A stretch of 35,772 bases of DNA from a virus. The notes under the pieces were generated by a model. That model worked only from the letters and a program-made list of their open reading frames with translations, was not told the DNA's origin and searched no databases. A program made the translations under genes and the position numbers. Location: IMG/VR virus record IMGVR_UViG_3300042923_000622, positions 1-35,772 of that record. One strand, given 5' to 3'. The first letter of the stretch is position 1, and each line of letters starts with the position of its first letter. This document shows, one piece after another, positions 1 through 35,772 of the stretch.

Positions 1-1202
1 TAGCACCTCTTAGAGTAGCAGAAGATACATGGAGTACTGAAATAGATAAATGGGACCATCTTAATTTAAAAATATCTAAGGTCTTAGGAACTGTAAAAGA
101 AAGAACAATAGCTTTAAATATAGATGCGGATGTTTATGTTACTAATAGAGAAAATGTAGAGTGGCTAGTTAAAGAATATTTTGATAAGTGGCCTTTTGAT
201 ATGGTTGTTATAGATGAATTATCAAGCTTTAAATCTTCTAAGGCAAAAAGGTTTAGAGCATTAAGGAAAGTTAGACCCTACTTTAAAAGAATAGTGGGGC
301 TTACAGGAACACCAGCACCTAATAGTTTATTAGATTTGTGGCCACAGCTTTATTTACTTGATGGTGGACAAAGATTAGGTAAAACTATCTCAAGCTATAG
401 AGAGCAGTATTTTAAGCCAGGTAATAGAAATCAGTTTGTAGTTTATAACTGGAATCTTAAAGAAGGTGCAGAAGAAGCAATTCATAATAAAATATCAGAT
501 ATCTGCATTTCCATGAAAGCAGAAGATTACTTGGCTATGCCTGAAAGAATAGATAATGAGATAAATATTAATTTACCTGATAAAGTAATGAATACCTATA
601 ATCAGTTTGAAAAGGATCTTGTGTTAGAACTAGGAGAAGATGATATAACAGCTTCCAATGCAGCAGTACTTACTAACAAATTACTTCAAATGTCCAATGG
701 AGCTATCTATTCAGAAAAACATGAGGTTGTTGAAATTCATGAGGAAAAATTAAAAGCCTTGTTAGATATCATAGAAGCAGCCAATGGAAAAGCAGTTTTA
801 GTATTTTATAGTTTTCAACATGATTTTGATAGAATAATAAGCTTTTTAAAATCTAAAAAATTAAATGCAGTAGGACTTGAAGATTCTAAGGACATTAAAA
901 AATGGAATGAAGGTAAAACACCAGTACTGTTAGTTCATCCAGCAGGAGCAGGTCATGGACTTAATCTTCAATATGGTGGAAATATAATTGTTTGGTTTGG
1001 ACTTACATGGAGTTTAGAATTATATCAGCAGGCAAATGCAAGACTTTATAGACAAGGCCAAAAGGAAAATGTAATAATACATCATTTAATAGCTAAAAAC
1101 ACAGTTGATGAAGATGTTATGAGAGCTTTAGGTAGTAAAGAAATAAGCCAAAATACATTACTTGAAGCAGTAAAAGCTAGAATCCATAAATATAAGAGCT
1201 AG
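1..1202 (+). CDS. SNF2-family DEAD/H helicase, 3' part
   Basis: The reading frame is open from base 3, so this is the C-terminal part of a larger gene cut by the window edge; the first in-frame ATG (201) is not the start. The motif II-like VVIDELSSFK lies just after it, followed by LTGTPAPNSLLDLW (motif III region). The C-terminal helicase lobe has VFYSFQHDF, HGLNLQYGG and QANARLYRQGQ (motif VI). This is the ATP-dependent SNF2-like helicase usually found at the end of the replication block of clostridial siphophages, after DNA polymerase and VRR-NUC genes. The upstream Walker A half is outside the window. It ends 12 bases before the late regulator and is probably co-transcribed with it. The family call is secure; its exact role in replication or recombination is inferred. 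Confidence 0.9.
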   Translation, partial: APLRVAEDTWSTEIDKWDHLNLKISKVLGTVKERTIALNIDADVYVTNRENVEWLVKEYFDKWPFDMVVIDELSSFKSSKAKRFRALRKVRPYFKRIVGLTGTPAPNSLLDLWPQLYLLDGGQRLGKTISSYREQYFKPGNRNQFVVYNWNLKEGAEEAIHNKISDICISMKAEDYLAMPERIDNEININLPDKVMNTYNQFEKDLVLELGEDDITASNAAVLTNKLLQMSNGAIYSEKHEVVEIHEEKLKALLDIIEAANGKAVLVFYSFQHDFDRIISFLKSKKLNAVGLEDSKDIKKWNEGKTPVLLVHPAGAGHGLNLQYGGNIIVWFGLTWSLELYQQANARLYRQGQKENVIIHHLIAKNTVDEDVMRALGSKEISQNTLLEAVKARIHKYKS

Positions 1203-1214
1203 GAGGTTGATTTC

Positions 1215-1763
1215 ATGGAACAAAATATAAGCGTTGATGAAGCAGTAAAAATAGGTGTCAGAGAAGGTATAAAGTATATAAAAGAGCAGGAATATTATAA
1301 GACTAAAAAGAGATATGACAGAAGACTTAGGAATACTAGGCTACTGCTTAAGCATTATAGAGGTTTTAAAGTTCATAATAGAATTACAGATAGTTCAACT
1401 AATGCAATTTATCAAGATAATGCAATAGATGTACTGGATGATATAGAATCCATAAATGATGAAGAACAATATATTCAAGCTTTAAGCAGGACAAGGAAAA
1501 GAACGTTAATTATAGTTGGACATATAAACAAGGCCATGAATTATTATGAATCTATATGCAAAAGTGAAGGTAAAGTTAAAGAAAGAAAATATGATATCAT
1601 TAAATACGTGTATATAGATCCAACCAAAGATGATATATCACCAACTTATGAGGAAACAGCAGAACATTTTAAACTTAATGTAAGAACCGTCGGAAGGGAT
1701 ATAAGAAATGCCATTGAAGATTTAAGTATATTATTTTTCGGAATAGATGGTATAAAACTATGA
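1215..1763 (+). CDS. RinA/ArpU-like late transcription regulator
   Basis: A 182-residue basic protein with an excellent AGGAGGT ribosome site 8 bases before ATG. The C-terminal part (PTYEETAEHFKLNVRTVGRD) reads as a sigma-region-4-like helix-turn-helix, and the N-terminal half is charged and helical. Proteins of this size and architecture directly upstream of terS are the ArpU/RinA-type activators of late (packaging, structural, lysis) transcription in Gram-positive phages. The gene follows the helicase closely and is followed by direct repeats and a terminator, which fits control of the late operon beginning at the terminase. The assignment rests on position and the HTH; DNA binding is not demonstrated. 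Confidence 0.75.
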   Translation: MEQNISVDEAVKIGVREGIKYIKEQEYYKTKKRYDRRLRNTRLLLKHYRGFKVHNRITDSSTNAIYQDNAIDVLDDIESINDEEQYIQALSRTRKRTLIIVGHINKAMNYYESICKSEGKVKERKYDIIKYVYIDPTKDDISPTYEETAEHFKLNVRTVGRDIRNAIEDLSILFFGIDGIKL

Positions 1764-1882
1764 AAAAGTGTCCTTGTCAAAATGTCAGTAATCCAAGTAA
1801 TATAGCCAATGTCAGTAACTTTAATATCTATAAAAAGTGTCTTTTTAGTGGCATTGACGTACCTTTTATAATATAGTAATCT
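1763..1882 (+). promoter_or_regulatory. Direct repeats ahead of the late operon
   Basis: Two interleaved pairs of direct repeats lie between the late regulator and terS: AAAAAGTGTC at 1763 and 1832, and AATGTCAGTAA at 1781-1791 and 1808-1818. Downstream are TTGACG (1854-1859) and TATAAT (1867-1872), but these are only 7 bases apart and do not form a normal sigma-A promoter. The repeats are plausible binding sites for the upstream RinA/ArpU-like activator at a late promoter. A pac recognition site is an alternative. Confidence 0.5.
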
Positions 1883-1922
1883 GATATTGTGTAAAATTAT
1901 AAAAAATAAAATATCTTGTACA

Positions 1923-1955
1923 AAAAGAACACCTGTAATGGGTGTTCTTTTGTTA
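1923..1955 (+). terminator. Rho-independent terminator before the late genes
   Basis: An 11-bp perfect stem (1923-1933 with 1941-1951, core AGAACACC/GGTGTTCT) with a 7-base loop, followed by a short T-rich stretch. It would end transcripts from the early/replication genes, or be read through by late transcription. Confidence 0.7.
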
Positions 1956-1974
1956 TTTGCAGGAGTTGAATATT

Positions 1975-2142
1975 ATGAAATGTGGTTCAATAGTAAGAAT
2001 TAATGATAACAATGAATGGAATGGACTATATGGAGTAGTTAGATATATAAGAGACAATATAGCTTATATATTCTGTGTATGTCATCCAACAGATTTATAT
2101 GTAGCTACAGAACAGAATAACATTTGCATTATAGAAGAATAG
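1975..2142 (+). CDS. Small SH3/KOW-like phage protein
   Basis: A 55-residue protein starting MKCGSIVRINDNNEWNGLYG. The ATG at 1975 has the ribosome site AGGAG 9 bases upstream; an in-frame upstream ATG at 1942 lies inside the terminator stem and is unlikely to be used. The pattern (GSIVRI, GLYGVVRYI, IAYIFCV) suggests a small beta-barrel of the SH3/KOW type. It lies 15 bases before terS. Function unknown; the fold call is tentative. Confidence 0.55.
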   Translation: MKCGSIVRINDNNEWNGLYGVVRYIRDNIAYIFCVCHPTDLYVATEQNNICIIEE

Positions 2143-2157
2143 AAAGGAAGTGATCTT

Positions 2158-2565
2158 ATGGGAAATAAAAAGTCAAGAGGACATCCTTTGAAGTGGAAGA
2201 GTCCTGAGATTCTTAAGAAGAATATAGATGCATACTTTCAGTGGTGTGAAGATAAGGAGAAACATATCACTGTGAGTGGTCTTGCTTGGTGGTTAAATAC
2301 TGATAGACTAACTCTTCTGAACTATGAGAATGCAGAGGAGAATGGATGGCTAAAGAGATGTGATGAGGCAACAAAGCAGGAATACATTAACGCTATAAAA
2401 AAGGCTAAGAGAAGAATTGAACAGGAGTATGAAGATTCATTGTTTTATAAGAACTCTGTTACTGGTGCAATCTTCACTTTGAAGAACAATTATGGTTGGG
2501 TTGATAAGCAAGAAATTGTAAATACAAACAACAATATTGAAGTAAAATTGGAAGATGATGAGTAG
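2158..2565 (+). CDS. terS: Terminase small subunit
   Basis: A 135-residue protein: an N-terminal basic segment (GNKKSRGHPLKWKSPE), a helix-turn-helix-like middle (ITVSGLAWWLNTDRLTLLNYE) and a C-terminal segment KNSVTGAIFTLKNNYGWVDKQE. The last is the conserved ending of Terminase_2/DNA-packaging small subunits of Gram-positive siphophages. It recognises the packaging site and feeds DNA to the large subunit. Ribosome site GAAAGGAAG precedes the ATG. In this genome it is separated from terL by about 890 bases holding a structured stretch and an HNH gene, where normally the two genes abut. Confidence 0.88.
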   Translation: MGNKKSRGHPLKWKSPEILKKNIDAYFQWCEDKEKHITVSGLAWWLNTDRLTLLNYENAEENGWLKRCDEATKQEYINAIKKAKRRIEQEYEDSLFYKNSVTGAIFTLKNNYGWVDKQEIVNTNNNIEVKLEDDE

Positions 2566-2588
2566 TTTTACGCAATTCAAAACAATGA

Positions 2589-2769
2589 ATGGCTCAACCA
2601 TGCGGATTAGATGGTATTAAGCTTATGCGTGAAACTGCGATTTGACGCAGTTCATAATAATTAAGATGAAATCGTGAAGCCATCAAGCAAGTGCAGTGAT
2701 GGTGTCTATGGAATTGAAATAGGTACTGTATATTGAGTAGAAATATATTCAATAGAGGGGGGTATCCCC
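2589..2769 (+). ncRNA. Structured non-coding stretch between terS and the HNH gene
   Basis: No gene is visible here, but inverted repeats are dense. ATGG/CCAT (2589-2601). TTATG...CATAA enclosing AACTGCG/CGCAGTT (2623-2657; 12 pairs with a 5-base bulge). GCCATC/GATGGT (2679-2703). TATTGA/TCAATA (2731-2754). GGGG/CCCC with a 3-base loop (2759-2769). This could be a folded RNA belonging to the downstream HNH element, a group I intron remnant, or a pac/cos region. I could not find a convincing group I P7 core. The RNA type is unassigned. Confidence 0.4.
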
Positions 2770-2844
2770 ATATTTTGGAAAAATAGCGGTCAATGGTTAA
2801 AAAATATTTATTTTTTATTTTCTAGGAGGTGGAAAGTTTTGGAA

Positions 2845-2871
2845 GGTAACTATTAGTTATCTTCTTTTTTT
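2845..2871 (+). terminator. Terminator upstream of the HNH gene
   Basis: GGTAACT (2845-2851), loop ATT, AGTTATC (2855-2861), then a run of T with one C-free stretch of seven (2865-2871). A strong Shine-Dalgarno-like AGGAGGTGG (2824-2832) lies just before, followed by a five-codon frame starting TTG that ends in the stem, so a leader-peptide arrangement is possible. It would separate terS transcripts from the HNH/terL transcripts. Confidence 0.6.
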
Positions 2872-2906
2872 ATGCCTTAAAACATTTATGGAAGGAAGTG
2901 TTTTCT

Positions 2907-3470
2907 GTGGAATCAGAATTATTGGAAGGTATTAAAGGTTATGAAGGAAAATATCAAATAAGCAATTACGGAAGAGTATGGAGCGTTAAAAGACAAATAT
3001 ATTTAAAACCCAAAACAACTAGAGATGGTTATTATGCTGTTTGCTTGGTTGCCAAGAATGGGAAATTAAAACATGAAAGAATTCACAGGCTTGTGGCATT
3101 AATGTTTTGCCCGAAAGAAAAGGATAAGATAGTGGTTAATCATTTAGACGGTAATAAAAAGAATAATTATTATAAAAATTTAGAATGGTGCACTGTGAAA
3201 GAAAATACAATTCATGCTTATAAAAATGACCTAGGAAATTTTAAAGAGAATTTGAAAATGGCAACTCAAAAAGCTAGAAATAAAGTTTCTCATACTATAA
3301 TTGTTTATCAGAATGGTGTATTCATAGGTAAGTTTGTTGGAAAAGAGAAATGTGCAGAATTTTTAAATATTTCACCTAAAACAATATATAACTACATTCA
3401 TGGTAAATGCTCAAATAGAAAAGGATATAGTTTTGTGAAAGCTGGAGGTGATGTCAGATGCAACCATTAA
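2907..3470 (+). CDS. HNH homing-type endonuclease (NUMOD4-HNH-NUMOD1)
   Basis: About 187 residues. The N-terminus is a NUMOD4-like module (YEGKYQISNYGRVWSVKRQ). The centre is an HNH nuclease core with HRLVALMF, VNHLDGNKKNN and NLEWCTVKENTIHAY. The C-terminus is a NUMOD1 helix-turn-helix (KEKCAEFLNISPKTIYNYIHG). This is the architecture of I-HmuI-type homing endonucleases, which nick or cut a specific site in an allele lacking the element. The GTG at 2907 has GGAAGGAAG at a suitable distance; the GTG at 2898 overlaps that site. The last codons run through the terL ribosome site and overlap the terL start by 13 bases, so the gene was fitted exactly in front of terL. HNH proteins next to terminases can also be packaging cofactors in cos phages, but the NUMOD modules favour homing. 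Confidence 0.85.
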   Translation: MESELLEGIKGYEGKYQISNYGRVWSVKRQIYLKPKTTRDGYYAVCLVAKNGKLKHERIHRLVALMFCPKEKDKIVVNHLDGNKKNNYYKNLEWCTVKENTIHAYKNDLGNFKENLKMATQKARNKVSHTIIVYQNGVFIGKFVGKEKCAEFLNISPKTIYNYIHGKCSNRKGYSFVKAGGDVRCNH

Positions 3471-4713
3471 AAATTAATATATCTAAAAAAGTATTTAATA
3501 AGGCTTACTTGCCTTATTTAGAGGATTATAAACATAGATTCAATGTTTTTTATGGTGGTGCCTGAACGCCGGCTCTGGAAAATCACATTTTGTAATTCAA
3601 AAGATGGTTTTTAAATATCTTAAGTACCCTAACCGTAAATGTCTTGTTATTAGAAAAGTTGGTAACACCTTAAGAGATTCTATTTTTGCCTTGTTTAAAT
3701 CAGTACTTGCAGATTGGCAGCTCTTTGATCGTTGCGATATCAGAGAAACGCTTTTAACTATAGAATTCCCTAATGGCAGCCAGTTTATATTTAAGGGCCT
3801 TGATGATTCTGAAAAGATAAAATCCATTGCCAATATAGATGATATAGTAATTGAAGAAGGTACAGAAATAAGCCTTGATGAATATTCACAGCTTAATTTA
3901 AGACTTAGGTCTAAAAATCCTTATAACCAGATTCATATTATGTTTAACCCAGTTTCTAAAAGTAATTGGGTTTATTCTCAGTGGTTTGACGAAAGTGGAT
4001 ATGATAAAAAATCAACAACCGTTTTGCATACAACATTTAAGGATAACAAATTTTTGCCCTCTGATTATATTGAGGCCCTACTTGCCATGGAAAAGGATAA
4101 TTACATCTATTATAAAATATATGCCCTTGGTGAGTTCGCTACGCTTGATAAATTAGTATATACAAATTGGCATACTTTAAGTTTTGATTTTAGAAAAGTT
4201 TTAGCCAATGATAATGTAACCGCAGTTTTTGGACTTGATTTTGGTTACATAAATGATCCTAGCGCCTTTATATGTGTATTGGTGAATAAAACCTCAAAGA
4301 TGATTTATATTTTTGACGAATTCTATGAGAAAGGTCTTTTAAATGATGCTATAGCAGGGAAAATAAGAAAAAAAGGCTATAGAAAAGAAATAATAATTGC
4401 TGATTGTGCTGAACAAAAATCTATTGAAGAGATTCGAAGAGCTGGTATTTATAGAATTATTCCTGCAAGAAAAGGTAAAGACAGTATTATGAATGGAATT
4501 CAGTTTTTGCAACAATTTAAAATAATAGTTCATTCTAGCTGCGTTAATACAATTGAGGAATTTAAAAACTATACATGGCAAAAGGATAAAAGTACAGGTG
4601 AATATATAAATAAACCAATAGATAAATATAATCATTTACTAGATGCTCTTAGATATTCTATGGATGGGATAAGAAAAAGTAATAGTGCACCAGTAATTAT
4701 TAAAGGACTGTAG
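3458..4713 (+). CDS. terL: Terminase large subunit, frame interrupted in Walker A
   Basis: ATP-driven DNA packaging motor with C-terminal nuclease. The frame opens at ATG 3458 (ribosome site GGAGGTG inside the HNH gene; MQPLKINISKKVFNKAYLPY) and reads to FNVFYGGA, where UGA follows (3563-3565). The rest continues in another frame from GSGKSHFVIQK (3571) to 4713. Removing 8 bases gives a canonical Walker A, GGAGSGKS. Downstream are the Walker B-like DDIVIEEGTE, the motor motif MFNPVSKSNW, and nuclease motifs GLDFGYINDPSAF, IIADCAEQKS and NHLLDALRYS, typical of the PBSX/SPP1 (Terminase_3) family. Everything else is intact, so this is a recent lesion, a sequencing error, or a translational bypass. 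An internal start (for example ATG 3604) would lack Walker A and be inactive as a motor. Confidence 0.9.
3560..3570 (+). other. 8-base interruption with matched GCC codons in terL
   Basis: The sequence GCC-TGAAC-GCC joins the two frames of terL. The first GCC (3560-3562) is in the upstream frame and is followed at once by a UGA stop; the second (3568-3570) is in the downstream frame. Skipping from one to the other gives exactly GGAGSGKS. A simple -1 shift would instead insert Leu-Asn-Ala into the P-loop. Confidence 0.6.
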
Positions 4714-4724
4714 GAGGTGATGAC

Positions 4725-6236
4725 TTGCTAACTGATTTAAATTTTTTAAACCCCGGTGAAATATGGCCCCCGGCTTCTGAACGAGGGCGACTTGAAATGT
4801 ATGCCAGGAACAAAGAAATATTTGAAGGCAATCACACAGAAGTTTTTGCGGATCAGTTCAAAAGAATTGAGAGGGTAATAGGAAACTGGCAGCAAGTAAT
4901 AAGCTATGCTGTATTGACTAACTATCAAAAACTTATAAGCCTTAAGACTGCTGATTTGCTTCTGGGGGAATTTCCACGATTCAAAATTGATAAGAGTTCC
5001 AGTGATGAACAGAAAGCCGTTGATAACATAATTGAAAACTCAGATTTAATAAACACAGCTTATGAAAATACGATTGATATTAGTCGTTATGGAGATGGGC
5101 TTTTTTTAGTTTATAAAGATTCTGACAGTAAAACAGGAAGTATTGATGTAACTCAACCCTCAATATGGTTTCCTATAGTATCACCTGATAACCTTAAAAA
5201 AATTAAATATCATGTTTTGGCTTGGCGGTATGATGTAACTGAAAATACAAATAACGGCTTCTTCTCTAGCTTAATTTTTGGTAATAATCTAGTTAAACAG
5301 AGTTTTCTTAAGGTTCAGATTCATTCTAAAGGTAGTTACGAAGAAAGAAAATACCAGCTTGATACTGGACCTACTTCTTTTATAGGCAAACTTCTTAGTG
5401 TTGACATTGTTAATACTGGGCTTAAAGATTTTGCCGTAATAAATGTACCTAACGTCATTACATCTGATAGGATTACGGGTATTAATGATTATGATGATTT
5501 GAGTAGCCTTTTAAGTGAATTGGAAGTCCGTTTAAGTCAGGTTTGTAAGATACTTGATAAGCATGCCGCACCTTCTGTACAGGGTCCTAGTGGGGCAATT
5601 GAAAAAGACCCACAAACTGGGGAATGGAAACTTAAGATGGGGAATTACTTTCCTCGGGATAGTGTAGATGATCCACCTTTAGAGTATGTAACATGGGAAG
5701 CTAGCCTTGATGCAAATTTCAAAATTATAGACAAAATAATCAATCTTCTCTATGTAATTTCTGAAATGGGTAATACGATTTTTGGAGATATGGATAACAA
5801 AGGGTCTGTTGGTCAGCTTTCTGGAATTGCTCTAAGACGTTTAATGATTTCTCCATTGGCAAAAGTAAACCGTATAAGAATGCGAATGGATCCTGCTCTT
5901 AAAAAAGCTATAAAATTATGTTCTCAGCTTGGTGGCGAAAATATAATTGATTTAACCGGGAAGTCTTTAAGTATTGTATGGAAAGACGGTCTGCCTCAAG
6001 ATGAAATGGAACAGGCAAATATAATGTCTATTAGAACTGGTGGTAAACCTACTATAAGTCAATATAGGGCAGTTCAAGAGCTTGACGACTTAAGTGCCGA
6101 AGATACTCAGATTGAGATTGATAGAATTGATGAAGATGAATCTAAGGTCAATCCTGTGGGCAATGGAAACTTTCCTTTTTCAAGTACTGCAGTAACTGGA
6201 GATATTGAAGACCAAAATACTGGTGGTGCTGAATAA
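4725..6236 (+). CDS. Portal protein, SPP1 gp6-like
   Basis: 503 residues, the usual size for SPP1-type portals. The dodecameric portal forms the DNA entry/exit pore at one capsid vertex and docks the terminase. Recognisable segments are RYGDGLFLVYKDSD near 120, the WFPIVSPDN segment, and the C-terminal stem/crown region with LSGIALRRLMISPLAKV, characteristic of phage_prot_Gp6 portals. Translation starts at TTG 4725 with AGGAGGTG just upstream; the ATG at 4719 is in a frame that stops after three codons. It follows terL by 11 bases and abuts the minor head gene. Confidence 0.9.
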   Translation: MLTDLNFLNPGEIWPPASERGRLEMYARNKEIFEGNHTEVFADQFKRIERVIGNWQQVISYAVLTNYQKLISLKTADLLLGEFPRFKIDKSSSDEQKAVDNIIENSDLINTAYENTIDISRYGDGLFLVYKDSDSKTGSIDVTQPSIWFPIVSPDNLKKIKYHVLAWRYDVTENTNNGFFSSLIFGNNLVKQSFLKVQIHSKGSYEERKYQLDTGPTSFIGKLLSVDIVNTGLKDFAVINVPNVITSDRITGINDYDDLSSLLSELEVRLSQVCKILDKHAAPSVQGPSGAIEKDPQTGEWKLKMGNYFPRDSVDDPPLEYVTWEASLDANFKIIDKIINLLYVISEMGNTIFGDMDNKGSVGQLSGIALRRLMISPLAKVNRIRMRMDPALKKAIKLCSQLGGENIIDLTGKSLSIVWKDGLPQDEMEQANIMSIRTGGKPTISQYRAVQELDDLSAEDTQIEIDRIDEDESKVNPVGNGNFPFSSTAVTGDIEDQNTGGAE

Positions 6237-7291
6237 TGAATGATAGATTAGTTCAGAAACTCATTGAAATATATAAGGAGGCTCAACAGGGGCTTGTAAA
6301 AACTATAGCTGAAAAAGAAGCCAAAGGAAATTTAGCAACCTATCAAAAGAGTTTATTATTTCAGGTAAATCAAATATTATCTGAGCTTACGAATCAAGCT
6401 TATAATCTGACTAATGAAATAGTTGAATCTTATTACAAAGATACTATTGACGAGGTTTTACAAGACTTAAAGGATAAGGGTCAGCAAGTTGTAAGTAATG
6501 GATTTTCAAAACTTCATACTGGGGCTATAGCTGTTATTGCTAAAAATTACTTTGAAGACCTAAGAGATGCAAACAACTTTGTTGGTAGACAAATTTCTGA
6601 TGCAGTGAGAAAAGCTGGACTTGATGCAGTATCTCGGAAAATTGCAACTGGTCAAACTGTTAAGGAATGTAAAAAGAATCTTGTTAATATGCTTATTGAC
6701 CAAGGCCTTAATGGTATTAAGGACAAGAGAGGTAGAATGATAAGCTTAGATGCTTACGCTTCAACTGTAGCACGTTCTACCACCGCTGAGGCAACAAATA
6801 CAGCTACTACAAATCAGCTTACTGAGCTTGGATATGATTTAGTTAAGATGACAGAGCATTCACCTACGTGTGCCGTATGTGCGTTATACCAAGGACGTGT
6901 TTATTCCATTAGTGGGAAAGATACAAGGTTTCCACCTTTAAGTGTTGCTTTTAGTGGTGAGTTTGCAAATATTCATCCTAACTGTGTTCATAGGTTGTTC
7001 CCATATATTGAATCTTTAGCAGATGATTTTGCCAAAGATCTAGCATTTAGTAACAGACCTTTTGAGTTATCTGAAAAAGATAAAAAGGTTTTAGATACTT
7101 ATAATAAGCAGCAAAAGGAAAAAGTGAAACTTAGGAATGACCGTAACCAATATCAAAGATATAAATTATCAATGCCAGGTGATACACCTAAGAATTTTGC
7201 TAGTTTTAGAAGAATCAAAAACTCAGATAGTGAAAAATATAAAAACTTATTGAGTAGTTATAGAAGTCTAAGACAAGGGGGCGAGGGATAA
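6236..7291 (+). CDS. Minor head protein, SPP1 gp7/Mu gpF-like
   Basis: 351 residues. The N-terminal half is helical; the C-terminal half contains SPTCAVCALYQGRVYSISG and HPNCVHRLFPYIE, the Cys/His pattern of the phage minor capsid protein 2 / Mu F-like family. These proteins associate with the portal and enter the capsid with DNA or assist early ejection. The start overlaps the portal stop by one base (TAATGA), which points to translational coupling. Family assignment is firm; the precise role is inferred from SPP1. Confidence 0.85.
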   Translation: MNDRLVQKLIEIYKEAQQGLVKTIAEKEAKGNLATYQKSLLFQVNQILSELTNQAYNLTNEIVESYYKDTIDEVLQDLKDKGQQVVSNGFSKLHTGAIAVIAKNYFEDLRDANNFVGRQISDAVRKAGLDAVSRKIATGQTVKECKKNLVNMLIDQGLNGIKDKRGRMISLDAYASTVARSTTAEATNTATTNQLTELGYDLVKMTEHSPTCAVCALYQGRVYSISGKDTRFPPLSVAFSGEFANIHPNCVHRLFPYIESLADDFAKDLAFSNRPFELSEKDKKVLDTYNKQQKEKVKLRNDRNQYQRYKLSMPGDTPKNFASFRRIKNSDSEKYKNLLSSYRSLRQGGEG

Positions 7292-7702
7292 ATGAATATT
7301 CCTGAAAGTGTAAAGATTGGATTTAAAGATTATAAGATAAATAAAGTTGACGGAGATGTTATAGATGGTACTGCTGTTTGCTATGGGAACATAAAGTTTG
7401 ATGATGGTATTATAAATATTGCTAATAAGTATAGTACGGACCAAGTTAATTGTACTTTATTTCATGAAGTAATACATGGCATTGATGATAACTTTGATAT
7501 TGGTTTATCTGAAGAACAAACTCAAAAACTTGGTAAAGGTCTTTATGGGTTCATTAAAGATAATCCTTTGATATTCAAAGATAAAATGATTGATGCCAAC
7601 AGTATAATTACGGGTAAATTTGATAAAGAGCTTTTAAAGGCAATAAGTGAAGGAAAATTGTCAGAGTTTATAAAATCGCATGAAAGGAGGGTGGGTTTAT
7701 AA
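7292..7702 (+). CDS. HExxH metallopeptidase-like protein in the head operon
   Basis: 136 residues with CTLFHEVIHGIDD at about 50-62: an HEVIH zinc-peptidase signature embedded in a hydrophobic helix, similar to ImmA/SprT-type minigluzincins. The N-terminus (PESVKIGFKDYKINKV) and the segment GNIKFDDGIINIANK match the beta-strand lead-in typical of such phage proteins. It sits between the minor head and the Tad2 fusion gene with one-base spacing or overlap at each end. Whether it matures a structural protein or is an accessory enzyme is unknown. Confidence 0.7.
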   Translation: MNIPESVKIGFKDYKINKVDGDVIDGTAVCYGNIKFDDGIINIANKYSTDQVNCTLFHEVIHGIDDNFDIGLSEEQTQKLGKGLYGFIKDNPLIFKDKMIDANSIITGKFDKELLKAISEGKLSEFIKSHERRVGL

Positions 7703-8292
7703 TGGCTAAGTATAGAAAGAGGCCTGTTGTAGTTGAAGCATATCGTCCGTATCATGGCAAAATGCCACAATGGTTTGAAAATGCATTAGAGACAGGCAGA
7801 ATAAGAGAATTAGTATCTGGAGGATTCAATATTGATACCTTGGAAGGAACTATGGAAGCAAGTGTGGGTGATTATATTATAAAAGGTGTTAGTGGAGAAA
7901 TCTATCCATGTAAACCAGATATATTCGAAAAAACTTATGAGCATGTATTTGTGCCCGAGGATAGTAATGGAATATGTGAAGATACTGAAAAATCAAAGAT
8001 TACAGGAACTACAGTAGATGTAAGTGTTAAAAATAGTTTTGGCTACGCACTAGAATTATTAAAGCATGGTAAAGCAGTTACCCGTAAAGGATGGAATGGT
8101 AAAGGTATGTTTGTATACTATGTCCCAGAGAATTCTTATAAAACTATAACAGATGTAGCTAAAAAAGAATTTGGAGAATATGCTAATTATAGTCCATACT
8201 TAGCTATAAAAAATATTAACGGAACTATTAGTACATGGGTTCCAAGTATAAATGATTGTTTAGCAGAAGATTGGGAAGAAGTAGAGCTTTAG
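7702..8292 (+). CDS. tad2: PGDYG-like domain fused to Tad2 (DUF2829) anti-Thoeris domain
   Basis: 196 residues in two parts. Residues 1-83 (KYRKRPVVVEAYR...GDYIIKG...CKPDIFEKTYE) match the small PGDYG-type domain common in phages. After a linker, residues 111-196 are a DUF2829 domain: FGYALELLKHGKAVTRKGW, a GMFVYYVP strand, YSPYLAIKN, and the closing WVPSINDCLAEDWE. DUF2829 proteins are the Tad2 family, which sequester the cyclic ADP-ribose signal of Thoeris defence and, in some members, CBASS cyclic nucleotides. The gene overlaps the metallopeptidase stop by one base and is followed by a spacer before the scaffold. The domain call is strong by motif; activity is inferred. Its place inside the head operon, expected to be expressed late, is odd for a counter-defence protein. 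Confidence 0.8.
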   Translation: MAKYRKRPVVVEAYRPYHGKMPQWFENALETGRIRELVSGGFNIDTLEGTMEASVGDYIIKGVSGEIYPCKPDIFEKTYEHVFVPEDSNGICEDTEKSKITGTTVDVSVKNSFGYALELLKHGKAVTRKGWNGKGMFVYYVPENSYKTITDVAKKEFGEYANYSPYLAIKNINGTISTWVPSINDCLAEDWEEVEL

Positions 8293-8345
8293 AAATAAGG
8301 CTTTTTATTTTTACACTTTTTTAATAATGAAAGGAGATTAGTAAA

Positions 8346-8948
8346 ATGGCAGATTTAAAGAAAATATTTGGTGAAGAATTATACAACCAAGTTACTGAAA
8401 AATTAGGAGAAAACAAAATTGATGTTGTTTCTGATGGAAGCTATATTGCCAAGAATAAATTTGATGAAATCAATGCTCAAAATGAAACCTATAAAACTCA
8501 AGTAGGTACTTTAAATGGTCAAATTAAAGACCTTGAAAAGTCAGCTGGTGGCGATAAGGATTTACTTACAAAGATTGAAACTATGAAAGGTGATAATGAA
8601 GCTTTAAATGGCAAAATCAAAGATATAACAATAAAAAATGCAATAAAAATGGCTTTAATAGAAAGTAAAGCTAAATACCCAGATTTGCTTGCTAAAGAAA
8701 TTGACATCTCAAAATGTAATGTTGATGAAGCTGGGAATACAACAGGAATAAAAGAGCAATTGCCAAGTTTACAAGAAAACTATAAAGATTTTTTTGAAGC
8801 TGAAATCCCTGGAAATGGTGGAGGTAATCCTCCAGGAGCAACGAACAGTAATGTTCCTAACTTGGATGAAGAATATCAAAATGCTTTGAAAAGTGGGAAC
8901 TTGCCTTTGGCAATTTCTATAAAAAATAAATTATTTGATAAAAAATAG
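8346..8948 (+). CDS. Capsid scaffold protein (GP20/DUF4355-like)
   Basis: 200 residues. An acidic/helical N-terminus is followed by a long coiled coil (about 45-100, FDEINAQNETYKTQVGTLNG onward) and a helical end (PNLDEEYQNALKSGNLPLAISIKNKLF). The Gly/Pro-rich linker NGGGNPPGATN separates the two. This layout and the position directly before the major capsid gene are typical of phage minor structural GP20-type scaffolds, which assemble the procapsid and then leave it. ATG with AAAGGAG upstream. Confidence 0.82.
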   Translation: MADLKKIFGEELYNQVTEKLGENKIDVVSDGSYIAKNKFDEINAQNETYKTQVGTLNGQIKDLEKSAGGDKDLLTKIETMKGDNEALNGKIKDITIKNAIKMALIESKAKYPDLLAKEIDISKCNVDEAGNTTGIKEQLPSLQENYKDFFEAEIPGNGGGNPPGATNSNVPNLDEEYQNALKSGNLPLAISIKNKLFDKK

Positions 8949-8961
8949 GAGATGATTTTAT

Positions 8962-9906
8962 ATGGCAAACGCTAGTGGTCAAGGTACAGTTTGGAATCTG
9001 CCAAACTATGCCGGAGAATTATTTACAGCAGATATGATTAATACACCATTCTTAAGTATGATTGGTGGACTTACAGGAGGAAAACAAACTGAGAACTTTG
9101 AATTTCCAGTAGATTCAACCTACACTATGCCAGCAGCAGCACAACCCGGAATAACTGAAACAGCTTCTTTAACTGCTCCAACTGCGATTGGATATACTAG
9201 GGATCAGAAAACAAATGTAACTCAAATATTTCAGGAAAAAGTTTCAATTTCTTATGTTAAATTAAGTAATGCTGGAAGAATGAGCGGTCTTAATACAGCA
9301 GGACAACAGAATAATGCTCCTTCTGAAAAAGACTTTCAGATTGCCAGATCCCTTGAAAAAATCGGTAGGGATATTGAATATACTTGCCTTAATGGTGTTT
9401 ATCAAGTCTCTACAAGCGCAACAGTGGCAAATAAGACAAGAGGTATGATTTCATTATGTTCTACTGGCAGTACAGTGGCAGCGGCAGGAGCAAGCTTAAG
9501 CAAATCTTTAATGGACACTTTATTTAGAACTATGTATAGTAACGGTGCAATGTTTAAGAATATGGTTTTATGGGTTAATGGTTTCCAAAAACAAGTCATA
9601 TCAGGTCTTTATGGTTTCGCACCACAGGACAGAAATATTGGTGGTGTTAACATCAAACAAATAGAAACTGATTTTGGAAACATAGGAATAGCTTTATGTA
9701 GATTTATGCCAACAGATACTATACTTGCGTCTGAAATGTCTGCAATAGCTCCAGTGTTTCAGCCTGTACCTGAAAAAGGTAACTTCTTCTACGAAACACT
9801 TGCCAAGGCTGGAGCTTCTGAAGATGGACAGATATTTGGACAATTTGGTCTTGCTCATGGAGATATAGCATTGCACGGAACTATTACAGGATTAGCTACG
9901 TCATAG
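8962..9906 (+). CDS. Major capsid protein
   Basis: 314 residues, starting with a short Ser/Gly/Gln-rich segment (ANASGQGTVWNLPNYAGELF) followed by the DMINTPFLSMIGGLTGG pattern seen in SU10/SPP1-like major capsid proteins of clostridial phages. The E-loop and A-domain regions are rich in beta structure (NFEFPVDSTYTMPAA; QIETDFGNIGIALCRFMPTD). It forms the HK97-fold shell. It sits 13 bases after the scaffold with its own AGGAGATG ribosome site. The family is inferred from position, length and fold pattern. Confidence 0.85.
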   Translation: MANASGQGTVWNLPNYAGELFTADMINTPFLSMIGGLTGGKQTENFEFPVDSTYTMPAAAQPGITETASLTAPTAIGYTRDQKTNVTQIFQEKVSISYVKLSNAGRMSGLNTAGQQNNAPSEKDFQIARSLEKIGRDIEYTCLNGVYQVSTSATVANKTRGMISLCSTGSTVAAAGASLSKSLMDTLFRTMYSNGAMFKNMVLWVNGFQKQVISGLYGFAPQDRNIGGVNIKQIETDFGNIGIALCRFMPTDTILASEMSAIAPVFQPVPEKGNFFYETLAKAGASEDGQIFGQFGLAHGDIALHGTITGLATS

Positions 9907-9918
9907 GGAGGAATTAAG

Positions 9919-10092
9919 ATGGCTACACCAAAACCAAAAATAAAAGATCATCCAGCAATACCACCTAGTGTTAAACAAACACTGGTAATGCCAAGTCAAA
10001 CCGATAGTGTCGCAGCTGATGTTGCGACGATTAAAGATGATTTTAATGCTCTCTTAGCAAAGTTAAGAGCAGCAGGATATATTGATAGTTAG
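9919..10092 (+). CDS. Small head fibre-like protein
   Basis: 57 residues from ATG 9919 (ribosome site GGGAGGAAT) to TAG 10092: a Pro/Lys-rich start (ATPKPKIKDHPAIPPS), then DVATIKDDFNALLAKLRAAG, a helix resembling the C-terminal trimerising helix of phage head fibre proteins. It lies 12 bases after the capsid gene. A capsid decoration or fibre role is inferred from position and this helix. Confidence 0.65.
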   Translation: MATPKPKIKDHPAIPPSVKQTLVMPSQTDSVAADVATIKDDFNALLAKLRAAGYIDS

Positions 10093-10103
10093 GAGTGAGA
10101 AAG

Positions 10104-10304
10104 ATGGCTAAATTTAAAGGTTATGGACTTGTATGGAACAAAGATAAAGATGAAGTTTTATGTGAATTTAAAAATGGAGAAGCTGAAACTTCCGATAAGA
10201 AAGTAATATCTAAACTCAAAGAATTAAAGTATGAGGAAATAGATACTACTGGAGATACTGAAGTTCAGGCGACTGAAAATCCTGCACCAGCTGAAACAAA
10301 ATAG
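10104..10304 (+). CDS. Small head-completion-region protein
   Basis: 66 residues starting at ATG 10104 (MAKFKGYGLVWNKDKDEVLC). An in-frame GTG at 10095 overlaps the ribosome site AGGAG and is less likely. The first 45 residues look like a small beta-rich domain (VLCEFKNGEAETSDKKVISKLKELKYEEI, resembling decoration proteins of other siphophages), and the tail is acidic and Ala/Pro-rich (ATENPAPAETK). Role unknown; it lies between capsid and connector genes. Confidence 0.6.
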   Translation: MAKFKGYGLVWNKDKDEVLCEFKNGEAETSDKKVISKLKELKYEEIDTTGDTEVQATENPAPAETK

Positions 10305-10316
10305 CGAGGTGATTTT

Positions 10317-10751
10317 ATGGCTTTGATAGTAGGAACTAATAGTTATATTGATGTTGATGAGGCACAAGCCTATTTTGATAATAGGCTTTATTCTGATGCA
10401 TGGACTAATGCTAGTCAAGAAGATAAGTCAAAAGCTCTCATAACGGCAAGTAGTAGAATAGACAATGTTCCAGTAATGGGAATTAAAAAAATATATTCTC
10501 AGCCTTTAGAGTTTCCTAGGTACTTTGAAACTGATGTAAGTCAGAATGTTAAAAATGCAGTTTGTGAGGAGGCTCTTGCTTTACTGAAAGGAGTTTCTAA
10601 ACGTATAGAATTGCAAAGACAAGGTGTAAAATCATTCAGTTTTAATGGGGGAATGAGTGAGAACTATGGCAATGGTAAAAATTCAATTCTATATTCTCAT
10701 GAAGCTATGGAATTTATGAAGCCTTATTTTGGGAGTGTGAGAATGGAATGA
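10317..10751 (+). CDS. Head-tail connector (adaptor) protein
   Basis: 144 residues. The start MALIVGTNSYIDVDEAQAYF, followed by a helical body with DAWTNASQEDKSKALITASSRIDN, matches the family of gp6-like/DnaT-like-annotated adaptor proteins found directly after capsid genes. These bind the portal and extend the neck. It overlaps the next gene by four bases (ATGA). ribosome site GCGAGGTG. The family is inferred from the N-terminal pattern and synteny. Confidence 0.75.
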   Translation: MALIVGTNSYIDVDEAQAYFDNRLYSDAWTNASQEDKSKALITASSRIDNVPVMGIKKIYSQPLEFPRYFETDVSQNVKNAVCEEALALLKGVSKRIELQRQGVKSFSFNGGMSENYGNGKNSILYSHEAMEFMKPYFGSVRME

Positions 10752-11026
10752 TAGAGGATTATTTTAATACTATGATTGCTTGGAAAAAGTCTCTTGGTAA
10801 AAATACTTATGATGAGGAGGAATATGAAGTTGTCAATACTCCTTGTCTCAAGTTTGATAAAATTAGGCTTACAACTAACAAACAAGGGGAACAGGTAACT
10901 TCTACATCGACTATTAATATGAAAGATAAACCTGGTTATGATGATATGCTTGACGGCAGAAAGATACTTACTATAAATAGTATGAATGGCCTAGATATCA
11001 TTGAAGCATATGAGGTGTTGATATGA
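10748..11026 (+). CDS. Head closure (stopper) protein
   Basis: 92 residues, beta-rich, with the pattern YDEEEYEVVNTPCLKFDKIR...VTSTSTINMKDKPGYDDMLDGRKIL...EAYEVLI. Stoppers of the SPP1 gp16/HK97 connector type are this size, lie between the adaptor and the gp10-like neck protein, and plug the DNA channel. It overlaps both neighbours by four bases, so it is translationally coupled. Assigned mainly by synteny. Confidence 0.65.
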   Translation: MIEDYFNTMIAWKKSLGKNTYDEEEYEVVNTPCLKFDKIRLTTNKQGEQVTSTSTINMKDKPGYDDMLDGRKILTINSMNGLDIIEAYEVLI

Positions 11027-11460
11027 GTGATAAAGAATGGACACAAATTGATGGATTAGCAGACCTTGAAAAGAATTTTGACAAAGCTCTTAAAGAAATG
11101 GGAGAAATAAATAATAAGGCTTTTACTGATGTTGTTCTAGGTTTACATGGTGAATCAGTAAAACAGGCTCCTGTAGAATTTGGAGATTTGAGAGGTTCAA
11201 GTTCAGGTACTGTGAATGGAACTACCATATCAAAGGGTGACAAAGATGGTAATATTGACGTGATTGGAAATGCACAAGACGAAGAAATCATGCAGGGAAC
11301 TGTTGGCTTTTCGGTTGAATATGCAGCAACACAGCATGAACATTTAGAATTTAAGCATCTCAAGGGTGGTAAAGCAAAATACCTCGAAGATCCTTTTAAA
11401 GCTAATTCGCAAAAATATATTGACCATATTGCACAAGCAAATAAGGACCACTTAGGGTAG
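11023..11460 (+). CDS. HK97 gp10-like neck/tail-completion protein
   Basis: 145 residues. The family pattern is clear: a helix with KNFDKALKEMGEINNKAF, then LHGESVKQAPVEFGDLRGSS, and near the end FSVEYAATQHEHLEFKHLKGGKAKYLEDPF. This is the HK97 gp10/minor capsid family acting at the head-tail joint. It overlaps the stopper gene by four bases. Confidence 0.8.
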   Translation: MSDKEWTQIDGLADLEKNFDKALKEMGEINNKAFTDVVLGLHGESVKQAPVEFGDLRGSSSGTVNGTTISKGDKDGNIDVIGNAQDEEIMQGTVGFSVEYAATQHEHLEFKHLKGGKAKYLEDPFKANSQKYIDHIAQANKDHLG

Positions 11461-11468
11461 GTGATTTT

Positions 11469-11831
11469 ATGCTAGAAGAAATAGGAGTAGCTCTGCAAAG
11501 TAAAAATATAGCAACTCCGGCAGTAGATTTATTTTATAATTCCATGCCAAGTTCACCGGATATATGTACAACGCTTTATCAGACAGGTGGATTTGAGCCA
11601 GGGCTGAATTTTGATAAGTCATCAGAGGAATCACCAACTTTCCAAGTAATGTGTAGAGGTACTTCACAGGTTGAAACAAATTCAAGAATTCAAAGTATAT
11701 ATAAATATCTACATGGAAACAGTGATATATTCCCATTTATTCAAGCTATGCAAAGCCCTGAACCTTTAGGGCGTGATAGTAATAATAGATGGGAATTTTC
11801 ATGTAATTTTAAAATAATTAAAGAATTATAG
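11469..11831 (+). CDS. Tail terminator (tail-completion) protein
   Basis: 120 residues (LEEIGVALQSKNIATPAVDL; PSSPDICTTLYQTGGFEPG; FQVMCRGTSQVETNSRIQSI). This matches the minor-capsid/tail-terminator family just upstream of the tail tube gene in siphophages. It caps the tube and fixes its junction with the neck. Ribosome site GGTAGGTGA precedes the ATG. Confidence 0.75.
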   Translation: MLEEIGVALQSKNIATPAVDLFYNSMPSSPDICTTLYQTGGFEPGLNFDKSSEESPTFQVMCRGTSQVETNSRIQSIYKYLHGNSDIFPFIQAMQSPEPLGRDSNNRWEFSCNFKIIKEL

Positions 11832-11841
11832 GAGGTAAAAT

Positions 11842-12408
11842 ATGACTACTAAAACAGGTATTAAAGGTAATGTTAGAATACCAGTAAACACAACAGATGC
11901 GACCGCTTTTCAGGCAAGTCATGCTTATGCAATAAGTGACTTAATAAGTAATGCAAGCAAATATTATGTTTGTTCTATTGCCCACACTTCTGGAGCTACT
12001 TTTGATGAAACTGAACAAGGCAAATGGGTAGAGGTAACTGATGGAGCAATAATTTCAAAAATGAGTGCATGGAAACTTAATATAAAGCAAGCTCTAATTG
12101 ATGCTAGTTATTTTGGTGATGATGGATGGAATAGTTCTGTTCCCGGTGCTAAGGACTGGTCAGGTCAAGTTGATGGATCTTGGAATGTCACTGATGATAA
12201 ACTTGGCCAGCAAGCTATTCAAAAAGCCATTGCCAATGGAGAACTTATTTCGTTAAGCCTTATTGTAGATGAGTCTAAGGATTCAGAGAAATATACAGGT
12301 AATGCATATATTTCTGAGCTTGATATTGATACACAGACAAAAGATTTAATTAAGTTTAGTTTTAAATTTACTGGTGATGGCAAATTAAACATGCCTTTAG
12401 CAGCATAA
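11842..12408 (+). CDS. Major tail (tube) protein
   Basis: 188 residues with GGAGGT before the ATG. Beta-rich, with MSAWKLNIKQALIDASYFGDDGW, WSGQVDGSWN and a C-terminal SFKFTGDGKLNMP typical of TP901/SPP1-class tube proteins. An insert around residues 15-60 (AFQASHAYAISDLISNASKYYVCS...GKWVEV) resembles a carbohydrate-binding or Ig-like loop and is extra compared with the shortest homologues. It sits directly before the tail chaperone genes. Confidence 0.82.
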   Translation: MTTKTGIKGNVRIPVNTTDATAFQASHAYAISDLISNASKYYVCSIAHTSGATFDETEQGKWVEVTDGAIISKMSAWKLNIKQALIDASYFGDDGWNSSVPGAKDWSGQVDGSWNVTDDKLGQQAIQKAIANGELISLSLIVDESKDSEKYTGNAYISELDIDTQTKDLIKFSFKFTGDGKLNMPLAA

Positions 12409-12420
12409 GGAGGATTTTAA

Positions 12421-12759
12421 ATGAGAACTAAAAATGTAACTGTAGCCGGAATTAACGTTGTAGTAAGAGAAAGAAAAATAAAGGAACTTAAGGAGTTAGC
12501 AATAACATTAGGTATAAATCAAGACTTAATGAAACTTGAGCCTTCTGCTTTATATGAAAAAATTAAAGATTTATTCTACAATCAAGTATCTGTAGTATTC
12601 CCAGAGTTGAGAAGTGCTGATATGGATGAAGCTTATCCTTCTGAATTAGAAAATTTGGTAAATGCGTTTTTAGATGCTAATTTTACAGGAGCGAAGAAGG
12701 TAGCTATGCCTTTGTTGAGTTTAGCACAGAGATACTTATCTTCTTCGCCAAAGAACTAA
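12421..12759 (+). CDS. Tail assembly chaperone (gpG-like)
   Basis: 112 residues, helical, ending with LSLAQRYLSSSPKN just before TAA 12757-12759. Position between tube and tape measure genes, with an overlapping second frame shifted by -1, identifies it as the gpG-like chaperone that coats the tape measure during tail assembly. Ribosome site AAGGAGG. Confidence 0.75.
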   Translation: MRTKNVTVAGINVVVRERKIKELKELAITLGINQDLMKLEPSALYEKIKDLFYNQVSVVFPELRSADMDEAYPSELENLVNAFLDANFTGAKKVAMPLLSLAQRYLSSSPKN

Positions 12760-13115
12760 ATTATAAAAAAAGAGATATTGAAGATTTAACTGTTAATGAA
12801 TTCTATGGATTATTAAATTCTGACTTCTTAGCCTTTAAAAATGAAGAAAAATATTATATAGAAATGACTAGACTTGTTAAGGTAATGAGATGGACCATCA
12901 ATGGAATAACAGGTGTTAAACTAGATGATCTACCAAGCATTGAGGCTTTTATAGGTGAATATCCAACTTATAGAGAAAAGAATATCAATAAAGATGAAAC
13001 ACCTATAGAAGATAATCAAGATGCTAATGAATCAGAGCAGGAATGGATTGAATGGGCTAAAAAGAATGGATTTTCTGTTGTTAAAACTGCTACAGGTATT
13101 AAAATCAGAAAATAA
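12750..13115 (+). CDS. Tail chaperone extension (gpT part, -1 frame)
   Basis: A frame open from well before the gpG stop reads KELNYKKRDIEDLTVNEFYG and continues through ATG 12864 to 13115. The segment before 12864 is coding-like and matches the start of gpT-like extensions, so 12864 is probably not a true start. The frame is -1 relative to gpG, as in the lambda G/GT system, giving a fusion of about 230 residues. The heptamer GCCAAAG (12747-12753) lies at the right place and phase but is an imperfect slippery site. Confidence 0.65.
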   Translation, partial: KELNYKKRDIEDLTVNEFYGLLNSDFLAFKNEEKYYIEMTRLVKVMRWTINGITGVKLDDLPSIEAFIGEYPTYREKNINKDETPIEDNQDANESEQEWIEWAKKNGFSVVKTATGIKIRK

Positions 13116-13132
13116 GAAAGGAGGTTGATATC

Positions 13133-15766
13133 TTGGAAGTTGGACAATTATTAGTACGCCTAGGCCTTGATAAAAGCAATTTTAACAAAGGTATGAATGA
13201 TGCTAAGAATGATAGTAATGGCTTTGTAGGATTCTTGAAGAATGCATTTCAATTTTCTGTGGGTATGGGAATGTTTGATGCCATGAAGGAAGGCATTAAA
13301 GGTGCTTGGGATATGTCTCTAGGATTTAATTCTCAGATACAACAAAGTCAGATTGCTTTTGAAGCTATGACTGGTAGTATTCAAACATCTACTACTTTGA
13401 TAAGTGCATTATCTCAAATGGCGGCTGATACTCCTTTTGAATTTCCCCAATTGGCAAATGCAGCAAAACAGATGGAGGCTTTTGGTTTTAGTACCGCACA
13501 TATTCCAGATGATTTGAAAAAGATAGGTGATGCTGCTAGTGGATTAAGTGTAGGAGCCGAAGGTGTTAATAGAATAACATTAGCTCTTGGACAAATGTCT
13601 GCAAAAGGTAAAGTTTCCGCTCAGGACATGATGCAACTTACAGACGTGGGAGTTCCGGCTTGGAATATTCTAGCTCAGGCAATGGGGAAAAGTACTGCTG
13701 AGGTAATGAAATTAAGTGAACAAGGACTTATCCCTGCAGATAGAGCAGTGCAGCAACTTATAGATGGTATGGAACAAAGATTCCCTAATATGATGGATAA
13801 ACAATCTAAGAGTTTTGCAGGACTTATGTCTACATTAAAGGATAATACTCAAATGACTTTAGGTGCTGTCATGAAGCCTGCATTTGATGATTTAACTAAT
13901 AATATATTACCAGCTTTAATTAAAAAGATGGATAGTGTTAGGGATGCTATGCAGTTTGGTGGAATTAAAGGTGTGTTAAATGAACTATTTCCTCCTGAAA
14001 TTGCTAGTACAATTACAAACATTGGGAGTTTAATTAGTAATTTATTTGGCTTTATAACCAACAATGGTAAACAGGTTTTGGCTGTAATAAGTGGAATAAC
14101 TATGGGGTTTGTGGCTTATAAGACTGCTGTTGCAACTCTAATAATAGTCCAAGAGGTGCAAAATGCTTTACTTGCTATAAGTGCTGTACGATATGGAGAA
14201 ACTGCTTTGGCTCTTTCAGTAATGAAAATGCAAACGCAAGGAGCCACATTGGCACAGTTAATTTTAAATGCAGCTCAAATGGCATCACCAATTACTTGGC
14301 TAGTAATAGGTATAGGAGCGATAGTTAGTGCTTTGGTTGGCTATGAATTAGTACTAGGACAAACATCGTCCACCCAAGATAGTGCCACTCAAAAAGCAAT
14401 ACAAAATAGTAATAAAGAAAAAGATGCACAGATTAAATCGCTTGATGATCGAACGAAAAAAAAGAAGGATGCTATTAATAATGAAGAAAATGCTTTAAAT
14501 GATAGTCATTCTAAAACATTGAATAGTATTCAAGAAGAATATAATGCTCAGGTTGAAGGACTTCAAGCTCAAGAAAAAGCTTTGAAAGATGCTGTTGAAA
14601 AAAGAAAACAGATACTAGACGATGAACATAATGATGCGATACAAAGCATTAGAGATTACTATGGTGTAGCAGCTGAAACTTCACATTCTCTTACTGATGT
14701 GGTAAAAGATGATGCAGATAAACAAAAACAGGCTTTGGAAGATGCCTATAATGCAGCAACTAAAATCTTAGATGATCAAACTAATGCTCAAATTGATTCT
14801 ATCAATGCACAGATTAAAGCTATTGACGATAAATCTAAAAAAGATGATGAAGCGGACCAAAATGCAAAGGATAACCAAAAACTTAGGACTTTGCAAGCTC
14901 AAATGGATTCTGCAAATAGTGTTACTGAAAAAGCTATACTTCAAAGTCAAATAGCTGATGTTGAGAAAGATATTAACAAACGTAAAGACCAAGACTTGGC
15001 TGAGGCTCAGAAAACAGCCTTACAAAAACAAATAGATCAGATAAGAAAAGCTGAAGATGATAAGAAAACTGCTATGCAAACAAGTCTAACAGCTCAAAAG
15101 GCCATGATAGATAAAGATACCCAAGCAAAAATAGATAAGATTCAGGAAGAAAGAAAAGCTAAAGAGGCTGCTGAAAATTTAAAATACAATGCCGCAAAGG
15201 AGTCTCTTGACAAAGAATCTGATGCTTTAGATGGTTGGGCAGCAAAGCAAAAGAAAATATTAGACCAGTCACTAGCAGATAAGCAAGCTACAGAAAACGC
15301 AAAGTATCAAGCTGCTAAGGCTGCACTTGATGCAGAACTTCAAGCTGTTATAAATAATGAACAGGCTGAACGTCAGGAGATAGAGAAGACTGCGGCAGCA
15401 CGTCAACAAGCAGCTCAAACTCAAAACTCAGGTGGCGGATTCTTTTCTGGTATTTGGAATGGAATCTCTAATTTATCAAGTACGTTTTCACCTATATTAA
15501 GTCCCGTATTAAGTGGAATGTATGCTAGTGGTACACCATCAGCTTCACCAGGATTGTCCTTGGTTGGTGAAAATGGCCCTGAATTACTTGATCTTAGCGG
15601 TGGTGAAGCTATTGCAAATGCCAAAGATACAAAGGATATAATGAATAATAGTGGTTCTCAACCAAGTATAATTCAGATATTTCTTGATGGAGATATGATT
15701 CATGATTTTTATGACTATAAGCAAGGTAGAAATACAAAATATGAAGCTAGGAGGTATGGCCTATGA
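13133..15766 (+). CDS. Tape measure protein
   Basis: 877 residues from TTG 13133 (GAAAGGAGGT upstream). The N-terminal part has the tape-measure motif QSQIAFEAMTGSIQTSTTLI and LTDVGVPAWNILAQAMGKS; hydrophobic segments at about 310-420 are likely membrane-active during DNA entry. Residues about 430-760 are one long charged coiled coil rich in Lys, Asp, Ala and Gln. The C-terminus (GLSLVGENGPELLDLSGGEAI) is the conserved end of this family. It sets tail length; by the usual 1.5 angstrom per residue rule about 130 nm, which is an estimate. Its stop overlaps the Dit gene start. Confidence 0.92.
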   Translation: MEVGQLLVRLGLDKSNFNKGMNDAKNDSNGFVGFLKNAFQFSVGMGMFDAMKEGIKGAWDMSLGFNSQIQQSQIAFEAMTGSIQTSTTLISALSQMAADTPFEFPQLANAAKQMEAFGFSTAHIPDDLKKIGDAASGLSVGAEGVNRITLALGQMSAKGKVSAQDMMQLTDVGVPAWNILAQAMGKSTAEVMKLSEQGLIPADRAVQQLIDGMEQRFPNMMDKQSKSFAGLMSTLKDNTQMTLGAVMKPAFDDLTNNILPALIKKMDSVRDAMQFGGIKGVLNELFPPEIASTITNIGSLISNLFGFITNNGKQVLAVISGITMGFVAYKTAVATLIIVQEVQNALLAISAVRYGETALALSVMKMQTQGATLAQLILNAAQMASPITWLVIGIGAIVSALVGYELVLGQTSSTQDSATQKAIQNSNKEKDAQIKSLDDRTKKKKDAINNEENALNDSHSKTLNSIQEEYNAQVEGLQAQEKALKDAVEKRKQILDDEHNDAIQSIRDYYGVAAETSHSLTDVVKDDADKQKQALEDAYNAATKILDDQTNAQIDSINAQIKAIDDKSKKDDEADQNAKDNQKLRTLQAQMDSANSVTEKAILQSQIADVEKDINKRKDQDLAEAQKTALQKQIDQIRKAEDDKKTAMQTSLTAQKAMIDKDTQAKIDKIQEERKAKEAAENLKYNAAKESLDKESDALDGWAAKQKKILDQSLADKQATENAKYQAAKAALDAELQAVINNEQAERQEIEKTAAARQQAAQTQNSGGGFFSGIWNGISNLSSTFSPILSPVLSGMYASGTPSASPGLSLVGENGPELLDLSGGEAIANAKDTKDIMNNSGSQPSIIQIFLDGDMIHDFYDYKQGRNTKYEARRYGL

Positions 15767-16464
15767 TAACCTTTAATGGTAAAAAAGAAACAGATGTAGA
15801 TGAAGATATAAGACTTGTAGATAGAACATTATTACCTCCACCAAAGAAGAAAATCAAAGACACCGTACCTTTTATGAATGGTAGCTATGATTTTTCTACC
15901 GTTGGCAGTGGTGGAGAGATAGTCTATGACAACAGGCAAATACAATGTAAATTTGGTATTAGAGGTACTTCTAAACAAAATCTACAATCAAAATATAATA
16001 AGTTCCTAAGATGGATATATGATGTCGGGCAAAGTCAACTACAGTTTGATGATAAGCCCGGCATTTATTTTATGGCAGAAGTTGAAAAAGAGCCTACGTG
16101 GAAGGAAACTTTTCTGTATGGTGAAAGCACTGTAATTTTTATATGTGAGCCTTTTGCAGAAGGAATAGACCTCTATAGTGATTTATTATGGGATGACCTT
16201 GATTTTGACCTTCCAGATTATATAGAAGACACTACATTTACGGTTAGTGGCAGTAAAACAGTAACAATTTACAATCCTGGGAAACCTGTAGCGCCAGATG
16301 TAGTAGTCTCAGCCAATATGTCATGTACTTTAAATTCTTATACTGCTAAATTCAGTCAAAACAATTCCAATGATCCTTTATTTAGGCTATTAACTGGTGC
16401 TAATACGATAAATATTACTGGAAATGGAACTATTAACTTTAGCTTTAGAAAGGTGGTGTTATAG
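15763..16464 (+). CDS. Distal tail protein (Dit)
   Basis: 233 residues. The N-terminal half (ITFNGKKETDVDEDIRLVDR; DTVPFMNGSYDFSTVGSGGEI; FLRWIYDVGQ) matches the SPP1 gp19.1/phage-tail family, which forms the hexameric hub joining tube and baseplate. The C-terminal half is a galectin-like beta domain (TVSGSKTVTIYNPGKPVAPD). It overlaps the tape measure by four bases. Normally the next gene is Tal; here three other genes lie in between. Confidence 0.85.
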   Translation: MITFNGKKETDVDEDIRLVDRTLLPPPKKKIKDTVPFMNGSYDFSTVGSGGEIVYDNRQIQCKFGIRGTSKQNLQSKYNKFLRWIYDVGQSQLQFDDKPGIYFMAEVEKEPTWKETFLYGESTVIFICEPFAEGIDLYSDLLWDDLDFDLPDYIEDTTFTVSGSKTVTIYNPGKPVAPDVVVSANMSCTLNSYTAKFSQNNSNDPLFRLLTGANTINITGNGTINFSFRKVVL

Positions 16465-17735
16465 TGAGCTATGCAGATGATATATTAAATGAATCAAGTG
16501 CTAAGAAAATGAGAGAGCTTATATCAAAAGGTATTAATGAAAATAAGGGAATAGCTGATGGCGCCTCTTCAACTGCAAGTAATGCTGTAACCACAGCCAA
16601 TGCAGCTAAGAATACTGCAGATAATGCTAGTAGTAGAGTTGATAATATAATAGCAAATAGTGGCTCTAGTGAAAGTACAGAGGTTATAGATAGTTTACAT
16701 GATAATGTGAACAATATAACCTATGGACATCTAGGTGAAAGATTGGATGCACATAGTGCGTCTTTGGCAGATATGACGACTAAATTCACAGATAGAATAT
16801 TTAAACCAAAATTTTGTGTAAGCACTTACTGGGGACAAAACAACGATAACTATGGTTCATATTCTTCACATAGCAGAAGCTCAATGGATACTGATATTAG
16901 TGGTTGGAAGAGTGCCGGTGTAGAAGGTATAGTTGTAACAATTCATATTGCTTATAACTATAATACAAAATTATTTTATGTTTGTGAAACTTTATTAGAT
17001 ATTGATTATGGCATATCACAAATACAAGCAAATGATATGACAGTTAATTGTATTAAACTACACAATAATTTTACGCAAGCTGAAATAACAGATGCAGGAG
17101 ATAGTAATTATCAATCACAATGGTTAGCATTTATAACAAGCATTGGAACTAGATATCAAAATAGCAGTATACCAATATTTACTGTTATGAATGAATTTAG
17201 CATTATTTATAATGATAGTGGACACATGTCATTTGTTATCAATTGTATTAACACGGCAAAAGGATTAGGTTATAAAGTTGGAATAACCACAAGAAATGTT
17301 GATACAGAATGGTTTAATATGCCTAGTGGTATAGCTACTATTTTAGATTATATAGGAATTAACTTTTATCCTATACTTACAAACAAGGGAAATAATTCAA
17401 CATATTCAGATTGTTTAAATGGTTGGCTATCACAGACTTTTATGGATAAAGTTAAATACTTAGTTGATACCTATCCAAATGCAAAATTTATAGTTTCAGA
17501 ATGTGGTGTACAAGACTATTATGTTGCTTTGTCAAAACCAGAAAACTATTCTTGGAATTCTGAGGATATGGTTTTACAAAACGGATTGGTTCAGTCCATG
17601 TTTATGTTAGGATTATTTGAGTATTTAAATTCTGAGATGATTGCACAAGTATGGTGGTGGTATGGGATAACAAATAATGCAAATACAAATAAATTAATAA
17701 ATCATTATATAGGAGGTAATAGTTATGGGTTATAA
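16464..17735 (+). CDS. Tail-associated glycoside hydrolase (clan GH-A-like)
   Basis: 423 residues from GTG 16464, overlapping Dit by one base. Residues 1-105 form a helical Ala/Asn-rich attachment region. From about 112 a TIM-barrel glycosidase begins (PKFCVSTYWGQNNDNYG). The pair of catalytic glutamates expected in clan GH-A is visible: IPIFTVMNEFS (acid/base) and FIVSECGVQ (nucleophile), and the barrel ends with VWWWYGI. It resembles GH113/GH53-like barrels. Inferred role: a baseplate depolymerase that cleaves a cell-wall or capsular polysaccharide during adsorption. Substrate unknown. It overlaps the next gene. Confidence 0.8.
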   Translation: MSYADDILNESSAKKMRELISKGINENKGIADGASSTASNAVTTANAAKNTADNASSRVDNIIANSGSSESTEVIDSLHDNVNNITYGHLGERLDAHSASLADMTTKFTDRIFKPKFCVSTYWGQNNDNYGSYSSHSRSSMDTDISGWKSAGVEGIVVTIHIAYNYNTKLFYVCETLLDIDYGISQIQANDMTVNCIKLHNNFTQAEITDAGDSNYQSQWLAFITSIGTRYQNSSIPIFTVMNEFSIIYNDSGHMSFVINCINTAKGLGYKVGITTRNVDTEWFNMPSGIATILDYIGINFYPILTNKGNNSTYSDCLNGWLSQTFMDKVKYLVDTYPNAKFIVSECGVQDYYVALSKPENYSWNSEDMVLQNGLVQSMFMLGLFEYLNSEMIAQVWWWYGITNNANTNKLINHYIGGNSYGL

Positions 17736-18525
17736 TACAAAATTAATTGATACTAGTATGACAACTATGCAAAGACGATTATGCTCAACAGCCCCAGTAA
17801 CCTCTGGTAATAATAATATATTATATGCTCCATTGTTAAAAGTACCTTTATATAACGCAGGAGCTAACCCAATAATTGTTTCTGATTCTAATAATTATTT
17901 GTTTAGAGTTATTTGTTATGACAGGTATGGTAACTTTGATAGTATATTAGTATCTATAATTTCAAATTCAGATAATACAAAATGGCGTATAGAAAGAAAA
18001 TCAAATTTATTTCAGTTGAAATTGGATAATGATGGAATAAATCTAATATTATATGGAAATGCTTATAATTATTATTCCTATATAGAAGTATTTTTAATAA
18101 GAAGTTTAGGTGCAGGGTATATAATACCTTTATCATATAGACCATTTACAGTAAGTTCATTTATAAATTCCCAAGATAGTATATTAACATATAATGTATT
18201 ACCTACTGATAAAAGTAACAGTATTACATTAGGCACTAATTTATCAACGACAGCTAATTTCCAAACTTTTATTACTGTTCATGGAGATAATTTAGTCAAT
18301 GTCATATTTGATGTAACATCAAGCGTTGCTTTAACGTCTGGAACAACATTGGGAACAGTGCCTAACAATATAAAACCTTCAGTAAATGTTTCGTTTCCTG
18401 TAGCTTTTACCCCTGGAGGTACAATCCAAAGTGGTTATGGTTTTCTCTATAATAATGGTAGTATTCAGCTTTTTGGAGTATTAAATGCTACTAGAGTTAT
18501 GGCTAATTTTAGTTATACTTTATAA
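17725..18525 (+). CDS. Putative tail fibre/receptor-binding protein
   Basis: 266 residues, beta-rich with many Asn, Ser and Thr and almost no long helices. The C-terminal half (GTTLGTVPNNIKPSVNVSFP; GSIQLFGVLNATRVMANFSY) looks like a trimeric beta-sandwich head domain of baseplate receptor-binding proteins. ATG 17725 overlaps the glycosidase stop, with GGAGGT 11 bases upstream. Located in the baseplate region, so a cell-binding role is inferred. No family was recognised with certainty. Confidence 0.55.
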   Translation: MGYNTKLIDTSMTTMQRRLCSTAPVTSGNNNILYAPLLKVPLYNAGANPIIVSDSNNYLFRVICYDRYGNFDSILVSIISNSDNTKWRIERKSNLFQLKLDNDGINLILYGNAYNYYSYIEVFLIRSLGAGYIIPLSYRPFTVSSFINSQDSILTYNVLPTDKSNSITLGTNLSTTANFQTFITVHGDNLVNVIFDVTSSVALTSGTTLGTVPNNIKPSVNVSFPVAFTPGGTIQSGYGFLYNNGSIQLFGVLNATRVMANFSYTL

Positions 18526-18601
18526 TAGATTAAATTAAAAAAAGTGCAATTATAAATCTTCTTTTTACAAACATGAGGAAAGTTAAATTTTGATTCATAA
18601 A

Positions 18602-18647
18602 TTGTTTGTAATTATACATTATGTTATTATGTATAATATGTTACAAA
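18602..18647 (+). promoter_or_regulatory. Promoter with long inverted repeat for the polymerase gene
   Basis: TTGTTT (18602-18607), 17 bases, TATTAT (18625-18630) form a good sigma-A-type promoter. It is overlapped by an inverted repeat, ATTATACAT (18611-18619) with ATGTATAAT (18629-18637), extended outward by TTTGTAA (18605-18611) and TTACAAA (18641-18647). This could be an operator. It lies 83 bases before the Wzy-like gene, in an otherwise non-coding AT-rich gap (18526-18712). Confidence 0.6.
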
Positions 18648-18712
18648 TGATGTTCACAGATATGAATAGAGATTTAATTAAAAAATATTAACAATAAAAG
18701 GGAGAAATTTAT

Positions 18713-19930
18713 ATGACACACCGTTCAATCAGCAAAAAAAGTCTATCTGAAATAATATATATAATTGGATTTTCTATATATATTATTTCAGATGTCCTTA
18801 AGACAACTATGTTTACAACGCATATACCTAATTCAATATATACATTATTACATATTTTTGCAGTAAGTATTGTATTTGTAAAAATAATTGCATTTAATAC
18901 TTATACATTTAAACGAATAATAATATATATGGTCTTGGGATTTTGTGCACTTTTAATATATTTTTATTCAAAGTACTTTGATGTTATAGCTTTAACGGTA
19001 ATACTAATAGGAGCTCAAAATATATCATTAAAAAAAATCGTAAAAAGTTATTTTAGTATAACTACTTTTATAGTTATACTTGCAATTATATCATCTAAAT
19101 TAGGAATAATAGAAAATTTACAATATTTACGTTTAGATGGGACAGTACGAGAGTCATTTGGTATTGTATATACTACCGATTTTTCTGCACATATATTTTA
19201 TTTAATTCTATCGTATTGTTATATTAAAAAAAAGAAAGTATCATATTTTGATATTTTAACATTTATATTTTTAGGAATATTTGTATTCAAATATTGTGAT
19301 GCTAGACTAGATACAATAAGTATCATTTTAACATCGTTAGTCTTCTTATGGATTAGAATTAAATCTAAATTTAAATTTGGTAAAATTTCAAAAGCTTTAT
19401 TAGTTTATTCGTTACCAATTTGTATTGTTATTTCTATTGGTGCAACACTTGCATATAATCATAATCAATATAACGATAAACTTATATTTTTAAATGAAAT
19501 TCTTTCAGGTAGATTGTCTTTAGGTAGTTATGGAATTAACACATATGGATTTTCGTTATTTGGTCAACCAATAACTATGTTTGGAAACGGAGGAGCTGTT
19601 GAACAAATTAGTAATTATTTTTATATAGATTGTTCATATCTTCTAATAGCTCTAAGAAATGGGACGGTTTTCCTTTTGACAATATGTACATTACTTGTGT
19701 TGGGCTGCAAGGGACATATTAAGAATGGAAATATTAAATTACCATTGATTATTGGTTTAATTGCAATAAATAGCATGGTAGCACATCATTTTCTAGATTT
19801 AGCTTATAATCCATTTATTTTAATGATTGCTACACCCGTAGAAGCAGAAATATATGAAGTATTTACTAAATATAAATTTAGAACCAAGAGCATTAACAAA
19901 ACAAGTATACCGAAAGAGAATTTAGCTTAA
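18713..19930 (+). CDS. Wzy/O-antigen polymerase-like membrane protein (moron)
   Basis: 405 residues with about ten to twelve hydrophobic segments and a basic C-terminus. The large loop after the middle contains EILSGRLSLGSYGINTYGFS, LFGQPITMFGNG and YFYIDCSYLLIALRNGT, followed by VAHHFLDLAYNPFILMIATP. This is the pattern of Wzy-type polysaccharide repeat-unit polymerases of Gram-positive capsule loci. Predicted role: joining surface polysaccharide units differently in the lysogen (serotype conversion, receptor masking). It has its own promoter and terminator and is even more AT-rich than its tail-gene neighbours, which indicates an acquired cargo gene in the tail operon. Ribosome site AAAGGGAG. 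The family call is moderately secure; the effect on the host is inferred. Confidence 0.78.
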   Translation: MTHRSISKKSLSEIIYIIGFSIYIISDVLKTTMFTTHIPNSIYTLLHIFAVSIVFVKIIAFNTYTFKRIIIYMVLGFCALLIYFYSKYFDVIALTVILIGAQNISLKKIVKSYFSITTFIVILAIISSKLGIIENLQYLRLDGTVRESFGIVYTTDFSAHIFYLILSYCYIKKKKVSYFDILTFIFLGIFVFKYCDARLDTISIILTSLVFLWIRIKSKFKFGKISKALLVYSLPICIVISIGATLAYNHNQYNDKLIFLNEILSGRLSLGSYGINTYGFSLFGQPITMFGNGGAVEQISNYFYIDCSYLLIALRNGTVFLLTICTLLVLGCKGHIKNGNIKLPLIIGLIAINSMVAHHFLDLAYNPFILMIATPVEAEIYEVFTKYKFRTKSINKTSIPKENLA

Positions 19931-19964
19931 TTTATAGTAGGATAATAGGGTGCAACAAACTTAT

Positions 19965-19997
19965 AAAGAGTTTTAGAGAAATCTAAAGCTCTTTTTT
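19965..19997 (+). terminator. Terminator of the polymerase gene
   Basis: A 13-pair stem (19965-19977 with 19982-19994; one G-T pair) with a GAAA loop, ending in a T run. It closes the Wzy-like transcription unit 35 bases after its stop and stands directly before the Tal ribosome site. Confidence 0.8.
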
Positions 19998-20021
19998 AAT
20001 GCTCAAAAAGGGGGTGATATT

Positions 20022-21968
20022 ATTTATAAAGTAATTTTAATTAACGGTACAGAACAAACTATTGTGCATTATCCTGCACCAGATAAAAATACACCTAAAT
20101 TTACAAAGCTACAATTAAACCGTAAAAAATCTGTAGCCAAAAAACTAACCCTTACTATTCCTAAATTTAATCCAGGTTTTAATAAAATATATGACTTAGT
20201 TACATTAATCAAAGTTATAGATACTAGAAATAATGAGGTTAGGTTTGAAGGTAGGGTTTTAAGTTCTCCAAATAGAATGGATAACCAAGGAAGATTCTAT
20301 AAAGAAGTTACATGTGAAGGAGAACTTGCGTATTTAAATGATACTAGAGCTAGATATTGGGATTTAACAGGACTATCAGTTAAAGATGCCCTACAACTTC
20401 TTATAGATAGCCATAACGGGCATGTTACCAGTGATAAGAAATTTGTATTAGGAACTGTAGATGTCACTGGTGTTTTAGCTGTACAGACTAATTTTGAGAA
20501 CACATTAAACTTTATAATAGATAAGTTTGTAAATAAATTTGGTGGTGTTTTAAGCGTCAGAAAAGAAAATGGAGTAAGGTATTTAGACTACACAGGTCTT
20601 ATAGGCCAGCAAAGCTCTACAACCATTCATTTAGGCTACAACATGAAAGATATGATGATTGAAAATGACGTTACCAATATAGCCAGTAGAGTTATTCCAG
20701 TAGGCAAAGATAACCTAACCATAGAAACAGTTAATGGCGGTAAAGACTACCTAGAAGATGTCACTACGGTAGCACAGGTTGGAATAGTAGAACAGATAGC
20801 TGATTTAAAAGATATTTCAGATGTGAATGCACTTAAAGCGTCAGGACAGGAATACTTGGATAATGCCAAGAAAGCTAAGATTAAATTACAGATTACTGCC
20901 TTAAATCTAAGCGTATTAAACCTTAATATAGATGATTTTGTAGTTGGAAATGACTATAAAGTTATAAATGAAGTTATGAATATAAATGATTGGTTCACTG
21001 TTATTGAAACGGACGAGGATTTACTACAACCTTGGAATTCAACTCTTACTATAGATAATAAGTTTGAAACCTTAACAGATAGACAAATTAATATGCAACG
21101 TGCTGCCAATGCATTAGATGCAGTTTTAACAGCACAGGGAAAACTTAATACTTTCTTCCTGCAGGGGATAATAGACACTCTTAAAAATAAATTATTAGCT
21201 AGTGGAGCTTATCAACATGCAGAAGTATTAGAAGATAAAGGCTATTTGTTAGAAAACACAGATGCAACCAGTCCAGATTATGGAGCTATGTATTTAGGGC
21301 CTGGTATTTTTGCTATAGCTGCTAACAAGATAGGTAATACTTGGAACTGGAGAACCTTTGGAACTGGCAAGGGCTTTGTAGCAGATCTTATTGTGGCAGG
21401 GCTTTTAGTTGGGGGTAAAGTTACTTTTAATTTAGATCAGGGGACTCTTCTCATAGGAAATTCCACTACAGACTATCACTTATATTTTGATGGTACTGAC
21501 TTAAAATTAGTTGGTAGAGATTATAGTTTTGATGGCCAAACTTTCACTCTTGGCAAAACTGGTGACACAGCAAAACATACTAAGGATTATTCACAATATA
21601 CACACACTGATGGAACATCAACTAAAATATCCGCAGATGGTTTGCAACATATAAATGGTATCACTAAAAAAACTTATCATTATCTAACCTATAAAGGAGC
21701 TGCCACTATTGCTAATTATGAGAAGAAAACAATAACTCTTCCTGATGAGTTTAAAGGGAAGGATTTTACTGTGACAGTAACTATTAAAAGTTATGATTGT
21801 GATGGTACATTTTTAACAAATCAAGGTTTACAAAGCACGGAAAACCATACTAATGGAACTTTTGATGTGACTATATGGATTGTAAAAGCCACTCAAAATG
21901 CTGATGGTGTTACATGGACATTTAATCAAAATGGAAATGTGGATATTGAATATATAGTAATAGCTTAG
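20022..21968 (+). CDS. Tail endopeptidase/tail-associated lysin (Tal)
   Basis: About 648 residues. The coding pattern starts before the first standard start codon (GTG 20064): the frame reads YKVILINGTEQTI directly after the strong site GGGGGTG (20010-20016), with ATT codons at 20019 and 20022 and no ATG/GTG/TTG. I therefore place the start at ATT 20022. The first 350 residues match the prophage endopeptidase tail family (VHYPAPDKNTPKFTKLQLNR; FTVIETDEDLLQPWNSTLTI). The rest is beta-structured and ends in a small fibre-like domain. It forms the tail tip and probably acts on peptidoglycan. It follows the polymerase terminator, so its upstream border is where the cassette was joined. Confidence 0.8.
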   Translation: MYKVILINGTEQTIVHYPAPDKNTPKFTKLQLNRKKSVAKKLTLTIPKFNPGFNKIYDLVTLIKVIDTRNNEVRFEGRVLSSPNRMDNQGRFYKEVTCEGELAYLNDTRARYWDLTGLSVKDALQLLIDSHNGHVTSDKKFVLGTVDVTGVLAVQTNFENTLNFIIDKFVNKFGGVLSVRKENGVRYLDYTGLIGQQSSTTIHLGYNMKDMMIENDVTNIASRVIPVGKDNLTIETVNGGKDYLEDVTTVAQVGIVEQIADLKDISDVNALKASGQEYLDNAKKAKIKLQITALNLSVLNLNIDDFVVGNDYKVINEVMNINDWFTVIETDEDLLQPWNSTLTIDNKFETLTDRQINMQRAANALDAVLTAQGKLNTFFLQGIIDTLKNKLLASGAYQHAEVLEDKGYLLENTDATSPDYGAMYLGPGIFAIAANKIGNTWNWRTFGTGKGFVADLIVAGLLVGGKVTFNLDQGTLLIGNSTTDYHLYFDGTDLKLVGRDYSFDGQTFTLGKTGDTAKHTKDYSQYTHTDGTSTKISADGLQHINGITKKTYHYLTYKGAATIANYEKKTITLPDEFKGKDFTVTVTIKSYDCDGTFLTNQGLQSTENHTNGTFDVTIWIVKATQNADGVTWTFNQNGNVDIEYIVIA

Positions 21969-21984
21969 AAGGGAAGTGAATTAA

Positions 21985-22257
21985 ATGCCATCATTAGAAG
22001 AAATGGAAAATAAAATGACCATATTCTATTATAAAAGTAATGGGGATATATATTCTTTAGCTACTGGAATTCAGGAATTAAATGTTTTCTTTGGGGATCA
22101 CGCAACAGACTTAAGTTTAATTTTGGATTCTGTAACGCTGGATAAAGATATGAATGTTATAAATAATTCTAGAAATTTTAAAATTAATACTGCTAGTAAA
22201 ACATTAGAAGTATTAGCAAGTGCAATAAATATAAGTTATCCAATAGCATCTACTTAA
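21985..22257 (+). CDS. Small baseplate/tail protein
   Basis: 90 residues (PSLEEMENKMTIFYYKSNGD; YSLATGIQELNVFFGDHATD). ATG with GAAGGGAAG upstream, 16 bases after Tal. It is predicted to be beta-rich; no known family recognised. The position between Tal and holin suggests a small tail-fibre or tail-tip accessory. Its stop codon lies in the loop of a terminator hairpin. Confidence 0.6.
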   Translation: MPSLEEMENKMTIFYYKSNGDIYSLATGIQELNVFFGDHATDLSLILDSVTLDKDMNVINNSRNFKINTASKTLEVLASAINISYPIAST

Positions 22258-22269
22258 GTAGGTGTTTTT
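22247..22269 (+). terminator. Weak terminator between tail and lysis genes
   Basis: CATCTAC (22247-22253), loop TTAA, GTAGGTG (22258-22264), then five T. One pair is T-G. It could lower read-through into the lysis genes. Confidence 0.55.
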
Positions 22270-22290
22270 ATTATATTCAGGAGGTGCAAT

Positions 22291-22680
22291 GTGAAAAGAC
22301 GTATATTTAATGGTATAGCAGCGGGGATAGGAGGTGTGTTTACGTATATTCTTGGTGGGTGGGATACTCCTTTAAGAGTACTGTTTTGGTTTATGTTTAT
22401 AGATTATTTAACTGGTCTTATAGGTGCGGTATATCAAAATAGATTAAATAGTAAGGTTGGCTATAAAGGTATAGCAAAGAAAATATCTATCTTAATAGTA
22501 GTTGTAGTCGGAGTGCTCTTAGATAGATTAATAAATGATAATGTATGGGTTTTCCGTTCCCTTGTTTGTTATTTCTATATAGCAAATGAGGGAATTTCTA
22601 TTTTAGAGAATATAGGTAAAACAAGAGTTCCTTTACCACAGAAATTAATTAGTGTTTTAGAACAGTTAAAAAAGAAATAA
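22291..22680 (+). CDS. Holin, TcdE/phage_holin_4 family
   Basis: 129 residues from GTG 22291 (AGGAGGT upstream). Three hydrophobic segments are visible: near 10-30, 32-52 (LFWFMFIDYLTGLIGAV) and 66-84. The family motif YLTGLIGAVYQNRLNSKVGYKGIAKK is that of toxin-secretion/phage-lysis holins such as TcdE. It forms membrane lesions that release the amidase. It lies directly before the amidase gene. Confidence 0.9.
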   Translation: MKRRIFNGIAAGIGGVFTYILGGWDTPLRVLFWFMFIDYLTGLIGAVYQNRLNSKVGYKGIAKKISILIVVVVGVLLDRLINDNVWVFRSLVCYFYIANEGISILENIGKTRVPLPQKLISVLEQLKKK

Positions 22681-22697
22681 GAGAGGATATGGTTTAA

Positions 22698-23516
22698 ATG
22701 AATATTATTAATTCAAATTTACAATTTAGAACTAATCAATTAGCTTATGGAAACAAGCCTGACACTATAGTTTTGCATCATGCAGAAGCTTCACATTGCA
22801 CAGTACAAGAGGTTCATCAATGGCATCTAGCTAATGGATGGGCAGGAATAGGATATCATTACTTTATTGATAAGGAAGGTAATATCTATACTGGTAGACC
22901 AGAAGGAGCTACAGGTGCTCATTGCCCTGGTGAAAATAATCACTCCATAGGAATTTGTGTTGAAGGTGAGTACATGAAAGAAACAATGCCGGAAGCACAA
23001 AAGAAAGCAGTAATTGAGTTAAGTATTTATATTAAGAATAAATACGGTATAGGTAAAGTAGGTGGACATAAAGAATTTTATTCTACAGACTGCCCTGGAA
23101 CTAACTATCCACTAGCAGAAATTAAGAATGCTATTCTTGGAGGAAATGTTACAACTATAGCAGCTTCTCCACAGCCAACACCTGTTAATGACGGTACTTG
23201 GAATGGATATAACATGTATAAAACTAAAAAGGTACAATGGTTAGTTAATGGTCTTGGATTAACCAGATTAGATGTAGATGGAAAACCAGGAACATTGTCA
23301 ATTGAAGCTTTTGAAAAATTACCGGTTGCAAAGTATTCTAATTACCATAATGACGCATACACAGATGTTATATGTCAACTTTTAGGCATAGCAACTCCTG
23401 CAGGTTATTACTACAACAGATTTGTAGAAAGTAAAGTAATTGAGTTTCAAAAGGCTCATGGCTTAGTAGCAGATGGTGAGGTTGGAAGAAATACCTTATT
23501 AGCATTATTAAGATAA
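22698..23516 (+). CDS. Endolysin: N-acetylmuramoyl-L-alanine amidase
   Basis: 272 residues. The N-terminal amidase_2/PGRP domain (about 1-150) has the zinc ligands in TIVLHHAEASHC and FYSTDCPGTNYP and the conserved WHLANGWAGIGYHYFIDKEG. After a Thr/Pro linker (AASPQPTPVND) the C-terminal half carries two short peptidoglycan-binding-like repeats (KKVQWLVNGLGLTRLDVDGK and VIEFQKAHGLVADGEVG). It cuts the bond between muramic acid and the stem peptide at host lysis. No signal peptide, so release depends on the holin. Confidence 0.93.
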   Translation: MNIINSNLQFRTNQLAYGNKPDTIVLHHAEASHCTVQEVHQWHLANGWAGIGYHYFIDKEGNIYTGRPEGATGAHCPGENNHSIGICVEGEYMKETMPEAQKKAVIELSIYIKNKYGIGKVGGHKEFYSTDCPGTNYPLAEIKNAILGGNVTTIAASPQPTPVNDGTWNGYNMYKTKKVQWLVNGLGLTRLDVDGKPGTLSIEAFEKLPVAKYSNYHNDAYTDVICQLLGIATPAGYYYNRFVESKVIEFQKAHGLVADGEVGRNTLLALLR

Positions 23517-23541
23517 CTCTTTTCATAGGGTTATCTTTTTT
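23511..23541 (+). terminator. Terminator after the endolysin
   Basis: AGATAAC (23511-23517) pairs with GTTATCT (23530-23536), followed by a T run. The endolysin stop codon lies within the first arm. Confidence 0.75.
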
Positions 23542-23577
23542 AATATCAAAAATAAATTAAAAGGATGGTAATGTAAA

Positions 23578-24132
23578 ATGATAAGTACAGAATTATTAAG
23601 CATACTTGCAATCGGAGGAACAACTTTTGGAGTTCTGGGAACAACACTTGGAGCAATTCCTTATTTCAGTAAAAAGGGTAATGGTGATGTAGCTTTAAAT
23701 AAGGCTCAAAGCGTAGTAAATAGTGCTGATAAGATACTGGCTGTGGCAAATGATGTGTTACCTAATAACCCTGTAGTAAATATTTTAGATGTGGTAGAAA
23801 ACTGGGCAAAAATAGCCGTAGGAAATGCAGAACAGTTATACCATGCAAAAGACATCTCTAAGGATGATAGAGCCAAGGTTGCCGAGGGTGTAGTGTTAAA
23901 TGTCTTACAGGAATTAAAGATTAATGTAGATGATAAAAGAAAGGCCTTAATAGATGCTACAATCAAAAATGCAGTTAATGATCTTGGCCATGAGCCAGTG
24001 ACAGAAGCACAGAAGACAGCTCAATTACAACAAGTACAGACTCAAAGTGCCCAGTTAACACAAGAGAATGCAGCTCTTAAACAGAAGCTTACTACAATTC
24101 AGAGTGCTGCTACAGTTCAACAAGCTCAATAA
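23578..24132 (+). CDS. Holin-LLH-like membrane protein
   Basis: 184 residues: an N-terminal membrane segment (ELLSILAIGGTTFGVLGTTLGAIPYF), a helical middle resembling the superfamily 6 holin (Holin_LLH) region (NWAKIAVGNAEQLYHAKDIS; VLQELKINVDDKRKALIDAT), and a Gln-rich coiled tail (QTQSAQLTQENAALKQKLTT). It may act as a second holin or as a lysis regulator. It has its own ribosome site (AAAAGGATGG) and a terminator on each side, so it may be expressed as a separate unit. Confidence 0.75.
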   Translation: MISTELLSILAIGGTTFGVLGTTLGAIPYFSKKGNGDVALNKAQSVVNSADKILAVANDVLPNNPVVNILDVVENWAKIAVGNAEQLYHAKDISKDDRAKVAEGVVLNVLQELKINVDDKRKALIDATIKNAVNDLGHEPVTEAQKTAQLQQVQTQSAQLTQENAALKQKLTTIQSAATVQQAQ

Positions 24133-24139
24133 CAATCTT

Positions 24140-24170
24140 AAACCTAGGGATTTTCTCTAGGTTTTATTTT
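24140..24170 (+). terminator. Terminator at the end of the lysis module
   Basis: AAACCTAG (24140-24147) pairs perfectly with CTAGGTTT (24157-24164) around a 9-base loop, followed by TATTTTTA. It marks the end of the late operon. Confidence 0.8.
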
Positions 24171-24241
24171 TATATAATTAGTCATAATAAAATTTATAAT
24201 AAATATAATTAATTGTAATCCTTTTACGAGGAGGAATTGTT

Positions 24242-24331
24242 ATGCGAAGGCATATTCATGAAAGAGTTTTACGTATCAGTGTTAATATATTTTTCCTTAA
24301 GATAGAATATAAATATACGCTAATATATTAA
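24242..24331 (+). CDS. 29-residue basic peptide with strong ribosome site
   Basis: A short frame, MRRHIHERVLRISVN then IFFLKIEYKYTLIY, preceded by the near-ideal GAGGAGGAA. The N-terminal half is basic, the rest hydrophobic/aromatic. Its stop runs into an imperfect hairpin (24331-24371) and T-rich sequence, as if it were a separate short mRNA. It could be a small toxin, a leader peptide or a signalling peptide; no homologue can be named. Confidence 0.45.
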   Translation: MRRHIHERVLRISVNIFFLKIEYKYTLIY

Positions 24332-24617
24332 AACTCCAATGACATCATGAGTTGCATCAATGGAAGAGTTTGAGTAAAACTTTTTCCTGGGTATGCCTAT
24401 AACAATAAATTAAATAACATTGAATAATTTTTCCTATATTTAGTTGGCTTTAAGCTAAACCGGCTTAAATGCTTGGTTTCACTACCCTCCCTTTTTGCTT
24501 AGCGATCCTTTCTTTATATCAATACATTTCTTAGTTTTAGAATAAATTAATTTATAAGATATATTCACTAATTACTAATATTTTGTTAAAATTTATAGTA
24601 GTTAAACAAGAGAGAAG
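24331..24617. other. Structured non-coding gap after the small peptide
   Basis: No gene seen on either strand. AAACT...AGTTT with CCAATGA/TCAATGG (one mismatch) forms a hairpin at 24331-24371. TTAAGC/GCTTAA with a 7-base loop lies at 24450-24468, followed by a G-poor, C-rich tract (ACTACCCTCCC) whose reverse strand is purine-rich and would be an RNA with GGGAGGG. An antisense or regulatory RNA is possible; no known family matched. A promoter for the next gene is probably near 24560-24600, but no clean -35/-10 pair is visible. Confidence 0.35.
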
Positions 24618-24626
24618 GTGAATATA

Positions 24627-25079
24627 ATGGAATATTTCAGAGAAACAGAAGATTGTATAAAAGCCCAGTGTAATATGTGTGGCGGAATACATAGAGTGCC
24701 AAAGAAAGATTGTACATTGCAGGATAATAAATATATCTTAAAACAGCCTATAGAATGCAAATGTGGTTATACTGCAAAGGAATTAATACCTGAGAAACCA
24801 CCTTATGAAGCGCCAAAACGAAAAGGATTTTGGGGACATTTCTTTGAAAAGAAAACGATAGATTATGAAATTATATTAAATAATAACCCGATAAGATGCC
24901 CTAAGTGTAAAAGCACACAGATAGCAGTTAATAAGAAAGGTTTTGGAGCTGGGAAGGCTATTGTAGGCGGAATGATTGGTGGTGTTGCTGGTGGGCTTAT
25001 AGGAGGTTCTATGGGAAAGAATAAAGTAATAATAACTTGCTTGAATTGTGGTCATCAGTGGAAAGCCGGGAAAAGATAA
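24627..25079 (+). CDS. Double zinc-ribbon protein with Gly-rich hydrophobic segment
   Basis: 150 residues from ATG 24627 (GAAGGTG upstream; the in-frame GTG at 24618 lies within that site). A first Cys cluster (CNMCGG...CKCG) and a second pair, CPKCKS and CLNCGHQW, form two zinc ribbons. Between the last two Cys pairs sits a Gly-rich membrane-like stretch, AIVGGMIGGVAGGLIGGSMG. It lies in the accessory zone between lysis genes and attP, so it is a candidate lysogenic-conversion or membrane-exclusion gene. Function unknown. Confidence 0.65.
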   Translation: MEYFRETEDCIKAQCNMCGGIHRVPKKDCTLQDNKYILKQPIECKCGYTAKELIPEKPPYEAPKRKGFWGHFFEKKTIDYEIILNNNPIRCPKCKSTQIAVNKKGFGAGKAIVGGMIGGVAGGLIGGSMGKNKVIITCLNCGHQWKAGKR

Positions 25080-25265
25080 TTTAAATAAAAAAGATGCACC
25101 ACAAGGGTACATCATAAGCATTGAAGAGTTTGTTAAGACTAAAACATTAATATTATATTGCAAATGTTTTCAGCTTGCAATAGTTTACATAAAAATAGAT
25201 GTAGCTCTAAGAACTACACCTATAAAATGAAGTTGGATTTTAAAAAATTAAAAGCATTTATATTA

Positions 25266-25294
25266 TTTACATATGTTAGAGTTTTATTCATAAT
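25266..25294 (+). promoter_or_regulatory. Promoter for the 139-residue accessory gene
   Basis: TTTACA (25266-25271), 17 bases, CATAAT (25289-25294), about 90 bases before the coding start. The gap 25080-25385 otherwise shows only short inverted repeats (for example TGTAG/CTACA near 25200) and no gene I can support. Confidence 0.55.
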
Positions 25295-25385
25295 ATTTAA
25301 CTATTGATGTAAATGTATGTAGTTTCTTAAAATTACCCATTTGTAATTATCTCTATGATAAAATTTACTTTCAGGAGGAATTGAT

Positions 25386-25805
25386 ATGGTAGAGATAAGG
25401 TGTAAGCAATGTATATTTAGAAATAGAGAAGGAAATGAAGAACCATGTGTTAGTTGCAGCGAAATTGCACTTAAAACAAAGTATACTAAAAATAAACTCA
25501 AGAATTACTTTAAATCAATATATACTAATGAAAATAATACTGTTATGCCAGAGGTTAAGAAAAGGCTAAAAGATAGATTATACAAATTAACACCGCATAG
25601 CAAAAGAATACTTATCAGATTTAGCATTGTCAATAATGAAACTACAATGTTGACTGCATTTGTATTAAACATAAATGCAGATATTTGTATATATCAAATA
25701 ACAGATAAGAATAGCAAGTTAGATGAGAATATAATTCTATTAGATAAATATTTATTCGAAGAATTTAATCAGTCATATAAAGATAATATCAGGCAAAAGG
25801 AGTAA
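25386..25805 (+). CDS. Accessory protein with N-terminal Cys motif
   Basis: 139 residues with an AGGAGG ribosome site and its own predicted promoter. The N-terminus holds RCKQCIFRNREGNEEPCVSC, two CxxC pairs that could bind zinc; the remainder is mixed alpha/beta (ILIRFSIVNNETTMLTAFVL; ICIYQITDKNSK). No family recognised. It lies among cargo genes in the conversion zone. Its last codons (RQKE, stop) form one arm of a bidirectional terminator shared with the convergent RHH gene. Confidence 0.6.
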   Translation: MVEIRCKQCIFRNREGNEEPCVSCSEIALKTKYTKNKLKNYFKSIYTNENNTVMPEVKKRLKDRLYKLTPHSKRILIRFSIVNNETTMLTAFVLNINADICIYQITDKNSKLDENIILLDKYLFEEFNQSYKDNIRQKE

Positions 25806-25832
25806 CTTAATTGTTACTCCTTTTGCCTTTTT
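25791..25832. terminator. Bidirectional terminator inside two convergent genes
   Basis: A perfect 16-bp stem, 25791-25806 with 25813-25828 (arm AGGCAAAAGGAGTAAC), loop TTAATT, T run on the plus side and a weaker A/T flank on the minus side. It includes the stop codons of both convergent genes. Confidence 0.85.
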
Positions 25833-25957
25833 AACCATTCATTCAATAGATCATTAATTAAACTTGATAAACTTTGTTTGTCTCCATTTTGAATTAACTT
25901 AATTCTCACATCTTCTTTTAATTGTGGCTCTATATATACAGTTGTTTTTTCATTCAT
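25814..25957 (-). CDS. Small ribbon-helix-helix-like protein
   Basis: 47 residues on the minus strand from ATG 25957 (GAGGTG five to six bases upstream) to TAA 25814. The sequence begins MNEKTTVYIEPQLKEDVRIK, a beta-strand followed by a helix, and continues GDKQSLSSLINDLLNEWLKR: the compact ribbon-helix-helix pattern of Arc/CopG-type dimeric DNA-binding proteins and antitoxins. No partner toxin is evident beside it. It converges on the 139-residue gene and both end in RQKE because the terminator stem encodes both ends. Confidence 0.7.
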   Translation of the reverse strand: MNEKTTVYIEPQLKEDVRIKLIQNGDKQSLSSLINDLLNEWLKRQKE

Positions 25958-26020
25958 ATAAACACCTCGGGAAAATTATATAAAATGAAAAAATAATAGC
26001 ATACCGTTATGACGTCACAA

Positions 26021-26272
26021 TTAGCCAAAAAAATTATTTTTATATTTACAATGTTGGTTTTCATAACACTCATAGCATAAATCCATTAATAAGTAAGGAC
26101 ATGTTTTTAATATCTTAGATATTTTTAGTATCACTGATATGCTTGGTGATCTTACATTATTTTCTATTTGACTTAGATGGTTTTGAGAAATGCCGATTTT
26201 TTTAGATAGTTCTTTTTGTGATATGTCATTAATAAAACGATATTTTTTTAAGTATAAAGAAATTTTTTTCAA
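26021..26272 (-). CDS. XRE-family helix-turn-helix regulator
   Basis: 83 residues with a clear HTH_3: YRFINDISQKELSKKIGISQ then NHLSQIENNVRSPSISVILK. The short tail has a Cys/His cluster (CYECYENQHCKYK) that may bind metal. Divergent from the 62-residue gene at 26582 across a repeat-rich control region (26280-26580). Probably controls accessory genes on either side; it is distinct from the lysogeny repressor at 28777. Confidence 0.75.
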   Translation of the reverse strand: MKKISLYLKKYRFINDISQKELSKKIGISQNHLSQIENNVRSPSISVILKISKILKTCPYLLMDLCYECYENQHCKYKNNFFG

Positions 26273-26332
26273 TTTTTTTCACTCTTTTATCTATTCTTTT
26301 ATATACATATTTATTTTAATATAAGTTATTCC

Positions 26333-26486
26333 AAAAGTGCAACGAACAAAATGTGGAAATTTGTCGTATTACATTAAGAATATCTCTCGTTGAGATATTA
26401 TGTTTTTAATTGGAATTTAATATAATTAAAGGTAGTCGAAAAGTGCGAACGGAAAATGTGAAAAAATTGTAATATGGTAGTATAAT
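26333..26486 (+). promoter_or_regulatory. Duplicated element and palindrome in the XRE divergent region
   Basis: A roughly 30-base element occurs twice, starting at 26333 and 26439: AAAAGTGC, then GAAC and AAAATGTG, then an A-rich stretch and TTGT. Between the copies lies AATATCTC-TCGTT-GAGATATT (26379-26399), which is followed by a T-rich stretch and could be an operator or attenuator. TATAAT (26481-26486) is correctly spaced from GTGAAA inside the second copy, so the promoter has a poor -35 and may need an activator. Confidence 0.5.
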
Positions 26487-26581
26487 CAACTTATCCAGTA
26501 AGTGGTTACATGATAAAAGATTGACAGTAGTTTTAGAGTATCAACATAACATTTACAGAAAAACTAGGGGGGAATTTTTAT

Positions 26582-26770
26582 ATGGATAAATTTAAATTAT
26601 ATAATATCAAATATAAGAGAAAGAAAATAATATTAATATATTGTAATTATAATAATTTTGGACAGTATTCTATTAAAAGAAATGGGTTTATTATAGTATG
26701 TATAAATAATACCTATAATAATAAACTAAGAAGTAAATTGTTACATAGAGCTATTAGAAATAATTTATAA
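26582..26770 (+). CDS. 62-residue basic protein, possibly an ImmA-like remnant
   Basis: A strong AGGGGGG ribosome site precedes ATG 26582. The protein is rich in Lys, Asn, Tyr and Ile. The segment FGQYSIKRNGFIIVCINNTY followed by NNKLRSKLLHRAIRNNL is similar in layout to the beta-strands and start of the zinc helix of ImmA/IrrE peptidases (where LLHRAIRN would stand for LxHExGH), but lacks the catalytic glutamate and second histidine. Either a degenerate ImmA or an unrelated small protein. Downstream terminator. Confidence 0.45.
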   Translation: MDKFKLYNIKYKRKKIILIYCNYNNFGQYSIKRNGFIIVCINNTYNNKLRSKLLHRAIRNNL

Positions 26771-26773
26771 TAT

Positions 26774-26812
26774 AAAAGAACTCCAACTTAAACTATAAGC
26801 TGGAGTTCTTTT
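26774..26812. terminator. Bidirectional terminator before attP
   Basis: 12 pairs, AAAAGAACTCCA (26774-26785) with TGGAGTTCTTTT (26801-26812), with further pairs CTT/AAG inside. A run on one side and T run on the other make it usable from both directions. It marks the end of the accessory zone. Confidence 0.85.
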
Positions 26813-26826
26813 ATTGACAAAATTGC

Positions 26827-27083
26827 TTTAACACATTTTTAACGCACAAGTTTTAAATGAATGTAAAATCTCATAGAAGCCTATATACTATAAAGCCTTA
26901 TATATAGCCATTTATAAAAAATCATAAGAATCTATAAAATGCTTTGCTTCGAATCTGGAGGTCGTGAGTTCGACTCTCACTGGGTGCACCAAAAACGTTG
27001 GTACAAGCTGATTTGCAGGAATGTAAATTTGCTTGTATTTTTATTTTAACACACTTTTAACACATTAGTTTTTAATTAACGCA
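26827..27083. other. attP: attP with arm-type integrase repeats
   Basis: The repeat TTTAACACA/TTTAACGCA occurs as pairs exactly 11 bases apart on both sides of a tRNA-derived core: 26827 and 26838 on the left, 27045 and 27056 on the right, with a related ATTAACGCA at 27075. The spacing is one helical turn, as expected for arm sites bound by an integrase N-terminal domain. The core is the tRNA fragment at 26947-26991. Both arms being present identifies this as attP (or a tandem-prophage junction) and not attL or attR. Confidence 0.75.
26947..26991 (+). other. 3' part of a tRNA-Arg gene (att core)
   Basis: From the anticodon loop CTTCGAA (anticodon TCG) through stem TCTGG, variable loop AGGTC, T-arm GTGAG-TTCGACT-CTCAC, acceptor strand TGGGTGC, A73 and CCA. 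The 5' half is absent: sequence upstream does not provide the D-arm or the matching acceptor strand. It would restore a host tRNA-Arg gene on integration. It is not a functional tRNA here. Confidence 0.85.
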
Positions 27084-27085
27084 TT

Positions 27086-28255
27086 TTATACAAATAAATC
27101 ATTTAATTTCTCAGCTGCATTAATTTTGTTTTTAGGCATAACATGGGTATAAATATTAGAGGTGATTGAAACATCACTGTGTCCCAATAATATTTGAACC
27201 GTTTTTAAATCTTCTTTTCTTTCAAATAATTTTGTAGCATAGGTATGTCTTAATGAATGGAATTTTCTATAAGGGATTTTTGCTTTTTTTAATAATCTTT
27301 CATAGCTCCTAGTCAAGTTTCTAGCATTAATTACTTTGCCTAATTCAGTTGAAAAGACATAATTATTCTTTTCATATGAATTGCCAGCTTTCAATTTTTC
27401 TTGCTCTTGAATTTCGGCATGTTGTTCTAATATAGGTATAAGAGTAGATGGTATGGAAACAGTTCTGATTGATGATTTGGATTTTGGAGTTTGTTCTATA
27501 GTTTTAAATTCTTTAGTTTCATCAGCTGCAATAATATATACTTGTTTAACACTTCTTTCTACCCTTAATTCTTTATTTTCTAGATCGATATCAGTCCATT
27601 TTAACCCTAATAGTTCTCCTTCTCTTAAACCTGTTCCAAGTGCTAATAATATTAAAGCTCTGTGTCTATGATCTTTTAAAACTTTATTTAATATTTTTAT
27701 TTCTTCATCCGTAAATATTTGTAGATCTTCTTCTTTTTTCTCCACTTTACCAGGTATAACTATTTTCTTACCAATACAAGGATTCTTAATAATATATCCT
27801 TCATCAACACAATAATTAAAAAATGTTTTAAGCAGTTTATTAAGATTTTTTATAACATTGCTACTTTTACCAGAATCATGTAATTTATTATAATATCTTT
27901 GAAGTTGAATAGACTTTAAAATACTTATTTTTATTCCATAAATAGTACTGTTAGTAATATAATTTCTAAAGATACCCTCATATCTTTCAAAACTAGATGG
28001 CTTAATTTTGTTGGACACTCTTACAACTTCAAATAGCCATGAATGCATCAATTCACCTAAACTAGCCTTCTTAAAATTCACATTAAGACCATTTTTAAGA
28101 CCATTAAGATATTCATCTTTTTTGGCTTCTGCATCTTTTTGAGATATCCCATAGAATTGTTTTCTTATCAGCTTTCCTTCATTATCACGACCTATTGTAG
28201 TAGTTACTCTAAAATATTTAGATCCATTAATTTCTGTATTTATTTTTCTTGCCAT
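27086..28255 (-). CDS. int: Tyrosine recombinase integrase
   Basis: 389 residues. The N-terminal arm-binding region (RKINTEINGSKYFRVTTTIG) is followed by a SAM-like core-binding domain (about 70-165) and a catalytic domain. The active-site residues are visible: Arg in ALGTGLREGELLGLKW, His-Leu-Arg in FHSLRHTYATKL, the second His in VQILLGHSDVS, and the nucleophile in NIYTHVMP. It integrates the phage at a tRNA-Arg gene using the adjacent attP. ATG with AGGAGTGAT upstream. Coding runs towards attP. Confidence 0.95.
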   Translation of the reverse strand: MARKINTEINGSKYFRVTTTIGRDNEGKLIRKQFYGISQKDAEAKKDEYLNGLKNGLNVNFKKASLGELMHSWLFEVVRVSNKIKPSSFERYEGIFRNYITNSTIYGIKISILKSIQLQRYYNKLHDSGKSSNVIKNLNKLLKTFFNYCVDEGYIIKNPCIGKKIVIPGKVEKKEEDLQIFTDEEIKILNKVLKDHRHRALILLALGTGLREGELLGLKWTDIDLENKELRVERSVKQVYIIAADETKEFKTIEQTPKSKSSIRTVSIPSTLIPILEQHAEIQEQEKLKAGNSYEKNNYVFSTELGKVINARNLTRSYERLLKKAKIPYRKFHSLRHTYATKLFERKEDLKTVQILLGHSDVSITSNIYTHVMPKNKINAAEKLNDLFV

Positions 28256-28325
28256 TTAAAGATCACTCCTTTATATAAATGCATATTCCGATAAAAAATA
28301 TACGTACTACATATATACCGCCCCC

Positions 28326-28760
28326 TTAAAGCAAATCAAACTTTAATTTTAACAAGTTCAACGAAATATTTTCGGAATTAGCTATTTGCTCAATCGTAAA
28401 GCCTTCATAATCTTCCAAGATAGTGTCTCTTATTAAGTATTCAGCAGCAAAAATATTAGCTTCTCGCTCTACCTTGCAAGTTAGCATTAGGGTTTTATTT
28501 TTCATGAAATAACAGTTTGTCCTTTTATGTAATATAGAATGTCCTATTTCATGAGCTAATACAATTATCCTTTCATATTCATTTAAAGCAGAATTTATAA
28601 ATATAACTTTATTTCTTCTGGCATAAAAATATGAACCAGCTGTAGAACCTAGGGGTTTTATTATTAACACAACATTTAAACACTCAGCTAATTCATAGAT
28701 GTTGTTAGTTTTGTATTTTTTTATTAATTTTTGTACTATGTTTTTAATTTTAAAATGCAA
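28326..28760 (-). CDS. ImmA/IrrE-family metallopeptidase
   Basis: 144 residues from TTG 28760 with GGGGATGGGGAG before it. The zinc motif is present in IIVLAHEIGHSILHKR (HExxH), with a downstream EREANIFAAEYLI glutamate helix. ImmA proteins cleave or antagonise a neighbouring XRE repressor in ICEBs1 and related phages. It lies 16 bases after the repressor gene on the same strand, so the two form the immunity operon. Cleavage of this repressor is inferred from the pairing. Confidence 0.88.
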   Translation of the reverse strand: MHFKIKNIVQKLIKKYKTNNIYELAECLNVVLIIKPLGSTAGSYFYARRNKVIFINSALNEYERIIVLAHEIGHSILHKRTNCYFMKNKTLMLTCKVEREANIFAAEYLIRDTILEDYEGFTIEQIANSENISLNLLKLKFDLL

Positions 28761-28776
28761 CTCCCCATCCCCTTTG

Positions 28777-29208
28777 TTACTTTTTATATTTTTTAGGAGT
28801 ATATTTTTCTTTATTCTTTATTTTTATAGTTTTAAGGGCAAGTTCCAATGCATCTTTAAACAATTCCTTATCTTCATCTTGCATTTCCTCACCATTGTAA
28901 TATGTAGGACCATCTTCATTTTTATCTAATTTAGACATTATGGATTCAACATCTTTAGATATATCTTTTTCATCTTTCTTAGTCAATGGAGTATTCATAT
29001 TTTTATTTGGAATTCCATCTTTTAAGAATTCATCAGCAGAAATTCCTAGTGATGTAGCTAAAATTTTTAATGTTTCTATGCTTGGGTTACGTCTATCATT
29101 TTCTATATCTGATATAAATGACACTGAAATGCCGCTCTTTAAAGATAAATCTTTCAGCGTTAATTTATTTTCTTTCCTAAGAGCTCTCAGTTTATTAGAT
29201 AATTTCAT
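28777..29208 (-). CDS. Lysogeny repressor, XRE family
   Basis: 143 residues from ATG 29208, where GGGAGGT lies at the right distance (an in-frame ATG five codons upstream overlaps that site). The HTH is LRALRKENKLTLKDLSLKSG followed by ISVSFISDIENDRRNPSIE. The acidic C-terminal part (DISKDVESIMSKLDKNEDGP) resembles ImmR-type repressors that lack a LexA-like peptidase domain, consistent with inactivation by the adjacent ImmA. Transcribed from the leftward promoter, divergent from the cro-like gene. Confidence 0.88.
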   Translation of the reverse strand: MKLSNKLRALRKENKLTLKDLSLKSGISVSFISDIENDRRNPSIETLKILATSLGISADEFLKDGIPNKNMNTPLTKKDEKDISKDVESIMSKLDKNEDGPTYYNGEEMQDEDKELFKDALELALKTIKIKNKEKYTPKKYKK

Positions 29209-29237
29209 TTTGGAACCTCCCATTTGTTTATGAGACT

Positions 29238-29266
29238 ATTATATTATTTTACGCTCTTAGTGTAAA
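29238..29266 (-). promoter_or_regulatory. Leftward promoter for the repressor operon
   Basis: On the minus strand: TTTACA (29266-29261), a 17-base spacer and TATAAT (29243-29238), one mismatch from consensus at -35 and perfect at -10. Operator 1 (29249-29265) covers the spacer and the -35 box, so a bound repressor or Cro would block it. Confidence 0.8.
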
Positions 29267-29427
29267 TGTTTGCTTTAAGCGTAAAATGGCGAAAAATAGA
29301 CAAATAAGCTGATAGCGTAAGAATAGGTCACCTAATCTCATTATTTAGGCTTATAGCGTAAAATATAACTCTAAACAAGATTTGTTATTACGCTAAATGC
29401 GTACTATACTTTACTCATGGAGCGTAA
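29249..29427. promoter_or_regulatory. Cluster of six 17-bp operators
   Basis: Imperfect palindromes of the form TTACGCT-NNN-AGCGTAA at 29249-29265 (TTACGCTCTTAGTGTAA), 29269-29285 (TTTGCTTTAAGCGTAAA), 29304-29320 (ATAAGCTGATAGCGTAA), 29345-29361 (TTAGGCTTATAGCGTAA), 29388-29404 (TTACGCTAAATGCGTAC) and 29411-29427 (TTACTCATGGAGCGTAA). They span the whole region between the divergent repressor and cro-like genes. The GCGTAA half is the most conserved. Confidence 0.85.
29382..29410 (+). promoter_or_regulatory. Rightward early promoter
   Basis: TTGTTA (29382-29387), a 17-base spacer that is exactly operator 5 (29388-29404), and TATACT (29405-29410). Operator 6 begins at the next base, so the promoter is occluded from both the spacer and the start region. 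It drives the cro-like gene and the early operon. Confidence 0.8.
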
Positions 29428-29445
29428 CGAAATGGAGGTGATAAC

Positions 29446-29658
29446 ATGGATGAACTTGTAAAGGAACAATTCAAAGATGCAATGATAGCAGCTAGAAAAA
29501 ACAAAAACATGTCTCAAACAGAACTTGCGGAAGCTATAGAAAAAAGTACTTCTACAATTTGCGATATAGAAAAAGGTAGGAAAAAACCAAGTATGCCCGT
29601 TATGGTTTCAATAGCTAGAACGTTAGACATTTCGCTGGACAATATTTTTTTAAGTTAA
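29446..29658 (+). CDS. Cro-like XRE regulator
   Basis: 70 residues, almost entirely HTH: FKDAMIAARKNKNMSQTELA followed by EAIEKSTSTICDIEKGRKKP. The first gene of the rightward early operon, with GGAGGTGAT before ATG and operators just upstream. By position it is the counterpart of Cro, competing with the lysogeny repressor for the same operators. Confidence 0.85.
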   Translation: MDELVKEQFKDAMIAARKNKNMSQTELAEAIEKSTSTICDIEKGRKKPSMPVMVSIARTLDISLDNIFLS

Positions 29659-29660
29659 AA

Positions 29661-29677
29661 TTACGCTATATGAGTAA
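29661..29677. promoter_or_regulatory. Seventh operator between cro-like and excisionase-like genes
   Basis: TTACGCTATATGAGTAA matches the cluster consensus and ends directly before the AGGAGGG ribosome site of the next gene. A bound regulator here could act as a roadblock to transcription. Confidence 0.75.
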
Positions 29678-29691
29678 AAGGAGGGAATTTA

Positions 29692-29961
29692 GTGAATATT
29701 ACTCAAGAACAATTAAAAGAAATTATAAAAGAGGGAATTAAAGAGGGTATGCAGGAAGCTTCAAAAAAAGAAGAAAAACTTACTCTAACACCTGATGAAG
29801 CTGTAGCTCTTAGTGGTATTGGTAAAAACAAAATTGGAGAACTTATGCACAAGGAAAATACTGACTTCCCTTATTTTAAAATAGGAGTTAAATATTTAAT
29901 CAACAGAGAAATGTTTATTCTTTGGCTAGAGAAGATATCTAAAGAGGGAAGAGTACTGTAA
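29692..29961 (+). CDS. Excisionase-like winged-helix DNA-binding protein
   Basis: 89 residues from GTG 29692 (AAAGGAGGG). A charged N-terminal helix (EEQLKEIIKEGIKEG-type) is followed by a MerR/HTH_17 fold: LTPDEAVALSGIGKNKIGEL, PYFKIGVKYLINREMFILWL. This is the excisionase family of Gram-positive phages and conjugative elements; it could bend attP or act as a regulator. Second gene of the early operon, directly behind an operator. Confidence 0.75.
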   Translation: MNITQEQLKEIIKEGIKEGMQEASKKEEKLTLTPDEAVALSGIGKNKIGELMHKENTDFPYFKIGVKYLINREMFILWLEKISKEGRVL

Positions 29962-30055
29962 TCCTTTCAAAAAAAATAGTCTAAGCTATTCCAATTTATA
30001 AAATTCACTTCTATAGTGCCACAATGGCTAAAAAATATAAGGAAGGCGAATCTTT

Positions 30056-30196
30056 ATGATGGATGCATATAAAAATGAAGATAAAAAATGTGAGTGCTGG
30101 AAATGTGAATTAAAAGAGAAATGCCACTATAAAGACAAGTATCAAAGGCTTCCAAGGACATCTCCAGGAGCATTAGGATTGTGTAAAAAATTGTAA
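30056..30196 (+). CDS. Small Cys-rich early protein
   Basis: 46 residues from ATG 30056 (AAGGAAGG upstream), with KKCECWKCELKEKCHYKDKY: a CxCxxC...CH cluster likely to bind zinc, followed by RLPRTSPGALGLCKK. Start could also be the next ATG codon. Probably a small zinc-finger protein; function unknown. Confidence 0.6.
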   Translation: MMDAYKNEDKKCECWKCELKEKCHYKDKYQRLPRTSPGALGLCKKL

Positions 30197-30229
30197 TGAT
30201 CTTTAAAAAATAAAAAGAAGGTGGTAAGA

Positions 30230-30394
30230 ATGAACTACAGAGCAGAGTTTGAAGATGACAACATGGAAGTATTTTATGCTGAATCCAATGAAAAAGCGAT
30301 AGAAGAAGCTTATCAATTTGAAACAGAACACGGAACATTATTTAATGTCACTCTATTGGATGAAAATTACAATGACGTAGAAACAATATTTTAA
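30230..30394 (+). CDS. Small acidic early protein
   Basis: 54 residues from ATG 30230 with AAGAAGGTGG upstream: NYRAEFEDDNMEVFYAESNE then KAIEEAYQFETEHGTLFNVT. Beta-alpha-beta pattern with net negative charge, similar in layout to small phage proteins of unknown role in this operon position. Confidence 0.6.
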   Translation: MNYRAEFEDDNMEVFYAESNEKAIEEAYQFETEHGTLFNVTLLDENYNDVETIF

Positions 30395-30418
30395 GCGCTA
30401 AAGAGAGGTGAAAATAAA

Positions 30419-30679
30419 GTGCTAAAGATTGAATATGACCATTATGGAAGAATGAAATACAATTCTATATTCCACTGGAATAATGGAACTTTATGGAGTA
30501 AAGAGGACCTGGAGTATTTAATCAACTGGTATGACAAAATTGGTGCTGATGAAATGAGCTTTGCTCTTAGTAGAACTGTTACTACTGTAAATCAGAAAGT
30601 ATCTGAATTAAGGAAAAAAGGGATTATGCCTAAGACAAGAGCAAGATATAAAAAGAGAATTTCAAATAAGAATTTTTGA
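30419..30679 (+). CDS. Myb/SANT-like DNA-binding protein
   Basis: 86 residues from GTG 30419 (AGAGAGGTG upstream). The centre, LWSKEDLEYLINWYDKIGAD followed by EMSFALSRTVTTVNQKVSEL, has the tryptophan and helix spacing of a Myb/SANT-type HTH; the end is strongly basic (TRARYKKRISNK). A regulator or DNA-binding accessory of the early operon; targets unknown. Confidence 0.6.
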   Translation: MLKIEYDHYGRMKYNSIFHWNNGTLWSKEDLEYLINWYDKIGADEMSFALSRTVTTVNQKVSELRKKGIMPKTRARYKKRISNKNF

Positions 30680-30695
30680 AGGGAAGTGAGAATAT

Positions 30696-30818
30696 ATGGC
30701 TGATAAAAAAGAGCTCAATGACAGCATTACTTTAGAAATAGCACATCTATTACACATACAAGGAGTAACTACAGTAATAACAGATGGTAAATATTTTGAA
30801 TTAAAAGAGGAGGATTAA
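30696..30818 (+). CDS. 40-residue early protein
   Basis: ATG 30696 with GGGAAGTGAG upstream; ADKKELNDSITLEIAHLLHI then QGVTTVITDGKYFELKEED. It ends in GAGGAGGATTAA, which supplies the ribosome site of the SpoIIID-like gene three bases later, so the two are coupled. Function unknown. Confidence 0.55.
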   Translation: MADKKELNDSITLEIAHLLHIQGVTTVITDGKYFELKEED

Positions 30819-30820
30819 AA

Positions 30821-31096
30821 ATGATTAATGGTGGGAGTTATGCAGATTATGTTAGAAACAGAGTTGTAGAAGAAGCAAAGTATATTATTAAATCAAAATC
30901 TACAATAAGAAGTACTGCTAAAGTTTTTGGAGTTAGTAAAAGTACTATACACAATGATATAACAAACAGATTACACATAATAAACTCTGAAATTGCTATT
31001 CAGGCTAAAGGCGTTATAGATTTTAATAAATCTGAAAGGCATATCAGGGGGGGGGTTAGCTACAAAGGAGAAATACAATGCTATGTACTAAACTAA
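30821..31096 (+). CDS. spoIIID: SpoIIID-like sporulation regulator
   Basis: 91 residues. Clear likeness to SpoIIID over its full length: YVRNRVVEEAKYIIKSKSTI, the HTH RSTAKVFGVSKSTIHNDIT and the C-terminal DNA-contact segment FNKSERHIRGG. SpoIIID is the mother-cell regulator that switches on sigK in endospore formers. A run of nine G (31047-31055) sits right after HIR. As written the end reads GGVSYKGEIQCYVLN; with eight G it would read GGLATKEKYNAMY, which matches the usual ATKxKY ending of SpoIIID better. The 3' end overlaps the sigma gene and carries its ribosome site (AAAGGAG). Family call strong; the correct C-terminus is uncertain. Confidence 0.85.
   Translation: MINGGSYADYVRNRVVEEAKYIIKSKSTIRSTAKVFGVSKSTIHNDITNRLHIINSEIAIQAKGVIDFNKSERHIRGGVSYKGEIQCYVLN
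31047..31055 (+). repeat. Nine-G homopolymer in the SpoIIID-like gene
   Basis: Nine consecutive G, by far the longest G run in this AT-rich window. Its length decides which of two C-termini the SpoIIID-like protein has. Candidate slipped-strand or transcriptional slippage site; a sequencing length error is also possible. Confidence 0.85.
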
Positions 31097-31665
31097 TTAA
31101 GCTTAGTTCTAAGGATATAAAGCCTATGACACTAGAAGAAGTATTTAATCAGTATGAAAGGTTGCTTCATAAACTTTCATGTAAATGGGATAGATTATAT
31201 GAGCATGATGAATTATTTCAAACTGCCAGTATAGGACTTATTAAAGCTTACAACTCCTATGACATAAATAAAGGGTACTCTTTTTCAACTTATCTTGGAA
31301 GAGTCGTTAATAATGAAATTCTTATGTTTAACAGGAGATCAAGAAAGTATATCAACATGGAAAGCACAGAAAAAGTTGTATGTATTGATAAAGATAATAA
31401 TGAACTTGTTCTAATGGATCTTTTAGCTGATGAAACAAATTATGAAGGATTAGTTCTAGATAGCGTAGACAAAGAAAAATTACCACTAAAAATAAGAACA
31501 CTTCTTAATTCTTTAGATAAAAGAGAAAAGGACATAATAACTTGTATATTTTTTCAAGGACTAAAGCAGCAGGAAGTTAGCAAAAAGCTTGGATTAGCTC
31601 AATCTTATGTAAGTAGGATCATGCAACGCGGACTTAAGAAAATGAAGGATAATTATGAGCAATAA
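31078..31665 (+). CDS. Sigma-70 family factor, SigK/SigE-like
   Basis: 195 residues. Region 2 reads YEHDELFQTASIGLIKAYNS, then GYSFSTYLGRVVNNEILMFN, the ENEILMxxR-type -10 recognition helix of sporulation factors. A linker with DKDNNELVLMDLLADE follows, as in SigK/SigE. Region 4 has LDKREKDIITCIFFQGLKQQ and VSKKLGLAQSYVSRIMQRGL. It would direct host RNA polymerase to sporulation-type promoters, of phage or host. It is coupled to the SpoIIID-like gene by an 19-base overlap. It is shorter than host SigK by roughly 40 residues at the N-terminus, as if lacking a pro-sequence. No resolvase-type interruption. Confidence 0.85.
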   Translation: MLCTKLIKLSSKDIKPMTLEEVFNQYERLLHKLSCKWDRLYEHDELFQTASIGLIKAYNSYDINKGYSFSTYLGRVVNNEILMFNRRSRKYINMESTEKVVCIDKDNNELVLMDLLADETNYEGLVLDSVDKEKLPLKIRTLLNSLDKREKDIITCIFFQGLKQQEVSKKLGLAQSYVSRIMQRGLKKMKDNYEQ

Positions 31666-31757
31666 AAAAAAGAGCTACAAAAGTAGCCAAAGGTAAAATC
31701 GCTAGACCTATCTTAATATAAAGTAGGTCAAAAGTCAAATTTATATAGGGGGTCAAG

Positions 31758-32009
31758 GTGAAAGATAAGGTAGCACTAATTAAATTTAAAGGTTATCAAG
31801 AACATATGGAATACTTTTATCTAACTGATATAGATGGTTTAAAGGAAGGTGATGTGTTAGTAGTACCAACTAATAATTCGTATTCAATAGGTTATTTTTC
31901 AAGGTACTCAACAAATAAGCAGCATATTAAAAATGCATCTAAATGGATTGTTCAGAAAGTAGATATTGAAACCTATGAAGCAAAGATGTTTTTAGGAGGT
32001 TTTGATTAG
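31758..32009 (+). CDS. Small early protein, DUF5839-like
   Basis: 83 residues from GTG 31758 (GGGGGTCAAGGTG before it): KVALIKFKGYQEHMEYFYLT, LKEGDVLVVPTNNSYSIGYF and IVQKVDIETYEAK. All-beta pattern similar to DUF5839 phage proteins. The gap ahead (31666-31757) holds two small inverted repeats, GCTAC/GTAGC and GACCTA/TAGGTC, and no gene. Role unknown. Confidence 0.6.
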   Translation: MKDKVALIKFKGYQEHMEYFYLTDIDGLKEGDVLVVPTNNSYSIGYFSRYSTNKQHIKNASKWIVQKVDIETYEAKMFLGGFD

Positions 32010-32224
32010 TGGGTAGATTAAAAAAGATAGCTTATCCCACCAAAGAAGGAAATACCATATATGTTCATAAAAGAATAATTGACCTGTTAAAGAGAAAATG
32101 TGCCATAATCAGTCAGCAGATACAGTATAACAAAATTGTATTTGAATATAAAGATAAAAAATATGGTACTCATGGTGTAATGGAACTCTATGATGTAGGC
32201 CCTGATGTACCTAAAAAATTATAG
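32009..32224 (+). CDS. Hypothetical early protein
   Basis: 71 residues from GTG 32009, overlapping the previous stop by one base, with AGGAGGT 13 bases upstream. GRLKKIAYPTKEGNTIYVHK; basic, mixed alpha/beta, ending MELYDVGPDVPKKL. No family recognised; conserved-looking reading frame in the replication operon. Confidence 0.55.
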   Translation: MGRLKKIAYPTKEGNTIYVHKRIIDLLKRKCAIISQQIQYNKIVFEYKDKKYGTHGVMELYDVGPDVPKKL

Positions 32225-32237
32225 GGAGTCTTGATTA

Positions 32238-32495
32238 ATGGAAGAAAATCTAAAAATAGTCCAGGATATCATGCTTAAAGCCATTAAAATTACTACTACA
32301 CAAAAGCAAGATGTATCTTTTGAGTTTTTACCACTAACAACTAACTTGGCAATATCAATTTATTTTAAAGGTAAAAGTAGTAGAAATGGATTAACCAAGA
32401 GTTGGTCCATAGATGTAAAAGAAAGTGATCTTTTAGTTGAAGTATTAAAAGATTTACAGTCTATAGAAATTATAGAAGATGACTTCTTAGGATAA
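32238..32495 (+). CDS. Hypothetical early protein
   Basis: 85 residues (EENLKIVQDIMLKAIKITTT; LTTNLAISIYFKGKSSRNGL). Helix followed by beta-strands, acidic end (SIEIIEDDFLG) similar to the DDFLG acidic tail of the ssDNA-binding DUF2815 protein encoded at 34474. That shared tail may reflect a common partner. Function unknown. Confidence 0.55.
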   Translation: MEENLKIVQDIMLKAIKITTTQKQDVSFEFLPLTTNLAISIYFKGKSSRNGLTKSWSIDVKESDLLVEVLKDLQSIEIIEDDFLG

Positions 32496-32528
32496 ACATA
32501 AATTAAAAATTTAGGAGGAATAGAAAAT

Positions 32529-32990
32529 ATGAAAATTGTAGCAGAATTCAATTCAAACGAGGAATTATTAAGCTTTATAAGTACTTTTGGTACTAAAACA
32601 GTATCTCAAGTAACAAAGGGTGTAGGTACAGGAGCAGTAAAGGTTGAAGCTACTAAAAAAGAAGTTAAAGAAGATGTGAAATTAACTAAGCCAGTTCAAT
32701 TACATTCACCTGAAAAGGAAGATGATAAAAGGGATAGTACACCAAAGGTAGATACAGAGAAAGCACCTATAAAGGAAAAAGAAACTGAAACTTCCAAGGA
32801 AGCAGATTCAAAAGATGAAGAGTCTAAGATTACTAAGGAAATGGTTAGAGCTGTATTCACTAAATTAATAAAGGCCAACAAGCAAAAGGAAGCTAAGGAA
32901 TTAACTAAAAAATATGGTGCTAGTAAACTTCCAGAGCTTAAGGAAGAAAATTATGCAGCAGTATATAAAGAAGCGGAGGGATTATTATAA
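32529..32990 (+). CDS. Acidic linker protein with helical C-terminal domain
   Basis: 153 residues with TTAGGAGGA before ATG. A short N-terminal beta/alpha segment (KIVAEFNSNEELLSFISTFG), a long disordered Lys/Glu/Thr-rich middle (about 50-100), and a small C-terminal helical domain (ITKEMVRAVFTKLIKANKQK; KKYGASKLPELKEENYAAVY), which is like the rRNA-processing/ssDNA-recombination accessory domains seen before DUF2800 genes in clostridial phages. Ends one base before the next gene. Confidence 0.6.
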   Translation: MKIVAEFNSNEELLSFISTFGTKTVSQVTKGVGTGAVKVEATKKEVKEDVKLTKPVQLHSPEKEDDKRDSTPKVDTEKAPIKEKETETSKEADSKDEESKITKEMVRAVFTKLIKANKQKEAKELTKKYGASKLPELKEENYAAVYKEAEGLL

Positions 32991-32991
32991 T

Positions 32992-34140
32992 ATGGCACAA
33001 CATGCAATATTAAGTGCAAGTTCTGCATCAAGGTGGATGACATGTCCTCCTTGTGCAAGACTTGAACAGAAATTTGAAAATAAGACCAGTGAGTTTGCAG
33101 CAGAAGGAACTCTTGCACATGAACTTGGAGAACTTAATTTAAGACACAGCTTAGGTGAAATATCTAAAAAGAAATTAAATTCAGAAATTAAGAAGATAGA
33201 AGCACATGAACTTTTCACTGCCGACATGCCCGACTATGTAGAGATTTATGTCAATACCTGCTTAGAGAAGGTGTCAGAAGCTAAGGCAAAGACAAAGGAT
33301 GCACTGTTCAAGGTAGAACAAAGACTTGATTTTAGTGAATGGGTACCTGAAGGTTTTGGAACTGGTGACTTTGTAATAATTGCAGATGGAACTATGGAAA
33401 TATGTGATTTAAAGTATGGTAAAGGTGTTCCAGTATCAGCTATAGGTAATAAACAAATGAGATTATACGCACTAGGAGCAATAGCAGAGTTCAGTTTTCT
33501 CTATGATATTGAAAATGTAAAAATGACTATTATTCAGCCAAGACTTGATTCTATAAGTACTGATGAAATATCAGCAGATGAACTTATAGAATGGGCAGAA
33601 GAATTTGTAAAACCTACTGCACAACTTGCTTTTAAAGGTGAAGGAGAATTTTGTGCTGGAGAACACTGCGGATTCTGCAGAGCTAAAAGTGTATGTAAGG
33701 CTAGAGCTGATAAGAACTTAGAATTAGCTAAGTATGAGTTTAGAACTACTGAAACCTTAAGTGAAAATGATATTGCTGACATCTTAGGTAAAGCTGATGA
33801 ACTAGCTAAGTGGGTTAAGGACATACAAACCTATGCACTAGACCAAGCTTTGCAGGGGGCTGCATTTGAAGGCTGGAAGCTTGTTGAAGGTAGAAGTAAT
33901 AGGAAATATACAGACATCGAAAAAGTAGCTGAAATACTGCTTAAAGATGGATATTTGAATACTGATATTTATAAACCAAAAGAACTTCAGGGCCTAACTA
34001 ACATGGAAAAATTAGTCGGTAAAAAAGAGCTTAATAAGCTTATTGGTAAGTTGATTGAAAAACCACCAGGAAAACCAGTGCTAGTAATTGAAGATGATAA
34101 AAGACCAGTGTTTAATTCTGCTAAAGCAGACTTTGAGTAG
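32992..34140 (+). CDS. DUF2800 Cas4/RecB-like PD-(D/E)XK nuclease
   Basis: 382 residues from ATG 32992; an in-frame ATG further upstream lies in the preceding gene. The start HAILSASSASRWMTCPPCAR is the DUF2800 hallmark. PD-(D/E)XK residues appear in AAEGTLAHELGE, FGTGDFVIIADGTMEICDLK (D...D.K) and KQMRLYALGA. A four-Cys cluster (CAGEHCGFCRAKSVCKA, with an upstream CPPC) could hold an iron-sulfur cluster as in Cas4/AddB. Likely a recombination exonuclease. It precedes DUF2815 and DNA polymerase A, the standard order in these phages. Confidence 0.85.
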   Translation: MAQHAILSASSASRWMTCPPCARLEQKFENKTSEFAAEGTLAHELGELNLRHSLGEISKKKLNSEIKKIEAHELFTADMPDYVEIYVNTCLEKVSEAKAKTKDALFKVEQRLDFSEWVPEGFGTGDFVIIADGTMEICDLKYGKGVPVSAIGNKQMRLYALGAIAEFSFLYDIENVKMTIIQPRLDSISTDEISADELIEWAEEFVKPTAQLAFKGEGEFCAGEHCGFCRAKSVCKARADKNLELAKYEFRTTETLSENDIADILGKADELAKWVKDIQTYALDQALQGAAFEGWKLVEGRSNRKYTDIEKVAEILLKDGYLNTDIYKPKELQGLTNMEKLVGKKELNKLIGKLIEKPPGKPVLVIEDDKRPVFNSAKADFE

Positions 34141-34155
34141 GAGGTATATAACTAG

Positions 34156-34455
34156 GTGACAAAAATAATACTTCAAATGCCTTTAACTAAATATTTAAAA
34201 GATATTGCTAGGACATATGGTGGAACTAAATATATGTTTATAACCAAAACTAAAGGGGGTCAGGTATGGATTAGTGCTGAATGTCCGGGAGACATATCTG
34301 GTGAGGATAGCACAGATAGAAATGATATAGATTTTAGTGATTCAGGATTTTTTATGAGACTGTCAAGGGATATACACCAATACTTTGAATTGAAAGCAGG
34401 CAGTTTCAAAAGGTTAGATGAGATATTGAAAGAAATAAAAATAAAAGAAAACTAA
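34156..34455 (+). CDS. Hypothetical replication-operon protein
   Basis: 99 residues from GTG 34156 (AGGAGGT upstream): KIILQMPLTKYLKDIARTYG, KGGQVWISAECPGDISGEDS, IDFSDSGFFMRLSRDIHQYF. Mixed alpha/beta, no family recognised. Located between the DUF2800 nuclease and the DUF2815 protein, so a DNA-metabolism accessory is likely. Confidence 0.6.
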   Translation: MTKIILQMPLTKYLKDIARTYGGTKYMFITKTKGGQVWISAECPGDISGEDSTDRNDIDFSDSGFFMRLSRDIHQYFELKAGSFKRLDEILKEIKIKEN

Positions 34456-34473
34456 TATGGAGGAATGAAAATT

Positions 34474-35028
34474 ATGATAAAAGCAACTAGAAAAGGAACA
34501 AAAGTAACTACAGGAAAGGTTAGATTAAGTTATACACACCTATTTGAACCACATGCAATAGAAGGAAATGAACCTAAGTACAGTGTAAGTGTAATAATTT
34601 CTAAGACTGATATAGAAACATTAAAGGCTATTAAGGAAGCCGTAGAAGAAGTTAAAGGACAAGGAAAAGTTAAATGGGGAGGAAAAGTTCCACCAAACCT
34701 TAAAACACCTCTTAGAGATGGAGACAGCGAAAGACCAGATGATGAAGCTTATGCAAACTGCTATTTCTTAAATGCTAACAGCAAAAATAAACCAGGTGTA
34801 GTAGATGCAAATGTACAGCCTATATTAGATGCTACAGAAGTATATAGTGGCTGCTATGGTAGATTAACACTTAATTTTTATCCTTACAGTGCTAGTGGTA
34901 ATAAGGGAGTAGCTTGCGGACTTGGTAATGTTCAAAAATTAGCTGAAGGAGATCCATTAGGAGGATTTACAAGAGCCGAAGATGACTTTGAAGCTGTGGA
35001 ATCTGCTACTGATGACTTCTTAGGTTAA
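34474..35028 (+). CDS. DUF2815 single-stranded DNA-binding protein
   Basis: 184 residues from ATG 34474; the in-frame ATG at 34465 lies too close to the GGAGG site (34459-34463). It has the DUF2815 pattern KVRLSYTHLFEPHAIEGNEP, KYSVSVIISKTDIETLKAIK, RDGDSERPDDEAYANCYFLN and the acidic tail ending DDFLG. This family has the gp2.5-like OB fold, binds ssDNA and works with the polymerase next door. Its stop is one base before the polymerase start. Confidence 0.85.
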   Translation: MIKATRKGTKVTTGKVRLSYTHLFEPHAIEGNEPKYSVSVIISKTDIETLKAIKEAVEEVKGQGKVKWGGKVPPNLKTPLRDGDSERPDDEAYANCYFLNANSKNKPGVVDANVQPILDATEVYSGCYGRLTLNFYPYSASGNKGVACGLGNVQKLAEGDPLGGFTRAEDDFEAVESATDDFLG

Positions 35029-35029
35029 T

Positions 35030-35772
35030 ATGATGGATACATTAGCTATAGACGTTGAAACATATAGCAGTGTAGATATTAAAAGTGCAGGAGCTTACAA
35101 GTATTGTGAGTCTCCTGACTTTCAAATATTATTATTTGCTTATGCTTTCAATGATGAACCAGTTGAAATTGTAGATTTAGCACAGGGTGAGAAAATACCA
35201 TGTAATGTTTTTTATGCTCTTAGCGATCCTAATATTATAAAAACTGCATTTAATGCAAACTTTGAAAGAAATGCTATTCACAATTATTGGCCAAGATATT
35301 GTCCACCAGAAAGTTGGGTTTGCACTATGGTAAAAGCCTATACTATGGGATTACCTGGTTCACTTGATATGGTAGGTAAAGCAATGCATTTTCCAGAAGA
35401 TAAGCAGAAAATGAAAGAAGGTAAAGCTTTAATACAATATTTCTGTAAACCATGTAAGCCAACTAAGTCTAATGGAGGAAGAACTAGGAACCTTCCAGAA
35501 CATGCACTGGAAAAATGGGAAACCTTTAAATTATATTGTAAGCAGGACGTTGAAGTTGAAAGAGATATAAGAAATAAATTATCCAGATATATTACTACAG
35601 GAAAAGAACAGAGATTATGGGAATTAGACCAAAAGATAAATGACCGAGGTGTTGGTGTAGATTTAAAACTTATAGAAATGGCTATTGTATGTAATGCAAA
35701 ATATACTGAAAGACTTGTATCTGCAGCTATAGAATTAACTGGTTTAAGAAATCCAAACAGTGCAGCTCAATT
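35030..35772 (+). CDS. DNA polymerase A (PolI-like), 5' part
   Basis: The frame is open from ATG 35030 to the window end (about 247 residues). LAIDVETYSSVDIKSAGAYK contains the D-x-E of exonuclease motif I; ANFERNAIHNYW fits Exo II; KLYCKQDVEVERDIRNKL fits the Exo III region. The start of the polymerase domain follows (LWELDQKINDRGVGVDLKLI). This is the phage family A replicative polymerase with 3'-5' proofreading. The catalytic palm lies beyond the window. An adjacent second ATG (35033) is also possible as the start. Confidence 0.9.
   Translation, partial: MMDTLAIDVETYSSVDIKSAGAYKYCESPDFQILLFAYAFNDEPVEIVDLAQGEKIPCNVFYALSDPNIIKTAFNANFERNAIHNYWPRYCPPESWVCTMVKAYTMGLPGSLDMVGKAMHFPEDKQKMKEGKALIQYFCKPCKPTKSNGGRTRNLPEHALEKWETFKLYCKQDVEVERDIRNKLSRYITTGKEQRLWELDQKINDRGVGVDLKLIEMAIVCNAKYTERLVSAAIELTGLRNPNSAAQ

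Follow-up and report, generated by a model that had tools for sequence, protein, structure and literature searches.

The gene for the large terminase subunit (terL) in the window, that is, in the whole 35,772-nucleotide stretch of DNA analysed here, is broken within its Walker A motif by eight nucleotides that are probably tolerated through a short forward hop of the ribosome ("stop-hop"), which would restore the canonical P-loop GGAGSGKS. Walker A of TerL is broken by different inserts of 2, 5, 5, 6, 8 and 8 nt in at least six lineages, as counted by sequence identity rather than on a tree, and these sites appear to form a new, recurrent class of putative natural stop-hops. It can be suggested, as a tentative idea that falls short of an even chance, that packaging-motor genes repeatedly gain such micro-bypass elements of 2-10 nt, which would hide the DNA of conserved ATPase motifs from homing endonucleases and which the ribosome would cross by a simple code: a P-site codon, a weak stop or hungry codon and a usually synonymous landing codon.

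The interrupted terL gene and the proposed hop

The window represents a temperate phage with annotated integrase, repressor, portal, capsid, tail and lysis genes, and its terminase region is organised as follows.

2158..2565, + strand: small terminase subunit gene terS (GP3_package; Pfam)
2566..2865, + strand: non-coding, strongly folded stretch in the gap between terS and the endonuclease gene (fold z = -3.0; 0/200 shuffles as stable)
2898..3470, + strand: free-standing NUMOD4-HNH_3-NUMOD (I-HmuI-like) homing endonuclease gene (Pfam), with a 13-nt overlap with the terL start
3458-4713, + strand: terL, both parts, interrupted in Walker A
3458..3562, + strand: terL 5' part, 35 codons, MQPLKIN...FYGGA (translation; intact homologues such as L117)
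3560-3562, + strand: proposed take-off codon GCC, the last of the 5' part
3563..3565, + strand: UGA stop right behind the take-off codon (sequence)
3563..3570, + strand: 8-nt insert TGAACGCC (sequence; the intact relatives L117, L118, L007 and L120-L122 are without it)
3571..4713, + strand: terL 3' part, resuming at GSGKSHF, with Terminase_3 ATPase and RNase H-like domains (Pfam; translation)

Positions 3458-3562 (ATG...TTT TAT GGT GGT GCC) give MQPLKINISKKVFNKAYLPYLEDYKHRFNVFYGGA, an ordinary conserved TerL N-terminus. The gap consists of the 5 nt TGAAC (TGA at 3563-3565, AC at 3566-3567) followed by the landing GCC at 3568-3570, and the downstream frame reads GGC TCT GGA AAA TCA from 3571 and is open to the stop at 4711-4713, with matches to Terminase_3 (E 9e-54) and Terminase_3C (E 1e-39). 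The sequence, the translation and these matches confirm what the preliminary description had given for the site: its coordinates, the joint GCC-UGAAC-GCC with an immediate UGA and matched GCC codons, and an otherwise intact terL that resumes at GSGKSHF. Its claim that landing on the second GCC yields the canonical loop likewise holds: when TGAACGCC is deleted in silico, the loop reads GGAGSGKS, as in the relatives of the window terL.

It is proposed that peptidyl-tRNA(Ala) would occupy the first GCC in the P site with UGA in the A site, and that slow termination at UGA would let the tRNA release its codon. The mRNA would then advance by 8 nt, the tRNA(Ala) would re-pair on the second GCC, and decoding would restart at GGC to produce the canonical motif.

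Very few genes are known to use bypassing in nature. T4 gene 60, which the preliminary description had invoked as the precedent, resembles the window in its identical take-off and landing codons (GCC 3560 and GCC 3568 in the window), in the stop directly behind take-off and, more loosely, in the presence of a neighbouring HNH-type endonuclease gene (mobA in T4). The analogy fails for the length of the gap, which is about 50 nt in T4 but 5 nt (an 8-nt hop) in the window, and for the stimulatory 5' and take-off stem-loops, which gave no signal in the window; the genes also differ (topoisomerase versus terminase), a nascent-peptide signal also belongs to the T4 type, and the hop in the window is a putative one, read from sequence. 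The synthetic "stop-hops" of E. coli (Weiss et al. 1987), as summarised in a review, are +5/+6 forward hops between matched codons around a stop (PMC5009743); the window shares the matched codons, but the E. coli cases are constructs and not natural. According to the same review no natural in-frame stop-hopping is known (PMC5009743). In the mitochondrial byp system of Magnusiomyces capitatus short inserts are bypassed in translation at 81 positions in one genome (PMC5009743), and like the TerL inserts some of these have imperfectly matched take-off and landing codons; they differ in being read by a different (mitochondrial) ribosome and in that the TerL inserts measure only 2-10 nt. Of the features of known systems, a slow A-site codon and a usually cognate landing are repeated among the TerL elements; a long gap and stem-loops are not.

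Recurrence in other TerL lineages and in cultured phages

In all inserts that measure at least 2 nt, a stop (UAG or UGA, never UAA) stands right behind the last codon read in frame, and in most of them a synonym of that codon precedes the point where the frame resumes. A homology search found the 6-nt case GCG-UAG-GCU in a phage present in several metagenomes, with a TerL 76% identical and broken at the same residue. A TerL that is 98% identical (protein) to that of this phage is intact in another contig, so the 6-nt insert and the 8-nt insert of the window arose separately; a single ancestral origin of the two is ruled out by the close intact relative L117. A pattern scan that required a stop detected the 5-nt case GCC-UA-GCU in 8 contigs (mutual identity 97-100% around terL), a 5-nt GCU-UA-GCU in another lineage and, in yet another, the 8-nt case GCC-UGAAU-GUU (L062), and a homology scan that took no account of the P-loop yielded a 2-nt insert, GCG-UA, in L195, where UAG stands directly behind GCG. 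Each interrupted lineage has nearby intact relatives (at 82% for GCU-UA-GCU, for example), which points to independent gains. The comparison with close terL relatives that the preliminary description had recommended thus returned both intact genes and genes broken at the same loop by different inserts.

When the P-loop was scanned without requiring a stop, all non-natural TerL inserts at the Ala|Gly site proved to have an immediate one; the scan also returned the natural extra-Ala loop GGAAGSGK and, at the Gly|Lys step, L111. In L111 and L213, which belong to other TerL families, GGU-UGA-GGU/GGC precedes the lysine of Walker A. A single P-loop of L069 (reverse strand, about 2380) holds both GCA-UA-GCG and GGA-UGA-GGU, and removal of the two gives GGARGGGKSW, as in a relative. 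Pattern hits on other P-loop ATPases or by chance were discarded, as was L212, where a TGA stands in for a codon and is probably recoded; the terL of Enterococcus phage EH93P1 is split near its C-terminus and not at the P-loop.

An insert of random sequence in a position of this kind would produce an immediate stop with a probability of about 0.05, a synonymous landing with about 0.03 and both with about 0.002. The four cases found without a stop requirement (the 6-nt case, GCU-UA-GCU, L195 and L011) have the stop in 4/4 and the synonymous landing in 3/4. Frame breaks in 132 TerL-bearing loci (duplicates included) affect 7 lineages within the roughly 15 nt of Walker A, compared with 3 elsewhere in about 1.2 kb, namely L204 (1 nt), L011 and L033. 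L011 contains a complete 9-nt stop-hop arrangement, CCU-UAGUUG-CCU, at a second TerL motif, where it restores GLDDPERIKSI.

Cognate codons flanking a stop, together with a restored canonical protein, are found in the window and in most of the other elements, and we infer that one model (P-site codon, slow A-site signal, forward mRNA movement and re-pairing) may fit nearly all cases. Its weak point is the two inserts that have no synonymous landing codon, GCC...GUU and GCG...GUA, where landing on GUN would require tRNA(Ala) to pair G.U at the second codon position. With independent inserts elsewhere keeping the same grammar, the very short hop put forward in the preliminary description is the reading that the data favour.

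Purifying selection on TerL continues across the breaks: the interrupted alleles L059 and L066 differ by 24 synonymous and 4 nonsynonymous changes, and the L006 branch after its split from the intact L117 has 10 and 3; the branch of the intact L117 has 21 and 7. The stop-type elements use UAG or UGA in 11/11 cases and UAA in 0/11, and about half of the genes in the contigs carrying them are terminated by UAA. As UAA is recognised by both release factors, its absence would fit selection for slow termination.

Three plaque-isolated Streptomyces phages, phiHau3, GreenWeasel and BroPlease, have GGC-UUACYCC-GGU in the TerL Walker A, with UUA in the place of the stop. UUA is rare in Streptomyces. 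In the annotations their terminases appear as split or miscellaneous features.

L219, 2329-3995: terminase of phiHau3
L220, 2302-3968: terminase of GreenWeasel
L221, 2302-3958: terminase of BroPlease

The terL of phiHau3 is split twice, by GGC-UUACUCC-GGU in KGWG|KDP and by UCU-UUAACGG-UCC before TFVVLNE; the colinear relatives Yosif and Amela have neither element. The second element, ahead of Walker B, is shared by GreenWeasel and missing in BroPlease, and is thus a presence/absence polymorphism (2/3 phages). All three are cultured phages whose laboratory hosts are named, which makes a broken Walker A compatible with packaging. The window resembles phiHau3 in its short insert between synonymous codons of the TerL Walker A with a slow codon behind take-off, here UGA; phiHau3 differs in using UUA and not a stop, in the size of its insert (10 nt), in its position at Gly|Lys and not Ala|Gly, in the extra element before Walker B and in the lack of an HNH gene immediately beside terL. 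Its terminase was proposed earlier as a bypass candidate, according to a citation in a review (PMC5009743). The TerL elements would be a recurrent set in an essential gene, with cultured phages that are open to direct tests, and phage annotation pipelines would be splitting functional terminases.

Alternatives to a ribosomal hop

It is improbable that the window is a defective prophage with a dead terL, recently inactivated by the insertion, although Walker A does contain an out-of-frame stop, a close isolate of this phage was not found and interrupted TerL was not detected with the stop pattern in the 84,980 bacterial and archaeal genomes scanned. Independent events would not be expected to share one codon grammar in dead genes, the phage gene set is otherwise intact with no second terL among the annotated genes, and cultured phages carry the same kind of interruption. 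The preliminary description had named a recent inactivating duplication and a sequencing error as the main competitors of a hop; the former is disfavoured by the purifying selection among interrupted alleles. The latter, or an assembly artefact, is scarcely credible: the insert was first seen in one metagenomic contig, but the contig IMGVR_UViG_3300042922_000459 matches window positions 1885-11488 at 99.97% (9.6 kb) with the same 8 nt present, other lineages are represented by several contigs each, and independently sequenced cultured isolates have the same kind of insert.

Translation through the site without a hop, by -1 frameshifting or, for the in-frame cases, by readthrough, would add one to three residues to the P-loop (GGALNAGSGKS in the window) and is judged quite improbable. 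A -1 shift after GCC does enter the right frame, and the natural GGAAGSGK loop indicates that one extra residue can be tolerated; however, a slippery heptamer is absent at the site, the additional residues would disrupt Walker A spacing, and synonymous codons flanking the stop are predicted by neither process. The 6- and 9-nt inserts would moreover need readthrough and not a -1 shift, so that two mechanisms would be required. Removal of the 8 nt from DNA or RNA before translation, by a micro-intron, editing or programmed excision, would restore the frame too, and the T4 gap may derive from an intron (PMC5009743). Such removal is nevertheless very unlikely, since the phase of the stop and the synonymous codons would not matter to it and no Rfam intron match was obtained. 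It also counts against excision that we know of no system that removes 2-10 nt of varying sequence.

Neighbouring endonucleases, RNA structure and the origin of the inserts

If the ribosome does hop, the inserts may have been fixed because they destroyed the P-loop DNA as the target of a homing endonuclease. The insert of T4 gene 60 has been proposed as protection from the mobA nuclease (PMC5009743; PMC2988022), and nuclease immunity of this kind is a possible explanation of the TerL inserts, less certain than the bypass itself; micro-bypass elements would then amount to nuclease immunity at the level of decoding. The endonuclease gene of the window, with NUMOD4 and HNH_3 domains above cut-off (45 and 42.5 bits), is a candidate driver of the 8-nt insert, and a 46%-identical gene occupies the same place in one other interrupted lineage. 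NUMOD4-HNH genes lie immediately upstream of terL in 2/6 interrupted lineages versus 0 among the roughly 98 intact loci whose upstream sequence was long enough (Fisher p about 0.005 for 2/6 versus 0/70, where 70 intact lineages is an estimate and not a computed count). Two observations count against nuclease immunity: most interrupted lineages have no such neighbour, and HNH genes are common in phages generally. In L033 a GIY-YIG endonuclease gene with intron-like flanks (2100-2880) interrupts terL at the GL(D/R)DD motif (GLRDD), and its insertion point adjoins the site of the L011 element.

It is also conceivable, if rather doubtful, that the bypassing is real and the element serves as a regulatory throttle on TerL synthesis instead of being a scar of nuclease immunity. 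Slow A-site signals are present everywhere (UAG, UGA, UUA), the review suggests a UUA-linked role in phiHau3 (PMC5009743), and in 4/6 interrupted lineages terL has no adjoining HNH gene. Against a throttle stand the repeated appearance of elements at conserved ATPase motifs, a favoured kind of endonuclease target, the apparent success of close relatives without the element and the HNH neighbour, although the latter is found in two interrupted lineages only.

No stimulatory RNA structure shared across the elements was found, and in the window neither a 5' nor a take-off stem-loop gave a signal beyond synonymous-codon or random-insert controls. L011 has a hairpin, and a strong 5' stem occurs only in the GCC...GUU case. 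This long stem of L062 (about 8390-8470) outperforms 99% of synonymous recodings, and the loop closed by GGAGCC/GGCUCC consists exactly of the insert; the arrangement is similar to the take-off structures of gene 60. The folded stretch at 2566-2865 of the window matches no Rfam family at gathering score, and the idea that a group I intron had left a remnant ahead of the endonuclease gene was rejected for want of Rfam support; a 29-nt piece of the stretch has a weak match (E 0.09) to unannotated sequence in lactococcal phages.

Genes for small serine recombinases are frequent in or close to the terS-terL gap, with interrupted and intact P-loops alike (L006 2239-2814, L117, L118, L122, L007, L008 and L195), and the one between terS and terL in L006 was dismissed as a cause since such a gene also adjoins an intact terL. 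Two phages from metagenome 3300028591 have 1-nt C inserts in conserved TerL motifs, L174 around 2420-2430 and L204 around 2910. The inserts, GGA C GGA and UGG C GGA, each make CGG directly behind the break, a codon almost absent from the genes of these phages (0/1582 and 1/1460 codons). CGG would again be a slow A-site codon, here with no matched landing, so that a matched-codon hop would not account for these cases.
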